From: an uncultured Gammaproteobacteria bacterium
GTDB lineage: Bacteria; Pseudomonadota; Gammaproteobacteria; Steroidobacterales; UBA11654
Reading direction: 5' to 3'
DNA: 64,000 nucleotides
NCBI GenBank assembly: GCA_902553145.1
Contig: CACDKD010000001.1
Coordinates: 277,786 to 341,785, forward strand
Shown: in pieces, positions 1-64,000 of the stretch
How the letters are laid out: the number at the start of each line of letters is the position of its first letter
Position numbering within the stretch: position 1 is the stretch's first letter
The notes under the pieces: generated by a model
Seen by the model: the letters and a program-made list of their open reading frames with translations, nothing else
Told to the model about the DNA's origin: nothing
Databases searched by the model: none
Made by a program: the position numbers and the translations under genes

Positions 1-1
1 T

Positions 2-430
2 CGTTTTGAATTAGTCCAAGAATTGTCAGAAGGTCTAAAAGAATTTAACTTCTTATCTGTTCCTTATGAAAATGAATCATTATTAAGTACATTTTATGTT
101 TATCCTTTGAGATTTCTTAAAGATCAAACAAACATATCAAGAGAACAATTTGCTGATGCTGTCAATGGTGAGGGATGTTGTTTTTATCAAGGATACGTCA
201 AGCCACTTTACCTTCAGCCTGTATATCAGAAGAAATTATTGTTTAAGCATAACTACCCATTTTCCGCTGTAGAAAACCAAGATTGCATCATGGAATATGG
301 TGAGGGTTTATGCAAGAATGCAGAAAACCTTCACTTTAATGAGATGCTAATAAATGAACATGTAAGGCATCCACACTCTTCAAAAGACATCCAAGATATT
401 ATTAATTCTGTAAGAAAATTAGTTAGCTAA
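2..430 (+). CDS. DegT/DnrJ/EryC1/StrS-family sugar aminotransferase, C-terminal part
   Basis: The reading frame is open to the left edge of the window, so only about the last 142 residues are present. A TTG at 23 is in frame but is unlikely to be the real start. The segment matches the C-terminal domain of PLP-dependent nucleotide-sugar aminotransferases: a strand with FYVYPLRF, then the region with PLYLQPVYQ, and a closing helix before the stop. The catalytic lysine lies in the missing part. These enzymes transaminate keto-sugars to make 3- or 4-amino sugars for surface glycans. The next gene is a formyltransferase, so the pair may make an N-formylamino sugar; that link is inference. Confidence 0.72.
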   Translation, partial: RFELVQELSEGLKEFNFLSVPYENESLLSTFYVYPLRFLKDQTNISREQFADAVNGEGCCFYQGYVKPLYLQPVYQKKLLFKHNYPFSAVENQDCIMEYGEGLCKNAENLHFNEMLINEHVRHPHSSKDIQDIINSVRKLVS

Positions 431-457
431 TTAATATAAAAAAGCATTTCCAAAGCC

Positions 458-1147
458 TTGAAAAAAAATGAAAAAAAATTCTCATTCGCTCTAATAATGA
501 ATGATAACTCATATTCTGGAAGAGAATATTTATCAAAGTTAAAGCATTTTGATATTGATGTAATTATCATCGGTGAGTATCAAAGAAATGACAAGATTGA
601 AGATGAAAGGTGTGGAAATCTTTGGAAGCCAGTTGAACAGGATTATTTGAAAAAGTTTTTTAAATTTAATTATTTCAGTAGCCTGAATTCAACAAGACTT
701 ATAAGTTTTCTTAAAAAACGTAAATATGATATTGGTTTGCAAGGTGGGACTGGAATTATTAAAAAAGAAATAATTGATCATTTCAACTACGGGATTATTA
801 ATTTTCATCCTGGTGATTTGCCATCTTATAGGGGCTCAAGTGCTCCAGAGTGGCAAATTTATGAAAATAAGAATATTATCTGCACTGCTCACTTCATAGA
901 TGAGGGTATAGATACAGGAAAAGTATTATTCAAAAAAGACTTAAAGCCAGATTTTTCATCTTATCATGCCTTTCGCTCCTCTATTTATCCACAAATAGCT
1001 ATCTTTGTTAATGAAGTTTTAACGCAAATAAGTAAGGATAAGGATTTTTATAAAAAAGCTGTGATGCAGGATGAGATAGAAGCAATATACCGATCATATA
1101 TTGGCGATAAAAGACTCGCTGAGATAAAACAAAACTTTTTTAACTGA
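458..1147 (+). CDS. Formyltransferase-family protein, probable sugar N-formyltransferase
   Basis: This protein of about 229 residues has the formyltransferase core. Asn115 and His117 lie in NFHPGDLPSYRG and Asp148 in DEGIDTG, giving the Asn/His/Asp triad that transfers formyl from N10-formyl-tetrahydrofolate. The length fits sugar N-formyltransferases rather than methionyl-tRNA formyltransferase, which has an extra C-terminal domain of about 100 residues. The gene sits 27 bases after a DegT aminotransferase, as expected for making a formylated amino sugar. The start is uncertain: TTG at 458 gives the full frame and ATG at 497 is the first in-frame ATG. The exact sugar cannot be read from the sequence. 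Confidence 0.75.
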   Translation: MKKNEKKFSFALIMNDNSYSGREYLSKLKHFDIDVIIIGEYQRNDKIEDERCGNLWKPVEQDYLKKFFKFNYFSSLNSTRLISFLKKRKYDIGLQGGTGIIKKEIIDHFNYGIINFHPGDLPSYRGSSAPEWQIYENKNIICTAHFIDEGIDTGKVLFKKDLKPDFSSYHAFRSSIYPQIAIFVNEVLTQISKDKDFYKKAVMQDEIEAIYRSYIGDKRLAEIKQNFFN

Positions 1148-1156
1148 AAATAAAAA

Positions 1157-1909
1157 ATGTCAGCCGATATTAAAAATACACTGATAGAATTGAATAACTT
1201 TTTCGATCAAAATAAAGTCGATTTCTGGCTAGAGGCGGGAACAGCATTGGGCGCTTATAGAGATGGAGAAATTATGTCTTGGGACCATGATATGGATGTC
1301 GCAATCTGGTTTAATGAGAGACCAAGTATAGATTCATTTAAGGGTTACTTCGATCCGTTAGGATTTGACGTTATTGTACAAAAAGGCTTTCCTTTTATTG
1401 ATAATATTATTCAACTGAGAGTCAATAAAGAGCAGTCAAGATTTATGGATGTCGATATATACCTCTACAAAGAAGACGAAAAATATGCATATATGAGATG
1501 GATTAACACTCCTGTTGGTTTTTTATCTAGCCTTAAGCAAAAATTAATTTATTACTTAAATGCTTTGTATAGCAGTGAAAGTTTAAAATGGTCTATAACA
1601 AGGAGGGTTTTGTCTAAAAGATTATGTAAGTTTATATTTAAGAACTATTTGAGTATCCATATCAACACAAGTGACTGCATTTATCATCGTTTCCCTAAAA
1701 ATTTCTTCAAGGAGCTTAAAGAAATAAAATTCTATGATGTAGAAACAAAGATAGCCAAAGATACAGAAAATTACCTTGCGTACAGATATGGCGAAGGTTG
1801 GTCAGTAAAAGACGAAACGTTCAATCAAAGTGGAAAGTGGAAATCATCACAGGCAAGAGTTAGGCTCAGAATGGATCATCTTCCAGTGCCTGAAATAGAT
1901 ACATACTAA
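1157..1909 (+). CDS. LicD/fukutin-like nucleotidyltransferase-fold transferase
   Basis: The N-terminus carries the LicD-type signature: EAGTALGAYR (residues 26-35) followed by WDHDMDV with Asp43, Asp45 and Asp47. This is the metal-binding pattern of LicD/fukutin nucleotidyltransferase-fold enzymes. Known members transfer phosphocholine or another phosphodiester-linked group from an NDP donor to a glycan. The gene begins 9 bases after the formyltransferase stop and ends 7 bases before the next start, so it is part of the operon. No choline uptake or activation genes are seen nearby, so the donor could be another phospho-compound. Confidence 0.7.
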   Translation: MSADIKNTLIELNNFFDQNKVDFWLEAGTALGAYRDGEIMSWDHDMDVAIWFNERPSIDSFKGYFDPLGFDVIVQKGFPFIDNIIQLRVNKEQSRFMDVDIYLYKEDEKYAYMRWINTPVGFLSSLKQKLIYYLNALYSSESLKWSITRRVLSKRLCKFIFKNYLSIHINTSDCIYHRFPKNFFKELKEIKFYDVETKIAKDTENYLAYRYGEGWSVKDETFNQSGKWKSSQARVRLRMDHLPVPEIDTY

Positions 1910-1916
1910 AAAACTT

Positions 1917-2894
1917 ATGAAAAAAGCACTAATAACAACCATACCTTTTGGCCAAGAGGATGAAACACCCTTGAAAATGTTAAAAGAGAATGACATAAAA
2001 TATTTAGTCAACCCTCTAGGCAGAAAGTTTAGTCATGCTGAGCTTATCGATTATTTGGATGGAGTTTCTTATCTGATAGCTGGAACAGACAAAATTGATA
2101 GAGAAGTGCTTGAGTCTGCCAACGATCTGAAAATGATTTCAAGGGTTGGGATAGGCCTAGATAGTGTTGATCTGCTTACTGCTCGTGATAGAGAAATTAT
2201 AGTTTCATATACTCCTGATGGCCCGTCAAAGGCAGTGGCAGAATTCACAATGAATTCAATTTTATCCACTTTGAGAAACTCAGTATTGACTTCTCAAATC
2301 TTAAAAAAAGGTATCTGGAAGAAAGAAATGGGAAGATCTATCAGTGAATCAGTGATTGGTATTTTTGGAGCAGGCAGGATTGGAAGTGAGTTAATTCATA
2401 TTCTTTCATATTTTAAGCCAAGAAAGATTCTTGTATTCGATCCTTATGTTGATGAAGCTAAATTTGAAAAACTTGAAGTTGAATTTGTATCAAAAAATGA
2501 GTTACTGGAGAGTAGCGATCTTGTAACCGTTCACTTGCCGATGAATGATAGTACAAAAGATTTCATTGCTGAAAAAGAAATGAAAGCAATGAAGCCAAAT
2601 TCAATTATAATTAATACTTCTAGAGGTGGTATTGTGAATGAAGATGATCTTTTTTCAGCCTTGAAGATTGGTCATTTGTCATCAGCTGCAATTGATGTTT
2701 TTGAGGAAGAACCATATTCAGGTAATTTGCTTGATTTAGATAATTGCATAACAACACCACACATGGCGCCAATGAGTAAGGCGAGTAGAATCTCAATGGA
2801 GATAGATGCAGTAGAGGAAGTGATAAGGTTTGCAAATGGTGAAAGTTTGATAAATCAAGTCCCAGAATTTGAATATCAATCAAGGGTGAAGTAG
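1917..2894 (+). CDS. D-isomer-specific 2-hydroxyacid dehydrogenase (SerA-like)
   Basis: The protein has 325 residues and the two-domain 2-hydroxyacid dehydrogenase fold. The NAD-binding GAGRIG is at residues 151-156, and the catalytic Arg236 (TSRGG), Glu in the 263-265 acidic run and His282 (TTPHMA) are all present. There is no C-terminal ACT domain, so it is shorter than enteric SerA. It lies inside a polysaccharide operon between a LicD-like gene and a sugar SDR, so it may make a hydroxyacid or keto-acid used to decorate the glycan rather than serve general serine synthesis. The substrate cannot be predicted safely. Confidence 0.8.
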   Translation: MKKALITTIPFGQEDETPLKMLKENDIKYLVNPLGRKFSHAELIDYLDGVSYLIAGTDKIDREVLESANDLKMISRVGIGLDSVDLLTARDREIIVSYTPDGPSKAVAEFTMNSILSTLRNSVLTSQILKKGIWKKEMGRSISESVIGIFGAGRIGSELIHILSYFKPRKILVFDPYVDEAKFEKLEVEFVSKNELLESSDLVTVHLPMNDSTKDFIAEKEMKAMKPNSIIINTSRGGIVNEDDLFSALKIGHLSSAAIDVFEEEPYSGNLLDLDNCITTPHMAPMSKASRISMEIDAVEEVIRFANGESLINQVPEFEYQSRVK

Positions 2895-2904
2895 TTTTAA
2901 GGCT

Positions 2905-3783
2905 ATGAGCGATAAAATTGTAATAATTGGAGGATCAGGCTTTGTTGGCAGCCATACAGCTGACTATCTGTCTGAGTTAGGTAACGAAGTAGTAATATTA
3001 GATCGTACGAAGGCCGAATGGATTCGGCCGGATCAATCATTTTATGAAATAGATTTAAATGATAGCGATGAAATTAAAGAGCATTTATCAGGAGCAAGAT
3101 TTGTATATCACTTTGCAGGTATTGCTGATATCGGTGAGGCAAAGGCAAATCCTAAGCTAACATTAAGCATTAATATTATGGGAACTGCATCTGTTCTTGA
3201 GGCATGTGTAGATTTGGGTATTGAAAGGTTTATATATGCTTCAACCATGTATGTTTATAGTCCTTATGGATCATTTTATAGGGCAAGCAAACAGGCTGCT
3301 GAGATAGTAATCGAGTCTTATCATGAGCACTATGATCTAGATTATACAATTCTTAGGTATGGATCTTTGTATGGCCCTAGATCGCAAGAATGGAATGGGT
3401 TACACAAGTATATAAGTGAAGTCCTTAAGGAAAAGAAATTGATCTACAGGGGCACTGGCAAGGAGAGAAGAGAGTATATTCATGTCCAAGATGCAGCTCA
3501 GTTAAGTATTGACATATTAAATGAGCAATATATTAATAAAGCAATAACTGTTACAGGCAATCAGGTTCTTAATTCAGAGGAGCTTATCGATATGATTTTT
3601 GAAATTGCGGGGGTAAAGAAGAATGTAGATTTCTCATCAGATCAAATAAGTGAAGACCATTACAGAATGACCCCTTACAGATATACTCCAAAAAAAGCAC
3701 TCAAGCTCACACCAGAAAAATACACAGACATAGGACAAGGGATTCTTGAGATTGTTGAGGAAATTTCAAGTAAAAGCGAGTAA
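2905..3783 (+). CDS. NAD-dependent epimerase/dehydratase (extended SDR)
   Basis: This 292-residue protein has the Rossmann motif GGSGFVG at residues 9-15 and the catalytic set Ser113, Tyr125 and Lys129 (YRASK). These mark an extended short-chain dehydrogenase acting on a nucleotide sugar. The gene starts 10 bases after the hydroxyacid dehydrogenase and precedes a HAD phosphatase. Epimerase, dehydratase and reductase activities share this fold, so the exact reaction is open. Confidence 0.8.
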   Translation: MSDKIVIIGGSGFVGSHTADYLSELGNEVVILDRTKAEWIRPDQSFYEIDLNDSDEIKEHLSGARFVYHFAGIADIGEAKANPKLTLSINIMGTASVLEACVDLGIERFIYASTMYVYSPYGSFYRASKQAAEIVIESYHEHYDLDYTILRYGSLYGPRSQEWNGLHKYISEVLKEKKLIYRGTGKERREYIHVQDAAQLSIDILNEQYINKAITVTGNQVLNSEELIDMIFEIAGVKKNVDFSSDQISEDHYRMTPYRYTPKKALKLTPEKYTDIGQGILEIVEEISSKSE

Positions 3784-3805
3784 AAGTAACCTACTCTAAT
3801 TTCTT

Positions 3806-4483
3806 ATGTCACTCATCCACTCACGAAATGAAGCAATTGAGTTAATCAACTCAAAAAAAATTTTAATTTTCGATTTCGATGGAGTAATTCTTGATTCAGT
3901 ACACATTAAAACCGAGGCATTTGGTGATCTGTATATTGACTTTGGAGAAGACATAGTCTGTCTGGTTAAGAAATATCATGTGGAAAATGGAGGAATGTCA
4001 CGATTCGAAAAAATCAAATACTATAATGATGTATTGTTAGCTGGTCAGCATATCAATGAATCTTATGACTCAATGGCTGAGAAATTTTCAGAATTAGTAT
4101 TTGATAAAGTTGTCACAGCAAACGAGATACCCGGTGTTATGGATTTTATAAAACACTACAATAAAAAAGATATCCCAATGGCAATAAATTCTGCAACACC
4201 TACCGAAGAGCTGATACAGATCTTAATATCAAGAAATCTTCAGGGATATTTCTCTCAGATTATGGGCTCACCTAAATCTAAGTATGAAAATTTAGTTTCA
4301 ATTTTAGAGGCTAATCATGCTGATAGAAAGGATGCTATATTTTTTGGTGATGCAGAATCTGATCTATTAGCTGCGGATAAAATCGGCATGGACTTTATTG
4401 GGATTGGGGAATTTATAAAAGAGAAAGATACAGTTTTCACATCAAAACAGTTTAATGCTATTAATTTTATTGAACTAGTCTGA
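3806..4483 (+). CDS. HAD-superfamily phosphatase/phosphomutase
   Basis: All HAD motifs are visible in 225 residues: DFDGVILDS with nucleophile Asp23 and Asp25, the Ser129/Thr131 region, a lysine near 157-159, and GDAESD with Asp182 and Asp186. The helical cap sits between the first two motifs, as in beta-phosphoglucomutase and phosphoglycolate-phosphatase relatives. In this operon it may dephosphorylate or isomerise a sugar or hydroxyacid phosphate made by the neighbouring dehydrogenase and SDR. That role is inferred from context. Confidence 0.75.
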   Translation: MSLIHSRNEAIELINSKKILIFDFDGVILDSVHIKTEAFGDLYIDFGEDIVCLVKKYHVENGGMSRFEKIKYYNDVLLAGQHINESYDSMAEKFSELVFDKVVTANEIPGVMDFIKHYNKKDIPMAINSATPTEELIQILISRNLQGYFSQIMGSPKSKYENLVSILEANHADRKDAIFFGDAESDLLAADKIGMDFIGIGEFIKEKDTVFTSKQFNAINFIELV

Positions 4484-4505
4484 TGGGAGACATAGCAAGA
4501 AGATC

Positions 4506-6122
4506 ATGGATAAAGAATTTGATCAACTGATTATATTTTCATCAGATAAGGATTTTAACCTCAGTGATTCTTATTCAGATAGTTATCTTTATTCGATTGG
4601 TCCAGGTAATTTAAATTGCAGAGATTTGTGTGTCATCAATGATCCAATTGAGTTAAATAAAATTGCCGAGGGAATTAGAGACCAATTTTCAGAGTGGATA
4701 TATGAGCAGAATCAAATATTTTTAAAAAATAACCTTATTCATAGAAATGACTTATCTATGTTCTTCCTTACAGATTTCTCATGTAAGAGATCAGAATTTT
4801 TTGATACCTATAATTCAGTTTGTAATCTGATACAAATTCAAAAAAAAATTAATGTTGATGGGATAAAAAGTGTCGTATTTATAGGTGTTTCGGAGGCTTT
4901 TGTGCAAACTGCATCAAAAATATTTGAAAATAGCACCTTTGAATATATTGATATTAAGAAAAATAAAGAAACATTTTTTAGAGGCTTTATAAAAAATAGT
5001 ATTTATTTTACGAATATGATGATTTTCTGTTTATTTAATTTGTTTTTTAAATCTTCAAGTAGGAATTATAGAAGACTTTACTTAACTAGATATCCACTTC
5101 ATTTTATTGATGATGATAATTTAGAGGATAAATATGGTGAAATTGATTTAAAAAAAGATAATTTTCTAGTTAGTATTGCTACAGATGGATTTCATCAAAA
5201 GGTAAGTCCACTCGAGTACTTAAAATACTTGAATCAATGCTTATCAAAGGGATTTTCTATTCTCGATCTACAGGTAAGATTAAGTGACATAATAGTAGCC
5301 TTTTGGGAGTATTTAAAACTTATTCCTAAATGGAAAAACCTCTCTAAAAAAGATTATGTTTTTCAGCAATATAATATTTCTGCCTTCTGCAGAAATGAAT
5401 TGATTTTTTCTCTCAATAGAGTTGTAAGATTGCTTTTGTGGGATAAACCCATTAGAAGATTTTTTACTAGAAATGACTTTAAAGAGTTTTATTATTATCT
5501 TCATGAGTATCCTTATGGAAGGTTATTTACATATATTTTAAAAAGTTATCCAAGAATCAAAACAACTGCTATGCAAAGTGGCCCCGCATCTTTTAGAAAA
5601 ATGCTTTACTTTTTATCTAGGGGAGAGATTGGAAATGATGATAACTACTTACAGCATGTTCCTGCTCCAGAAAAAATATTGGCTGAGGATAGTCATTCAG
5701 GAATGATTTACTCACATGCCGGATATCATAATATTGAAATAATGGAAAATATTTCCAGATTGAAATATTTAGAGGATATTACACCAGGGAAGCCCTGTTA
5801 TATATTAATTTGTCCTGGTCTACATGATGGTGAATTGATGATCAATTCACTGAGAGAAGAAATAATCAATAATCCTAATAAGCAATATCTAATAAAGCCT
5901 CATCCAAGAGGATCAAAGGGTTATCTAAGAAACAATAATTTTGATAATTTAGAAGTTTCAAACATACATATAGCAAAACTGCTGACTGAGGCAGAAAAAG
6001 TGATAGTTACTTATAGTTCAGTGGGAATGGAGGCAAAGTATTTAGGTATTCCAACTGAAGTAATTAATGTTCCAGGAATTATCTCAGAATCACCACTCCT
6101 AGATGATTATTATCAAGAATGA
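4506..6122 (+). CDS. Putative surface-polysaccharide transferase, GT-B-like C-terminus
   Basis: I do not recognise this 538-residue protein by name. The C-terminal third has a run of hydrophobic strands, then KPHP at residues 464-467, and later a VTYSSVGMEAKYLG segment. This resembles the donor-binding half of CDP-glycerol glycerophosphotransferases and some capsule glycosyltransferases. A short hydrophobic stretch around residues 165-185 could contact the membrane. The gene is very AT-rich and lies between the HAD gene and a GT4 gene. It is probably a transferase acting on the growing glycan, but the sugar and linkage are unknown. Confidence 0.5.
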   Translation: MDKEFDQLIIFSSDKDFNLSDSYSDSYLYSIGPGNLNCRDLCVINDPIELNKIAEGIRDQFSEWIYEQNQIFLKNNLIHRNDLSMFFLTDFSCKRSEFFDTYNSVCNLIQIQKKINVDGIKSVVFIGVSEAFVQTASKIFENSTFEYIDIKKNKETFFRGFIKNSIYFTNMMIFCLFNLFFKSSSRNYRRLYLTRYPLHFIDDDNLEDKYGEIDLKKDNFLVSIATDGFHQKVSPLEYLKYLNQCLSKGFSILDLQVRLSDIIVAFWEYLKLIPKWKNLSKKDYVFQQYNISAFCRNELIFSLNRVVRLLLWDKPIRRFFTRNDFKEFYYYLHEYPYGRLFTYILKSYPRIKTTAMQSGPASFRKMLYFLSRGEIGNDDNYLQHVPAPEKILAEDSHSGMIYSHAGYHNIEIMENISRLKYLEDITPGKPCYILICPGLHDGELMINSLREEIINNPNKQYLIKPHPRGSKGYLRNNNFDNLEVSNIHIAKLLTEAEKVIVTYSSVGMEAKYLGIPTEVINVPGIISESPLLDDYYQE

Positions 6123-6134
6123 GAATTATTAGCA

Positions 6135-7241
6135 ATGAATAAAAAACTCAGAATAGTTCTTTTTCTCCCAGGGTTTGGCAATGGTGGAGCAGAGAGAGTG
6201 TTCATTCGTTTATATAATTTCTTACATTCAAAAGGACATGATGTAGATTTACTGGTCGCTGCAAAAAAAGGCGATCTTGTAGGCAAGCTCGATAAAAATG
6301 TAACTTACCTTAAATCAAAGTATGCCCTTTCCAGTTTTATCAGTTATACAGCATACATAAGGAGAGCAAAGCCAGACATTGTGATTGCAACATTATCTGG
6401 TGCAATTATTATTTCTGGACTAACTAAGATACTTAGAGTTTCACCTAAACATCAACTCATACATCGCGTTGCAAATATATATCAACCACCTAGATCTTTC
6501 TTTGAAAAGATTAGACTGCTTGCTGAAAAAATTTCTATTAATGCATCAAATGCAATAATTGCAAATTCTGAGGCTACTCTAAGATCGATTGATGATTTTT
6601 TCAAAACTAATCAAAATATACCAAAAAAGATAATTTCAAACCCTGTCCTCGATGACGACTTCCATACAAATTTTTCTAAGAAAAAAAATATATATAATGA
6701 AGGTGGTGAGGTAGTAATTATTGGTAGGTTTGTTGCTCAGAAGCAAATCAGCCATGCCATAGAAGCATTCTCACTTGTGGCATTAGACATTAATGATGCA
6801 AAACTAATTATCGTTGGTGATGGGCCTGAGAAAGACTCATTAGAGTCTAAAGTCATTAAATTAAGACTTGAAGATAAAGTCATTTTTCAAAGCTACTGTG
6901 ATGATATTCCAAGTTTGTTAACAAAATCATCATCATTAATTAATACTTCTTTGTTCGAGGGATTTGGCAATATCTTTATTGAAGGTTTAGCTTATGCCAA
7001 AAATCTAATTGTTTATGAATCGCCAGGAGGCGCATCAGAGCTTTTGAAAGCTACGAATGCAGTGATAATAGAACAAGGAAATATAAAGTTATTAGCCAAG
7101 GCAATTAAGAGTAGTCTTGAGACCAGTATCAAAAAAGATAATAGACCACTAGCTGATTTTGAATTTTTAAATCAATACACTGAATCATTTATAGGCAATA
7201 AATATGAGACCTTCTTTTTATATTTGATAGACAAAGAATGA
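6135..7241 (+). CDS. Glycosyltransferase family 4
   Basis: The 368-residue protein has the GT-B layout of family GT4. An N-terminal glycine-rich motif GFGNGGAER (residues 13-21) binds the acceptor side, and a C-terminal donor motif EGFGNIFIEG carries the E-x7-E pattern near residue 275. The stop overlaps the next start by four bases (ATGA), so translation of the two genes is probably coupled. It acts on the cytoplasmic face in glycan assembly; donor and acceptor are not predictable. Confidence 0.85.
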   Translation: MNKKLRIVLFLPGFGNGGAERVFIRLYNFLHSKGHDVDLLVAAKKGDLVGKLDKNVTYLKSKYALSSFISYTAYIRRAKPDIVIATLSGAIIISGLTKILRVSPKHQLIHRVANIYQPPRSFFEKIRLLAEKISINASNAIIANSEATLRSIDDFFKTNQNIPKKIISNPVLDDDFHTNFSKKKNIYNEGGEVVIIGRFVAQKQISHAIEAFSLVALDINDAKLIIVGDGPEKDSLESKVIKLRLEDKVIFQSYCDDIPSLLTKSSSLINTSLFEGFGNIFIEGLAYAKNLIVYESPGGASELLKATNAVIIEQGNIKLLAKAIKSSLETSIKKDNRPLADFEFLNQYTESFIGNKYETFFLYLIDKE

Positions 7242-8356
7242 AAAAGATACTATTTAATTGCTCAACTAATATTCAAGGTGGCGCTGCTCAGAATGCAGCA
7301 AATTTTATTATCTCCTCTTATGAGGATCATCGATCTGGATTGATTGATTATCATTATTTTGTATCTAAACCAGTTAAATCTATATTAGATAACTATAAGA
7401 TTTTACCTGAGAACTTATATTTGATTGAAAGCAGCCCATCTAAAAGCTTTTATTCAAGAAGGCTAATTAAATCACTAGAGAAAAAAATATTACCAAACCT
7501 TGTATATACTATGGCAGGACCATCATATATCAATTTTAGCTCTACTCATTTGATGGGGTCGTCAAATCCTTATGTAATATTCGCAAAACCAAAGGATATA
7601 TCATTTGGCAGGACAAAATATGAGTTTCTAATCAGATACATCAACACCTATTATCAAAAATTATACGCTGATAAGGCTGACTTTTTCATTTTTCAGACAA
7701 AATCATCTGCCAAGGCCTTCTCAAAGAAATTTAATATTCCTGATGAAAAATATTTTTGTGTAGCAAATTCATTAGGAGCAAATAGAGATGATAAAGATCT
7801 AGGTGTTGCAAATAAAGGTTCAATGGAAACTCTAGAAATATTATGCCCATTTGAGAATTATCCCCATAAAGGCTTTCATTTATTACCCGAGATTTCATCA
7901 GTACTAACAGAAAAGAACATAAAGCATAAATTTAATGTCACTATTAATAAAGATAAGAAGACAGAATCGATACTTAACAAGTATGTGAATAATAATATTA
8001 GATTAATCGGAAAGCAGCCCTATCACTCTATGGGCGAGACATATTTAAATTCTGATTTAGTTTTCATGCCAAGTATTCTTGAGATATTTTCCTCCGTTTG
8101 TCTAGAAGCGCCCTTTTTTAGGAAGCCATTAATTCTTGCAGATAGAGCCTTCAATAGAGATATTGTAGGAAACTATGCTCAGTATTGTGAACCAAACTCA
8201 ATACATTCTTGTGCAGAGGCAATACTAGAAGCAAAGAAAATGATAAATGATTTAAGGTATCTAAATGAAGCTAGAGATTTTATCGTAAATAATTATGGAA
8301 ACTACAGTAGTAGATATACTTCAATAAAAGGCATATTTTTAGAAATTTTAAAATGA
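7238..8356 (+). CDS. Glycosyltransferase, GT4-like
   Basis: This 372-residue protein begins with a GT-B type N-terminus (IQGGAAQNAANF) and has a C-terminal donor-binding region with PSILEIFSSVCLEAPFF, where a conserved glutamate precedes the EAPFF turn. It overlaps both neighbours by four bases, so it sits in a tightly coupled block of two glycosyltransferases and a polymerase. It is more divergent than the GT4 gene upstream, so the family call is less firm. Confidence 0.72.
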   Translation: MKKILFNCSTNIQGGAAQNAANFIISSYEDHRSGLIDYHYFVSKPVKSILDNYKILPENLYLIESSPSKSFYSRRLIKSLEKKILPNLVYTMAGPSYINFSSTHLMGSSNPYVIFAKPKDISFGRTKYEFLIRYINTYYQKLYADKADFFIFQTKSSAKAFSKKFNIPDEKYFCVANSLGANRDDKDLGVANKGSMETLEILCPFENYPHKGFHLLPEISSVLTEKNIKHKFNVTINKDKKTESILNKYVNNNIRLIGKQPYHSMGETYLNSDLVFMPSILEIFSSVCLEAPFFRKPLILADRAFNRDIVGNYAQYCEPNSIHSCAEAILEAKKMINDLRYLNEARDFIVNNYGNYSSRYTSIKGIFLEILK

Positions 8357-9540
8357 CAACATTGAGAAAAAAAATAAAGCTCGAAAGCATATTTCTTTTT
8401 GGGTTAATCGTATCTTTATTTCCTTGGATTTCATTTGGCCTGAATAAAATGGGAATGCAACCATACTTTATAATCTCTTTTATTATCACGCTTTTATTTT
8501 TTTATCATAAGTATCCAACTGTCAAGATAAGACATTCCATTCTTGCGCTACCTTTGTTTTTTATAATTTTCCAATTTTTTAATGGGACTCCATTGGATGC
8601 ATTATTTATAAGAGACTTAATTTCTTATATAGCTTTCTCCATATCATGCATATTCTTTTACGAATATTTACTCTTATATGGTTTTCCGAAACGTGTTTTT
8701 GAGATTGCACTCTTGATATGGATTTTAGCAGCTTTACCACAACTGTTATTTGGTAAAAAAATTTACTTTTTCTTAGTATTTTCTCAAGGGACCGAGGATA
8801 GGGGGTTGCCTAGCCTAGCTTCTGAGCCATCTTTCTTTGGCTTGCATACAGCAGTTATTTGCTCACTCTTAGTATTATTTGGTGAGAGAAAGAAAACATA
8901 TCGGTATATTTTTCTTGGTCTAATTGCAATGGTATTGTCAGGATCAATAGTTTCCATCATCTTTCATGCTCTATTCATGACAGTATCCCTAATATTGACA
9001 AAGCAGTTCAGCGCTAGATTGATATTAATTTCTATATTTATTTTCTCGCTTCTTCTATTTTTTATCCTAAAAGAGGGTAGTAGGCTGATGATATTACTTC
9101 AAATTATCTGGGATCAAGGTTTGTTAACACTATTGACTTCTGATGTTAGTGCAAAGGGAAGAATTGCTGACATGATGTCGCCATACATACTTTCCTACTA
9201 TAATCTTTTTTCTCCAATGGGAAGAGTTATTTCTGAGCTGAACGATCTAGGTAGCCTTTGTTATGGAGTTAGCACTGATAGTCTAATATCTTGTAGTTAT
9301 ATTTCAAATGATAATAAGATTGGATCATATATTGGCAATTTTATTTTTCATTATGGAGTTTTTATTTTTCCAGTAATTCTTTACTTCATTTTGACACAAA
9401 TCAGAGATTTCAGAACATTGGTAGCTATAATTTTTTTGGTCATGGCGCTAATACCAACAATACCTTTAGGTTATCCTTTAGTAGCCTTCTACCTATCTTC
9501 ATACTTTTTCTTTATTCAGAGAAATTACAAAACAAACTAA
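8353..9540 (+). CDS. Wzy-like O-antigen/polysaccharide polymerase
   Basis: The protein has 395 residues and is hydrophobic throughout, with roughly ten predicted membrane segments and a longer non-membrane loop around residues 265-325. That loop sits just before the last two or three helices, the usual layout of Wzy polymerases. A short loop near residues 145-160 contains SEPSFFG, a pattern often seen in this family. It overlaps the upstream glycosyltransferase by four bases. Wzy proteins share little sequence, so the call rests on topology and context. Confidence 0.7.
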   Translation: MTTLRKKIKLESIFLFGLIVSLFPWISFGLNKMGMQPYFIISFIITLLFFYHKYPTVKIRHSILALPLFFIIFQFFNGTPLDALFIRDLISYIAFSISCIFFYEYLLLYGFPKRVFEIALLIWILAALPQLLFGKKIYFFLVFSQGTEDRGLPSLASEPSFFGLHTAVICSLLVLFGERKKTYRYIFLGLIAMVLSGSIVSIIFHALFMTVSLILTKQFSARLILISIFIFSLLLFFILKEGSRLMILLQIIWDQGLLTLLTSDVSAKGRIADMMSPYILSYYNLFSPMGRVISELNDLGSLCYGVSTDSLISCSYISNDNKIGSYIGNFIFHYGVFIFPVILYFILTQIRDFRTLVAIIFLVMALIPTIPLGYPLVAFYLSSYFFFIQRNYKTN

Positions 9541-9542
9541 CA

Positions 9543-10319
9543 ATGAGTAAAAGACAATCAAAGAGTGGCTTAATAACTATAATCACAATTGTTTTTAATG
9601 ATCATCTCAATATCCAGCAAACAATTGATAGTGTGAAGAATCAGACTTATAAGGAAATCCAATATATAGTCATCGATGGTGGATCAACAGACGGAACCAA
9701 AGAAATTATTTATAGAAACAAAGATTACATCGATAAGATTATTAGCGAGGAAGACAATGGAATTTATGATGCATTAAACAAAGGAATAAGTTACGCAAAA
9801 GGAGAAATAGTTGGTTTTCTTCATAGCGGGGATTTTTATGTAAGCGAAGATGTTGTTCAATTAATTGCCAACGAATTTGACAATACTGGCAGTGACTCAG
9901 TTTTTTCTGATTTAGATATAGTTGATGAATTAGATACCACCAAGATCATTCGTCATTTTAGTGGTAAAAATTTCAATTTATTGAAATTACGAATGGGCTT
10001 GATGCCTCCACATCCAACATTTTACTGCAAATTAAAACTATATAATATTGCAGGAGAGTACTCGACAGATTATGAAGTATCCTCAGATTACGAAATGATG
10101 GTCAGGCTGTTCTATACTAAAAGAATCTCATATTCTTATATCAATACTACGACTATAAAGATGAGAGATGGTGGCACAAGTAATAGCGGCTTTTTTAATC
10201 AAATAAAGCAAAATATAGAGAAATATGAAGCCGCAAGAAATAATAATTTCTATACAAACTATTTCTTAATTGCTTGTAAGATACCATTCAAAATAGGTGA
10301 ATATATCTTTAGGAGCTAA
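9543..10319 (+). CDS. Glycosyltransferase family 2
   Basis: The 258-residue protein is a single GT-A domain. Asp45 lies in IDGGSTDGT, the nucleotide-binding motif of family GT2, and a variant metal site is at SGD (residues 95-97) in place of the more common DxD. A later HPTFYC region matches the acceptor side of WcaA/WcaE-like enzymes. It begins two bases after the polymerase stop. The transferred sugar is unknown. Confidence 0.85.
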   Translation: MSKRQSKSGLITIITIVFNDHLNIQQTIDSVKNQTYKEIQYIVIDGGSTDGTKEIIYRNKDYIDKIISEEDNGIYDALNKGISYAKGEIVGFLHSGDFYVSEDVVQLIANEFDNTGSDSVFSDLDIVDELDTTKIIRHFSGKNFNLLKLRMGLMPPHPTFYCKLKLYNIAGEYSTDYEVSSDYEMMVRLFYTKRISYSYINTTTIKMRDGGTSNSGFFNQIKQNIEKYEAARNNNFYTNYFLIACKIPFKIGEYIFRS

Positions 10320-10323
10320 TGAA

Positions 10324-11334
10324 TTGAAATTACTAGTAACGGGATGTTCAGGATTTATTGGTTATCATATCTCTAAGAGATTGTGCATTTCTGGTCATGA
10401 AGTAATAGGCATAGACAATATGAATCCTTACTATGATGTGAGGCTAAAGGAGGCAAGACTTAATAAACTCCTTGATTTCGAAAATTTTGCATTTGAATTA
10501 ATTGATATCAGTTCTGAGGACTGCGTAAAGAATCTTTTTTCTAAACATTCTTTTCAAAGAGTGATACACATGGCTGCACAGGCTGGAGTCAGGTACTCAA
10601 TAGAAAATCCTGATGCATATATAACCTCAAATCTAATAGGGCACTTTAATATCTTGGAATCTTGTAGGATGTATAATATTGAGCATTTATTATTTGCGTC
10701 ATCAAGTTCGGTTTATGGCTTAAACAAGAAGTTACCATTTTCAACAAATGATTCTAGTGATCATCCTGTTTCTCTTTATGCGGCAACAAAGAAATCAAAT
10801 GAGCTGATGTCACATTCATATTCTTCCCTTTATGGGTTACCTATAACTGGCCTTAGATTTTTTACTGTATATGGCCCATGGGGTAGACCAGATATGGCGT
10901 TGTTTAAGTTTACAGAATCTATTCTTTCAGAAAAGAAGATTGATATATACAATCATGGTGAATTAGCTAGGGATTTTACATATATTGATGATATCTCTTC
11001 TGCTATCGAAGCCTTAATAGATATAATTCCTTTAGCAAACGAATCCTGGAATACTATCGAAGGTCCTATTTCAGAGAGCTCAGCTCCTTATAAGATATAT
11101 AATATTGGGAATTCCAAGCCTATAGATTTAATAGACTTTATTTCAGCACTAGAGGCGGAATTGGGCATCAAGGCAAAAAAGAATTTTTTACCCATGCAGC
11201 GTGGTGATGTTTTGAGAACCCATGCAGATGTGAATGATCTATCAGCGATTATAGACTATCAGCCAAAAGATAATCTTAAAGAGAATATTGGCTTATTTGT
11301 TCAATGGTATAAAAAATATTATATGAGCTTATGA
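10324..11334 (+). CDS. UDP-glucuronate 4-epimerase-like NAD-dependent epimerase
   Basis: The protein begins with a Rossmann motif (TGCSGFIG) followed by DNMNPYYDVRLKEARL, the block typical of UDP-glucuronate 4-epimerases, which make UDP-galacturonate. A SSSSVYG serine site and the YAATKK catalytic Tyr/Lys are present. I chose TTG at 10324 because AGGAG at 10311-10315 sits 8 bases upstream. A GTG at 10297 is in frame but would overlap the preceding gene and add nine non-conserved residues. UDP-glucose dehydrogenase is encoded at the end of this locus and could supply the substrate. Confidence 0.8.
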   Translation: MKLLVTGCSGFIGYHISKRLCISGHEVIGIDNMNPYYDVRLKEARLNKLLDFENFAFELIDISSEDCVKNLFSKHSFQRVIHMAAQAGVRYSIENPDAYITSNLIGHFNILESCRMYNIEHLLFASSSSVYGLNKKLPFSTNDSSDHPVSLYAATKKSNELMSHSYSSLYGLPITGLRFFTVYGPWGRPDMALFKFTESILSEKKIDIYNHGELARDFTYIDDISSAIEALIDIIPLANESWNTIEGPISESSAPYKIYNIGNSKPIDLIDFISALEAELGIKAKKNFLPMQRGDVLRTHADVNDLSAIIDYQPKDNLKENIGLFVQWYKKYYMSL

Positions 11335-11355
11335 AAACTAGATAGGAAAAATATT

Positions 11356-12291
11356 ATGGGCGTATTAGTTACAGGATCCTCAGGATTGGTTGGAGCAAAT
11401 CTTTGTAAAGGCAGAGATTATATAGGTATTGATTCAAGACCACATTTATCAACTAATTTTGTTGGCAATATAGCTGATAAAATATTGGTAGACTCAATCT
11501 TTGAAAATCATGAAATAAATACAGTCATAAATTGTGCAGCTGCGAGGTTTGATTTTGGCATTCCTGCATCAGATTATTTAGTAATGAATGTCTCTGATCA
11601 CAAGCGTTTTCTTGAAAATCTTAGTTTGTACCCAATTCAACACTTTATCCATGTGAGCTCAGTAGCAAGTTTTGATGGAATTGAAATGGACTACTCTGAT
11701 GAATTAGAATGTGATGACGCATATCGTGTCACGAAGTATATGCAAGAGCAACTTGTAAGAGATTGGTGTAAAAAGAATGATATTAAATTAACTATTCTCT
11801 ATCCATCAGCAATCTTTCAACAAAAGGCAAGATCAGATACCAATATTGGTAAGTTACAGCTTATAACAAAATATCTTCCATTCATCCCGAATATAAATGT
11901 TCGGAAAAGCTTAACTTTCCTTCCTAATTTTGTTGAATTCATATCAGATTGTACAGATAGGAGTGTTAAGAATGGAATTTACCTGACAATCGATAAGCCA
12001 ATTTTATCTGTTACTGAAATATTGACACTAATTTCTGGAAATCCTAATAAATCTATAATCAATATTCCTTACTTTAAGCGGATATTATCAATATTTGCTT
12101 CTGTACTAGATTTTTTTAGCATGTCTGGCCGCATTGATTTAGGACTAACAGTTTCACGCGTAGAAAAGCTTTATCGTGATACCTCTTATGAAAATCTAAT
12201 TATAGATAAATTAGATAGATCATTTTACGCAAACCAGACACCTTTTGATTATAGAAAATCTTTAAGACCCAAGCATGGGAATAGCTCTTAG
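11356..12291 (+). CDS. NAD-dependent epimerase/dehydratase (extended SDR)
   Basis: The 311-residue protein starts with GSSGLVGANL, a Rossmann glycine motif, and has a VSSVASF serine site followed by a Tyr-x3-Lys (YRVTK) catalytic pair. It is shorter and more divergent than the two epimerases on either side, and the acidic residue that selects NAD is not obvious. It could be a sugar reductase or 4-reductase. It sits 21 bases after the preceding gene and 39 before galE. Confidence 0.7.
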   Translation: MGVLVTGSSGLVGANLCKGRDYIGIDSRPHLSTNFVGNIADKILVDSIFENHEINTVINCAAARFDFGIPASDYLVMNVSDHKRFLENLSLYPIQHFIHVSSVASFDGIEMDYSDELECDDAYRVTKYMQEQLVRDWCKKNDIKLTILYPSAIFQQKARSDTNIGKLQLITKYLPFIPNINVRKSLTFLPNFVEFISDCTDRSVKNGIYLTIDKPILSVTEILTLISGNPNKSIINIPYFKRILSIFASVLDFFSMSGRIDLGLTVSRVEKLYRDTSYENLIIDKLDRSFYANQTPFDYRKSLRPKHGNSS

Positions 12292-12330
12292 AAACATATG
12301 TGTATTTTTTGATTATTCAGCTCTAGATTT

Positions 12331-13353
12331 ATGAATGTTTTAGTTACAGGTGGAACTGGCTTCATTGGAAGTCACGCTACTATAGCGCTTCTAAAGAAAG
12401 ATCATGATGTAACGATAGTTGACAATCTATCAAACTCAAAAATTGACACACTTAGGGCCATTGAAAATGTATCATTAAAAAAGGTTAGATTCATTGAACT
12501 AGATCTACTTGATATAAAAGCATTAGATTGCTTATTCAAAAAAAATAAATTTGATATTGTTATCCATTTTGCAGGCTCTAAGTCAGTTAATGAGTCAATA
12601 GAAAAGCCTCTCAAATATTATTTTAATAATGTTTATAGCAGTATTATTCTTTCCCAGATCATGAAAAAATATGATGTAAAGAAAATTATTTTTAGTTCTT
12701 CTGCTACCGTTTATGGAGAGCCAGCAGATATTCCTCTTAAAGAATCATCAAAAGTATCAATATTAAATCCTTATGCAGCATCCAAATATTATATAGAGAA
12801 TTATTTTAGGGAATATCAAAAGCAAAATAAAGATTGGAAAATAATATTACTACGTTATTTTAATCCAATTGGTGCACATGAATCAGGATTAATCGGTGAA
12901 AGCCCAAAAGTACCACATAATAACTTGATGCCATACATACTTAAAGTTGCATCAAAAGAAAGCGAATATCTCCAAGTTTTTGGCGATGATTATGATACTG
13001 AAGATGGAACTGGAGTAAGAGATTTTATCCACATAATGGATTTAGCTGAGGCACATGTATCTAGTTTAGATTTCATATCTTCCAATCAGGGCCCGGATGG
13101 ATTTTGCAATATATTTAATATTGGTACCGGAAAAGGATATTCCGTTTTAGAAATAATCGAAACCTTTTCAAAAGTCAATAATATAGAAATTCCATATAAA
13201 ATAGTTGATAGGAGACCTGGTGACGTATCTCAATCATATACTGATGTTTCATTAGCAAAAAAATCTTTAAATTGGAAAGCTAAAAAAGATCTTTCTGACA
13301 TGTGTCGAGATGTATGGCGGTGGAAATCTTCTCAATTAAAAAAAAATAATTAG
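12331..13353 (+). CDS. galE: UDP-glucose 4-epimerase
   Basis: The 340-residue length and motifs match GalE. GGTGFIGSH is at the N-terminus, then VDNLSNS, the FSSSATVYG serine site, NPYAASKYY with catalytic Tyr and Lys, and RYFNPIGAHESGLIGESP, which is the GalE substrate-binding block. It interconverts UDP-glucose and UDP-galactose, giving a galactose donor for the polysaccharide. Its TAG stop shares a base with a possible GTG start of the next gene. Confidence 0.9.
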   Translation: MNVLVTGGTGFIGSHATIALLKKDHDVTIVDNLSNSKIDTLRAIENVSLKKVRFIELDLLDIKALDCLFKKNKFDIVIHFAGSKSVNESIEKPLKYYFNNVYSSIILSQIMKKYDVKKIIFSSSATVYGEPADIPLKESSKVSILNPYAASKYYIENYFREYQKQNKDWKIILLRYFNPIGAHESGLIGESPKVPHNNLMPYILKVASKESEYLQVFGDDYDTEDGTGVRDFIHIMDLAEAHVSSLDFISSNQGPDGFCNIFNIGTGKGYSVLEIIETFSKVNNIEIPYKIVDRRPGDVSQSYTDVSLAKKSLNWKAKKDLSDMCRDVWRWKSSQLKKNN

Positions 13354-13358
13354 TGAAG

Positions 13359-14054
13359 ATGAGTTCAAAAAAATTATCTATACGTAAATATGAATCCAAA
13401 AGAAGCTTGATTTCTGAACTAACTAGTTCAATAGAAATTATTTTGAGAGATAGTATAAAAAAAAGACAGCAGGCACTGATGATTGTATCTGGCGGAAGTA
13501 CGCCTAAGACTTTATTTGAGGATTTATCAGAAATAGACCTGCCCTGGGAGAAAGTAACAATTCTCCTCGCAGATGAAAGATGGTTACCTACCAATCACTC
13601 TGCCAGCAATGAAAAACTAGTAAATGACTTTTTGTTAAAGAATAGAGCCATTAAAGCAAATTTTATTGGTTTAAAAACCGAACATGGATCTACATTTGAG
13701 GGATTGCCTTATTGCGAAAAAAAACTAAAAGGTGTTATTAATCCAGATTTATTAATTTTGGGAATGGGATTAGATGGACATACAGCATCATACTTCTCAG
13801 TAGATACAGATTTAAAAGATAAGCTTTCTATGGATAGCAAATTGAAATGTAGTAGAGTAAATCTTGAGAATGAGAATTTTGAAAGAGTGACATTAAATTT
13901 TAATTATTTATCTAGGGCAAGGAAAATATTTCTGCATATTCATGGATTAGAAAAATTACAGGTTCTGAAAGAATCGATAATTAACAACGACCCCATAGAA
14001 ACCCCGATAGCTGTTTTTTTTGACCAAGATTTGAAGGTTTTTTGGAGCGAATGA
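13359..14054 (+). CDS. pgl: 6-phosphogluconolactonase
   Basis: The protein has about 231 residues with the hallmark blocks of the DevB/SOL-type lactonase: SGGSTPKTLFE near the N-terminus, LLADERWLP in the middle, and LILGMGLDGHTASYF. It hydrolyses 6-phosphogluconolactone in the oxidative pentose phosphate pathway. I took ATG 13359; a GTG at 13353 is in frame and touches the galE stop. No zwf or gnd is adjacent, which is unusual, so it is an isolated metabolic gene at the end of the plus-strand polysaccharide run. Confidence 0.85.
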   Translation: MSSKKLSIRKYESKRSLISELTSSIEIILRDSIKKRQQALMIVSGGSTPKTLFEDLSEIDLPWEKVTILLADERWLPTNHSASNEKLVNDFLLKNRAIKANFIGLKTEHGSTFEGLPYCEKKLKGVINPDLLILGMGLDGHTASYFSVDTDLKDKLSMDSKLKCSRVNLENENFERVTLNFNYLSRARKIFLHIHGLEKLQVLKESIINNDPIETPIAVFFDQDLKVFWSE

Positions 14055-14060
14055 GATAAG

Positions 14061-14954
14061 CTATCTAATTAATTTTTTACTGCCGACTAGTAGAACAGTC
14101 TTTGCAATCAGATCATCATTCAAATATCCTTTCCAGCTTTCATGCAATGATTCATTTTCAATATTTGCTGTCCTGTAAACTGTTGACTGGATTATATTGA
14201 AGCCATTACCTTCAATAAGATTAACCATCTCAGACATTCTGAATAAATTTAGATCTTCCCACTCTTTTTTTCGATTGCTTGAATACATAGATCCAAATCC
14301 TTTGCCACCGATTCCATGAGAACTGAAGTCAACAGAATGAAAAAAGTAGCCATCTACCTTAAGTACAAAAAATAAACTGGATAAGATATCATTGATTAGT
14401 GATCTAGGAATATGTTCTAGCACGCTATTAGAGATTATGAGATCAATACTGTCTTGTCTTTCAAAATTTGTGGGAATGCAAAGTGTAATAATCTTTTCAT
14501 AGAAGATATCAAAACTCATTTTTTCGCCATAATTTGATCTCAGCTCATTATATAGTGGACGGTAATATTTCTCCTTGACTTCATTTGATTCAACAACTGA
14601 CCTTACTAATGAAGGCTCATGATAATAGTATTCTTTTGCTCCGTTATATATCGCAAGAGGTGCATAGCCTAATACAGGCCCGCAACCTAGTTCCAAAATA
14701 GTTTTATTCCTAAAACTAAACTTAGATTTAAATTTCTCCTCAGCATTATTTTCATTGCCATACTGATTATCTATTATTCTAAGAAGCCTTTCCCATCGGT
14801 CAATAAGGTAAACAGTATTCATATGCTTTTTGCTTCTTAGAATATCTATAGAGTAATTCCAATGATCTCTTCTAAGTAACCTCTTTTTCATTGCCATAAA
14901 GACATCAGATGGAGGGGAATTCCATAGTTTGTTAATGAGTGTTCGTATGTCCAT
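14061..14954 (-). CDS. SAM-dependent methyltransferase (class I)
   Basis: The 297-residue protein contains ILELGCGPVLG, the glycine-rich SAM-binding motif I, then an acidic residue in the following strand (HEPS) and the post-motif SNSVLEHIP that is common in sugar and lipid methyltransferases. It faces the pgl gene with only a few bases between the stops. In this setting it may methylate a sugar of the glycan, possibly at the chain end. The target is not readable from the sequence. Confidence 0.75.
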   Translation of the reverse strand: MDIRTLINKLWNSPPSDVFMAMKKRLLRRDHWNYSIDILRSKKHMNTVYLIDRWERLLRIIDNQYGNENNAEEKFKSKFSFRNKTILELGCGPVLGYAPLAIYNGAKEYYYHEPSLVRSVVESNEVKEKYYRPLYNELRSNYGEKMSFDIFYEKIITLCIPTNFERQDSIDLIISNSVLEHIPRSLINDILSSLFFVLKVDGYFFHSVDFSSHGIGGKGFGSMYSSNRKKEWEDLNLFRMSEMVNLIEGNGFNIIQSTVYRTANIENESLHESWKGYLNDDLIAKTVLLVGSKKLIR

Positions 14955-15144
14955 CTTCAGATTCTGTTTCTTTCTTTATATGAAATCCCAATAGCTATTA
15001 AATTGTTCCAATTATTGAGATATATGGTTAGATTTTTGTCTCTAATTATTTTTATGCAAAGGATGTTTAATATATTTTCAAAGTTTATAATCATACTTTA
15101 ATAATTTCTTACACACTAAAGTATTTTAGATTAATTACCGAAAA
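14955..15144. promoter_or_regulatory. AT-rich divergent intergenic region with a candidate -10 element
   Basis: This 190-base gap separates two divergent genes and must hold promoters for both. A perfect TATAAT is at 15086-15091 on the plus strand, about 54 bases before the dehydrogenase ATG, but no convincing -35 lies at normal spacing. The region is too AT-rich for that motif alone to be decisive. I see no clear operator or RNA structure. Confidence 0.3.
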
Positions 15145-16437
15145 ATGAATAATTATAAGATCGGCATAGTTGGCTTGGGATATGTAGGACTGCCTCTAGC
15201 AGTAGCATTTGGAGAAAAGTATCAGACTATTGGTTTTGATATCAACTCATCTCGAGTTGATGAATTGAGAAAAATGTATGATCGAACTAATGAATTAAAA
15301 GATTCGGACTTTAAAAAAGCAACCAAGTTGAAATTTACCAGCGATGAAGAGCTATTAGGCGAATGCAATATTTATATAATTACAGTACCAACCCCAATTG
15401 ATAAATCTAATCAACCAGATTTAAGCATACTAAAGATAGCAACAGAGACTGTTGGTAAATATATCTCAAATCAAGACATTATAATTTATGAGTCCACAGT
15501 TTACCCTACGGCAACTAACTCAGTTTGCGCCCCAATTCTTGAAAAGATTTCCAATTTAACTTACTTAAATGAAGATAATCAGCAGGAACAAAGGGGTTTC
15601 TACTGTGCATATAGTCCAGAGAGAATAAATCCAGGAGACAAAGAAAATTCACTTAAGAAGATAAGAAAAATAATTTCTGGTTCAACGCCAGAATGCTTGG
15701 AAATAGTTGAATCTCTCTATAATTCGATTATTGATGCTGGGACTATCAAGGCCAATTCAATTGAATCTGCAGAAGCGGCTAAAGTTATCGAAAATACACA
15801 AAGAGATCTTAATATTGCACTGATAAATGAATTTGCACTTATTTTCAACAAGCTTTCTATTGATACTCAGGAAGTGCTTGAATTGGCAGAAACAAAATGG
15901 AATTTTATCCCAATGAAACCAGGTTTAGTTGGTGGGCACTGTATAGGAGTTGATCCATACTACCTAGCTCATAAGGCGATTGAAATAGATTATTATCCAG
16001 AATTAATATTAGCTGGTAGGAAGCTAAATAATTTAATGGGGAGACACGTAGCAAAACAAGTTTTGAAAATTATGACATCTAAAGGCATTAGTATCTTGAA
16101 TTCAGAAGTGCTGCTAATGGGAATTACATTTAAAGAAAATTGTTCAGATATAAGGAATACTAGAGTAATAGATATCATTACAGAACTCAAAAAATATAAT
16201 TGCAATATCACTGTTTATGACCCCAATGCAGATAATGATGAAACAATGAATTTGTATGATGTTGAATTAGTTCAGCATCCTGAAAAAGGAAAGTACGATT
16301 CAATCATTATTGCTGTTGCACATGATTGTTTCATAGAAATGGGTATTGAAAATATCAGATCTTTTAACAAAGGCCAAGGTATTATTTATGATGTGAAGTA
16401 TCTATTTCCAAAAGATTCAGTAGATGGGAGACTCTAG
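15145..16437 (+). CDS. UDP-N-acetylhexosamine 6-dehydrogenase (TviB/WbpO type)
   Basis: The 430-residue protein has the three-domain nucleotide-sugar dehydrogenase fold: GLGYVGLPLAVAFG at the N-terminus for NAD, a middle dimerisation helix, and catalytic Cys266 in GGHCIGVDPYYLAHKA. The DRTNEL segment near residue 50 and the HCIGVDPYYLA form are typical of the TviB/WbpO/VipA branch, which oxidises UDP-GalNAc or UDP-GlcNAc to uronates, rather than UDP-glucose. It is on its own between two convergent or divergent neighbours, so it is probably transcribed alone. Confidence 0.8.
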   Translation: MNNYKIGIVGLGYVGLPLAVAFGEKYQTIGFDINSSRVDELRKMYDRTNELKDSDFKKATKLKFTSDEELLGECNIYIITVPTPIDKSNQPDLSILKIATETVGKYISNQDIIIYESTVYPTATNSVCAPILEKISNLTYLNEDNQQEQRGFYCAYSPERINPGDKENSLKKIRKIISGSTPECLEIVESLYNSIIDAGTIKANSIESAEAAKVIENTQRDLNIALINEFALIFNKLSIDTQEVLELAETKWNFIPMKPGLVGGHCIGVDPYYLAHKAIEIDYYPELILAGRKLNNLMGRHVAKQVLKIMTSKGISILNSEVLLMGITFKENCSDIRNTRVIDIITELKKYNCNITVYDPNADNDETMNLYDVELVQHPEKGKYDSIIIAVAHDCFIEMGIENIRSFNKGQGIIYDVKYLFPKDSVDGRL

Positions 16438-16465
16438 TCTTTAATCTAGAAATAGGGCCTGCCTG

Positions 16466-17548
16466 TTAAATATTTTTCACCCTAAGCAGATATAGTAAGA
16501 GCGATATACTAAAGATTGAAAAAGTTAAAACAATTGTCCATAGGTGAGTTGGATAAATTGTTATCAAATATGCTGAAACTCCTCCACAAATAACATAGGT
16601 GATGCATATAAAAACATTCATACTATCTGGAATACCCAAGAGTGAAAGCCTGTGAGCAGTATGATCTTTTCCGCCATGATATATTTTTTTATTAGTTACA
16701 ATTCTTGAGATGGTTACCAAAGTTGTATCGAATATCGGAAAACATAATATGAATATTGGGATTATTAGTTTTTCTATTTCAAACGATTCTTTATAACCAT
16801 AGAAAATATTTATTTCACTTGGTATACAGGTCGCCGCTATTATAAAACCTAATGAAAGACTACCTGAATCTCCCATAAATATGGATGCTGGAGGAAAGTT
16901 ATGTAATAAGAAGCCAGTCAAACAACCAACAAGAATACTTAAGATTGCAGCTAGATAAAATATGTTTGAATCTAGGTTTATATTTGAAACCAAGAAGATT
17001 ATGACTAAGGAGGTGGTCAGTATTACGCTAGCACAGATCCCATCAAACGAATCCATAAGATTTGATGCATTTGTTATCCCTACAAGCCAAAACAAAGTAT
17101 ACAAAAAGTCAAAAGGCATATATCCACTGACAAAAAACATTCTTGTATCTAAAATAAATAGTGTAAAGATTAATATTTGTGAAATTAATTTAGTTGAAGC
17201 TCTAAAATGGAATAAATCATCCAAAAATCCTAAGATAAATATTAGGAAAGTACTCCCAATTATTGCAATCATATATGTCATTTTTTCGAAAGATGATGCA
17301 GAAATGCCCATGCCCTTTGATGAATCTAAGGATGCTAGATCAGGTGAGAATGAAGAGATTGCAAATAATAACAATACTAAAAAAACTATTATAAAACCAA
17401 ATGAGCCGTGGACTGGCAATGTTTTAGTATTCCACCGCTCTGAGGTTGGTTTTACAGTTAACTCAAATCTATTGCTAAGCGTCTTCACTAGGAAAACTAA
17501 TACTGATGAAGCAATTGCACCGGCGAAAAAAAGTATGATGAACGTCAT
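16466..17548 (-). CDS. WecA/MraY-family undecaprenyl-phosphate sugar-1-phosphate transferase
   Basis: The 360-residue polytopic protein has about eleven membrane segments and the family motifs: LGFLDDLFHF with the Asp-Asp pair, NASNLMDSFDG, FMGDSGSLSLGF, and a HGGKDHTAHRL loop that corresponds to the WecA-type histidine motif. It starts polymer synthesis by moving a sugar-1-phosphate (often GlcNAc-1-P) from a UDP donor to undecaprenyl phosphate in the inner membrane. The next gene upstream is an SDR epimerase 9 bases away. WecA is the best guess; a WbpL- or WbcO-like enzyme with another substrate is possible. Confidence 0.82.
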   Translation of the reverse strand: MTFIILFFAGAIASSVLVFLVKTLSNRFELTVKPTSERWNTKTLPVHGSFGFIIVFLVLLLFAISSFSPDLASLDSSKGMGISASSFEKMTYMIAIIGSTFLIFILGFLDDLFHFRASTKLISQILIFTLFILDTRMFFVSGYMPFDFLYTLFWLVGITNASNLMDSFDGICASVILTTSLVIIFLVSNINLDSNIFYLAAILSILVGCLTGFLLHNFPPASIFMGDSGSLSLGFIIAATCIPSEINIFYGYKESFEIEKLIIPIFILCFPIFDTTLVTISRIVTNKKIYHGGKDHTAHRLSLLGIPDSMNVFICITYVICGGVSAYLITIYPTHLWTIVLTFSIFSISLLLYLLRVKNI

Positions 17549-17557
17549 TATTAAAAG

Positions 17558-18484
17558 CTAGATAGTGGAAAGATATTTCTTTATACCCTCTTCTAGCGAG
17601 ATTAGTTCTCTGGAGTATACCTTTTTCATTTTGCTTATATCAGGCTGCCGTCTTGTCATATCACCCTCAGTTAATGCTGGCTGGTACGTAATTTTTGACT
17701 TTGACCCTGTTATATCAATTATAAGATTTGCTAGCTCTAGTATGGTGATTTGTTCCGAGCTTCCAATATTTACAGTATCGTTCAAACAACCATCTGTATT
17801 TAATAATTTGGTAATGAAATTGACATTATCATCAACATATAAGAAAGTTCTGGTTTGTGATCCGTCACCATTGATTGTTATATCTTCATGATTAATTGCC
17901 TGATTGATAAATTTTGAGATCACAAAATCTTGACTTTGAAGAGGTCCATATGTATTGAAGAAACGCATGATTGTATAGTCAAGCCCATGAACTTGTTTAT
18001 AGCTTTTGCAATATGACTCACAAACATTTTTAACAATAGCATAGGGTAGTTTTGCGTTTAATGGTGTTCTTGATTCATGTTGTGGCAACTCAACTGGCTC
18101 ACCGTATACTTCAGATGAAGATGAGAAGAAGAATCTTTTGACACCATTTTTTACTGACAATTTCAGGATATTTTTTATTCCTTCAATATCTTCCAATACC
18201 AAAAGAGGATTATTAATAGTTCGTTCCACTCCAACAAGTGCAGCGTAATGAAAAACAACATCAAATTTTATTTCACTAAAGATATCTTTCATCTCTTGCA
18301 TTGAATTTGCATCTGCTTCAAAGAATTGAAAATTATTTCTATTTTCATTAGGAAGTTTATTTCTACTACCTGTAATAAAATTATCCACGACCACAATATT
18401 ATCTTGTTTGTTTTCTACCAAGCATCTAGCCAGGCTACCGCCAATATTCCCAGCTCCGCCAGTGATTAAGATATTTCTCTTCAT
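17558..18484 (-). CDS. NAD-dependent nucleotide-sugar epimerase/dehydratase
   Basis: The 308-residue protein has TGGAGNIGGSL for NAD, VVDNFITGSRN at the second strand, SSSSEVYG, and a substrate block with RFFNTYGP. The downstream GDGSQTRTFLYVDD is typical of UDP-glucuronate decarboxylases and dTDP-glucose dehydratase relatives. The catalytic pair is Tyr-x3-Lys at YAIVK. It lies just upstream of the wecA-like gene; such epimerase/initiating-transferase pairs often set the identity of the first sugar. Confidence 0.8.
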   Translation of the reverse strand: MKRNILITGGAGNIGGSLARCLVENKQDNIVVVDNFITGSRNKLPNENRNNFQFFEADANSMQEMKDIFSEIKFDVVFHYAALVGVERTINNPLLVLEDIEGIKNILKLSVKNGVKRFFFSSSSEVYGEPVELPQHESRTPLNAKLPYAIVKNVCESYCKSYKQVHGLDYTIMRFFNTYGPLQSQDFVISKFINQAINHEDITINGDGSQTRTFLYVDDNVNFITKLLNTDGCLNDTVNIGSSEQITILELANLIIDITGSKSKITYQPALTEGDMTRRQPDISKMKKVYSRELISLEEGIKKYLSTI

Positions 18485-18536
18485 TGCTTTATTCTTTTAT
18501 TATTATGTTTCTTTTTTTCAAGAATTATAGTTACTT

Positions 18537-19370
18537 TTAATTAATTTTTTGGGAAGTTTCTTTTATACATTGAATAAGTTTTAATGATACTTCAGAATTT
18601 GAGGTGGCTATAAACCAATTATTTAAGAAACCTTCCTTTGAGTTGTATTGTAAATCAATATTATTGAGATCTACGATTTGTCCTCCAGCGTGTCTCAAAA
18701 CAGCATCGCCAGCTGCAGTATCCCATTCTGAAGTTGGTCCAAGTCTTGGGTAACAATCAGCCTTCCCAGATGCAATTAAACAAAATTTAAGTGAGCTCCC
18801 AGCTCTTATGACTTTATAATTTTTCAATTTCTTAAGTAGATCCTCAGTTGCCTCATTTTTGTGCGATCTACTGACTAAGATCCTCATGTTTTTAATATTA
18901 TTTGAACATTTAATTCTTTTGGTAATGCCCTTATGGCCAATAAAAAAAGAACCATAACCTTCTGATCCCCAGTAAGTTTCTTTTTTAACTGGGATGTGTA
19001 CAACACCAAATATTGGAATGCCATCCTCAACAAGAGCAATATTGATAGTAAACTCACCATTTTTATTAATAAATTCCTTAGTTCCATCTAAAGGATCTAC
19101 TAACCAAAAATAGCTCCATTTTGATCTAATTTTGAAGGGGATATCAGACTCCTCCTCAGATAAGATTGGTATTTTAGGAGTAATCTCACTGAGTCTCTTC
19201 TTAATAAATTTATGGGATGCAAGATCTGCAGACGTAACTGGGCTAGAATCTAGCTTAGTTTCAATCTCAAAATCTGAGTTATAGATCTCTGTTACTTTAT
19301 TCCCCGCATCAATTGATACTTGAATAACAGAATCAATTAACTTCTTATTAAGGATATTCCTTTTTTGCAT
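18537..19370 (-). CDS. cysQ: 3'(2'),5'-bisphosphate nucleotidase
   Basis: The 277-residue protein has the inositol-monophosphatase fold signatures of CysQ: EEES for metal binding, DPLDGTKEF, and WDTAAGDAVL near the C-terminus. It hydrolyses 3'-phosphoadenosine 5'-phosphate (PAP), the by-product of PAPS-dependent sulfation or sulfate reduction. A sulfotransferase and an APS-kinase-like protein are encoded later in the window, and both are consistent with PAP recycling. It is 52 bases from the SDR gene downstream and 46 from ugd upstream. Confidence 0.85.
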   Translation of the reverse strand: MQKRNILNKKLIDSVIQVSIDAGNKVTEIYNSDFEIETKLDSSPVTSADLASHKFIKKRLSEITPKIPILSEEESDIPFKIRSKWSYFWLVDPLDGTKEFINKNGEFTINIALVEDGIPIFGVVHIPVKKETYWGSEGYGSFFIGHKGITKRIKCSNNIKNMRILVSRSHKNEATEDLLKKLKNYKVIRAGSSLKFCLIASGKADCYPRLGPTSEWDTAAGDAVLRHAGGQIVDLNNIDLQYNSKEGFLNNWFIATSNSEVSLKLIQCIKETSQKIN

Positions 19371-19416
19371 TAATGCTTTCTCAACTAAAGTTTTATTAAA
19401 AATAATAGTCTATTGA

Positions 19417-20754
19417 CTACCTTTTTATGCTTTTGCCTCTTCCGATTCCATAGTAAGTGAAGCCCAATTCCTCAAGAGTATCTGGATCATAGATATTTCT
19501 CCCATCGAAGATCAAGGGCGATGCAAGCCTTTCTTTAATTTTTTGAAAATCTGGCGATAGAAAGGTTTTCCATTCCGTTGCAATTATAAGTGCATCAGCA
19601 TTCTTAAGAGCTTCATCTTTTGTAGTGCAAAAGTTAATCGACTCTTGGTCCAAATATCTATCTTTAAAGTTATCTGTAGCTACAGGGTCATAAGCATTAA
19701 TTTTAGCACCATTCTCAATCAAAGAATCAATAAGAACGATACTCGGGGCTTCCCTTATATCATCAGTATTAGGCTTGAAAGATAATCCCCAAAAAGCAAA
19801 GGTAAGACCCTTAATATTTTCTTTAAAGTGGAAAAGAATCTTTTCTATTAATAACTCTTTTTGTAATTTATTCACAATCTCCACTGCCTCTAATATTTTT
19901 GGATTGTAATTATTATTCTTTGCAGTGTTTACGAGAGCCCTGATATCTTTTGGAAAGCAGGAGCCGCCAAAACCTATACCTGGATAAATGAAAGAGTACC
20001 CAATTCTAGAATCAGAACCTATTCCTTCCCTTACTCTTTCAATATCTGCGCCAACTCTCTCAGCAATTTGAGATAGTTCATTCATGAAACTGATTTTGGT
20101 TGCAAGCATTGCATTAGAAGCATATTTAGTCAGTTCTGCTGACTTTACATCCATTGCAATACAACGATTATTGCTTCTATTGAATGGAGCATAAAGAGCC
20201 CTTAAGATTTTTTCTGTTTGTGCATCATCAACTCCAAGGATAATCCTATCCGGCTTCATAAAGTCATTTACCGCATCTCCCTCTTTCAGGAATTCTGGAT
20301 TAGACGCGACACTAAACCTAATCTGTTTTTTTCTTTTTTCTAGAACTGTTTTAATTTTATCTTTAACCAATTCTGCTGTTCCAACTGGCACTGTTGATTT
20401 TGTAATAATAATCTTTGGATCTTGAATTTTCTCCCCAATCTCTTCCGCAACCTTAATGACGTATTTCAAGTCAGCAGAGCCATCTTTATCCGTTGGTGTT
20501 CCTACTGCAATCATTAGTATATTTGAGTTATTTATCGCAATATCACTCTCAGTTGTGAAGTGAATTCGATTGGAGGAAATATTTGATTTAATAATGTCTT
20601 CGAGATCTGGTTCATATATTGGTATAGATCCATTATTTAGAAGGTCTATTTTTTCCTTATCTATATCTATGCAATATACTTCATGCCCAACTTCTGCAAA
20701 GCATGCACCTGTTACTAAGCCAACATAACCAGTTCCAAATATTGAGATCTTCAT
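19417..20754 (-). CDS. ugd: UDP-glucose 6-dehydrogenase
   Basis: The 445-residue enzyme has [17 protein letters not shown] at the N-terminus, [14 protein letters not shown], the [12 protein letters not shown] block, and catalytic Cys266 in [10 protein letters not shown]. These are the standard features of the Ugd/TuaD branch that makes UDP-glucuronate. UDP-glucuronate can feed the 4-epimerase at 10324 and the decarboxylase-like SDR at 17558. It is the first gene of the minus-strand block cysQ, SDR, wecA-like. Confidence 0.92.
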
Positions 20755-20971
20755 GAATTCTGCCTAATCGATGAATTAAGGAAATAGAATACATAATATT
20801 CAAAAAAAAAGCTCAAATCTTCTTCTGAAGAAAATGCAAAGATTAGCAGAAAAGCAAAAAAAAACTTGCAATCTAACCATGTGATTAGAGAGAATTGTAT
20901 GTGTACGCAATGCCCGCGTATCAAATAACTCAGTTTTGCAATATGAACATTCGAACTTTTAATATTATTTT
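20755..20971. promoter_or_regulatory. Divergent intergenic region between ugd and trxA
   Basis: This is a 217-base gap between divergent operons and marks the border of the polysaccharide locus. A weak plus-strand match, TTGCAA at 20866-20871 with GAGAAT 18 bases later, could be a promoter for trxA-rho, leaving a leader of about 75 bases. I see no open reading frame with support, no terminator hairpin and no known riboswitch in it. Confidence 0.3.
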
Positions 20972-21292
20972 ATGGCAATAAATCAAATCACAGATCAAAA
21001 CTTTAATGATGAGGTGCTTTCATCAAGTAAGCCTGTCTTAGTTGATTTTTGGGCTGAGTGGTGTGGTCCATGTAAAATGATAGGTCCAATTTTGGAAGAG
21101 ATCGATGCCGAGATGAATCAAGAAATTAAAATAGTAAAGGTTGATGTAGATACTAATAATCAGACTGCGATGAATTATGCTATCAGAAGTATACCAACCT
21201 TAATTATATTCAAAGATGCTGCTGTTCAGGCGCAACATATAGGTGCAGCCTCAAAAGCACAGTTAGAGAATTTTATTAATCAAAATATTTAG
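20972..21292 (+). CDS. trxA: Thioredoxin 1
   Basis: The 106-residue protein is a single thioredoxin domain with the redox motif WCGPCK (Cys31 and Cys34) and the cis-proline in SIPTL near residue 75. It is the general cytoplasmic disulfide reductase that serves ribonucleotide reductase, methionine sulfoxide reductases and others. It sits three bases upstream of rho, the same trxA-rho order as in Escherichia coli. Confidence 0.97.
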   Translation: MAINQITDQNFNDEVLSSSKPVLVDFWAEWCGPCKMIGPILEEIDAEMNQEIKIVKVDVDTNNQTAMNYAIRSIPTLIIFKDAAVQAQHIGAASKAQLENFINQNI

Positions 21293-21295
21293 AAT

Positions 21296-22675
21296 ATGCC
21301 ATCAAATGGAAGAAGAAGAAAAAGAGGCTCGGGTCACAAAAAAGACTTTCGAGATAGAGCCGCTACATTCACATCAGAAGATGTGATATCAAAATCAGAA
21401 CTAGAAGGTGATGATGTTCTAAGTCTTCCTGATCTCAGAACCAAATCAATCACAGATATACAAGCTACTGCCGAAGAAATGGGAATTGAAAATATTTCAA
21501 GAGCAAGAAAACAAGACATAACTTTTTCAATTCTCAAGGCGCATGCAGCAAATGATAAGAGAATCTTTGGCGAAGGTGTACTAGAAATTCTTCAGGATGG
21601 ATTTGGATTCCTTAGGTCAGCAGACACATCATATATTGCTGGACCAGATGATGTTTATGTATCACCTACTCAGATCAGAAAGTTCAATTTAAGAACTGGT
21701 GATACTCTTTCGGGGTCTGTGAGACCTCCAAAAGATAACGAGCGTTACTTTGCGCTTTTAAAAGTCTCAGAAATTAATTTTGAAGATCCTGAAAATGTCA
21801 GAACAAAGGCCTTATTTGAGAACTTGACACCATATTTCCCAGAAGAAAGACTGAAACTTGAACAAGGCACAGGAAGTGTTGAAGATTTAACAGCAAGGAT
21901 TATTGATTTAGCATCGCCAATTGGGAAAGGTCAAAGAGGATTGATTGTATCTCCACCAAAAGCAGGTAAAACAATACTACTTCAGAATATCGCATCTTCA
22001 ATTACAGCAAACTATCCTGATGTTCACCTCATAGTTTTACTAATTGATGAGAGACCAGAAGAGGTAACTGATATGATCAGGACTGTAAGAGGTGAAGTTG
22101 TTTCTAGTACTTTTGATGAACCTGCATCACGACATGTTCAGGTTGCAGATATGGTTTTAGAAAAAGCTAAGAGGCTTTCCGAGCATAAAAAGGATGTTGT
22201 TATCTTATTGGATTCAATTACGAGGTTAGCAAGAGCTTATAATACAGTCGCACCAGCTTCTGGAAAAGTTTTAACTGGCGGTGTAGATGCAAATGCCCTC
22301 CAAAAGCCAAAACGATTCTTCGGTGCAGCAAGAAATCTCGAGGAAGGCGGAAGCCTTACTATTATTGCAACCGCATTAGTTGATACAGGATCAAGAATGG
22401 ATGAAGTCATCTTTGAGGAGTTTAAAGGAACAGGAAATATGGAGATTGCATTAGATAGGAGAATTGCTGATAAACGTGTTTATCCAGCAGTTCATATAAA
22501 TAAATCAGGTACAAGACGAGAGGATCTTCTTATGGATCCTGAGGAACTACAAAAGATGTGGGTTCTAAGAAAAGTTGTACATGATATGGATGAGATCGCT
22601 GCGGTTGAGTTCCTTCTAAATAAGATGAAAGATACAAAAACTAATAATGAATTCTTTGAGTCTATGAAGAAATAA
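21296..22675 (+). CDS. rho: Transcription termination factor Rho
   Basis: The 459-residue protein matches Rho across its length: an N-terminal Rho domain, the RNA-binding cold-shock-like region with [12 protein letters not shown], Walker A in [17 protein letters not shown], the Q-loop [10 protein letters not shown], and the arginine-finger region near GSRMDEV. Compared with the 419-residue E. coli protein it has an N-terminal extension of about 40 residues, rich in Arg and Lys at residues 5-16. The purD gene converges on it with only two bases between stop codons. Confidence 0.97.
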
Positions 22676-22677
22676 AA

Positions 22678-23958
22678 CTATTTCATTACCCTGAAGCCAA
22701 TATCTTTTCTATAGTACTTCCCATCCCAATCTAATTTCTCAACAGCAGTGTAAGCCCTCTCATTAGACTGACTTAAGTCATCACCAAGTGCGGTTACACA
22801 TAAAACTCTGCCACCATTTGTAAGTACTTTTTCACTATCTAAGCTTGTACCAGAATGAAATACTTTAATATCATTCTTACTAATCAAACCATCGAGCCCT
22901 GAGATCTCTTTTCCAGTTTCATACGATTCTGGATAACCTTCACTGGACATTACGACACCCATAGCTGATCTTTTATCCCATTCAATTTCATAATTACCAA
23001 TATCACCAGAGAAGCAAGCATGAATCATATCAATGAGATCTGATTTTAATCTCAACATTATCGGTTGAGTTTCTGGATCTCCGAATCTGCAGTTATACTC
23101 TAGTACTTTTGGATTCAAGCTAGAGTCAATCATAAGGCCAGCATACAGAAATCCTCTAAAAGGAATTCCATCTTCAGAAAGGCCTCTAACAGTTGGCTCG
23201 ATAACCTCTTCCTTAATTATGGTATCTAGTTCATCATTAACGAATGGAACAGGTGAGTATGCACCCATACCACCAGTATTGAGTCCAACATCACCTTCTT
23301 GTATAGTTTTATGATCCTGAGATGTTGCAAGTGGCAAATATTCAGTTCCATTTACCATCACGATATAACTCAGTTCCTGTCCTACTAGAAAATCTTCAAT
23401 TATGATCTTCCTGCTTGCATCGCCATATTTTTTCTCACTAATAAATTCATCTATGGTTTCAAAAGCGATCTCATAGTCTTCTATGATGACAACACCTTTC
23501 CCTGCAGCTAGACCATCAGCCTTAATAACTTTAGGTAACTTATTTTCCTGAATATATTTCTTAGCTTCATCTGCATTAGTGAAGCTCTCATAGCCTGCTG
23601 TTGGGATGTTATGTCTTTTCATAAAAGCTTTGGCAAAATCTTTTGAGCCTTCAAGCTGTGCGCCCATTGATTCTGGCCCAAAACATTTTATTCCAACCTT
23701 TTTTAATTCATCAGTAATGCCGTTTACCAATGGATCTTCTGGCCCAACTATCACAAGATCAATATTTTCTTTCTTTGAAAAAGTTACCAAAGCATCAATA
23801 TCAGAGGAGCTGATATCTATATTCTCTGCTTTTGGCTCAATTGAAGTACCTGCATTTCCAGGTGCTATGAATATTTTTCCTACAAGGTTAGATTGTGAAG
23901 CTTTCCAGGTGAAAGCATGTTCTCTCCCGCCACTACCAACAATTAGAACATTCATCAT
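22678..23958 (-). CDS. purD: Phosphoribosylamine-glycine ligase
   Basis: The 426-residue protein has GSGGREHAF at the N-terminus, the ATP-grasp domain with KADGLAAGKGVV, and the Purd signature NCRFGDPETQ. It catalyses the second step of de novo purine synthesis. It begins two bases after the purH stop, so purH-purD is an operon, as in Pseudomonas. Confidence 0.97.
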   Translation of the reverse strand: MMNVLIVGSGGREHAFTWKASQSNLVGKIFIAPGNAGTSIEPKAENIDISSSDIDALVTFSKKENIDLVIVGPEDPLVNGITDELKKVGIKCFGPESMGAQLEGSKDFAKAFMKRHNIPTAGYESFTNADEAKKYIQENKLPKVIKADGLAAGKGVVIIEDYEIAFETIDEFISEKKYGDASRKIIIEDFLVGQELSYIVMVNGTEYLPLATSQDHKTIQEGDVGLNTGGMGAYSPVPFVNDELDTIIKEEVIEPTVRGLSEDGIPFRGFLYAGLMIDSSLNPKVLEYNCRFGDPETQPIMLRLKSDLIDMIHACFSGDIGNYEIEWDKRSAMGVVMSSEGYPESYETGKEISGLDGLISKNDIKVFHSGTSLDSEKVLTNGGRVLCVTALGDDLSQSNERAYTAVEKLDWDGKYYRKDIGFRVMK

Positions 23959-23960
23959 GA

Positions 23961-25526
23961 TTAATGCCTAAAATGCCTCATACGAGTCATGACCATAGCA
24001 ATATTTTGTTTGTTTGCTTCCTCAATGACTTCATTATCTTTGATTGAGCCACCTGGTTGGATGATGCATGAAATCCCATTATCAGATGCCATTTTAATGC
24101 TGTCACTGAATGGAAAGAAGCCATCAGATGCCATTACAGAATCTTTAGTATCTAGATTAGCTGTCGCTGCTTTTAAGCTTGCAATTTTGGCACTATTTAC
24201 ACGACTCATTTGTCCCGCACCTATGCCAATAGTCTGCTGATTTCTTGCAAAAATAATCGCATTGGACTTAACGTATTTACAGACTTTCCAAGCGAAAAGC
24301 AAATCGATGATCTGATCATCTGTCGGCTTTCTATCAGTCACATATTCTATATTATCTTTATCTATAATTTTCCAATCATCCTCTTGAACTAAGAATCCAC
24401 CATCTATTGCTTGGATTGAGAATGGCATTGGGGTTTTTTTAAATTTCTTCTTAGATATGACTCTAATATTCTTCTTCTCTTTTAAGACATCAATAGCTTC
24501 TTCAGAAAAATCAGGTGCAATTAAAACTTCTACAAATTGATTCTCTATCAAAGTAGTAGCAAATGTCTTATCTACCAAAGCATTCACTGCTATTACACCA
24601 CCAAATGCAGACTCAGGATCCGTTTCAAAAGACTTTTCATACGCATTTTTTATATCTGTTCCAATTGCAACGCCACAGGGATTGACATGCTTCACAATCA
24701 CACAAGCAGGATGATCAAATTCCATGACGCAATTCATCGCAGTATTAGCATCGAGGTAATTATTATAAGAAAGCTCCTTACCTTGATGTATCTCAGCATT
24801 CGTTAAACTATTACTTTGCTTTTGAGATACATATAACCCAGCATTCTGATGTGGATTCTCTCCATATCTCAGAGAAGAGATTTTCTTGAGGCCAAGCGGT
24901 ATTTCTTCAGGTATTGATTCTTTGTCAATTTTTTCTGAGAAGAAACCATGAATTACAGAGTCATACATTGCCGTCCGCATGAAGGCATTCACTGCTAAGC
25001 TTCTTCTTGTTTCTTCTGATATTGAGCAATCATTATTTTGTAGCTCATTAATGAATGACCCATAATCATCATGATGAGTCAGGACCGCCTTATGATAGAA
25101 ATTCTTCGCCGATGCTCTGATCATACTGGGACCGCCAATATCTATATTTTCGATAGCGTCCAGTTCACTTACATTTTTTCCAGAAATAGTTTCTTCAAAT
25201 GGATAGAGATTGATGACCATAAGATCTAAATTGATCATCCCATGCTCTTTTTGAATATCATCATCAATACCGATTCTATTTAATATGCCTCCATAGATTA
25301 ATGGGTTAAGCGTTTTTACTCGGCCATCCATGATTTCAGGGAAGTTTGTGATTTCTGAGACTTTTGTGACATTTAATCCAAGTGATTCAATAAACTCAGC
25401 AGTACCTCCTGTTGAGAAGATAGAAACCTTATTTTCATCTAAAGAAGTGACAAGTTTCTCTAATCCAGTTTTATCAGAAACACTTACCAGGGCATTCTTT
25501 ATTTTTAATCTTCCATCCCCTGACAT
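23961..25526 (-). CDS. purH: Bifunctional AICAR formyltransferase/IMP cyclohydrolase
   Basis: The 521-residue protein has an N-terminal MGS-like IMP cyclohydrolase domain (ALVSVSDKTGL, STGGTAEFI, MDGRVKTLNP) and a C-terminal AICAR transformylase domain (RYGENPHQ, VKHVNPCGVA, and the KSNAIIFAR block). It carries out the last two steps of IMP synthesis. The start lies 11 bases after the fis stop, and fis-purH-purD is a recognised gammaproteobacterial arrangement. Confidence 0.97.
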   Translation of the reverse strand: MSGDGRLKIKNALVSVSDKTGLEKLVTSLDENKVSIFSTGGTAEFIESLGLNVTKVSEITNFPEIMDGRVKTLNPLIYGGILNRIGIDDDIQKEHGMINLDLMVINLYPFEETISGKNVSELDAIENIDIGGPSMIRASAKNFYHKAVLTHHDDYGSFINELQNNDCSISEETRRSLAVNAFMRTAMYDSVIHGFFSEKIDKESIPEEIPLGLKKISSLRYGENPHQNAGLYVSQKQSNSLTNAEIHQGKELSYNNYLDANTAMNCVMEFDHPACVIVKHVNPCGVAIGTDIKNAYEKSFETDPESAFGGVIAVNALVDKTFATTLIENQFVEVLIAPDFSEEAIDVLKEKKNIRVISKKKFKKTPMPFSIQAIDGGFLVQEDDWKIIDKDNIEYVTDRKPTDDQIIDLLFAWKVCKYVKSNAIIFARNQQTIGIGAGQMSRVNSAKIASLKAATANLDTKDSVMASDGFFPFSDSIKMASDNGISCIIQPGGSIKDNEVIEEANKQNIAMVMTRMRHFRH

Positions 25527-25537
25527 TGGTTTGGTTC

Positions 25538-25822
25538 CTAGATTAGTTTATATTGCTTGAGTTTTTTTCTGAGTGTAGATCTATTTATTCCAAGGACTTT
25601 TGAAGCCTCACTTTGATTATTATCTGTATGCTTCATGACTTCTTTCATCAAAGGTCTTTCCATTTCTTTCAAAACTAATTGATAAAGATCATTTGGTTTA
25701 TGGCCATTTAAGGTTTTGAAATATTTTTTTAATGCTGTTTCTGTTGAATGACTTAAGGAACCGTTTAGCTTCTGAATTTGTTTGTTGTTTTTCTTTTTCA
25801 CGAAGACTAGTTTTCCTTGCAA
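25538..25822 (-). CDS. fis: DNA-binding protein Fis
   Basis: The 94-residue protein has the Fis layout: a variable N-terminus, a dimerisation helix with LKKYFKTLNG and DLYQLVLKEMERPLM, and a C-terminal helix-turn-helix at NQSEASKVLGINRSTLRKKLKQY. Fis is a nucleoid-associated regulator in Gammaproteobacteria. In most relatives dusB lies directly upstream in the operon; here the upstream gene is accC, 96 bases away, and no dusB or prmA is present. Confidence 0.92.
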   Translation of the reverse strand: MQGKLVFVKKKNNKQIQKLNGSLSHSTETALKKYFKTLNGHKPNDLYQLVLKEMERPLMKEVMKHTDNNQSEASKVLGINRSTLRKKLKQYKLI

Positions 25823-25918
25823 TTGAATGCTTATTTATGAATTTGGTACCCTAAATTCTAGAGAATCCAGAAGATATAACTATAACATGCTGTCAGAAAA
25901 AAATGAGCGATAAGTTGT

Positions 25919-27259
25919 CTAAAGACCCAATCTTTTTTCGAGATAATGAATATTTGTACCGCCGTCTTTAAAAGCATTGTGTTGCATGATCTCAATTTGT
26001 AAATCTCTATTTGATTGAATCCCTTCAATAATCATTTCAGAAAGTGCAACCCCCATTCTAGTTATGGCGGACTCTCTTGTATTTGCGAACGCAATGACTT
26101 TTGCGATCATAGAATCATAATATGGCGGTATTTCATAGCCGGTATAAATATGGCTATCAACCCTAATTCCAGGTCCACCGGGAGGATGCCATAAGTCTAT
26201 CTTTCCAGGCGAGGGCATAAATGTTTTCGGATCTTCAGCATTGATCCTGCATTCAATGGCATGACCTTTTTCTACAATATCCTCTTGTTTAATTGAAAGA
26301 GGTAATCCCATGGCGATTTTGATTTGTTCTTTTACGATATCAATGCCAGTAATCATCTCAGTTACTGGATGTTCAACCTGAAGTCTGGTGTTCATTTCAA
26401 TGAAATAAAATTCGCCATTTTCATAGAGAAATTCAAGTGTTCCTGCGCCTCGATATTTGATGTGTTTACAAAAAGCAATACATTTTTTGAACATCTCATC
26501 TCTTAACTTCTTCGGAATTTTAGGTGCAGGTGCTTCTTCTATGATTTTTTGATGGTTTCGTTGCATGGAGCAATCCCTATCTCCAAGGCACACTGCATTG
26601 CCATGATGATCTGCAATTACCTGAAATTCTATATGCCTTGGTTCTTCCAGTAACTTCTCCAAAAAGATCGTATCGTCACCAAATGCTGCTTTCGATTCTA
26701 TTTTTGTGAGATCAATCGTATGCTGAAGCGCTCCTTTTGTGTGAGCGACTCTCATGCCTTTGCCTCCGCCACCAGCAGCAGCTTTAATCAATACAGGGTA
26801 ACCAATCTCATCGGCGAGCTTATGAACTTTTTCAATGTCATCATCCAATTCACCATCGGAACCCGGAATACACTGTATCCCAACTTCGCCTACAATTTCT
26901 TTTGCACTGATTTTATTGCCCATCAGGTTTATGGTTTCAGATTTCGGGCCTATGAAAATATAACCGCTTTGCTCAACTTGCTCAGCAAAATCACCATTCT
27001 CTGCCAAGAAACCATAGCCAGGGTGAATAGCCATTGCATCTGTGACCTCAGCTGCACTAATTATTGAAGGAATATTTAGATAGCTTTTCAGTGATTCCGG
27101 AGGTCCAATGCATACTGATTCGTCTGCTAGAAAGACATGTTTCTGACTATCGTCTGCAGTGGAGTGAACTGCTACAGTCTTAATCCCTAATTCTCTGCAT
27201 GCTCTTTGAATTCTGAGTGCTATCTCACCCCTATTTGCAATTAGGATTTTGTCTAGCAT
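25919..27259 (-). CDS. accC: Acetyl-CoA carboxylase, biotin carboxylase subunit
   Basis: The 446-residue protein has the biotin carboxylase fold: [12 protein letters not shown] at the N-terminus, [10 protein letters not shown], the ATP-grasp loop GGGGKGMR, and [14 protein letters not shown]. It carboxylates biotin on AccB, the first half of malonyl-CoA synthesis. It begins three bases after the accB stop. Confidence 0.97.
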
Positions 27260-27262
27260 GGA

Positions 27263-27712
27263 CTAATTTTTGCTGACTAAAAATAGAACCTGGTCAAATT
27301 CAACAGGGTCTCCATTTTGAACTAGTACTCTTTCTATTGTTCCAGAAATATCCGATTCAATTTTATTCATCATCTTCATTGCTTCGATAATGCAAAGAGT
27401 ATCTCCTTCATTGACTGGATCACCAACTTTAACAAAGGCTTCGGCATCGGGTTCTGATGACTGATAGAATGTCCCTATCATTGGAGCTTTGACTTCATGA
27501 AAACCATTTTTATTTCTTTGTTTTATATCTTCAGTTGGATTCGTTATGTTTGTTGCTTCAGCTTCTTTGGAAGTATGAACAACATTAGATTGTTGTTTTT
27601 CTTTAACGCTCTTTGTAATTCTGACTTTATCATCACCCTCGGTAATTTCTATTTCAGATAAGCCAGACTCCTCAAGTAATTCAATAAGTTTTTTTACTTT
27701 TCTCAGATCCAT
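27263..27712 (-). CDS. accB: Acetyl-CoA carboxylase, biotin carboxyl carrier protein
   Basis: The 149-residue protein has an N-terminal helix pair, a charged linker around residues 35-70, and the biotinyl domain with EAMKMMN, where Lys113 is the biotin attachment site. The [15 protein letters not shown] block and the short thumb are typical of AccB. It lies between aroQ and accC with gaps of two and three bases, giving the classic aroQ-accB-accC operon. Confidence 0.97.
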
Positions 27713-27714
27713 TT

Positions 27715-28158
27715 TTATTTCTTAAGCATCTCTAGTGCGGCTCTCAAAGCAAGCTCGTATCCTCTATATCCAAGCCCAGAGATCACGCCTTCAGCAATGT
27801 CAGAAAAATATGATTCTTTTCTAAATTCTTCTCTAGAGAAAATGTTGCTTATATGAATTTCAATAAAAGAAATATTTGTACCTAAGATCGCATCCCTTAT
27901 AGAAATGCTTGTATGCGTGAATGCACCTGGGTTAATGATTAAAAATTTTGCATCATCAGCATTGCCATGAATCCATTCAACTATTTCACTTTCTGAATTA
28001 CTCTGAAAGGGTAGTAGCTTATGCCCCATTTCATCGGCAATGATGGCCAATTCTTTTTGGATATCATCAAGGTTTTTTGAGCCATAAATCTCTGGCTCTC
28101 TACTGCCAAGAAGATTCAAATTGGGACCATTTATTAAAAGTATATTGCTCATATTCAC
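27715..28158 (-). CDS. aroQ: 3-dehydroquinate dehydratase, type II
   Basis: The 147-residue protein has the type II signatures: [13 protein letters not shown] at the N-terminus, the QSNSE substrate loop, NPGAFTHTS, and the EIHISN block. It forms 3-dehydroshikimate in the shikimate pathway. ATG at 28158 or the second ATG at 28152 could both serve as start. The symporter gene upstream is 75 bases away, so a promoter for aroQ-accBC may lie there. Confidence 0.95.
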
Positions 28159-28233
28159 ATTAAACGATTATATCTACATAATAGCAACATTTAACAACAT
28201 AATAACCGAAAATAAAAACATTATATTGAAATA

Positions 28234-29625
28234 TTATCTCTTTCTAGAGACAAATAAGGTCAGCATGCCCATTGCCATTGGGACAGACCTTTCCAAAATG
28301 TCTCCAGGCGTATTTGGAAGATAATGGAAAACAATGGTCAAAATGAATCCACACAAGATTGAGATCAATGCTGCCCTACCTGAAAAACTCCATCCAAATA
28401 CTTTTGATAAAACCATCGGGACAAAAGCCGCTCCGAGTGCTGTCCATGCAAATACCACACGATCAAAGATGGTGTCTGGAGCAAATAAAGAAAACAATGC
28501 TGCGGCAATGACAACCAAAATGATTGCTAATCTTGCACTACTTAAGCTTTTATTTTTTCCATTATTCCAGTCATTATTGACAGATGTTGCAACTGTAAGT
28601 AATTGACTATCTGCTGTTGACATAATGGCAGACAATACAGCTGCTGTAATAATTCCTGCAAATACTGGGCCAAACAAGCTTTCACTAACAAAGAAAAGAA
28701 CTGTCTCCGGATCAGACACTGTCGTGTACATTACCTTCGCTGTTAATCCAAGCAGAATCATGCCAGAGAAAATGATCAGTGCCCAAAACATAGCAATGTA
28801 TTTGCCTCTTTTGATCGTATTTATATCTTTAGCTGCCATAAATCTGTTGACTACGAAAGGTTGACCAGGATAGCCAAAACCTATGCTGATATTCCCGATG
28901 ATAAAACCAATACCTAGCATCCCCGTATATACCCCAGTAAGGCTCTTTTCTTCTACGGTGCCTATAGCCTCCAATGCAGTATTCACTCCAGAAAAACCAC
29001 CTGCAGCCTGAAGAAGGAGTAATGGAAGGAATATAGCTATACAAAACATCAAAACTGCCTGTATGGAGTCTGTAAGAGAAACTGCCCAGAAACCACCAAT
29101 GAAGGTATAGGTTAATATAACCATTGCTCCTAAAATCACGCTTGCAGTTTGTGTTATTCCTAAAATATTTGCCAATGTTGTTCCAGCTGCTTGAAATTGT
29201 GCTGCGACATAAACTATTAATGTAGCAGTTATAATGACTGTGCTTACTTTCATAAGTAATTGCTTATCTTTGTCTTCAAAATCATGGAAGAGTAATTGGG
29301 GTAAGCTAACTGCCCCTGTTTTTTTGCTGAGATCCATTAGTTTAGGGGCGACCCAAGTCCAGCTAACATAATAACCAATCATTACGCCTGGCAAGATCCA
29401 GACTGCACCTAGACCTATAGAGTAAGCCAAACCGCTAACACCCAACAATGTCCAAGCTGAGGATGAACTGGCTGAGGCACTTAAAGCAGCAACAAAAGCT
29501 CCCAAACCTCTGTTGCCAAGATAGAAATCATCTTTGGTTTTGTTTCTTTGCTTTGCTAGGAAACCAATTGCTATCAGCAAAAGATTGTAAATAACCACGG
29601 TAATGATGGTTTCTTGATTTGCCAA
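28234..29625 (-). CDS. Sodium:solute symporter (SSS/PutP family)
   Basis: The 463-residue membrane protein has about thirteen predicted helices in the LeuT-like fold. YLGNRGLG, a serine-rich ASASSSSAW stretch in helix 2, GFGYPGQPFVVNRFMAA, and the AVLSAIMSTADSQLL block are typical of the PutP branch. It imports a small organic solute, possibly proline or another amino acid, with sodium. It starts 11 bases after the MDR reductase stop. The substrate cannot be assigned firmly. Confidence 0.82.
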   Translation of the reverse strand: MANQETIITVVIYNLLLIAIGFLAKQRNKTKDDFYLGNRGLGAFVAALSASASSSSAWTLLGVSGLAYSIGLGAVWILPGVMIGYYVSWTWVAPKLMDLSKKTGAVSLPQLLFHDFEDKDKQLLMKVSTVIITATLIVYVAAQFQAAGTTLANILGITQTASVILGAMVILTYTFIGGFWAVSLTDSIQAVLMFCIAIFLPLLLLQAAGGFSGVNTALEAIGTVEEKSLTGVYTGMLGIGFIIGNISIGFGYPGQPFVVNRFMAAKDINTIKRGKYIAMFWALIIFSGMILLGLTAKVMYTTVSDPETVLFFVSESLFGPVFAGIITAAVLSAIMSTADSQLLTVATSVNNDWNNGKNKSLSSARLAIILVVIAAALFSLFAPDTIFDRVVFAWTALGAAFVPMVLSKVFGWSFSGRAALISILCGFILTIVFHYLPNTPGDILERSVPMAMGMLTLFVSRKR

Positions 29626-29636
29626 TTGTATTCCCC

Positions 29637-30632
29637 TTAATTGTTTGGAAGCAGGACTACTTTACCATCCCTATCTGTTCCAGTTCTATCAATATGGTTA
29701 TATGCTTTGAGGAAGTCTTCAAGTCCATAAGTGGCAGCTATCTTTGTCTGGAGTAAGCTTTGATTTGCCATGAGGGCTAAGTTTTGGTGAATCTCTTTCA
29801 CTCTTTCTTCGGTTCTTATCTCAAAACCACTCAATGTTGACATCCCTTTGAGTGTTATTTTTTTTCTGAATAATGACCAAAAACTGATATGACACATCTC
29901 TTTGGTAACAGTTCCATAATTTACAATCAATCCTTCATCAGCTATTGATTTTGCCAGTATTTCTGTGGCTGTTCCTGCTACAGCATCTATTCCAAGTTTT
30001 ATATCCTTAGATAGGATATTTGATATCATTTTCTCTTCTTCATGCTGACTGTCTAGAATCACCTCAGTGGCACCCAACTCATAAAGTTCAGAAAAAAGCG
30101 ATTCTCTCCTCACAATATTCATAGTCTTTATTCCTTCCTCTTTCGCAAGTGCTATAAGGTATCTGCCCACATTTGAGTTTGCAGCATTCTGAATAATCCA
30201 GTCACCTTGATTCAGTTTCATATAGTCTCTTAATAGAAAGTATGCGGTGAACCCATTTACTGTGATTAGTGCAAGCTGTTCATCAGGAGCATATGGCTCA
30301 GGAACTTTTGTCAATGAAGAAGCGGGTAGCTTGATTTGTTGAGTCATGGAACCTGTTCCCATTGGCAATAAAACTTTATCTCCCTCCTTTAATTCTTTTG
30401 CTTCTGACCCTAGCTTTTCAACTGTGCCAACACCTTCAAATCCAGGTATGCATGGAATCTCTTTAAGTTTTTCAGTTCCTCTCGCAGTGAGACTATCTGC
30501 AATATGCATTCCAACAGCATCGACATGAATTACTGCCTCTTCTGAGCTTGGTATTTCTTCCTGACATTCAACCAGTTGCAGTGAAGTTTCCGGTGGACCG
30601 TAATGAGTGAGTTTGAGTGCGAGATAGCTCAT
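29637..30632 (-). CDS. MDR-family NAD(P)-dependent oxidoreductase (quinone/enoyl reductase-like)
   Basis: The 331-residue protein has the medium-chain dehydrogenase/reductase layout: an N-terminal GroES-like domain with IPGFEGVGTVEKLG, then a Rossmann domain with NAANSNVGRYLIALA. The zinc-binding cysteine and histidine residues of classical alcohol dehydrogenases are not present, so it is closer to quinone oxidoreductases and Mecr-like 2-enoyl thioester reductases. It overlaps the TlpA-like gene upstream by four bases. Substrate unknown. Confidence 0.78.
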   Translation of the reverse strand: MSYLALKLTHYGPPETSLQLVECQEEIPSSEEAVIHVDAVGMHIADSLTARGTEKLKEIPCIPGFEGVGTVEKLGSEAKELKEGDKVLLPMGTGSMTQQIKLPASSLTKVPEPYAPDEQLALITVNGFTAYFLLRDYMKLNQGDWIIQNAANSNVGRYLIALAKEEGIKTMNIVRRESLFSELYELGATEVILDSQHEEEKMISNILSKDIKLGIDAVAGTATEILAKSIADEGLIVNYGTVTKEMCHISFWSLFRKKITLKGMSTLSGFEIRTEERVKEIHQNLALMANQSLLQTKIAATYGLEDFLKAYNHIDRTGTDRDGKVVLLPNN

Positions 30633-31123
30633 TGAATGCCCAATACTTCATCCATATCGCTATGCTTTAATTCTGTATTCTTTGACCAGACCACTTTTCC
30701 TTCTTCATCGATAAGAATTGTATACGGAAGTGTCAATGCCTTATTGCCCAGGGCTTTCATGACGTCATATGCTTCGGATTGACCAACCATAATTGGAAAA
30801 TCAATGCCTAATTCTGCTACAAACTGTGTCACTTTCTCTGGCTTGTCTATGGCAATCCCAACTACACTGAAATCAGATGGATCTTGAGAAAGAAACACGC
30901 CATTTAGCATGGGCATTTCTTTTCTGCATGGACGACACCAAGTTGCCCAGAAATTAATGAGTGTTTTTTCTCCTCTGAATTCATCAATCGATACCGCCTC
31001 TCCTTTCAAGTTTACGAGAGAAAAATCAGACATCACTATTGTTTCATTTTCTGATTCCTGTAATTGAAAAATGGCAACCGCAATAATTGCGATAAGACCT
31101 ACAAATATAAAAAATTTCTTCAT
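30629..31123 (-). CDS. TlpA/ResA-like membrane-anchored thioredoxin
   Basis: The 164-residue protein begins with a single hydrophobic segment (residues 4-20) that is a membrane anchor or signal, followed by a periplasmic thioredoxin domain with WCRPC (Cys63 and Cys66) and a cis-proline in LPYTIL. TlpA/ResA proteins reduce disulfides outside the cytoplasm, often in cytochrome c maturation. It overlaps dsbD by four bases, so DsbD is the likely electron donor. Confidence 0.87.
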   Translation of the reverse strand: MKKFFIFVGLIAIIAVAIFQLQESENETIVMSDFSLVNLKGEAVSIDEFRGEKTLINFWATWCRPCRKEMPMLNGVFLSQDPSDFSVVGIAIDKPEKVTQFVAELGIDFPIMVGQSEAYDVMKALGNKALTLPYTILIDEEGKVVWSKNTELKHSDMDEVLGIQ

Positions 31124-32850
31124 GACTTATTCTCTAACGAATCAATTTCATCTTTTAGAATGTCCGCGCTGACAACTCCAATTTTTCTTCGATTTTTTTG
31201 CTCTTTCCCCTCCGAGTCAAAGAAAAGGATTGTGGGCGGACCAAAGATAGCATAATTTTTTATAAGTAACTGGTCCTCACTTGAGTTGTCGGTTAGATCA
31301 ACTTTTAAAACTTGAATATTTGCAATCTTAGCTTGAAGAGATTGATCACTGAAAGTATTTCTCTCAAGACCTCTGCAAGAAACACACCAATCAGCAGTAA
31401 AGTAAACCATTGTAGGTTTTCCATTATTGAGAGCTTCCTTCAGTTTCGTTCTGAGCTCCTCACTGCTTTCAACACTGTAAAATTTATTAGAGAATCGGTC
31501 CATCTCTATGTTCTCATCCTTGTTGAGTATGTTAATAGTGATAACAACAATTGTTACTATGGCAATTGAAGTTTGAGCAAGTTTTTTAGCAGATTTTGAG
31601 CCGGATAGGTATTTAAAAAAATAGATAATTGCTATTGATGCCAATAATAAGTAAATCTGATTTACATAGTTTTCATTTAGAAATGGATTCATTATCCAAA
31701 CTGCTAAACCAATCATTATAAAGCCGAATAATTCCTTAATTGCTTCAAGATATTTTCCAGATGTTGGCAGCCATTTTGATGCAGTTAGTCCTATGACCAT
31801 TAAAGGAATCCCTAGGCCAATGCTGAGAGATGTCAGGGCAATGATTCCACGAAAAATATCTCCGCTTTGTCCGATAACCATGAGTGTTGCAACCAGTGGT
31901 GGTGCGACACATGCGGTAACCAAAAATGCTGACAATATACCGATTATAAACACGCCCGCATAGCTTCCACCTTTTTGATTATTCATTAGGTTATTTGCAC
32001 GATTCATGAGAGCGCTTGGCATCTGGATATTGAATAAACCAAGCATGCTTAGACCAAGGACAATGAAAAGGATTGCCATGAATATTATGAAGCCAGGCAT
32101 TGCGAATAGGGCTTGCATTTGATTGCCTGCTAGAGCAGTAATGGTTCCAAATGCAGAGTACGTGACTGCCATCCCAAGCACATAAGTCAAAGACAGCGCA
32201 AAGGATTTTGTTCTATTACTATCTTTTTGTCCGATGATTATTGATGAGAGTATCGGGATTGTTGGAAGATGACATGGAGTAAAGGCAAGCAGAAATCCAA
32301 GACCAATGAATGCAAAGAATACATTTATTAGATTTGATTCAGTGATCATTGATCCCAGTCTCACTTCTTCCGAAACACTTGTTTCATTCGTTAGAAATGC
32401 GGCTTCAAGATTTGACCCTGTCTGAACATCCATTATCCATGATTGAGGAGGGTAGCAGAGCCCAATGTCTGCACATCCTTGTGAATTTACTTCTAGCTTT
32501 AGAGGCAAAGACTTCGAGCTTTCTTTTAGAGTGATGTAGACAGTGAATGGAGCTCTATAAATTTCAGTTTTTCCAAAGAACTCATCTTCATACTGAATTC
32601 CATCGGGAAGAGTATAGTCTGACAGAACAATATTTTCCTGAATTGATGTGTAGCTGATCTTGTCTTTGTAAAGGTAATATCCATCTTCAATTCGATGATT
32701 GATTTGAATCACATCATTTTGCATGAAAATCTCTATTGGAAATGCCTCTTGAGGTTTTAAAACTTGTTGTGAAAACAAGTCTGAAGAGAGCATTATAAAT
32801 GCTGTTGAAAGCACCCCAAGGTAAATTGAGATTGATCGTTTTATTTTCAT
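31120..32850 (-). CDS. dsbD: Thiol:disulfide interchange protein DsbD
   Basis: The product has about 576 residues with the three DsbD parts. A signal peptide is followed by an N-terminal domain with CADIGLC; then come eight membrane helices with the redox pair in TPCHLP and TACVAPP, and last a C-terminal thioredoxin domain with WCVSC. The inner-membrane protein moves electrons from TrxA to the periplasm. I chose ATG at 32850 because it directly precedes a good signal peptide; an in-frame upstream start at 32895 would add 15 residues. The usual TPCVLP is TPCHLP here. Confidence 0.93.
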   Translation of the reverse strand: MKIKRSISIYLGVLSTAFIMLSSDLFSQQVLKPQEAFPIEIFMQNDVIQINHRIEDGYYLYKDKISYTSIQENIVLSDYTLPDGIQYEDEFFGKTEIYRAPFTVYITLKESSKSLPLKLEVNSQGCADIGLCYPPQSWIMDVQTGSNLEAAFLTNETSVSEEVRLGSMITESNLINVFFAFIGLGFLLAFTPCHLPTIPILSSIIIGQKDSNRTKSFALSLTYVLGMAVTYSAFGTITALAGNQMQALFAMPGFIIFMAILFIVLGLSMLGLFNIQMPSALMNRANNLMNNQKGGSYAGVFIIGILSAFLVTACVAPPLVATLMVIGQSGDIFRGIIALTSLSIGLGIPLMVIGLTASKWLPTSGKYLEAIKELFGFIMIGLAVWIMNPFLNENYVNQIYLLLASIAIIYFFKYLSGSKSAKKLAQTSIAIVTIVVITINILNKDENIEMDRFSNKFYSVESSEELRTKLKEALNNGKPTMVYFTADWCVSCRGLERNTFSDQSLQAKIANIQVLKVDLTDNSSEDQLLIKNYAIFGPPTILFFDSEGKEQKNRRKIGVVSADILKDEIDSLENKS

Positions 32851-32924
32851 CGTTTGTTTAGTTTCGAGGTTATTGAAAAAAAAGTTCCCCAACAAGCTTG
32901 AATTTTAAAAAATCATCCTTATTA

Positions 32925-32951
32925 TTAGCACTCTTCTATTGAGACTGCTAA
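32925..32951 (+). promoter_or_regulatory. CIRCE operator (HrcA site) upstream of groES
   Basis: The sequence reads TTAGCACTC, nine bases, GACTGCTAA. The CIRCE consensus is TTAGCACTC-N9-GAGTGCTAA, so 17 of 18 arm positions match. It lies 45 bases before the groES ATG. A TTGAAT at 32898-32903 could be a -35 for a promoter overlapping the operator, although the -10 is weak. CIRCE is the binding site of the heat-shock repressor HrcA; hrcA itself is not in the window. Confidence 0.85.
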
Positions 32952-32996
32952 TTCCATTAGAAGACTATAAATAATAACAAATTGAGGAGATCAGAG

Positions 32997-33284
32997 ATGA
33001 ATATTCGTCCACTTCAAGATCGAGTGATTGTTAGACGCATGGAAGAAGAAACAACTTCTCCAGGTGGAATCGTAATACCAGATGCTGCTGCAGAAAAGCC
33101 CAGCAGGGGTGAAGTTGTTGCAGTAGGCAATGGTCAGATTCTAGATAACGGCGAAACTAGGCCACTAGAATTAAAAGTAGGAGACAAAATCCTTTTTGGA
33201 AAGTACAGCGGTACAGAAGTCAAAGTGGATGGTGAAGAGCTTCTCGTAATGAAAGAAGATGATGTGGTGGCAGTGATTGGTTAA
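32997..33284 (+). CDS. groS: Co-chaperonin GroES
   Basis: The 95-residue protein starts with [12 protein letters not shown] and has the mobile-loop region with [10 protein letters not shown] and the [16 protein letters not shown] block of GroES. ATG at 32997 is preceded by GAGGAG at 32985-32990; the in-frame TTG at 32982 lies before that ribosome binding site and is not the start. It caps GroEL in protein folding and is co-transcribed with groEL 51 bases downstream. Confidence 0.97.
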
Positions 33285-33317
33285 ATCATTGTTCATTTTA
33301 AAAATCTTAGAAATTAA

Positions 33318-34979
<1,662 letters not shown>

Positions 34980-34995
34980 TTATATTCATCCATTC

Positions 34996-35025
34996 AAAAA
35001 AAGCCCCCTATTGGGGGCTTTTTTA
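34996..35025 (+). terminator. Rho-independent terminator after groEL
   Basis: AAGCCCCC (35001-35008), a TATT loop, and GGGGGCTT (35013-35020) form a perfect 8-bp stem followed by a run of T to 35024. An A-run precedes the stem, so it may work in both directions. It lies 22 bases after the groEL stop and is the clearest intrinsic terminator in the window. Confidence 0.93.
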
Positions 35026-35071
35026 TTATGAGTTATAATTCTTATAATGGTTATTGAAATGATAAAAAGTC

Positions 35072-35251
35072 ATGGCTTTAAATAAAGAAAAACATATAAA
35101 AATATCATCCAGCGAACTTCCGCTTCATTGTCCGCTTGAAGAATATGATGATTATGATGGTCACCCAAGGGTCTTTCTTGAAATTGTAGGGAAGGAAACT
35201 CCATGCCCGTATTGTGGAACAATTTATGAGTTGACAGATCTTGATGAATGA
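35072..35251 (+). CDS. Small zinc-finger protein (zf-CHCC type)
   Basis: This 59-residue frame encodes a protein with Cys20, His31, Cys43 and Cys46, the last two in CPYCG. The pattern LPLHCP, then GHPRVFLEI, then CPYCGTIY is that of the zf-CHCC domain, found in small bacterial proteins and in the mitochondrial complex I subunit NDUFS6. Its role in bacteria is not settled. It overlaps the start of the next gene by eight bases. Confidence 0.85.
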   Translation: MALNKEKHIKISSSELPLHCPLEEYDDYDGHPRVFLEIVGKETPCPYCGTIYELTDLDE

Positions 35252-36290
35252 GGATGCATCGTTGCTCTGTCATGTCAATTTAGCAAATGGATTTAGGGGT
35301 GGAGAGAGGCAGACCATGCTTCTTATTCAGGCACTTTCAGAAAAGGGCTTTAAACAAAAGTTAATTGCAAGAAAAGATTCTGAGCTAACTAAGCGCTCCC
35401 AATACTTGAGGGGACTTGATGTAATAGAAACAAATTTTTTTGGACTTAATGCTTTTTCTAAAGTGTCGGAAAAAAGCCTTTTTCATTTTCATGATTCACG
35501 CTCATTTTCATCCTTCTATTTGTATGCTTTAAATAAAGAGTCGAATTACATCTACACAAGAAGAGTTCAAAGGTCTCCTAAGGTGAGTTTCATGAGTAAA
35601 AAAATTTATAAAGGAGCAAGATGCATCGTCTGCCTCTCCTCTTCAATTGAGAACTCAGTAAAGAATTCCTTTGGCAATGACACTGAATCAATCATTATTC
35701 CAAGCGCTTCTGCAAATTTTGATTATGATTCGCAAAAATCATCAAAGATTCGACAAGAAATCAAACAAAAATTCATTGTTGGACATATTGGTGAATTGGA
35801 TGACAGTCACAAAGGTCAGTTGGACATCATTGAGCTTGCAAGGAAAGCGAAGAGCAGAGAGCTTGGTATCGGCTTTGTCGTGATTGGCTCTGGAAGAGAT
35901 GATTCAATGCTCAAACAAGAAAGTAATTCTTTAGATAACATTTATTTCACTGGTCAGATCGAAAATATTGGGGATTATCTCGATGCTTTTGATGTCTTTA
36001 TTTTTCCATCTAGGCACGAGGGATTGGGCTCAACGCTTTTGGATGCAATTGAATTTGGATTGCCAATTATTGCGAGAGATGTTGGCGGTATTTCTGACAT
36101 CATAGATGATGGCGTGAATGGTTATTTGGTTAGCGAGCATAACTCTGATTTTTTTACGCCCCTAATTGAACTCTATTCCAGCGAGAGCATTAGAAATAGG
36201 ATATCTGAAGCCAATAGAAAGCAATCAGATGCATTTAGTATAGAAAGAATGACGGAGTCATACATTAGTCTCTATAATCAGTACTTATGA
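35244..36290 (+). CDS. Glycosyltransferase family 4
   Basis: The protein has about 348 residues and the GT-B fold. An N-terminal NGFRGGERQT acceptor loop precedes the Rossmann-like C-terminal half with VGHIGELDDSHKGQ and PSRHEGLGSTLLDAIEFG, which holds the E-x7-E donor motif. ATG at 35244 is chosen over the in-frame TTG at 35241. It is near the LPS core genes, so it may add a core sugar. Its stop overlaps the PLP dehydratase start by four bases. Confidence 0.85.
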   Translation: MNEDASLLCHVNLANGFRGGERQTMLLIQALSEKGFKQKLIARKDSELTKRSQYLRGLDVIETNFFGLNAFSKVSEKSLFHFHDSRSFSSFYLYALNKESNYIYTRRVQRSPKVSFMSKKIYKGARCIVCLSSSIENSVKNSFGNDTESIIIPSASANFDYDSQKSSKIRQEIKQKFIVGHIGELDDSHKGQLDIIELARKAKSRELGIGFVVIGSGRDDSMLKQESNSLDNIYFTGQIENIGDYLDAFDVFIFPSRHEGLGSTLLDAIEFGLPIIARDVGGISDIIDDGVNGYLVSEHNSDFFTPLIELYSSESIRNRISEANRKQSDAFSIERMTESYISLYNQYL

Positions 36291-37249
36291 TCGATCATAA
36301 ATTTTATAAGAAGGTGGAGGCGGCACATCATCGCATACAGGATGATGTCCGATTCACTCCATTGCAATATTCACCCGCTTTGAGCAATCAATCCAATGCC
36401 GAGGTTTATTTGAAATTAGAAAACTTTCAGGTCACAGGCTCATTTAAGGCAAGAGGAGCAACAAACAAAGCAAAAATACTATACGACCAGGGGCATAAAA
36501 AAATCATCACGGCAAGTTCTGGGAATCATGGATCGGCTGTTGCAAACGCAGCAAAAACTCTCGGCATAGATGCATTGATTTTTTTGCCAAACACTGTTTC
36601 AGAAGCAAAGCTGAAAAAGATCCAATCTTTTGGCGCAGAAGTTCAATTGGTGGGCGATGATTCTGGCGATGCTGAAGTTGCAGCTAGAGAATATGCTGAA
36701 AATAACAATCTACCCTATCTTTCTCCTTACAACGATGAAGATGTGATTGCTGGACAAGGCACAATTGGAATTGAGATTTTGCAAGAAAAAGATTCAATGG
36801 ATGCAGTCTTTATTGCTGTGGGAGGCGGTGGCTTGATTTCAGGAATTGGCAGTTATCTTAAAGGAGTTGGCCAAGACTGCGAGATCGTTGCTTGTTCACC
36901 TGAAAATTCCGCAGCGATGCATCACGCACTTCAAACTGGAAAAATTGAGCAGATTGAGCATTCGCAAACATTAAGCGATGGAACAGCCGGAGCACTTGAA
37001 GAGGGCGCAATCACCTTCAATTATTGTCAAACAGTGGTTGATCGATCTATTTTGGTGAATGAGACACAAATCGTACATGCCATGAAAGCTTTCATGGATC
37101 AGCATCAGATGCTCATTGAGGGAGCGGCTGGAGTAGCATTGGCTGCTTTTGAAAGTATTCAAAAAGAGTATGCAAAGAAGAAGGTGACGATACTTCTTTG
37201 TGGGGGAAATATTGCCAATCAGACATTATTAAAGGTTCTACAATCATGA
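36287..37249 (+). CDS. PLP-dependent threonine/serine dehydratase-family protein
   Basis: The 320-residue protein is a fold-type II PLP enzyme. Lys54 in GSFKARGA is the Schiff-base lysine, SSGNHGSAVA is the substrate loop, and VGGGGLISG holds the phosphate. There is no C-terminal regulatory ACT domain, so it is the short catabolic type (TdcB, serine racemase, EutB or hydroxyaspartate dehydratase relatives). The next gene is an ornithine-cyclodeaminase-like protein with overlapping start, a pairing known from hydroxyectoine use (EutB-EutC) and from the beta-hydroxyaspartate cycle (BhcB-BhcD). The other genes of those pathways are absent here. Confidence 0.82.
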   Translation: MIDHKFYKKVEAAHHRIQDDVRFTPLQYSPALSNQSNAEVYLKLENFQVTGSFKARGATNKAKILYDQGHKKIITASSGNHGSAVANAAKTLGIDALIFLPNTVSEAKLKKIQSFGAEVQLVGDDSGDAEVAAREYAENNNLPYLSPYNDEDVIAGQGTIGIEILQEKDSMDAVFIAVGGGGLISGIGSYLKGVGQDCEIVACSPENSAAMHHALQTGKIEQIEHSQTLSDGTAGALEEGAITFNYCQTVVDRSILVNETQIVHAMKAFMDQHQMLIEGAAGVALAAFESIQKEYAKKKVTILLCGGNIANQTLLKVLQS

Positions 37250-38196
37250 TGCCAATCACCCTTAATTGGGAGCAAATCCAACCGCTTACAGAAAAGATGG
37301 ATATGAATGATGCAATGAGAGAGGCATTCATTGAATATTCCAAAGGAAATGCTGTGATCCCACCGGTTGGTGAATTGATCATGCATCGGCCACCGGGAGA
37401 GGTTCATATCAAATATGGATACATCAAGGGCGGCAAACACTATGTGATTAAAATCGCATCTGGATTTCCTCACAATCAAAAAGAAAATATCAAGCCCGGA
37501 CAAGGCATGATGTTGCTATTTGATATTAAAACTGGAGTGCCTGATGCTATATTGATTGATGATGCCAATCTGACAGACATCAGAACTGCAATTGCAGGTG
37601 CAATTTCCAGTCATGCATTATCAAATGATGATCTTGAATCTTTCGCAATAATAGGCACAGGCGTACAAGCACGTTATCAGGCTAAATATATTTCACAGCT
37701 CATGAACATAAAAAAAATAACTGTTTGGGGCAGAGACTCAGTCAAGGCCAATGCAGTAAAAACTGATCTAACAGAGTTGGATGTCAGTATTGAGATGGAT
37801 TTAGAAAAGCTTGTGAAAGAATCAAGATTGATCATAACAACCACCTCATCAAAAGAGCCACTGATCCAATCCGATTGGGTAAAGCCAGGCACACATATCA
37901 CCGCAGTTGGATCGGATACTCCTGAGAAGTGTGAGCTTGATCCAAACACACTTGCTAGAGCCGATCTTGTTGTCGCAGATAGCTTGGAACAGAATCTCAT
38001 TCGTGGTGAAATACATCAGGCTGTTAAGAGATCACTCATCGATACCGAAGGCATTATCGAACTCGGGGAGATTTTTGCAGGATTGAAATCTGGAAGACCG
38101 CATACGGATTCAATTACCATTGCAGACCTCACTGGCGTTGCAATTCAGGATCTCGTGATTGCACAAGCTGTTTTAAAAGCAGCAAAGGAGAAATGA
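37246..38196 (+). CDS. Ornithine cyclodeaminase/mu-crystallin-family protein
   Basis: About 316 residues with the OCD family layout: a substrate domain with HIKYGYIKGGKHYVIK, then the NAD domain with GTGVQARYQAKY, and ITAVGSDTPEKCELD. Members act as ornithine cyclodeaminase, alanine dehydrogenase, imine reductase (BhcD) or EutC. The start is ATG 37246 or 37249, both overlapping the dehydratase stop. It is probably an imine or amino acid dehydrogenase working on the product of the neighbouring dehydratase; this is inference. Confidence 0.82.
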   Translation: MMPITLNWEQIQPLTEKMDMNDAMREAFIEYSKGNAVIPPVGELIMHRPPGEVHIKYGYIKGGKHYVIKIASGFPHNQKENIKPGQGMMLLFDIKTGVPDAILIDDANLTDIRTAIAGAISSHALSNDDLESFAIIGTGVQARYQAKYISQLMNIKKITVWGRDSVKANAVKTDLTELDVSIEMDLEKLVKESRLIITTTSSKEPLIQSDWVKPGTHITAVGSDTPEKCELDPNTLARADLVVADSLEQNLIRGEIHQAVKRSLIDTEGIIELGEIFAGLKSGRPHTDSITIADLTGVAIQDLVIAQAVLKAAKEK

Positions 38197-38619
38197 TTGA
38201 GCACAAAATATAAAATCCTAATTATGGGACTCCCTGGGAGTGGAAAAACGTATCTTGCTGAAAGATTGGTTCCGATATTGAATGCTGCTTGGTACAACGC
38301 AGACAAACTGAGAGAAATGGCAAATGATTGGGATTTTTCTGATGAAGGCAGAAGAAGGCAATCCAGAAGAATGAGGACATTTGCTGATTTTGAAAAAGAC
38401 AATGGGCGATATGTTGTTTGCGATTTTGTTTGTCCCACTAAAGAAACAAGAGAGAATTTTGATGCCGATATTGTTATTTGGATGGATACCATCAAAGAAG
38501 GTCGATTTGAGGATACCAACAAGATTTTTATTTCTCCCGAGCAAATTGATTTTCATGTCAGGGAGTGGAACGATCATAATCACTCAGACATTGCCAAAGA
38601 GATTCTAAAAAATGTTTGA
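38197..38619 (+). CDS. APS kinase-like P-loop kinase
   Basis: The 140-residue protein has Walker A in GLPGSGKT near the N-terminus, then NADKLREMANDWDFSDEGRRRQSRRM, which follows the pattern of adenylylsulfate kinases (LDGD...N.DLGFS...R.EN.RR). It is shorter than CysC, about 200 residues, and lacks the usual C-terminal part. A TTG start at 38197 is preceded by AAGGAG at 38185-38190. The next gene is a small nucleotidyltransferase overlapping by eight bases. It may phosphorylate a nucleotide-linked or small substrate; true APS kinase activity is not assured. Confidence 0.68.
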   Translation: MSTKYKILIMGLPGSGKTYLAERLVPILNAAWYNADKLREMANDWDFSDEGRRRQSRRMRTFADFEKDNGRYVVCDFVCPTKETRENFDADIVIWMDTIKEGRFEDTNKIFISPEQIDFHVREWNDHNHSDIAKEILKNV

Positions 38620-39001
38620 CTCCAAGAAACCCACAGTTCAGATGCTAGGCAGATGGCAGCCTTGGCACAAAGGACATCAGGAATTATTCAAAAGATGTGT
38701 TCAAAAAACAGGTCAAGTCGTTATACAGGTCAGAGATGTTCATCAATCGTCTGGAGGTGAAGGACAAGATGATAATCCATTTGATTGGGACTTGGTTTGC
38801 AAGAATATTGAAGAGGGATTGGCCTCTGATGGTTACCAGCGAGGAGTTGAATACGAGATCATGTTGGTTCCAAATATTGTCAATATCACCTATGGGCGAG
38901 GAGTTGGTTATGTTTTTGAGGAAGAGGCATTCGATGATTCAATCACTGAAATAAGTGCGACTAAGATCAGAGAGAAAATGAGGGATGAAGGAGATCTTTA
39001 A
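38612..39001 (+). CDS. Small HxGH nucleotidyltransferase (cytidylyltransferase-like)
   Basis: The 129-residue protein has GRWQPWHKGHQ with the HxGH motif and ISATKIRE, matching the ISxTxxR motif of nucleotidylyltransferases such as NMNAT, PPAT and CTP:glycerol-3-phosphate cytidylyltransferase. It transfers a nucleotide monophosphate to a phosphorylated substrate. The gene overlaps the APS-kinase-like gene, so the pair may make and activate one product. The nucleotide and substrate are unknown. Confidence 0.78.
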   Translation: MFDSKKPTVQMLGRWQPWHKGHQELFKRCVQKTGQVVIQVRDVHQSSGGEGQDDNPFDWDLVCKNIEEGLASDGYQRGVEYEIMLVPNIVNITYGRGVGYVFEEEAFDDSITEISATKIREKMRDEGDL

Positions 39002-39004
39002 GTA

Positions 39005-39541
39005 TCAAGGCTGATCTTCTGCTGCATTTATTTTTATCATCTCTATTAGAGTTTCCTCCTGCAGAAGCACCGAATCAAACTCTCGTTTCTCTCGATTAAA
39101 TTGGAAACCACACTTTGTTAGAACTCTTTTAGAGCCTTCATTTCCAATTTTATAGGAAGCAAAGATCTCTATTAGGTTTAGCTGAATAAATCCAAAATCC
39201 AACATGCCGGTCACCGCTTCTGTGGCGAATCCATATCTCCAGTATTTTTTTCCAAGCCAGTATCCCAATTCACAAGATTGATTCCTAAACTCTGTCAGCC
39301 CTATCCCTCCAAGCATTTTATTCTTTTGAAAGATCATGAAATTATAGCTTTCATTTTTCAATGCTTTTTCTTGTGACCTCTCAATAAATTCTTCTGCATG
39401 CCTTACAGTGTAAGGAAAGGGAATGTCTGAAAGCCATTTGACAACTGATTTGTCATTAATCAATTCGGTTAACTCAACTGCGTCATCCATTTGGGGAGAC
39501 TTAATTATTAAACGCTCAGTCTTGATCTCTTTTTCTAACAT
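39005..39541 (-). CDS. GNAT-family N-acetyltransferase (RimJ/RimL-like)
   Basis: The protein has about 178 residues with the GNAT layout: ETERL-like KTERLIIKSP at the N-terminus, GGIGLTEF on strand 4, ELGYWLGKKYWRYGFATEA with the acetyl-CoA binding turn, and NEGSKRVLTKCGF near the end. It belongs to the RimJ/RimL branch that acetylates protein N-termini or small amines. I took ATG 39541; the frame extends to 39559, overlapping the upstream heptosyltransferase gene. Target unknown. Confidence 0.85.
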   Translation of the reverse strand: MLEKEIKTERLIIKSPQMDDAVELTELINDKSVVKWLSDIPFPYTVRHAEEFIERSQEKALKNESYNFMIFQKNKMLGGIGLTEFRNQSCELGYWLGKKYWRYGFATEAVTGMLDFGFIQLNLIEIFASYKIGNEGSKRVLTKCGFQFNREKREFDSVLLQEETLIEMIKINAAEDQP

Positions 39542-40604
39542 GAGCGATAACTTCATCAATTTTTACTTGAACGTCATTGACTTCAATCAGTTCCATTGCC
39601 TTTGGTTCCTTTACTTTTGTACCCCACTTTGACTTCTCTACCTCTCTGCCTTCAAATAGCGCCATGGCTTCTGGGTATTTATCAATCGTCCAGTTTTTTG
39701 AATAATACGGGCCACTCCGCTTTAGATTGCTCATTGCATAAAGCCCAATGACTGGTTTCCCCATTACAGTTCCAATATGAGCTGGCCCAGAATCTGGTGA
39801 GATTACGAATTGCGAATGTTTAATGATTGCTGCCATCCCTCTGATGCTTGTTTTTCCAATTAGATTGATAAATTTTTTACCAAAGGCCTGATCATTGATG
39901 CTTTCAGAGTATTCAATCTCTGTTTGAGATAACCCTCCAGTGACAATCACCTGTATATCTTCAAGTCCCAAAAGATATTTAAATATTTGTATAAAATTCT
40001 CAACTGGCCAACTTCGATTATAGCTCCTACCGTATCTTTGGCTACTGCATGGGCTGATCACGCACGTGATTTTATTTTCATCAATATACTTTTTGATTTC
40101 ATTCTCTTCAGGATCAATGCTCAATTGCCTCCATGTTGGACGACCATCGTTTTGAGTTAAGTGATTCACGAATTCAATCATCCCATCGGCAACATGTTGT
40201 TCTCTTCTGGCAGGAATGTATTCATTGCAAAACAGGCTCTGTTTGTCACGAGATCTTGCCTTGTCAAACCCCACCTTTCTTTTAGATGGAATCATGGTGC
40301 TTATCAGATTTGCAGACATCGAAGCATGCATGTTTAAAAGAACATCAAATTTTCTTTCTTTTAAATCATCTCTAATTTTCAACATCGCCCTCATGAGGTT
40401 TGATTTATCCACAGTGAAGAACTCAATGTCATCGATATCTTTGAATAATTGGTATTCATTTTTGCCTATCACCCAAGCGACTTTTGCATTTGGCATTTCT
40501 TCTTTTAGATGATTAATTGCTCCCAAAGCGTGACAGCAATCACCTAGTGCTGATAATCTTAGAATGCAAATTTGATTTGCAGCTTTGGAAAAATCTATAG
40601 ACAT
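39516..40604 (-). CDS. Glycosyltransferase family 9, LPS heptosyltransferase-like
   Basis: The 362-residue protein shows the GT9 fold: ILRLSALGDCCHALGAI at the N-terminus, VGFDKARSRDKQSLF, SPCSSQRYGRSYNRSWPVENF, and the C-terminal VISPDSGPAHIGTVMGKPVIGLY. These blocks are found in WaaC, WaaF and WaaQ heptosyltransferases of the inner core. It faces the Kdo kinase gene with only six bases between the two start codons. Which core position it modifies cannot be stated. Confidence 0.85.
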   Translation of the reverse strand: MSIDFSKAANQICILRLSALGDCCHALGAINHLKEEMPNAKVAWVIGKNEYQLFKDIDDIEFFTVDKSNLMRAMLKIRDDLKERKFDVLLNMHASMSANLISTMIPSKRKVGFDKARSRDKQSLFCNEYIPARREQHVADGMIEFVNHLTQNDGRPTWRQLSIDPEENEIKKYIDENKITCVISPCSSQRYGRSYNRSWPVENFIQIFKYLLGLEDIQVIVTGGLSQTEIEYSESINDQAFGKKFINLIGKTSIRGMAAIIKHSQFVISPDSGPAHIGTVMGKPVIGLYAMSNLKRSGPYYSKNWTIDKYPEAMALFEGREVEKSKWGTKVKEPKAMELIEVNDVQVKIDEVIAHVRKRDQD

Positions 40605-40610
40605 AGAACT

Positions 40611-41324
40611 ATGAGCAACTTATTAATTCAAGACAATGAAAACATCATCATATATGCAGATGATTTGATCAAGGATATTAATAAAGACTTTTTTGAAGCA
40701 AATAAATGGCTTCAGATCCAAGGCACGAATGTGATCGGTTCAGGCAGAGGCGAAACTATCTTTTTTTCACATCAGAATCTCAAGTGTGTGTTAAAGCATT
40801 ATCATAGAGGAGGGATACTGGGTCGTTATATTAAGGACCATTATTTTTGGACAGGAATCAATGGATCAAGATCAATTCGCGAGTTCAAGAGACTGAATGA
40901 ACTTTTTGCAATGGGTTTGTCGGTTCCAAAGCCCATCGGAGCTCGAGTCAAAAAATCAGGCATCACATACACTGCCGATTTGATAACCGCTGAGATAGAA
41001 AACGCCAAAACACTCTCGGAACTAATTGCAGCTGATTACATTGATAAAAATGTTTGGGAAGCCATCGGTAGATGCCTTCGTTTGTTTGAGGAAAAAAGGA
41101 TTTATCATCCGGATTTGAATACCAATAATATCCTCATAGATGAGACCCTTGAGGTTTTTTTAATTGATTTTGATGTCGCATCAAGACTCCATGAGAAAAT
41201 TGGATCGTCCAACAAGACACTTAATCGTTTTCATAGGTCATTAAAAAAAACCTATTTACAAAATAAAAAAGAATTTTCAGAGAGCGATTGGAAGATCATT
41301 CTCAGTCATTACTCTATTGATTGA
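40611..41324 (+). CDS. kdkA: 3-deoxy-D-manno-octulosonic acid kinase
   Basis: The protein has about 237 residues and the KdkA features: LKHYHRGGILGRYIKDHYFW, then FKRLNELFAMGLSVPKPIGA, the catalytic loop HPDLNTNNIL, and the metal-binding LIDFD. KdkA phosphorylates the Kdo residue of lipid A-Kdo, as in Haemophilus and Vibrio, where a single Kdo is capped by phosphate. ATG at 40611 is chosen; an in-frame upstream start would overlap the divergent gene. The LPS acyltransferase gene converges on it with an 11-base overlap. Confidence 0.9.
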   Translation: MSNLLIQDNENIIIYADDLIKDINKDFFEANKWLQIQGTNVIGSGRGETIFFSHQNLKCVLKHYHRGGILGRYIKDHYFWTGINGSRSIREFKRLNELFAMGLSVPKPIGARVKKSGITYTADLITAEIENAKTLSELIAADYIDKNVWEAIGRCLRLFEEKRIYHPDLNTNNILIDETLEVFLIDFDVASRLHEKIGSSNKTLNRFHRSLKKTYLQNKKEFSESDWKIILSHYSID

Positions 41325-42258
41325 CGTATGGATCGCTTTGAGATTCTTGTTTTTTAAAACGACGATGAACCCAATAATATTGCTCTTTTTTACTAACGAT
41401 ATGGGATTCAAGACACTCATAAAAGTCCTGTAAAAATTTCTGCGGATCTTCCCGGTCTTCATTGTTCATTTCCGGATATACAGTAAGCACATAATCTCCA
41501 TTTGGCAATCTCTCCGGAAAATAAGGAAGCACTGTGCAACCTGTCATTTCTACAAATCTACATATGGCAGGTGTTGTTGGTGCGTCTTGCCCAAAAAAAC
41601 TTACATTCACCGAATTTTTTCCAATAAAATTCTGATCGGAGGCATACCAGACAATCTTTTTTTCTTTGAGTGCTTTAATTAAGTTTTTTACCTCAAACTT
41701 TGTGACAAGACTGTCAACGGATTTTAGACGAGCGTTTCTAAAAAAACGATTGATGATGGGATTGCTGCCAAGACGATACATGCCAACCATTTCAGGCATT
41801 TTTGGTGCAATTGCTTCTCTGCCAATAAATGCAGTGATTTCCAATAAGGTAAAATGTGCACTCAATAGGACCACGCCATGATTTTTTTTCACGGCCTTTT
41901 GAAGGTTCTCTAAGCCCTTTATTTGCGTAACTTTTGCAATGCTTTTATCTGATTTCCATCTTGCAATGCAGACCTCAAAGAAACCAATTCCAAGCGAGAC
42001 AAAATGTTTTTTGACCAATTTATTCTGTTCTTTTTCATTGAGATCTGGAAAACACAGTTCAATATTCCTTTTTGCAATGTCCTTTCGTTTTGATGGAATG
42101 AAATAGAGGGTATATCCAATTATCCTGCCCAATGATTGCATGACCTTAATTGGAAGAAATGCAATCACTCTTACTATGAGTAATAACAGCAGTATTAGCC
42201 AATTATTTGGCTTCAGGTAGTCTCTAAACTCGACGTTTTTTGGGTCAGAATTATCCAT
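41314..42258 (-). CDS. Lipid A acyltransferase (LpxL/HtrB family)
   Basis: The protein has about 314 residues. An N-terminal membrane helix ([16 protein letters not shown]) is followed by the LpxL/LpxM active-site motif HFTLLE (His-x4-Glu), [14 protein letters not shown], and a C-terminal YYWVHRRFK block. It adds a secondary acyl chain to lipid A at the inner membrane. ATG 42258 is preferred over the TTG at 42267. LpxL, LpxM and LpxP cannot be separated from this sequence. Confidence 0.88.
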
Positions 42259-42291
42259 ACATCTCAATTACGAATTCAGTATACTCAACTT

Positions 42292-42666
42292 ATGAATAAA
42301 AAAAATCTAGATCATTTATCTCAAGAACAACATTACGTCACTCAAGAAAAGGGGACAGAAGCTCCTTTTTCAGGAGAGCTCTTGCACAACAAAGAGAAGG
42401 GCACTTATCAATGTGTTTGCTGTGGAGCCGATCTTTTTAGCTCAAATACAAAATTTGATTCCGGTACTGGGTGGCCAAGTTTTTATGATGTCGTGAGCTC
42501 AGATGCTGTGAAAGTTAAGGTGGACAACAGTCACGGCATGATCAGAGAGGAAGCTCTTTGTGGATATTGTGAAGCGCATTTAGGCCATGTTTTCAGTGAC
42601 GGCCCTCAACCAACGGGGTTACGCTATTGCATTAACTCTCTATCTCTTGATTTCAAGAAGGATTAA
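42292..42666 (+). CDS. msrB: Peptide-methionine (R)-S-oxide reductase
   Basis: The 124-residue protein is a single MsrB domain with zinc ligands Cys41/Cys44 and Cys90/Cys93, [18 protein letters not shown], and catalytic Cys113 in RYCINS. It repairs R-sulfoxides of methionine using thioredoxin. Its TAA stop shares the palindrome TTAA (42663-42666) with the stop of the convergent PEBP gene. It diverges from the lpxL-like gene with 33 bases between starts. Confidence 0.95.
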
Positions 42667-43289
42667 CCCACGTCGGGATTAAGGCTGTATAAACCTGTTA
42701 ACTCTGTCTGATCAATAATATGGCCCTGCATTGCAGCAATGACTTCTTCTGAGGTGAATGTTCCGCTAACAGGACATTCATCGAAATCACATGCAAACAT
42801 TTGGAATCGATAATGATGAGGAATTTCATCGTTCCAAGGAGGGCACGGCCCTTCATATCCAAAATAATTCCCCTGCATCTCAGGGTCGCCCGCCATAAAC
42901 TTTGTGTAATCATTAATTCCCTGTCGAGAACCGGTTGGGCCAGATGGATTTTGTTTTCCACCAGGTGTAATGCCATCGGAACATTCGCCTTCATCAACAG
43001 AGCCGTCCTCTGCTTTTATATCAACCATGACCCAATGATAAAAATTGACTCTAGGCAAATCCTTTGAAATGGTTTTTCCCTCTTTATTAAAATTATCCAA
43101 AGAAGAGGGGACATCCGTATCAACGCAAATCAGAACCAACGATTCAGCTTCTTCATGGATTTCTGACCAGATGAGCTGAGGATTTTTATTTTTCCCAAGA
43201 GCCATGTGATTTTCAGTGTCTTTTATACCAAAAGCACATCTTTCGGGAATGTATTCTTGATGCTGGAAGGTATTTGATAGAAGTTTCAT
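42663..43289 (-). CDS. YbhB/YbcL-family (PEBP-like) protein
   Basis: The 208-residue protein has the phosphatidylethanolamine-binding protein fold, with [21 protein letters not shown] and the [16 protein letters not shown] block that forms the ligand pocket. It resembles E. coli YbhB and YbcL. No signal peptide is seen, so it is cytoplasmic. Function in bacteria is unclear. It starts three bases after the upstream membrane protein stop. Confidence 0.85.
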
Positions 43290-43292
43290 GGT

Positions 43293-44297
43293 TTATCCTT
43301 TTCCAATAGAAAATTTCTTAGGCTGTATCAATAATACTAACCCCGCAAATAGAATAGAACAAATCCATAGAGTTCCTGAAACAAAGAATATTTCATACCA
43401 TGTGTCCCATCCTTTGTAGCTATATACCGAAATAAAAGCACCTGTAAAAGCAGTCCAAATAAGCCAACGCATCTTCTGACTGATGGGCAAACCATACATT
43501 TGAGTTACAACAAAAACACCCAAGAAGCCAAACACGAACATTGGCCAGTTGTGCCCTGCTGCGAGAGCAACCAATAATGCATGCAAGACAACTGTTGCCT
43601 CTAAAAAGATTGTCCATTTAGGGTTTAAGTGCATACGTGTAAAGAAAAGACTTCCTTGGAGTAGAAGCAAAAACATGTATAGGAATCCCATCAAGTGCCC
43701 TTGTGTTCCTACCATTGGGTGATACCAGAATGTGTAAATCGTTGCCCAAGCAAAATAATATCCGTGATATTTCCTGATACTGACAGCTGCATTAGTTACA
43801 AAACCAATCTTCTTACCAAAGAACAGTCCTCGTCTTTGGTTTTCCATGATCAATACCATGAAAAGAAGAACAATCACCGACCATTGTGCCGACACTTCTA
43901 AAACATCTTGAGCCAGACCGTCATACCAAAATCCAGTTTGTAACAAGTGAAGTGAAATGAAGAAAGCATTTGCAAGAAGTGCCCCGACGTTAAACCAATG
44001 CAGACCATTTGTATATCCAGGCTTTTCTACTTGTGCCCTGTATATCAGCCACCATATGCTTCCTTGGTGTCCCAAATACATTAACCAAACAGAAGCGCGA
44101 GTGATCCATGTAGGGTCATTCAATTGCCATTTATACCAAAATGCGACTCCTTCTGGCCTAGGCAAAAGATCGGGTGTTAGAAACCAATAGCTGTCGGCGA
44201 AATATATCAATGCAGTAAATAAAAAACTAAAAATAATTCCAAGCTTGAGCGCAGAATTTGAATCGATTGTATTCAGTTTCTCAAGGTAATTCTTCAT
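43293..44297 (-). CDS. Uncharacterised polytopic membrane protein
   Basis: I do not recognise this 334-residue protein. It has nine or ten likely membrane segments spread over its whole length, many Trp, Tyr and Phe residues at the borders, and several His residues near the helices (HQG, HLLQ, HGYY, HPMVGTQGH, HAL, HNW). These could bind a cofactor, but no known signature is visible. It is co-directional with, and three bases upstream of, the PEBP-like gene. Confidence 0.6.
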   Translation of the reverse strand: MKNYLEKLNTIDSNSALKLGIIFSFLFTALIYFADSYWFLTPDLLPRPEGVAFWYKWQLNDPTWITRASVWLMYLGHQGSIWWLIYRAQVEKPGYTNGLHWFNVGALLANAFFISLHLLQTGFWYDGLAQDVLEVSAQWSVIVLLFMVLIMENQRRGLFFGKKIGFVTNAAVSIRKYHGYYFAWATIYTFWYHPMVGTQGHLMGFLYMFLLLLQGSLFFTRMHLNPKWTIFLEATVVLHALLVALAAGHNWPMFVFGFLGVFVVTQMYGLPISQKMRWLIWTAFTGAFISVYSYKGWDTWYEIFFVSGTLWICSILFAGLVLLIQPKKFSIGKG

Positions 44298-44365
44298 AAG
44301 ATCTATTGGTTCACAATTATGATTATTTTATATAACATCGAAATATAGATCATTTTGAGAAAAAA

Positions 44366-44809
44366 GTGTCAGACTTCTTTAAATTTTTAAAATCGGACCC
44401 AAGAGAAATGCAAGAGGATGACGATGTTAATCCTGTTGAGATGGCCGCTGCCGTTCTGCTAATTGAAATGGCAAGAGCAGATTTTGAGCAAGCAGATCTT
44501 GAAAACGCAACAATCATCGAGCTATTGCAGGAGTACTTCGTAATGAATCTTGAGGATGCAAATGAGCTATTTGATGAGGCAGAGGAGATTGCAGATAATT
44601 CTGTATCTTTGCATGAGTTCACTCGCACCCTTCACGAGACACTCAACGATGAAGCTAAAAATGAGATCATTGAAATGCTTTGGCGACTTGCATTGGTCGA
44701 TGACACTCTGGATCGTTACGAAGATTATTTGGTCAGAAAAATAGCTGATTTGCTTTATGTATCAAATTCAAATGTTCTTCGAATCAAACATGAGTTAACC
44801 AGTAATTAA
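44366..44809 (+). CDS. TerB-family protein
   Basis: The 147-residue protein is all-helical with AAAVLLIEMARADFEQADLE near residue 28 and MLWRLALVDDTLDRYEDYLVRKIADLL near the end, the acidic paired-helix pattern of TerB/DjlA-like domains. The start is GTG at 44366. It overlaps the convergent dgcN gene by 15 bases. TerB domains bind metals and sit at the membrane in stress systems; this one is alone, with no other ter genes. Confidence 0.82.
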   Translation: MSDFFKFLKSDPREMQEDDDVNPVEMAAAVLLIEMARADFEQADLENATIIELLQEYFVMNLEDANELFDEAEEIADNSVSLHEFTRTLHETLNDEAKNEIIEMLWRLALVDDTLDRYEDYLVRKIADLLYVSNSNVLRIKHELTSN

Positions 44810-45847
44810 GGTGGACTGTATTTTTTTAACCAGAGGAGTGATGTCCTCAAAAATTGGGTTCAGTACTGGCATGCCAGTCTCTTCTCTTAATTGAGATGTA
44901 TCGAATGACTCACTTGAATTAATTGCAATTCCAATGACTTCTTTTCCGTAATGCTTAATCAATTCAATTTCATCCATTACTGATGGGATAATGGCTTCAG
45001 CCGCTTCACAATTATCAAAATATTTTCTCTCTGCTGGATGTGCCAGAACAACCGCATCTATATTTCCGGAGAGCAAGATTTCTGAACCGCAAGGACCCGA
45101 AGGATTTCGGAGTGAAGATTGGCCCTCAATCAGCATTAAATCTGGCTCTTCTTCTGTTGCGCAATCAATGATTGCTTTTTCGAGTTCACCTGAAACAAAA
45201 TCGTTCAAGGTCGAGTCAAGAATCAAACCGTGTTTAAATCCCTGAAGATAACCTGTTTGCCCCGTATATATTACTTCTGTTTTTACATCAGCATTTCTTA
45301 AAGCTTCAACCAAAAACTGACACATTGTCCTTTTTCCTGTCGCACAATCTGTTCCTAGGACTGCAATCTTGGGAATCTTTATTTTTTTAATATCGCCGTT
45401 CCAGAACCTCAATTGTTCTGCTTTCTTTGGTTTCCTGATGTCGTGAATCTTTGCACCATTTTTTTGAGCAATTTCTATAAACTCAGGATCCTCTGATAGG
45501 AGTTGATGCAGACCGCAAACGACATCCATTCCTTGGCTGAGTGAATCTTTGACAATTGATCTGTGTTCGTTGGGAAGCATGCCTCCTCCAAATGCAACTC
45601 CCATTACAAGAAATTTCGGTTTTTCTGGTAATTCTTCTAGTGCAGAAGATAAATCTTTGTATATTTTCAAATTCTCTTTGCAATGCCTGACAAAATCTTC
45701 ACTCATTGAGCCGTGAAACCTTGGATCTATAAGACCCAAAATCTGAAAGCGATCTGAGTATCTCAGTAACCCATGTGCTGTTTTGGCATGAATATCATCA
45801 AGCAGACCCCCGCTGTAAAGCAATGCTGTGCCATAAATATCTTTCAT
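44795..45847 (-). CDS. dgcN: D-glutamate N-acetyltransferase DgcN (DUF1611)
   Basis: The 350-residue protein has a DUF1611 architecture: an N-terminal Rossmann-like half (GTALLYSGGLLDD, GVAFGGGMLP) and a C-terminal P-loop-like half with LGTDCATGKRT and QTGYLQGFKHGLILD. DgcN proteins acetylate D-glutamate before racemisation by DgcA. Its start overlaps the dgcA stop by four bases, so the pair is coupled. Assignment rests on the fold and this pairing. Confidence 0.82.
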   Translation of the reverse strand: MKDIYGTALLYSGGLLDDIHAKTAHGLLRYSDRFQILGLIDPRFHGSMSEDFVRHCKENLKIYKDLSSALEELPEKPKFLVMGVAFGGGMLPNEHRSIVKDSLSQGMDVVCGLHQLLSEDPEFIEIAQKNGAKIHDIRKPKKAEQLRFWNGDIKKIKIPKIAVLGTDCATGKRTMCQFLVEALRNADVKTEVIYTGQTGYLQGFKHGLILDSTLNDFVSGELEKAIIDCATEEEPDLMLIEGQSSLRNPSGPCGSEILLSGNIDAVVLAHPAERKYFDNCEAAEAIIPSVMDEIELIKHYGKEVIGIAINSSESFDTSQLREETGMPVLNPIFEDITPLVKKIQSTLITG

Positions 45848-46905
45848 GAAAAAACTCCTAGACCCGGTCTTTCAATTGCACTCATGATTCCATTCTCGCA
45901 TCTATACCCTCCCTCTATTAGGTCCCATCCTAAATCGAAAAAGCCATCTAAATCAATGTATTGAGTATTCTCACATGAGAGCGCAGTATGGAGTGCTGCC
46001 GAGATACTGATTTTGCTCTCATCAAAACATCCCCACATGAGTTCTATGCCATTCTCTTCAGCCAGTGATGCGATCTTCTTTGCAGCAAAAACTCCACCGC
46101 ATTTCATGAGCTTGATGTTAAATACTCCAAAGGGTTTTGGTTCCTTCAAGAGGCGTACTGCATCATCGAAGTTTTGAAGACTTTCATCCGCAACACAAAT
46201 CTTTCTAATCTCTTCAGGGAAATAGAGCATCTCATTATTTTGGTCTACCTCCATGGGCTGCTCTATTAGCTCGAGACCAAGATGAAGCGTCTTCTCGTAA
46301 AATTTAATCAGATCTTCTTTTGAGTAACCCCTATTGGCGTCAACCCGAATTTTTATTTTTTCAGGCTTCAATTCAAACAATGCTTTCATTCGCTCAATGT
46401 CTTCTTCAACACAGTCGCCAATTTTAATTTTTAAAATCGAGAATCCGTTGTCTATATGTTTCTTTGCCATCTCAATGGTTTTCTCCAAAGACGCAACACC
46501 AATTGTAATGGAAGTATCAAAAGATTGATGTTTTTTGCCCATAGCATCAACGAGTGTTTTCCCCTCTCTCTTTGCCCATAAATCATGTATTGCAATATCA
46601 ACGGCAGCATTTGCCTCTGTGTTCAAAGGCAATTCTGATGCAATCCAACCGAAAGTATTTTCAGTTAGTCCAAGTTCTTTTCCAACCAAAGACGATGAGA
46701 ACGATTCTAGAATATCGAAACACTCCTTAACAGATTCCTCGGAATCATTTTGTGTGGCACATGATCCAATCCCTATATTACCCTCTGAATCTTCTAAGGT
46801 GATGAACGTATTTTTAATTGAATCGTGAACATGCCCTGCAATCGCCCAAGGCTCTTTCAATTGCATGTCATGTGTTACAACTTTTGCATTCTTTATAATC
46901 ATCAA
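45844..46905 (-). CDS. dgcA: N-acetyl-D-glutamate racemase DgcA (enolase superfamily)
   Basis: The 353-residue protein is an enolase-superfamily enzyme with the dipeptide-epimerase-like sites: Lys-x-Lys in LKIKIGD, Asp in RVDANRGYS, Glu in LELIEQP, Asp in CVADESL, and a final Lys in NIKLMKCGG. The two lysines on opposite faces support 1,1-proton transfer (epimerisation). Next to dgcN it is best read as DgcA, making N-acetyl-L-glutamate; a general L-Ala-D/L-Glu epimerase is the alternative. Confidence 0.82.
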   Translation of the reverse strand: MMIIKNAKVVTHDMQLKEPWAIAGHVHDSIKNTFITLEDSEGNIGIGSCATQNDSEESVKECFDILESFSSSLVGKELGLTENTFGWIASELPLNTEANAAVDIAIHDLWAKREGKTLVDAMGKKHQSFDTSITIGVASLEKTIEMAKKHIDNGFSILKIKIGDCVEEDIERMKALFELKPEKIKIRVDANRGYSKEDLIKFYEKTLHLGLELIEQPMEVDQNNEMLYFPEEIRKICVADESLQNFDDAVRLLKEPKPFGVFNIKLMKCGGVFAAKKIASLAEENGIELMWGCFDESKISISAALHTALSCENTQYIDLDGFFDLGWDLIEGGYRCENGIMSAIERPGLGVFS

Positions 46906-46911
46906 TTGATT

Positions 46912-47499
46912 CTAAACCAGATGCCTGAAATTGGCGCACACAATTCCATCAAGAAGTATTTTACTGGTTAAGTTTTGAGAGATGAGAATGGAAACTGACT
47001 GAATCAATACAATTGCAATGAAGGGCGAAAAATCCAAACCAGCAGGAACGGGTAGGCGTCTTCGGATCGGGTTCAGAACAGGAACAACCAATTGTCTTAT
47101 GAAATCTGAGAAAGCGCTATGTTGATTGGGTATCAGCCATGAAAAAATTGCGTGCAGAATTATCGAGAAAAAGAAAATCGTGAGCACAAGATCAAGAATT
47201 GATAACAAGGACAGAGAGAATAAATCAAAAACACCAGGGCCTTTGATGCAGTTCATTCCAAATAAAATCAGTCCAGAAAAGAACTCAATCATTAACGCAA
47301 GCAATATGGATAGAATGGCTAGCGTTTGAGGGTCAAACGATTTCCCAAGAGGGGAAATCAATCGATCAGTCATAAGGCCAATCGTTTTATTGATTTGATT
47401 GTATTCGCTGACCCAGCGCGATGAAAATACTCTGATGACCAGAAGCAATAAAACAAAATCAATGAGTGTTGTGAATAAAAATAGGGCGAGATCAGTCAT
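46912..47499 (-). CDS. yggT: YggT-family membrane protein
   Basis: The 195-residue protein has two YggT repeats: each begins with a membrane helix and continues with an amphipathic stretch, with the RLISPLGKSFDP and RQLVVPVLNPIRRRLP motifs. The NPIRR-Pro motif is typical of the family. YggT lies downstream of proC in many Gammaproteobacteria, as here, 18 bases after proC. Its role is poorly defined; it has been linked to osmotic or division functions. Confidence 0.88.
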   Translation of the reverse strand: MTDLALFLFTTLIDFVLLLLVIRVFSSRWVSEYNQINKTIGLMTDRLISPLGKSFDPQTLAILSILLALMIEFFSGLILFGMNCIKGPGVFDLFSLSLLSILDLVLTIFFFSIILHAIFSWLIPNQHSAFSDFIRQLVVPVLNPIRRRLPVPAGLDFSPFIAIVLIQSVSILISQNLTSKILLDGIVCANFRHLV

Positions 47500-47517
47500 T
47501 CAAAATAGCTGAGAAGA

Positions 47518-48333
47518 TTATTTGCTCTGACCCAGTTCAATTGATCTATTTCTTGCAGCTTCAATCGCGTCGTCCCAGACTTGATCCAAATCGTTCTCAT
47601 CAAGAGATTTAAAAGCAGCCTCGGTTGTTCCTCCTGGAGACATGACTTTTTTCTTAAGCGTTACAAGATCGTCTGCACTATTTAGGGCCAGTTGGCTTGA
47701 GCCAATGGCAGTTTGTATAGAGAGTGTCTCAGCAATTTCCTCTGGGATTCCTGATTTCATTGCTGCATTTTTGAGAAGATCCATCATATGAAAAAAATAG
47801 GCCGGTCCGCTTCCTGAGACAGCTGTGATTGAATGCATCCACTCTTCATTCTGTACCCATATTGTTTTGCCAACGGAATTAAAGATATACGTTGCCAATA
47901 CAATTTCACTTTCTGTTAGATTGGATTGAATTAAAGCAGAGACTCCTCTCCCTACTAGACAAGGCGTATTTGGCATAACTCTGCAAAGTTTGGAGTTTTC
48001 TCCAAAGAGCGACATCATCGATTCTATCTCAATACCAGCGGCCACAGAGATGATCATTGCTTCATTATTTTCGGCGGTAAAAGATTGCGCCGCCTCTTTG
48101 AAAACCTGAGGCTTTACACAGATGATGAGAACATCTGATTGGTCACAAACTTCTTGATTTTTTTTGTGCACATTGAGTTTCTTATTGAGAATTGAAAGGA
48201 TGTTTCTTCTGTCTTCACTTGGATCCGAGACATGTATTTTTGACGCATCATGTCCATGTAGAATAAGACCTCTAATGATTGCTTCTGCAACCATACCACC
48301 ACCTATGAATCCAATATTTTTACTCTCGTGCAT
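47518..48333 (-). CDS. proC: Pyrroline-5-carboxylate reductase
   Basis: The protein has about 271 residues with IGFIGGGMVAEAI at the N-terminus, CVKPQV, MPNTPCLVGRGVSAL, and the signature SGSGPAYFF plus SPGGTTEAA. It makes proline from pyrroline-5-carboxylate. ATG 48333 follows the yggS stop by one base and gives a standard length; the frame extends to a TTG at 48354 inside yggS. Confidence 0.95.
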   Translation of the reverse strand: MHESKNIGFIGGGMVAEAIIRGLILHGHDASKIHVSDPSEDRRNILSILNKKLNVHKKNQEVCDQSDVLIICVKPQVFKEAAQSFTAENNEAMIISVAAGIEIESMMSLFGENSKLCRVMPNTPCLVGRGVSALIQSNLTESEIVLATYIFNSVGKTIWVQNEEWMHSITAVSGSGPAYFFHMMDLLKNAAMKSGIPEEIAETLSIQTAIGSSQLALNSADDLVTLKKKVMSPGGTTEAAFKSLDENDLDQVWDDAIEAARNRSIELGQSK

Positions 48334-48334
48334 A

Positions 48335-49003
48335 TCAAAAACGCCTTTTTCCAAATAGTAATGTGCCTATTCTAATCATATTTGAGCCATTTTGAATGGC
48401 TATCTTATAATCATCAGACATTCCCATGGATAGCGTATCAAGTTCATGACCCTCTTTGTTTAAATCCAGAAATAGCCGATACAGCTTGGAAAAGCTTTTT
48501 TTTCTATCTTCAATGGAAGACTCCGGTATGGAAATTCCCATTAAGCCTCGGACTCGAATATTTTCTAGATTTCCCATCGCATTGATAAGTTTTCTTGCTC
48601 GATCAGAGTTGACGGATTCTCTGGTATCATCCTCATCAATCTTCACTTGAATGCACACATTCAAAGGTTTCGAACCAACCCTTTGATTGTTTAACCTTTC
48701 TGCTATTTTGTAACGCGTGATTGAATGCACCCAATCAAAGTGATTGGCGATTAGTTTTGTTTTATTCGATTGAATATTTCCAATAAAATGCCAGACCGCG
48801 TCCAAATCGAGCTCTGAAATCTTATCGACTGCCTCTTGAGCAAAGTTTTCAGCAAACTCCTTGATGCCCAATGCATGTAATTTTTTTATTTTTTCTAAGG
48901 GCTGTTTTTTTGAAACGGCAATGATCCTTGGCTTTCCGTTTGGGCAGTTTATTGCATTAATTTCAGAAAGGATCAGAGCAAGATTATTCTCAAGATCTTC
49001 CAT
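48335..49003 (-). CDS. yggS: YggS-family pyridoxal phosphate homeostasis protein
   Basis: The protein has about 222 residues and the PLP-binding TIM-barrel features: AVSKKQPLEKIKKL with the Schiff-base lysine, FAENFAQEA, WHFIGNIQSNK, GLMGI, and SMGMSDDYKIAI. It binds PLP and balances vitamin B6 and amino acid pools. ATG at 49003 shares a base with the stop of the upstream PyrK-like gene (TAATG). The yggS-proC-yggT order is conserved in Gammaproteobacteria. Confidence 0.93.
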   Translation of the reverse strand: MEDLENNLALILSEINAINCPNGKPRIIAVSKKQPLEKIKKLHALGIKEFAENFAQEAVDKISELDLDAVWHFIGNIQSNKTKLIANHFDWVHSITRYKIAERLNNQRVGSKPLNVCIQVKIDEDDTRESVNSDRARKLINAMGNLENIRVRGLMGISIPESSIEDRKKSFSKLYRLFLDLNKEGHELDTLSMGMSDDYKIAIQNGSNMIRIGTLLFGKRRF

Positions 49004-49872
49004 TAAAAATATAGTTGTTCTGCATCGAATACGGGCCCATCCACGCAAACTCGTTTCATCCTCTCATGACCGTCTTCAAGAACTCTGACCGTGCAACCTG
49101 CGCATCCTCCTATAGCGCATGCCATATATTCCTCCAGTGAAAGCACGCAGTCCAATTGATCGTCCTTGGCTAATTTAGCAACCGCCTTTAACATGCTTTC
49201 TGGTCCGCATGCATAGATAATTGTTTCAGTTTTTTCTCCATCCGAAAGCGTTTCAATGAAACTCTTTGCTAGCTCAGTGACGTAACCCAAATGACATCCT
49301 TCGTAACCCGCTTGACTCGATAATCGGCACGGTATGCCTAGCTTCTCCATATCATCGATAGTTTTATTGACTGAAAAATCCAAACCTGGCATGACCAGAT
49401 CGGAGTCACAAGTTTCAAAAGGAAAGGGTATTTCAGAACCAAAAAAAGCAACCAAATCGATTCCACCGTTTATTTTTTTTATCTCCTCGCCCATAAATAG
49501 TACGGGGGGAATTCCTACGCCACCGCCAATAAGAATTGCAGATTCTTTACCCGAAGGAATAGCAAACCCATTTCCAATGGGACCCATTATTTTTATTTCA
49601 TCGCCTTTCTTGAGTTGACTCAGAGACTCTAAGCCATGGCCTACGGTTTTGTACATAAACTCAACTGTTCCATCTTCTTTTGATGAGCGCAGATAAGAAA
49701 GAGGTCTTCTGAGAAGGGTATCCCCCCCGCATTCAACAAATGCAAATTGCCCAGGTTTGGCTGTTTGCGATGATTTTTCAGCTTTTACAATCGTGACAAA
49801 TTGATCAGCTTCAAACTTTACTTGATCAACAATCTCAGCTTTTTCTTCAAAGATGATGTCTTTATTCGTCAT
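49003..49872 (-). CDS. PyrK-like dihydroorotate dehydrogenase electron-transfer subunit
   Basis: The 289-residue protein has an FAD-binding domain with RRPLSY (55-60), an NAD domain with GGGVGIPP (117-123), and a C-terminal 2Fe-2S cluster with Cys252, Cys257, Cys260 and Cys276. This is the PyrK layout. It lies between pyrB and yggS with gaps of two bases or a one-base overlap. PyrK works with class 1B PyrD to pass electrons to NAD; most Gammaproteobacteria use quinone-linked PyrD without PyrK. A ferredoxin-NADP reductase of another pathway is the alternative. Confidence 0.8.
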   Translation of the reverse strand: MTNKDIIFEEKAEIVDQVKFEADQFVTIVKAEKSSQTAKPGQFAFVECGGDTLLRRPLSYLRSSKEDGTVEFMYKTVGHGLESLSQLKKGDEIKIMGPIGNGFAIPSGKESAILIGGGVGIPPVLFMGEEIKKINGGIDLVAFFGSEIPFPFETCDSDLVMPGLDFSVNKTIDDMEKLGIPCRLSSQAGYEGCHLGYVTELAKSFIETLSDGEKTETIIYACGPESMLKAVAKLAKDDQLDCVLSLEEYMACAIGGCAGCTVRVLEDGHERMKRVCVDGPVFDAEQLYF

Positions 49873-49874
49873 TT

Positions 49875-50843
49875 TTATTGTTTCAATATTTCAGTTAAGA
49901 CAGCCATTCGGATTGCCACTCCATTTTCCACCTGCTTCAGAATGACAGATTGCTTTCCATCGGCAACTTCGTTGGAAATTTCAACTCCTCTATTCATAGG
50001 ACCTGGATGCATGACTATTGCATCCGGTTTGCATAATTCCAGTTTGTCTTGAGATAGCTGGTAAATTTTTGAATATTGATCTAGAGACAGACCATTCTCA
50101 CAAGACTCAATTCGCTCTTTTTGCACACGAAGTGCAACAACTACATCAGCATCAGAAAGGCCTTTGTTTGGGTCTTTCTCGAAGTCTGTATTTGGGAAGT
50201 TGGCCATATTGGGTTTAAATTCCTCAGGCGAAATCAATGTAATATTTGCTGCATTCAAGATGTTCAGCCCTTCAGTCAATGACCTCGCAACTCTTGAGTG
50301 TGAGATATCCCCCATGATCACAACCTTGAGATGATCAAATGAACTTTTTTGTTGCCTAATCGTCAATAGATCAAGAAGACCTTGTGTGGGATGCGATATT
50401 GAAGCTTCGCCTGCACTAATCAGACTTGTGTTTGAACCGACATTATCAATCAATGGGGCAAATAAATTTTTATCCCCAGTGCGGATGATGAAACCTCTGA
50501 CACCCATTGCTTCAAGATTCTTGATTGTGTCCAATACACTCTCGCCTTTGGTTGCAGATGATGTTTTCTCATCAATCATTATTGTTTCTGCGCCCAATCG
50601 TTTTGCAGCAAGCTGAAAAGATGCACTTGTTCTTGTGCTGGGCTCAAAAAAAAGACTGGCGATCGATTGGTTCTTAAGAAGTTCCACAAATTCATCCGGT
50701 TGATTTGATTTCAGGAAATGATCGGATTGATCGAGCAATTGAATAATTTCATCCTTGTGAAGATCTTTTAGATACAACAAGTTCTTCAACTGAGCCTCCT
50801 TTGAATCACTGATAAGACCATCGTTTACCTCTGGTTCATCCAA
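49875..50843 (-). CDS. pyrB: Aspartate carbamoyltransferase, catalytic subunit
   Basis: The 322-residue protein has FFEPSTRTSASF for carbamoyl phosphate binding, EASISHPTQGLLD, and HPGPMNRGVEIS. It catalyses the committed step of pyrimidine synthesis. No pyrI is present; the arrangement with ruvX and algH upstream is the Pseudomonas type, where the catalytic subunit usually pairs with a PyrC-like protein. Its first 19 bases overlap the end of ruvX. Confidence 0.95.
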   Translation of the reverse strand: MDEPEVNDGLISDSKEAQLKNLLYLKDLHKDEIIQLLDQSDHFLKSNQPDEFVELLKNQSIASLFFEPSTRTSASFQLAAKRLGAETIMIDEKTSSATKGESVLDTIKNLEAMGVRGFIIRTGDKNLFAPLIDNVGSNTSLISAGEASISHPTQGLLDLLTIRQQKSSFDHLKVVIMGDISHSRVARSLTEGLNILNAANITLISPEEFKPNMANFPNTDFEKDPNKGLSDADVVVALRVQKERIESCENGLSLDQYSKIYQLSQDKLELCKPDAIVMHPGPMNRGVEISNEVADGKQSVILKQVENGVAIRMAVLTEILKQ

Positions 50844-51250
50844 TCTTGTAAAAAGATTGCTGCAGCCATACTGTCAATTTGACCTTTCATGATTTTCCGC
50901 GAAAGGATACCTTCTTGTCTTCGTACTTTCAATTTCTCTTTGGCATCCTTTGACGTTAAATGTTCAGGTGTCCACTCAACATTTTGACTGAAATCCCTTT
51001 CCAGACTTCTTTTAAAAGCTTTAATTTTTTTCATGAGCGTCTCTGAGCTCTCATCGATTACTTTGGGTTTACCTAGGATAATAGTGGTTGGGCGATACTC
51101 TTTGATTAACCGTTCCACAAGATCCCAATCCGGGTTTCCATTTCTCATAACCACGGGATCAAGAGGCGATGCGGTATTTGTAATGTTTTGCCCAATGGCA
51201 ACACCCATTTTTGTCATACCAAAATCGAAAGCAATGAAAGTAGAAGACAT
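50825..51250 (-). CDS. ruvX: Putative pre-16S rRNA nuclease / Holliday junction resolvase RuvX (YqgF)
   Basis: The 141-residue protein has the RNase H-like fold: FDFGMTKMGVAIG at the N-terminus, IILGKPK, then a glutamate in WTPEHLTSKDA, and a C-terminal DSMAAAIFLQDW with the final acidic residue. YqgF removes the 16S rRNA 5' leader. It is 18 bases downstream of the algH gene. Confidence 0.92.
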   Translation of the reverse strand: MSSTFIAFDFGMTKMGVAIGQNITNTASPLDPVVMRNGNPDWDLVERLIKEYRPTTIILGKPKVIDESSETLMKKIKAFKRSLERDFSQNVEWTPEHLTSKDAKEKLKVRRQEGILSRKIMKGQIDSMAAAIFLQDWMNQR

Positions 51251-51268
51251 AACAGACCAGTCTATAGT

Positions 51269-51823
51269 TTATGCATGGCCAATTTGATCACTTATGTTTA
51301 CGCTTTTAATACCCAACGAATCAATGCTCTTTTCCCAGCGAGAATCTGTGTCGATGTCAAAGACAATGGCTGGGTCATATGGCGCACTGATCCATGAATT
51401 GGTCATTAACTCAGATTCCAACTGTCCCGGCCCCCATCCCGAGTATCCAACGATAAACAATGAATGATTTGGCCCTTGTCCATCGATGATGTCATCAATG
51501 ATGTCTCTAGAGCTCGTGATGAATGTATTTTCATTCACTTCGGTGGTGTTCTTCCATAAGCCGGAATTGTGGATTACAAAACCTCTGTCTAATCCAACTG
51601 GACCGCCTTGCAAGAAGCTGATTTCTTTTGTATCAATTTCATTTAAATTCATCTGACTGATGACTTCCTCTAAATCTTGATGCAGGGGTTTATTGATGAT
51701 CAATCCCAATGATCCCGACTCATTTTGTTCGCAAACCAAGGTCACTGTTTTCTCAAAATTTGGATCTTTTAAGCTCGGGCTCGCAATCAAAAATTGGCCC
51801 ACCAGTGAATTATTAATGCTCAT
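51269..51823 (-). CDS. YqgE/AlgH-family protein
   Basis: The 184-residue protein has FLIASPSLKDPNFEKTVTLVC at the N-terminus, GLIINKPL, FLQGGPV, and the GYSGWGPGQLESEL motif, which define the YqgE/AlgH (DUF179) family. Function is not established. It sits between gshB and ruvX, the conserved position in E. coli and Pseudomonas. Confidence 0.92.
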   Translation of the reverse strand: MSINNSLVGQFLIASPSLKDPNFEKTVTLVCEQNESGSLGLIINKPLHQDLEEVISQMNLNEIDTKEISFLQGGPVGLDRGFVIHNSGLWKNTTEVNENTFITSSRDIIDDIIDGQGPNHSLFIVGYSGWGPGQLESELMTNSWISAPYDPAIVFDIDTDSRWEKSIDSLGIKSVNISDQIGHA

Positions 51824-51828
51824 AGCAA

Positions 51829-52764
51829 TTAATTTTTTTGCAGCGCCTTGAAAAAAACATCCGAAACATTCACTTCAGAATTTTTTGAAATTTCTCTCAT
51901 ACCTGTTGGACTCGTGATATTAATCTCGCTTAAATAATCACCAATCACGTCAATGCCTGCGAAATAAACCCCTGCCTTGAGCAATGTTGCTCCAATCTGA
52001 TTGCATATTTCTTTATCTCTTTGGGTGAGCTTTCTTACTTCTCCAACTGCGCCCATGACTAAATTTCCTCGATGATCTTCTTCAGAAGGAACTCTGGCAA
52101 GCGCCATATCAACATGTTTGCCAAAGACAAGATGTATTCGCTTATCGCCGTTCTTGATCTCTGGAATGTATTTTTGTGCCATGATGGTTTTACTATCGTT
52201 TTTCGTCATTTCCTCAAATATTGTGTTTGTATTTTTTTCGCCTTTTTCAACAATAAAAATAGAGCGTCCTCCCATTCCATCGAGCGGTTTTACAACAATT
52301 TTCTTATGCTCATTCAGAAATGATCTTAAGTCCTGTTGGCTGGATGAAACCAGTGTAGGCGGTGTCACATTCGGAAATAGAGTGATTGAAACCTTTTCGT
52401 TTAGATTTCTAATTGCAGAGGGTTCATTGATGACTTTTGCGCCATTCATTTTTGCGAGATCTAGAACATATGTCGAATAAATATATTCCATATCGAATGG
52501 AGGATCTTTTCTCATTAGGATCACATCAAAATCATTGAGGCAGAATTCATTTTCGCTGCCATAGTTAAACCAACTATTGATATCATCGAATACGCTGATT
52601 GAGCGTCCAATGCCCAGAGGTTTTCCATCGCTGATTCTGAGTTCTTCAGAGTGAAACCGTGTTAACTCATAACCAAATGATTGCGCTGAAAGAAGTAAGT
52701 CGAGCGTACCATCTTTTTCCGGTTTGATTCGCTCAATGGGATCCATTACAACAGCTAGTTTCAT
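51829..52764 (-). CDS. gshB: Glutathione synthetase
   Basis: The 311-residue protein has the prokaryotic GshB signatures: VVMDPIERIKPEKDGTLDLLLSAQ at the N-terminus in shortened form, MRKDPPFD, the ATP-grasp segment KPLDGMGGRSIF, and a final NITSPTGMREI. It joins gamma-glutamylcysteine and glycine. It lies 29 bases downstream of rsmE, the usual order. Confidence 0.95.
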   Translation of the reverse strand: MKLAVVMDPIERIKPEKDGTLDLLLSAQSFGYELTRFHSEELRISDGKPLGIGRSISVFDDINSWFNYGSENEFCLNDFDVILMRKDPPFDMEYIYSTYVLDLAKMNGAKVINEPSAIRNLNEKVSITLFPNVTPPTLVSSSQQDLRSFLNEHKKIVVKPLDGMGGRSIFIVEKGEKNTNTIFEEMTKNDSKTIMAQKYIPEIKNGDKRIHLVFGKHVDMALARVPSEEDHRGNLVMGAVGEVRKLTQRDKEICNQIGATLLKAGVYFAGIDVIGDYLSEINITSPTGMREISKNSEVNVSDVFFKALQKN

Positions 52765-52793
52765 AAATTACTCTCTTTAAACCTCATTCTAAA

Positions 52794-53537
52794 TTAATTC
52801 GAGAGATCACCATAGAGATATTGCAAGATACTCAAGGCCATGATTGGGGCTGTTTCAGTTCTTAATAATCTTGGACCTGATTGCATCACCATGTATCCGG
52901 CATCAATTGCCATTTGTTTTTCATCCTCAGTAAATCCTCCCTCTGGACCAATGACCGCGGTAATATCCTCTGGCTTATTTGCATCATACGAGTCCTTTCC
53001 AGTGGTGTCATAGAAAATCGAGAGATCGCTCTTGTATCTTTTTAAACACTCGGTCTCCAATTGAATTGGACTGATCAAATCTGGAATTTTTGTTCTACCG
53101 GACTGTTCCGAAGCGCTGATCAATATATTTCTCCAATGGTTTATTTTTTTTTCAATTTTATCTTCTTTCATCTTCACAATCGTATTGGTTGAAAAAACGG
53201 GAACAATTCTTGTTACGCCGAGTTCGGTTGATTTTTGCATCACAAGATCCATTCTTTGGCTTCTTGAGATACTTTGGATCAGTGTCAAATTAATTGGAGA
53301 TTCTCGATCAGGAGTGGCTCTTTCCTCCAACTCAAGAAGCAATCGATTTCTCTTTGTATCAATTATTTTTGCTGTCCATTCAGATCCTGATCCGTCAAAT
53401 AGAATCATTCGATCGCCTGTTTGAAGTCTCAATACTCTAGTCACATAATGGGATTGTTCGCCGGCAATTTCTAAATGAGATTTAGAGTTATCAATTTGGT
53501 CTACATGAAACCTCTGAATTCTTTTTTTTCTCATCAC
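52794..53537 (-). CDS. rsmE: 16S rRNA (uracil-1498-N3)-methyltransferase
   Basis: The 247-residue protein has an N-terminal PUA-like domain (FHVDQIDN, HYVTRVLRLQTGD) and a C-terminal SPOUT domain with QKSTELGVTRIVPV, SASEQSGRTKIP, VIGPEGGFTEDE and LLRTETAP. It methylates U1498 of 16S rRNA. It is the first gene of the long minus-strand operon that continues to dgcN. Confidence 0.95.
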   Translation of the reverse strand: MMRKKRIQRFHVDQIDNSKSHLEIAGEQSHYVTRVLRLQTGDRMILFDGSGSEWTAKIIDTKRNRLLLELEERATPDRESPINLTLIQSISRSQRMDLVMQKSTELGVTRIVPVFSTNTIVKMKEDKIEKKINHWRNILISASEQSGRTKIPDLISPIQLETECLKRYKSDLSIFYDTTGKDSYDANKPEDITAVIGPEGGFTEDEKQMAIDAGYMVMQSGPRLLRTETAPIMALSILQYLYGDLSN

Positions 53538-53623
53538 AAAATCTTATTTGGTTTGTCTATTGAAAAATTTATTCTTATTGTAAATCATATTAGTCTTATT
53601 TACTTGAACCCTAGGAGCTTTCG

Positions 53624-54364
53624 ATGAGCAAAATGAAACATAAGAATATTCGTGGGAAGCTGGCATACACCTCTAAGAAACCAGACATGATGGATAAGTC
53701 TAGAGGGCACGAGTTATTCCACATTACTAAACATACTGATGGTCAGATGACTCTCAGAGCGCACTGTGAAATAGAAGAGCCAGATCCAACAGTTATGAGA
53801 GACGTGGTATTAACTTTGAACGAAAACAATCATCCAATGGACTGTTTTATCCGATTGACCATAGGGGATAAATTCATGGGCTCAGGTTTATTCATCTTTG
53901 ATTTGGATGAAAATCGGAACGGCACAATTGAGTGTGAATCTTATGGTCCATCAATAGATCGCGTTTCTCAAAAAAAGGAGACGTCGGGCTCTTTCGATGC
54001 TTTTGGAACTCATCCAATTGTTGGAGATGGATGGAATTGCAGGGCCATTGATATTTCAAAAGGGCCTGGAGTGTATGAGATGAGAGCGTTTATGCCGTCT
54101 CTGGATCATCGTGGTGCGACTCCGCCAATGATTTCTGAACTAACAATAGGCATTGAATATCATGGACTCGAAGAAATCAAAATTCAGGCAGGAACGTTTA
54201 GTTGCCATCACTTCAGCTACATAGACGATGTTGGATTCAATGAGGGTGTAAAGCATCCACCATACGATATCTGGGTTACCGAGGAGGATTATGTTTGTGT
54301 AAAGGCAGAGGTCACAGGATACATGATGACTTACTACGAGCTTGAGTCGATCGAGTTTGATTAA
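53624..54364 (+). CDS. Conserved hypothetical protein
   Basis: I do not recognise this 246-residue protein with confidence. It is rich in beta-strand sequence with no signal peptide or membrane helix. Near the end, AGTFSCHHFSY followed by YDIWVTEEDYVCVKAEV resembles the layout of DUF3108-type beta-rich proteins. The start has AGGAGC eight bases upstream. Its stop shares the TTAA palindrome with the convergent HAD gene. Function unknown. Confidence 0.6.
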   Translation: MSKMKHKNIRGKLAYTSKKPDMMDKSRGHELFHITKHTDGQMTLRAHCEIEEPDPTVMRDVVLTLNENNHPMDCFIRLTIGDKFMGSGLFIFDLDENRNGTIECESYGPSIDRVSQKKETSGSFDAFGTHPIVGDGWNCRAIDISKGPGVYEMRAFMPSLDHRGATPPMISELTIGIEYHGLEEIKIQAGTFSCHHFSYIDDVGFNEGVKHPPYDIWVTEEDYVCVKAEVTGYMMTYYELESIEFD

Positions 54365-54873
54365 TGGTCTAGTTTAAGGATGTCTGTCACTGCATTCGTA
54401 ACAACTTCAATCGGATCTTCATTGGCTTGAAACCGAATGGCATTGCCGCCATTGTTTTGCCAATCTTCAATATTATGAGGCCTGTCATCAATCAATATAT
54501 TTGGCTTTCCTCGATACTGAGCAAGCTCTCCTTTGTTTCTCTGAATAAATATTTCATCCGGTTTGATCATAAGCTCTTGCTCAATCCACACTCTTTTCCA
54601 ATGCGCACAGTTGTCTTCATCATCGTCGAGAGGAGAAGACAGGATTGAGTAACCCCCAGAAACATTCGATGCAAAGTCAATCAATTCATCGCAACACCAA
54701 GTCTTTGGTATTTTCGCAAAAAAATCGGTCCCCTTGATTGAGTCAATTTTTTGCATGAGTTCCTCGTGTTCCAACTCTTTCCAGTGGCTCACCCCACAAT
54801 AGCTTGAAAAGGCTCCAAAGAAGTCAGCCAAAACGCCATCCATATCCAAAAAGATTATCGGAGTTTGATTCAC
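54361..54873 (-). CDS. HAD-family 5'(3')-deoxyribonucleotidase-like protein
   Basis: The protein has about 170 residues from a GTG at 54873, five bases after the SDR stop. It opens directly with IIFLDMDGVLADF, the HAD motif I, and ends with a ILIDDRPHNIEDW motif IV. The pattern fits the NT5C deoxyribonucleotidase branch, which removes phosphate from pyrimidine nucleotides. An in-frame ATG at 54942 would extend into the SDR gene and is less likely. Confidence 0.75.
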   Translation of the reverse strand: MNQTPIIFLDMDGVLADFFGAFSSYCGVSHWKELEHEELMQKIDSIKGTDFFAKIPKTWCCDELIDFASNVSGGYSILSSPLDDDEDNCAHWKRVWIEQELMIKPDEIFIQRNKGELAQYRGKPNILIDDRPHNIEDWQNNGGNAIRFQANEDPIEVVTNAVTDILKLDH

Positions 54874-54878
54874 AGAAT

Positions 54879-55622
54879 TTAGATTTTTGACAATTTCTGA
54901 CCAAACAATCTGGACAAAGCAATGATTGGACGCCATTGCCACGGAAGAATGTAAGTTTTCTTTCGAGACTCAATCGCTTTTATCATTTTTTGGGCAGCTA
55001 GATCTGTATCCATTAGAAAAGGCATTTTGAATTCATTGACATCGGTCATTTCACTTTTTATGTAACCCGGACAGATGGTCGTGACGTCAATCTTATATTT
55101 CTTAAGCGATCTTCTCCATGTGTCTCCCAATCTTCTCACAGCAACTTTTGATGCCGCATAACCACCGAAGTATGGCGGTGCAGTGAAACTAGCAATGGAA
55201 GAAATAATGACCAGTGAGCCCGATTTTTGTTTTTTCATCTCAGGAACAAAAGGAACAATTGTATTTGTCACACCAAGAATATTGATCGCCAGTGTTTGAT
55301 TAATCTGCTTTGGGTTACCGGAAGATAGACCATCCGAGAAAGCAACCCCTGCATTTGCTATCACAACATCAATCCCTTCTTTTTTGAGATGAGTAAAATC
55401 TTTTGCGACATTCATAGACTCTTCTTCATTTGTTACATCCAGATTGTATGTGACTACTGCCTCAGCACCCAATGTTTCGCAGTTGCTTTTAATTTTCTGC
55501 AATTTATCTCGCCTTCTTGCTGCCAAACCAATGATTGCACCTTGCTTTGCATATTCTTCTGCAAGAGCAGATCCTATGCCACTGCTGGCTCCAGTGATAA
55601 ATACTTTTAACTTTGATTCCAT
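54879..55622 (-). CDS. Short-chain dehydrogenase/reductase (classical SDR)
   Basis: The 247-residue protein has TGASSGIG for cofactor binding, NAGVAFSDG, the catalytic Ser in IISSIASF, and YAASK with Tyr and Lys. The arginine in AARRRDK suggests NADP. It is a typical SDR with a slightly hydrophobic C-terminal tail. It lies downstream of the DsbA-like double-domain gene. The substrate is unknown. Confidence 0.85.
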   Translation of the reverse strand: MESKLKVFITGASSGIGSALAEEYAKQGAIIGLAARRRDKLQKIKSNCETLGAEAVVTYNLDVTNEEESMNVAKDFTHLKKEGIDVVIANAGVAFSDGLSSGNPKQINQTLAINILGVTNTIVPFVPEMKKQKSGSLVIISSIASFTAPPYFGGYAASKVAVRRLGDTWRRSLKKYKIDVTTICPGYIKSEMTDVNEFKMPFLMDTDLAAQKMIKAIESRKKTYILPWQWRPIIALSRLFGQKLSKI

Positions 55623-55652
55623 TTGTTGTCCTTTTAAAAAATTTAATTTAGC

Positions 55653-56978
55653 TTAATTAATTCGGGTCTGCATCATTTTAATTTGTTCTTCAATCAGCCA
55701 AATTCGATCCTGACCCCAAACAACCAATTCTTGATATCCATCTTTGTTTTTAAGAATCATGGTTGGAGGACCCCATTTTCCCAGTTCAAAAAGTCTTTTC
55801 CTATTTTTTTCAACTTCATCTCTCCAGTCTTCCGAATCCAAATCTTTTTCAGCATCTTCCCACTCCAATCCAATGGATTCGATAATTTTTTTTAAATTAT
55901 TTTTCATATAACCGTGTGTACCATCCGCCCAAACGGCTTGACCAAATGCTCTGAGATATTCTTCCTCTTTCCCATGTTTTTTTGCAAAGCCATACAATGA
56001 ATAACATCGTTCAACTGCGTATCCCAAGGGATCAACGATGTTTCCAAATGGAATGCCTTTTTCATCCGCGACTCTTTTACAATCTTTGGTGATATACATT
56101 CGTTTTTCATAATTCACCTTCATCCCTCTCATCACCATTGGCAAAATAAGATTGTAGTTTAGTTTGAGGTGATATTTATCTGAGAGCTCCCTCAGCTGTT
56201 TCATGGCAAGATAGCTATAAGGACTTCTTGCCGACCAAAGAATATCTACTTCAAGACCTAAGTTTTTGATCGCCCGAACATCTGAAGATCTTCTTTGAAT
56301 GACTTCAGCTTTCTCATTTTTTTTTGCACCAAGATTTGTCAACCTCTTTTCTAAAAGAGATAGCCTGTCTATTCCTAAGTAGCACTCACCTTCATAAACA
56401 AATACTCCACCCAGATAGTGTCCAAAATTCCTTCGTAATTTACTATTTCTCGAAAGCGTACTGTCGACAATTTCTTCATTGAGCGGTTCAGAAAACAGAT
56501 CTGAAATACTCGATTGATCATTCTTCCACAACAGGTCTCCAATCTTGATGATGTCTTCAAAAGATTGGTTTTCCATACAAAGAAATGCCCATTGAGCCAT
56601 TTGAATGATCTTGTCATTGGGGAGCTCATTTACCGAAGGAAACGTAAAGCCATAATGAGGAGCAATTATCTTTGCATCCTCCAAACTATGACTCTTCAAT
56701 AAATCGGGTTCAGGCGCCGCTTCTTTTGTTGGGGAAGGGACCAGAAAAGTCTTTATTTCGACATCGTAAGTGTTCGCGATCAATGGCAGTGTTTGTGCAC
56801 ACAAGTGCGAGTAGGGATCATCCACTTGATGAAAATAGTAGATCACATGGTTTCGTCCTTCTCGAAGTCTCTTTTGCTCTCTTTTTTTCTTATTTTGAAG
56901 GTTTTTTTCTGTATCAAGAATGGCTCGAGTGACATTTCTTTTGAGCTCAAGCTCAAGCCATTTAATTGGATTCAACAT
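55653..56978 (-). CDS. Tandem DsbA-like thioredoxin-fold protein
   Basis: The 441-residue protein seems to hold two DsbA-like (HCCA-isomerase/FrnE) domains. The first starts near residue 44 with YYFHQVDDPYSHL, and the second near residue 225 with VDILWSARSPYSYL. Each has the strand-turn-helix of this family with Ser or Pro-Tyr-Ser in place of the redox CxxC. A second-half GKWGPPTMIL holds the cis-proline. GST-kappa-like isomerases use glutathione. It abuts the LLM oxidoreductase gene with a one-base overlap. Confidence 0.75.
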   Translation of the reverse strand: MLNPIKWLELELKRNVTRAILDTEKNLQNKKKREQKRLREGRNHVIYYFHQVDDPYSHLCAQTLPLIANTYDVEIKTFLVPSPTKEAAPEPDLLKSHSLEDAKIIAPHYGFTFPSVNELPNDKIIQMAQWAFLCMENQSFEDIIKIGDLLWKNDQSSISDLFSEPLNEEIVDSTLSRNSKLRRNFGHYLGGVFVYEGECYLGIDRLSLLEKRLTNLGAKKNEKAEVIQRRSSDVRAIKNLGLEVDILWSARSPYSYLAMKQLRELSDKYHLKLNYNLILPMVMRGMKVNYEKRMYITKDCKRVADEKGIPFGNIVDPLGYAVERCYSLYGFAKKHGKEEEYLRAFGQAVWADGTHGYMKNNLKKIIESIGLEWEDAEKDLDSEDWRDEVEKNRKRLFELGKWGPPTMILKNKDGYQELVVWGQDRIWLIEEQIKMMQTRIN

Positions 56979-58051
56979 TACTGCTTAAGTGCCGGCAAGA
57001 CTTTCTCACCAATCGTTTTAAGTCCATCCCATGGGTCGTCAAATAGCCTGATGGATAAATCTGTTATCCCAGCTTCTTTAAATTGATAGAAGCGCTCTAA
57101 TTCTTTATCTATATCGCTCATGTCGCCTGCTGAACTGAGATCACCTATTAATTTATTTACGAGATCTTCAGGCACATTTTCTATCACGCCCGAACGACTG
57201 ATATATGCTTTTGCAAATTCGTTGTTTGGACCTGCGTTGTAGTTATCAATGACAATTTGTGCTTCTTCATCTGTTAAGAAGTGCTGCAGAGAAAATGGAG
57301 GCAAAAGCGATCCTCTGAATATGAGTTCACGTCGAGCCTCTTTCATTGATTCTTCTCTGTCTTTTTTGATGTGCCACGCCCAAAAGTTTCCAATTCTAAA
57401 GTCATCAATATCCGATTCTCTTTTAGCAATCCCATCCTTGATATTTTGCATCGCTTCGCCAAGCATCGGTATGGCAACATCACTCATTTGAAGACCATCG
57501 GCGAGTCTGCCTCCTAGTCTCAACATTTGTGGTTCAGTCGAGCAGGTATAAATTTTAGGGGGGCTTGCCTTCGCCCATGTAAACCCTTGCATATACGGTC
57601 TGGTTATTTTGAAAATATCCCCATCAAAACTCAGATTAAATTTCTTACTAGAGGCACTGGTTAAGATTTCAACGGCTTCTCTTACTGCTCTGATGATCTT
57701 GAAAGGAGATAAACCGGGACACGAATCCTTCACGCAAGAGAATTTCATTGCACCGAGTGTTCCTCCGCCTCCACCGACCGCAATGATTGCTCTTCCATCA
57801 GCCAATTCATTGAGTGTTAATATGGAATTTGCCATTTTTAAGGGATGCATTTCAAAAGGACTTACTGCAAGCGGACCTAATAATATTTTGTTTGTTTTTT
57901 GAGCGGCAGGAACCAGACTGATGAAGGCATCCCAATTTTGATGATAGTTTGAGGACCATAGAGCCCTGATTCCATATTCTTCTGCTTTAACAGCTATTTC
58001 AGCTATTTCATTTGGATGCAAATCTGGTTCGAGTATGATCTCAATATCCAT
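56978..58051 (-). CDS. LLM-class flavin-dependent oxidoreductase
   Basis: The 357-residue protein has the luciferase-like TIM barrel: IEIILEPDLHPNEIAEIA at the start, LGPLAVSPFEMHPLKMANSI, and the GRAIIAVGGGGG loop. These resemble F420- or FMN-dependent oxidoreductases of the LLM class. It lies two bases after the PduO-type gene. No F420 biosynthesis gene is present in this window, so FMN is the more likely cofactor. Substrate unknown. Confidence 0.8.
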   Translation of the reverse strand: MDIEIILEPDLHPNEIAEIAVKAEEYGIRALWSSNYHQNWDAFISLVPAAQKTNKILLGPLAVSPFEMHPLKMANSILTLNELADGRAIIAVGGGGGTLGAMKFSCVKDSCPGLSPFKIIRAVREAVEILTSASSKKFNLSFDGDIFKITRPYMQGFTWAKASPPKIYTCSTEPQMLRLGGRLADGLQMSDVAIPMLGEAMQNIKDGIAKRESDIDDFRIGNFWAWHIKKDREESMKEARRELIFRGSLLPPFSLQHFLTDEEAQIVIDNYNAGPNNEFAKAYISRSGVIENVPEDLVNKLIGDLSSAGDMSDIDKELERFYQFKEAGITDLSIRLFDDPWDGLKTIGEKVLPALKQ

Positions 58052-58053
58052 GG

Positions 58054-58614
58054 TTATTCTTTTTTAACTCTTTCATGCTTCCAAAGCGTTTCATTTTCCG
58101 AAGATTCTCTTGCCAGTAGTCTTGCGATCACAAAAAAAGCATCTGAAAGCCTATTGAGATACTTGAGAGCAAAGGGATTGATGCTTCTCTCTTTAGACAG
58201 TTTCACTAGGGATCTCTCCGCTCTTCTGCATATAGCTCTTGCCATGTGAGTATGGGCTGATCTTATTTCCTCACCTGGCACAATGAATTCTTTCAGAGGA
58301 GGTAAATTTTCATTAATCCGATCTATAAACTCTTCAATTGAAGTAACCTTTTTTTCATCCACAGATTTAAACTCAGGAGCCGAAAGTTCTCCTGAAATAT
58401 TGAACATTTCTTGTTGAGCAGATTGAAGAAATGCTTGGATATCGGATGGAATATTTTCTTGGCAAGTGATAAGACCAATGGCAGCACTGAGCTCGTCCAA
58501 GTCTCCATAAACAATAATTTGTGAATCAAACTTTTCGACCCTGTTATTGCCGCCAAGATCAGTTGTGCCATCGTCACCTTTTTTGGTGAAAATCTTTGTC
58601 AATCGGTTACCCAT
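58054..58614 (-). CDS. Cob(I)alamin adenosyltransferase, PduO type
   Basis: The 186-residue protein begins with RLTKIFTKKGDDGTTDLGG, the ATP-binding N-terminus of PduO-type adenosyltransferases, followed by YGDLDELSAAIGL and the C-terminal RAICRRAERSLVKL helix with FALKYLNRLSDAFFVIAR. It makes adenosylcobalamin from cob(I)alamin. It lies 42 bases after the btuB-like gene, both downstream of a cobalamin riboswitch. Confidence 0.92.
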   Translation of the reverse strand: MGNRLTKIFTKKGDDGTTDLGGNNRVEKFDSQIIVYGDLDELSAAIGLITCQENIPSDIQAFLQSAQQEMFNISGELSAPEFKSVDEKKVTSIEEFIDRINENLPPLKEFIVPGEEIRSAHTHMARAICRRAERSLVKLSKERSINPFALKYLNRLSDAFFVIARLLARESSENETLWKHERVKKE

Positions 58615-58656
58615 ATTATCAATAGTAACTAGATTGATGCTTTCGAGCCAATGGTT

Positions 58657-60432
58657 TTAGTTCATCATGTAATTAAAACCAAGGTAGATTTTCCTTTTTG
58701 GTGTGTTGTAGCCATTTGCAAGGACATAGTTCTCATCGAGCGCATTATTGAAAGAAGCATTGATCATCAGTTGTTGATTGACCCGCCATCGCAATGAAGC
58801 ATTCATTAAGGTATATCCATCAAGTTCCAATCCTCCAAAATCATATCTAGTCGAATCTCTTCGGATGTTTAGATTTACTGTCACTGCACCAATGGTTCTT
58901 GCTACTGTCATGCCATAAGAATTTTTGGGTCTTCTGAGTAATTGACTGTTGCTGGTCAGATTTTTTGGATCTTGAATGGTGGCATTCAATTTTAGATCCC
59001 ATTCATTGAGCTGAGTTACCACATTCATATCAACTCCCCTGGTTTCTGCTTCCTCAATGTTATAAAGCTTCCAATCTACATAACTGAATGCGACGAGATC
59101 ATCGATCTGATTATCAAAGAATCTCATGTTCAATTCCGTTGACTCGCTTAGACTTGCTGAAAATCCAACGCCAAACTTTTTTGATTTCTCTGGGACAAGC
59201 GAGGTGTTTCCGCCAAAACCGTAAAGATCGAATGCGGATGGATTTCTGTAAGCAGATCCTCCTAGGATCATCACTCTTAAATTTGGATTGATTCTATAAC
59301 CGTATTCAATATTCCACGCATCTTTGTCTTTTGTGAAATCGCTATTACTCGTTCGAAATGCAATCAAAGCTTGATGATTTGATTTCGAATATAGATGTTC
59401 AATAAACATGGCTTTATTTTCAAAGTCCACATCGACTCCAACGCCGTAATTGCTGGCAGTGAATGTTTCATCGTCAATAATTATGCCGACAAGAGTTTTA
59501 TTGAATTGATTGACGTCAAATCGATTGATCCATTCAAGACCGGTTCGTTCACTGTGATTGAAATCATCGCTGTTATTTTGATCTAGAAAGTCTTTGTTGT
59601 ATCTGGCTTCAAGACTGTAAGACCATTTTTCACTGACCTCTTGATTAAGTTTAAAATTCATTGTGGAGTTGTGGAAATCCTGACTGATCGAAGACAAGAA
59701 GAAATCTTTATAGTTTGTCTCGCCTTGGCTGGTCCAAAAACCGCCCTCGATGGATAATTTTTCAAAGTCTTTCTTGATGAAAGCATTCATCGATCGATTT
59801 TCATGAGGATCGTCAACATCGCTTCCTGTTTTGCTTGGGTATCCATCGGTATCAAAAAGCATTGCGGAAAAACCATAATGCATTGAATCGTTATGAATCA
59901 CTTTCGACAATGAGATTTCTTTTGTTTCATCCGAACCAAGGGTCAGAGAATAGTCTTCTCGTTCAGAGTTTTTCTTAGTAAATATACTGACAACGCCGCC
60001 CACAGCATTAGATCCATAAAGCGTTGCTCTGGGTGACTTGACGATCTCAATCTTTTCGATCAGAGAAATGGGTATATTTTGAATGGCCGATATTCCTGTA
60101 GCCAGATCATTGATAGCGACACCATCTACCAAAACAAGAACGTGATTGCTATTTGATCCTTGCATAAATATCGATGTGAGTTGACCAACCCCTCCATTTT
60201 GAGAAACATTGATTCCCCCGAGACTATGAAGAAGATCTGAGACCGATCTAAATCCACTCTCAGCAATCTCACTTTCGTTGATTACTAATGCTGATGTAAT
60301 GACATCTTCTAATTTTTGTTCATTTTTTGAGGCGCTGACAATGATATTTTCAATCGCTTCGTTTTCTTGTGCGTCTATTTGGTTTACAACAGATAAACCT
60401 AAAACAAATATAACTAAATATTTTGACCGCAT
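58657..60432 (-). CDS. btuB: TonB-dependent vitamin B12 receptor BtuB-like
   Basis: The protein has about 591 residues. A signal peptide (residues 1-22, ending IDAQ) is followed by a TonB-box-like segment (ENIIVSASK), a plug domain with LVDGVAINDL and KSPRATLYGSNAVGGVVSI, and a beta-barrel to the C-terminus. The length and plug match BtuB. ATG 60432 is chosen because AAGGGAG lies six bases upstream; the frame extends to 60504, inside the leader. A cobalamin riboswitch precedes it. Confidence 0.88.
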   Translation of the reverse strand: MRSKYLVIFVLGLSVVNQIDAQENEAIENIIVSASKNEQKLEDVITSALVINESEIAESGFRSVSDLLHSLGGINVSQNGGVGQLTSIFMQGSNSNHVLVLVDGVAINDLATGISAIQNIPISLIEKIEIVKSPRATLYGSNAVGGVVSIFTKKNSEREDYSLTLGSDETKEISLSKVIHNDSMHYGFSAMLFDTDGYPSKTGSDVDDPHENRSMNAFIKKDFEKLSIEGGFWTSQGETNYKDFFLSSISQDFHNSTMNFKLNQEVSEKWSYSLEARYNKDFLDQNNSDDFNHSERTGLEWINRFDVNQFNKTLVGIIIDDETFTASNYGVGVDVDFENKAMFIEHLYSKSNHQALIAFRTSNSDFTKDKDAWNIEYGYRINPNLRVMILGGSAYRNPSAFDLYGFGGNTSLVPEKSKKFGVGFSASLSESTELNMRFFDNQIDDLVAFSYVDWKLYNIEEAETRGVDMNVVTQLNEWDLKLNATIQDPKNLTSNSQLLRRPKNSYGMTVARTIGAVTVNLNIRRDSTRYDFGGLELDGYTLMNASLRWRVNQQLMINASFNNALDENYVLANGYNTPKRKIYLGFNYMMN

Positions 60433-60520
60433 ATCTAACTCCCTTAAATAGCGGCAGATTGGAGAAATCAAATGAATTAATGATGACTCGTACCCACCGT
60501 ACATTATTATTTTTGACGAG

Positions 60521-60690
60521 TAGGTCTCCGGACTGACAAGAATTCTCTGATCTTTACCTTCCCATCTTTAGACAGTGGTTGAGATTTTTTCTCAAAAGAT
60601 CAGCTCACTTGATCACCGTTGCGGGGGCAGTGTTGGATTCTTCACCAACTTCCCTATCAGCAATTTGCTGAACTCATCAAATGAGATTAA
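60521..60690 (-). promoter_or_regulatory. Cobalamin riboswitch in the btuB leader
   Basis: Read on the minus strand, the leader has CTGATAGGGAA, then GTTGGTGAAGAATCCAAC, the B12 box CTGCCCCCGCAACGGTGA, and farther on CAGTCCGGAGACC. These are the conserved blocks of cobalamin riboswitches in the right order. A later ACGAGT (plus-strand ACTCGT, 60486-60491) can pair with ACTCGT in the 3' end of the aptamer (60516-60521), and may be part of the expression switch. It probably turns off btuB and the genes after it when B12 is enough. Confidence 0.93.
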
Positions 60691-60714
60691 ATCCTACTTT
60701 TTGACAAAAGTAAA

Positions 60715-61380
60715 CTAAGGTTGAATTCTGACTGAATCCCATCTTTTTTCTACATCAATTTTTCCATTTTCAATGCTGATTTTTCGCTTGAATTTCAGTC
60801 GATCATGAAAGCGATTTTTTCGATTCTTCCAAAGTTCAATCTCTTCAATCCAAAGATCATAACCGCCCCAAAAATCTGGCCTTGGAAGCTTTATTTCTTT
60901 TGCTTCATCCAAGCTTTTTATTTGGAATTTATTCATGATTTTCTGATAAGAGTCTTCCATCTTCTCAAGAGATTCAATTTCCTTGCTCTGATCACTAGCC
61001 CAAGCAGCAATCTGACTCCCAATATCACGCGTTGAAAAGTATTCGTCATTTTTAGAATCAGCGCATTTATCAACAAATCCTTTCAGACGCACTTGGTATC
61101 CAAATTTATCCCAATGAAACAGCGCAGAGCATTTTGAATTATTTTTCACTTCTTCAGATTTAATCGAAGAATAATTGGTGTAGAAAGTCAGAAATCCATT
61201 TTCAGCATCCAATTCTTTGCAAAGAACCATTCTGGAGTTTGGCGAACCAGTGGAATCAACTGTCGCAATGGACATGCAATTTGGATTAGGTTGAGTATTG
61301 CTATCGCTCACTTCCTTCATCCAATCTTCCAGAGTATCCAAGGGATTCAGTATTTTTGCTTTTCTAAGTTCACTGTTCAT
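60715..61380 (-). CDS. pdxH: Pyridoxine/pyridoxamine 5'-phosphate oxidase
   Basis: The protein has about 221 residues and the PdxH blocks: NPNCMSIATVDSTGSPNSRMVLCKEL, FYTNYSSIKSEE, CSALFHWDKFGYQVRLKG, SQIAAWASDQS, and a C-terminal RFHDRLKFKR with the final RP-like region. It makes pyridoxal phosphate with FMN. ATG 61380 gives the usual length; the frame extends to 61470, adding 30 non-conserved residues. Confidence 0.93.
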   Translation of the reverse strand: MNSELRKAKILNPLDTLEDWMKEVSDSNTQPNPNCMSIATVDSTGSPNSRMVLCKELDAENGFLTFYTNYSSIKSEEVKNNSKCSALFHWDKFGYQVRLKGFVDKCADSKNDEYFSTRDIGSQIAAWASDQSKEIESLEKMEDSYQKIMNKFQIKSLDEAKEIKLPRPDFWGGYDLWIEEIELWKNRKNRFHDRLKFKRKISIENGKIDVEKRWDSVRIQP

Positions 61381-61488
61381 CAATAGACGGTTTTGTTTTG
61401 TTATAATTATTCTTCGATTCTCAAATATTTTCAGATTATTAGTATAGTCGCTATTAGAATTACATGACATTACATTAGAGCAATCAAA
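61381..61488. promoter_or_regulatory. Divergent promoter region between pdxH and tyrA
   Basis: A 108-base gap separates the two start codons. On the minus strand ATGTCA (61465-61470) and TATACT (61441-61446) are 18 bases apart and could form a promoter for pdxH. On the plus strand TATAAT is at 61402-61407, but no good -35 matches it. These are motif matches only. Confidence 0.3.
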
Positions 61489-62583
61489 ATGACAGACATA
61501 GAGACATTAAGAAATGAATTGAGTGAACTTGATTTAAAGATCATTGAACTGGTACACAGGCGTCAGGTATTGTCTGAGGAAATTGGAGCAATCAAACGAA
61601 AAAAAGGTCGTCCAACAAGAGATTACCAAAGAGAAAAATTGGTTATCGAGCTTGCCAAGTCTCATGCCAAAGAATTGAATGTTGATCCCGAAATGGTTGT
61701 TGACCTTATGCAACTATTGATTCAATCCTCTCTTAAAACTCAGGAGAGTGCTCGAGTTAAAGAAGAAGGACAAGGAAACGGTAAAAGAGCGTTGGTTATT
61801 GGAGGTCTTGGAAGAATGGGGGGCTGGTTTGCTGAATTTATGAGCATGCAAGGTTATGAGGTTCATATTGCCGATATAAACATCCAAGAAGAAGATGAAT
61901 CTCATTTTAACAGTTGGAGAGATACGGATGACAGTTACGACATTACTGTTCTAGCTACACCGCTAAGACAATCAATAGACATTCTAGAAAACATTCTTGA
62001 GTCGGGAAGGCGCGGCATAATTTTTGATATTGCCTCCATAAAATCTCCCATCAAAGAATTGCTTAAGGAAATATCAGATAAAGGCATGAAGGTAACATCC
62101 ATTCATCCAATGTTTGGGCCGGACACGGACCTATTGACAGGAAAGCATGTTGTTTTTATGAATATAGATAGTCATGGCACACATCTTGAAATTATGAAGC
62201 TTTTCGAATCGACCACAGCACAAATGATTGAGATGTCGATCGATTCTCACGACTATGCCATCTCTTATGTTTTAGGTTTGTCTCATATTATCAATATCGC
62301 TTTTTCCAAGGTTTTGCATGACAGCGGTGAGAAAAAAGATGAATTTTCACAAGTCTCAAGCACGACATTCAAAGATCAGATTGAAGTTGCAAGAAGAGTC
62401 TCTCAGGAAAATCCAAATCTTTATTTTGAGATTCAACATTTAAACTCTCACAGCATGCAAACCATCGAAGAGTTGAATAGAGTAATCAAGGAGATTACCG
62501 ATGCCATCACATTGGGCAGTGAGGAGGACTTTGTTGAAATCATGCATGCAGGAAAAAAATATTTTGAGAGCTCTAAAGCTTAG
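61489..62583 (+). CDS. tyrA: Bifunctional chorismate mutase/prephenate dehydrogenase (T-protein)
   Basis: The 364-residue protein has an N-terminal chorismate mutase domain (residues 1 to about 85, with LSELDLKIIELVHRRQVLSEE and the RDYQREK helix) and a C-terminal prephenate dehydrogenase domain starting at GGLGRMGGWFAEF, with HPMFGPDTDLL. This matches enteric TyrA (373 residues). It makes 4-hydroxyphenylpyruvate for tyrosine. Confidence 0.95.
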   Translation: MTDIETLRNELSELDLKIIELVHRRQVLSEEIGAIKRKKGRPTRDYQREKLVIELAKSHAKELNVDPEMVVDLMQLLIQSSLKTQESARVKEEGQGNGKRALVIGGLGRMGGWFAEFMSMQGYEVHIADINIQEEDESHFNSWRDTDDSYDITVLATPLRQSIDILENILESGRRGIIFDIASIKSPIKELLKEISDKGMKVTSIHPMFGPDTDLLTGKHVVFMNIDSHGTHLEIMKLFESTTAQMIEMSIDSHDYAISYVLGLSHIINIAFSKVLHDSGEKKDEFSQVSSTTFKDQIEVARRVSQENPNLYFEIQHLNSHSMQTIEELNRVIKEITDAITLGSEEDFVEIMHAGKKYFESSKA

Positions 62584-62598
62584 GCCTTATTTTTGATT

Positions 62599-63087
62599 AT
62601 GAGTGATTTAATTTTCGATGACGGATATAGGGCAAATGTAGGCATTGTCATTTGCAATCCATTGGGAAAAGTTTTCTTTGGAAAACGCAGATATCAATCA
62701 GGATGGCAGTTTCCTCAGGGTGGAATAAAGCAAGGCGAGAGTCCAAAAAAAGCAATGTGGAGAGAGTTACTTGAAGAGACTGGTTTGAAAAAAGAGAATA
62801 CCAAGCTCATAAAAACGTCCGATGGTTGGTATCAGTATAATTTGCCTAAGAAGAATATTAGGAAGAACAGCAAAGGCACGCCAGTGATTGGCCAGCGACA
62901 GAAATGGTTTTTGCTGAGTTTTGACGACGATTCCCATCTTATAACTCTAGATCAAAGCCCAGAGCAAGAATTTGATTCATGGAAATGGATTGATCCAGAA
63001 ACCTCGATAAATCAAGTGATTGGATTCAAAAAAGAAGTCTATAAACAAGTTATTGACGAATTTATACCTTTCATAGATGGAAATTAA
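62599..63087 (+). CDS. rppH: RNA pyrophosphohydrolase (Nudix)
   Basis: The protein has about 162 residues with YRANVGIVICNPLGKVFFGKR at the N-terminus in shortened form, the Nudix box starting at GGIKQGESP and ending REL-LEETG, and RQKWFLLSF. It removes pyrophosphate from mRNA 5' ends to trigger decay. ATG at 62599 is preferred over the TTG at 62593. Confidence 0.95.
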   Translation: MSDLIFDDGYRANVGIVICNPLGKVFFGKRRYQSGWQFPQGGIKQGESPKKAMWRELLEETGLKKENTKLIKTSDGWYQYNLPKKNIRKNSKGTPVIGQRQKWFLLSFDDDSHLITLDQSPEQEFDSWKWIDPETSINQVIGFKKEVYKQVIDEFIPFIDGN

Positions 63088-63118
63088 TTTTTATAATTCA
63101 CCCAACGGAGGATGAATA

Positions 63119-63451
63119 GTGGAGCAAGAATCAATAATCTTTACCGATGCAGCAGCAAATAAAGTCGGCGCCTTACTTCAAGACGAGGACAATAATGCTA
63201 TGCATCTTAGGGTTTATGTTACCGGTGGAGGCTGCGCGGGATTTCAGTATGGATTTTCTTTTGATGAGGACAAAGATGAGTCCGACACAATGGTAGAAAA
63301 GAATGGCGTAAAACTTGTCGTAGATCCCATGAGTATTCAGTATCTTTTAGGGGCTGAGATTGATTTTCAGGAAGACCTGCAAGGCGCAAGGTTTGTTATC
63401 AAAAACCCAAATGCAAGCACTACGTGCAGTTGCGGCTCATCTTTTTCATAA
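63119..63451 (+). CDS. erpA: Iron-sulfur cluster insertion protein ErpA
   Basis: The 110-residue A-type carrier has three cluster cysteines, Cys39 (GGGCAGF), Cys103 and Cys105 (CSCGSSF), and the [11 protein letters not shown] block of ErpA. The start is GTG at 63119 with GGAGG at 63107-63111; an ATG at 63112 leads directly to a stop. It passes Fe-S clusters to target enzymes. Confidence 0.93.
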
Positions 63452-63498
63452 TCTCATAGAACATTGAGAATTTTTTAGCTCTTTTCTTAGGCTTTATT

Positions 63499-64000
63499 AT
63501 GTTCTTTCCAAATAAAAAACTATTTATTCATATTCCGAAAACCGGAGGAACGAGCCTCGAGTTTGCTATCGCAAGCAAATTTTTCTACGAAAAGATTGAT
63601 CAGGAAGAAACAGTCAGTAGTTACAGAGACTTCATTGATCAAAATGGATTTCAGAGCTTAGACAGAAAAAAAATTGAAGAGATGTCATATCAAAAATTTA
63701 CAATCAATGGACATTTTAGAAAATTAAAGAAAGGACAGGGAGGTCATCCGCATAGTTTTATAAATGATTATGCAGAATTCTTGGATATTGATGAGTATGA
63801 AAAATTTGTTGTGCTTAGAAATCCATACGATCAAGTAGTGAGCCTTTACAACCAAATCAGAAAGCAAGTCAAGATCAATTCACTCGATGATTTCATACTG
63901 TGTAAGGATAAGCACAACATTGATAAGTATCGACACTACATTGACCAATATGCATTTACACATATCGATGGATCTTTATCGGCGGACAAAGTTTTTGTTT
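63499..64000 (+). CDS. Sulfotransferase-family protein, N-terminal part
   Basis: The frame starts at ATG 63499 and is open at the right edge, so 167 residues are visible. HIPKTGGTS (residues 11-19) is the PAPS 5'-phosphosulfate-binding loop, and VVLRNPYDQVVSLYNQ is the 3'-phosphate-binding block, both typical of carbohydrate sulfotransferases. It may transfer sulfate to a surface glycan. CysQ (PAP removal) and an APS-kinase-like gene occur earlier in the window. Confidence 0.85.
   Translation, partial: MFFPNKKLFIHIPKTGGTSLEFAIASKFFYEKIDQEETVSSYRDFIDQNGFQSLDRKKIEEMSYQKFTINGHFRKLKKGQGGHPHSFINDYAEFLDIDEYEKFVVLRNPYDQVVSLYNQIRKQVKINSLDDFILCKDKHNIDKYRHYIDQYAFTHIDGSLSADKVFV

Follow-up and report, generated by a model that had tools for sequence, protein, structure and literature searches.

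KIN-NT, a predicted minimal PAPS-synthesis module in bacteria and marine phages

The window analysed here, a 64,000-nucleotide stretch of DNA from an uncultured gammaproteobacterium, contains a block of four adjoining genes (36287–39001), which raises the question of whether all four belong to a single pathway and what the last two, a small P-loop kinase (KIN) and a small nucleotidyltransferase (NT), produce. We consider, with fairly high confidence, that KIN and NT form a minimal PAPS-synthesis module, in which NT makes APS and KIN converts it to PAPS, feeding sulfotransferases. To our knowledge, only two kinds of sulfate-activating enzymes, Sat and CysDN, are generally recognised. No earlier description of the KIN-NT module, or of a replacement for the missing ATP sulfurylase, was found in the open-access literature.

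Table 1. Genes of the window discussed in the text.
Feature	Position	Strand	Family and remarks
CysQ, 3'(2'),5'-bisphosphate nucleotidase	18537..19370	-	TIGR01331, 304 bits (cut-off 228.8)
GT4 glycosyltransferase	35241..36290	+	Upstream neighbour only
PRK06815-type threonine/serine dehydratase	36287..37249	+	PF00291 PALP; neighbour, outside module
OCD/mu-crystallin family protein	37249..38196	+	PF02423; PRK06823-like, below cut-off; neighbour, outside module
KIN, 140-aa P-loop kinase, predicted APS kinase	38197..38619	+	PF01583 APS_kinase
NT, 129-aa HxGH nucleotidyltransferase, predicted minimal ATP sulfurylase	38612..39001	+	CTP_transf_like-type, below cut-off
Sulfotransfer_2-like protein, cut by window end	63499..63999	+	PF03567, 20.2 bits, just under cut-off (22)

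Conservation of the KIN-NT pair

An ORF check of the window found the four frames where the first-pass annotation had placed them, and its statement that they overlap or touch was borne out. The dehydratase and OCD genes share 1 nt (TGATG), the TTG start of KIN immediately follows the OCD stop codon, and KIN and NT overlap by 8 nt. The ATG of the dehydratase gene overlaps the stop codon of the GT4 gene by 4 nt. The dehydratase passes the NCBIfam cut-off for PRK06815 threonine/serine dehydratases (409.8 vs 371). The identities initially suggested for the dehydratase/OCD pair were not retained, as scores fell below the curated cut-offs for both EutB-EutC (280.7 vs 413 and 245.9 vs 471.7, respectively) and BhcB-BhcD (220.9 vs 550 and 188.9 vs 500).

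The four genes overlap or touch in the window and in three congeneric genomes, and may therefore be co-transcribed there. This arrangement favours a single pathway in which an amino-acid dehydratase, a reductase, a kinase and a nucleotidyltransferase would build an activated surface precursor. We regard this reading, which the first-pass annotation had put forward, as scarcely tenable and already largely refuted, because most relatives carry KIN-NT without the dehydratase and OCD genes. When the four-gene order was looked for across genomes, the dehydratase, OCD and GT4 genes stood ahead of KIN-NT in no genomes other than the window's and those of its closest relatives. Of the seven further congeneric genomes with KIN-NT, four have the pair without these genes beside it: between polA and engB in three of them (G004, G006 and G009) and at another site in G007. 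The dehydratase/OCD pair adjoins KIN-NT in 3 of the 80 named loci, all within the window's own genus, and is absent from the other 77. Among the congeneric genomes, the GT4 gene was seen only together with the dehydratase/OCD block. The dehydratase/OCD pair ahead of KIN-NT is an accidental neighbour.

KIN adjoins NT in 71/80 cellular loci, and the two are found together in at least 67 of 80 viral loci, the viral counts being minima because antisense ORFs were retained instead of KIN at some loci. Where both frames were found, the 8-nt overlap is conserved in 66/72 cellular and 31/64 viral loci, and is therefore not a chance feature. KIN and NT are fused as a single protein in Stenotrophomonas/Xanthomonas phages and in Microvirga.

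Comparison of KIN and NT with known enzymes

KIN matches the Pfam APS_kinase profile PF01583 with 31.9 bits (gathering cut-off 21.1), which agrees with the CysC-like motifs noted earlier. Its AF2 model (pLDDT 93) matches mostly APS kinases in the PDB; the best fold, and the nearest solved relative, is APE1195 of Aeropyrum pernix (2yvu, TMq 0.86). In M. tuberculosis CysC, APS is contacted by Asp480, Arg483, Phe492, Arg497 and the P-loop Lys456 (PMC4373884). The alignment revealed that these residues correspond to D36, R39, F47, R52 and K17 of KIN, and that they are invariant in KIN and CysC. KIN thus resembles CysC in fold, P-loop, APS-contact residues and gene neighbours. It differs in its size of 140 residues and in the lid: the full-length lid of CysC (KGLYKKAR...FTGID), which carries Lys562 and Phe576, is reduced in KIN to a short RFEDTNKIF segment. 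Because the lid is short, and because the score is below the NCBIfam apsK equivalog cut-off (27.2 vs 138.7 bits), KIN is best described as a divergent relative rather than an orthodox CysC. From its sequence and model, KIN is predicted to be an APS kinase (APS + ATP -> PAPS).

NT, whose reading frame and HxGH motif were both confirmed, carries the motifs GRWQPWHxGH, YGRG/DVGY and ISATKIR. It has no match to the Sat profile PF01747, and direct homology to Sat was rejected by hhalign (probability 2.7%) and likewise by a PDB profile search; NT was therefore not filed under Sat. In sequence and structure, NT comes closest to archaeal NMN adenylyltransferases (NMNAT), HldC and CoaD-like enzymes, with TM values of only 0.4–0.48. 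The similarity to the archaeal NMN adenylyltransferase MJ0541 (1f9a) is mostly confined to motif 1, GR(F/W)QP(F/W)HxGH, and the NAD gene context is lacking around NT.

Compared with Sat, which has about 390 residues, the 129-residue NT has no QxRNP motif (GRWQP replaces QTRNP), extra domains or profile similarity. The two share the proposed reaction, membership of the HxxH superfamily, with HxGH present in NT, and the gene position before aprMBA. In addition, the YGRG/DVGY and ISATxIR motifs of NT resemble the GRDHAG and ISGTxxR motifs of Sat, and may represent its GRD loop and C-terminal IS(A/G)TxxR motif, respectively. CysD/CysN sulfate adenylyltransferase shares with NT the proposed reaction and DUF2061 as a neighbour. 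However, CysD belongs to the PP-loop enzymes (PF01507) and works with a GTPase, whereas NT is an HxGH protein for which no such partner was seen.

Animal PAPS synthases and bacterial Sat-CysC fusions combine kinase and sulfurylase on one chain, as do the phage KIN-NT fusions, and the kinase comes first both in animal PAPS synthase and in the phage proteins. The latter have about 245 residues, compared with about 570–630, and their predicted sulfurylase part is unrelated. The phage fusion form corresponds to PHROG phrog_10255, annotated there as no more than "kinase". In Microvirga, NT adjoins CysDN, which counts against the proposed role, although its motifs are decayed there (GLDLGY, SPTAVQ).

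Genome content and gene neighbours

The first-pass annotation would have been contradicted by a known pathway, such as NAD or PAPS synthesis, with its usual partners elsewhere. Profile searches of the window's genome did not bear this out, as they detected no Sat, no CysD/CysH, no PF01507 (PP-loop CysD) match and no second APS kinase. Sat or CysD/H is encoded by 3 of the 57 genomes with NT, the other 54 being without Sat/CysD, but by 19 of 22 relatives without NT (p = 2e-12). A stand-alone canonical CysC is present in all seven genomes carrying NT without KIN, but in only 1 of 49 KIN-NT genomes (p = 3e-8); both p-values overstate the case, since the genomes are not independent phylogenetically and most are incomplete MAGs/SAGs. 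Sulfotransfer_3 domains were found in 49 of 50 sampled NT genomes, and three lie outside the window in the window's genome. Two congeneric genomes, G001 and G003 (82–84% complete), count against the proposal, as they encode sulfotransferase domains in the absence of NT, Sat and CysD. The Sulfotransfer_2-like protein of the window is a possible PAPS user; a PF03567 search of the window's genome returned zero matches, but controls were equally without match, so that this result is uninformative.

In 14 loci, a sulfotransferase gene immediately precedes KIN, usually at a distance of 13–34 nt; the three tested belong to PF13469 (129–147 bits). In Rhodoferax, a KIN homologue overlaps a sulfotransferase gene. 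DUF2061 (PF09834) precedes NT in 17 viral loci, lying between KIN and NT wherever both were seen, and also occurs at KIN-NT loci of SAR86-type genomes (L153 and L167). In rhizobia, DUF2061 is found beside CysD or fused to CysN. For instance, the gene order is sulfotransferase-DUF2061-cysD-cysN in Mesorhizobium, while in Microvirga the KIN-NT fusion is followed by cysD and then by a cysN-DUF2061 fusion. A Sulfotransfer_3 gene was found on only 1 of 40 viral contigs, which are mostly fragments, and the phage context alone therefore does not show PAPS use.

In SAR116, NT heads an aprM-aprB-aprA cluster followed by cysC on a single strand, the position held by sat ahead of aprMBA in Allochromatium (PMC3779200). 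This arrangement comes from two almost identical SAR116 genomes; Sat and CysD are both absent from one, while the other has Sat. NT hence resembles Sat in its gene position at the head of aprMBA and in its partner enzymes (KIN or CysC), in genomes from which Sat/CysD are mostly missing.

Proposed reactions, alternatives and distribution

In the proposed module, NT would adenylylate sulfate in place of ATP sulfurylase (sulfate + ATP -> APS + PPi), a reaction predicted from gene context, and KIN, as an APS kinase with a shortened lid, would phosphorylate the 3'-OH of APS to give PAPS. Sulfotransferases would use PAPS, probably to decorate surface glycans, and CysQ would remove their by-product PAP. 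The order "phosphorylate then nucleotidylate" proposed in the first-pass annotation is most likely reversed, with NT acting first and KIN second. Its suggestion of a minimal PAPS route serving sulfotransferases is supported by the fold and residues of KIN, the gene neighbours, the exchange between KIN and canonical CysC, and the absence of Sat and CysD; these features, like the pairing itself, were computed directly, and from them we infer a sulfated product.

Two other readings concern the substrate. NT might activate another small anion or phosphorylated metabolite (e.g., a sulfonate, phosphonate or phosphoramidate) to a nucleotidyl compound, to which KIN would add a 3'-phosphate. Kinases resembling APS kinase are known that act on other nucleotidyl compounds, and Cj1415 of the Campylobacter phosphoramidate pathway is believed to work in this way. 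Such a substrate would fit both the lack of sequence relationship between NT and Sat and the rarity of sulfotransferases near the phage copies. We nevertheless consider it improbable, since solo NT accompanies canonical CysC (7/7) and AprBA, both users of APS itself, sulfotransferases directly precede KIN, CysQ is present, and NT genomes are otherwise without any APS source. It is very improbable that the pair serves NAD salvage, as a split mini-NadR that would rebuild NAD in cells and phages, with KIN as the ribosylnicotinamide kinase and NT as a small NMN adenylyltransferase. NadR also combines an HxGH domain with a P-loop kinase, and among named families NT best matches archaeal NMNAT/NadM and NadR-type enzymes, by way of the GRFQPFHxGH motif. 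However, these matches mostly cover motif 1 only and are far under the curated cut-offs for NMN adenylyltransferase and NadR (28.1 vs 127 and 26.9 vs 181 bits, respectively). Moreover, the matches of KIN are to APS kinase, not to the kinase of NadR, and its arginines that hold the phosphosulfate are retained. The neighbours of NT (aprMBA, cysC, sulfotransferase and DUF2061) are associated with forming or using APS rather than NAD. NAD salvage also leaves the replacement of KIN by canonical CysC in solo-NT genomes unexplained.

Returning to sulfate activation, we lean towards the broader view that NT is a third, hitherto unrecognised kind of ATP sulfurylase, unrelated in sequence to Sat and CysD, which serves SAR86, SAR116, Marinimicrobia and marine Bacteroidota and is also carried by marine T4-like phages. 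It would fill the missing step for both PAPS-dependent sulfation and AprBA-dependent sulfite oxidation. If so, a sulfate-activating enzyme of merely 129 residues would change the genome-based reading of sulfur metabolism. SAR86, SAR116 and related bacteria, which are at present counted as incapable of sulfate activation, could add sulfate to their surfaces, and for AprBA bacteria lacking Sat there would be a route from APS to sulfate + ATP. NT may likewise account for further AprBA bacteria described as having no ATP sulfurylase; according to the literature, most SAR11 are of this kind (PMC10356861, PMC5069961).

The KIN-NT pair is very widespread, with more than 590 viral stretches and 372 cellular loci, the latter from SAR86, SAR116, Marinimicrobia and marine Bacteroidota. 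The NT tree, which is based on few columns and has many open forks, separates the sampled viral sequences from the cellular ones, and shows no recent phage donor. Bacteroidota and Marinimicrobia sequences fall among those of Gammaproteobacteria in the same tree, which suggests that NT may have been transferred between phyla. That marine phages so widely carry KIN-NT suggests that viruses, while infecting a cell, either provide active sulfate or take it away.

Conservation of the KIN-NT gene pair

All four overlapping genes that the first-pass annotation placed at window positions 36287-39001 were confirmed there. The OCD-family protein scores below all curated equivalog cut-offs, including those of EutC and BhcD.

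Genes of the overlapping block, their window positions and family assignments
Gene	Position	Family assignment
PLP-dependent dehydratase	36287-37249	above curated PRK06815 threonine/serine dehydratase cut-off
OCD-family protein	37249-38196	PF02423
KIN, 140-residue P-loop kinase	38197-38619	above PF01583 (APS kinase) cut-off
NT, 129-residue HxGH nucleotidyltransferase	38612-39001	weak matches only, best to archaeal NMN adenylyltransferases

The reading of the four genes as one unit was not borne out: in relatives, only KIN and NT stay together. The GT4-dehydratase-OCD-KIN-NT block is present in four (the window's, G005, G008 and G002) of the eight KIN-bearing congeneric genomes compared, a set that includes the window's own. 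KIN-NT lies between polA and engB in G004, G006 and G009 and at a third location in G007, with no dehydratase or OCD gene nearby. Scanning named genomes with an NT profile yielded 372 confirmed loci; the best 80, which were examined, include members from SAR86, SAR116, Neomarinimicrobiota and marine Bacteroidota. Of these 80 best loci, 71 have KIN adjoining NT, and just three, all from the window's own genus, have a dehydratase and an OCD gene beside the pair. The 8-nt KIN/NT overlap found in the window is retained in 66 of 72 cellular loci.

The NT of the window is 82-84% identical to those of four comparison loci (L130, L132, L134 and L137) across phyla (Gammaproteobacteria, Alphaproteobacteria, Bacteroidota and Marinimicrobia). 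This identity suggests either transfer between phyla or errors in MAG binning.

Predicted activities of KIN and NT

Judged by fold and residues, KIN is a predicted APS kinase. The nearest folds to its AlphaFold model (pLDDT 93) are APS kinases (2yvu, TMq 0.86), and a profile search matches 2yvu at 6e-12. In Mycobacterium tuberculosis CysC, APS is contacted by Asp480, Arg483, Phe492 and Arg497, with Arg483 and Arg497 gripping its phosphosulfate (PMC4373884). The corresponding residues of KIN, D36, R39, F47 and R52, are common to canonical CysC and do not vary across the KIN family. The lid of KIN is shorter than that of CysC.

For NT, the closest structures to the model (pLDDT 83) are those of HldC, CoaD, NMNAT and TagD, with TM scores of 0.4-0.48, too low for a function to be named from the fold. 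The HxGH motif, GRG/GRD loop and ISATxIR motif of NT recall the HxxH, GRD loop and ISGTxxR of the sulfate-activating enzyme Sat, but the likeness is distant at best. Membership of NT in the Sat family was rejected, as no sequence test supports it and QxRNP is absent.

KIN, CysC, AprBA and PAPS-dependent sulfation share only one small molecule, APS; hence, NT is proposed as the APS-forming enzyme and KIN as the enzyme acting on APS. NT, which likely works like an ATP sulfurylase, would convert sulfate and ATP to APS and PPi. The reaction would run forward where it supplies KIN or CysC, and in SAR116 it may run backward to serve AprBA. This predicted step is proposed from gene context, while fold and residues support the predicted conversion of APS to PAPS by KIN. 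Judging by the sulfotransferases and by the window's glycan genes, the sulfate is probably destined for the cell surface. No earlier description of a KIN-NT module was found in the open literature searched. If the proposal is true, NT would constitute an ATP sulfurylase of a third type, and the implications for marine sulfur biology would be wide.

Sulfate-activating enzymes in NT genomes

Sat, CysD/CysH and a further APS kinase were not found in the window's genome (85% complete), which encodes three Sulfotransfer_3 domains; the PAP phosphatase CysQ is encoded within the window (TIGR01331, 304 bits vs a cut-off of 228.8). Sat or clear CysD/CysH occurs in 3 of 57 NT genomes, compared with 19 of 22 NT-negative relatives (Fisher p = 2e-12, not to be taken literally because the genomes are related and incomplete). 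This pattern of NT presence and Sat/CysD/CysH absence recurs in several phyla, and the sister genus (G010) features a 573-residue Sat-CysC fusion in place of NT. Counter-evidence comes from the congeneric G001 and G003 (82-84% complete), which carry sulfotransferase domains and no activating enzyme.

Canonical CysC was detected in just one of 49 KIN-NT genomes, a count that leaves out one genome with a partial KIN. All seven NT genomes lacking KIN carry a stand-alone CysC (200-235 residues), and six of them have neither Sat nor convincing CysD/CysH; in the Bacteroidota among them, cysQ follows cysC where the contig continues. In two SAR116 genomes (L137 8001-11601 and L134 8001-11601), NT is followed after 109 nt by a QmoC-like gene occupying the aprM position, then by aprB (190 bits, cut-off 135.65) and aprA (951 bits, cut-off 641.75), and a canonical cysC is found ~1.2 kb beyond. 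Neither Sat nor CysD was found in one of the two. In Allochromatium, aprMBA is immediately preceded by sat in one operon (PMC3779200). NT is a candidate enzyme for the step that AprBA sulfite oxidation otherwise lacks in SAR116. It is also a candidate for filling the ATP-sulfurylase gap in Pelagibacter, which has AprBA and lacks sat and cysDNC (PMC5069961), and in SAR11, most of which lack ATP sulfurylase (PMC10356861).

Sulfotransferases, DUF2061 and viral copies

In 14 loci, KIN is immediately preceded by a Sulfotransfer_3 gene, mostly at 13-34 nt (three scanned, 129-147 bits), and a KIN homologue overlaps a sulfotransferase gene on a Rhodoferax plasmid. NT is carried by at least 592 candidate stretches in IMG/VR, and KIN by at least 67 of 80 fetched; the viral context is T4-like (uvsX, uvsW and a gp41-like helicase, named by inspection). 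KIN and NT are fused in a single protein (PHROG family phrog_10255) in Stenotrophomonas and Xanthomonas phages. One IMG/VR contig carries a second, diverged NT paralogue (L097 5151-5576; motifs GRFQPWNAGH and GRQVGY) directly upstream of KIN-NT.

DUF2061, a 70-residue membrane protein, is encoded ahead of NT in 17 viral loci and also in SAR86-type genomes (L153 and L167); in the viral loci where the KIN and NT frames were both found, it sits between them. In the nod region of Mesorhizobium huakuii (L109 7008-11248), it is encoded between a sulfotransferase gene and cysD-cysN. On a Microvirga lotononidis plasmid (L018 9995-13764), a KIN-NT fusion gene is followed by cysD and then by a cysN-DUF2061 fusion devoid of a kinase domain; there, the NT motifs have decayed, as expected if CysDN made NT redundant. 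DUF2061 may be a partner in sulfate activation, e.g., a transporter. DUF2061-like frames, partly or wholly interrupted by stops, occur between KIN and NT at L157 1460-1670 and L188 7780-8010.

Elsewhere in the window (44795-46905), adjoining DgcN-like (DUF1611) and DgcA-like (enolase-superfamily epimerase) genes, both under curated equivalog cut-offs, are possibly involved in D-glutamate catabolism.
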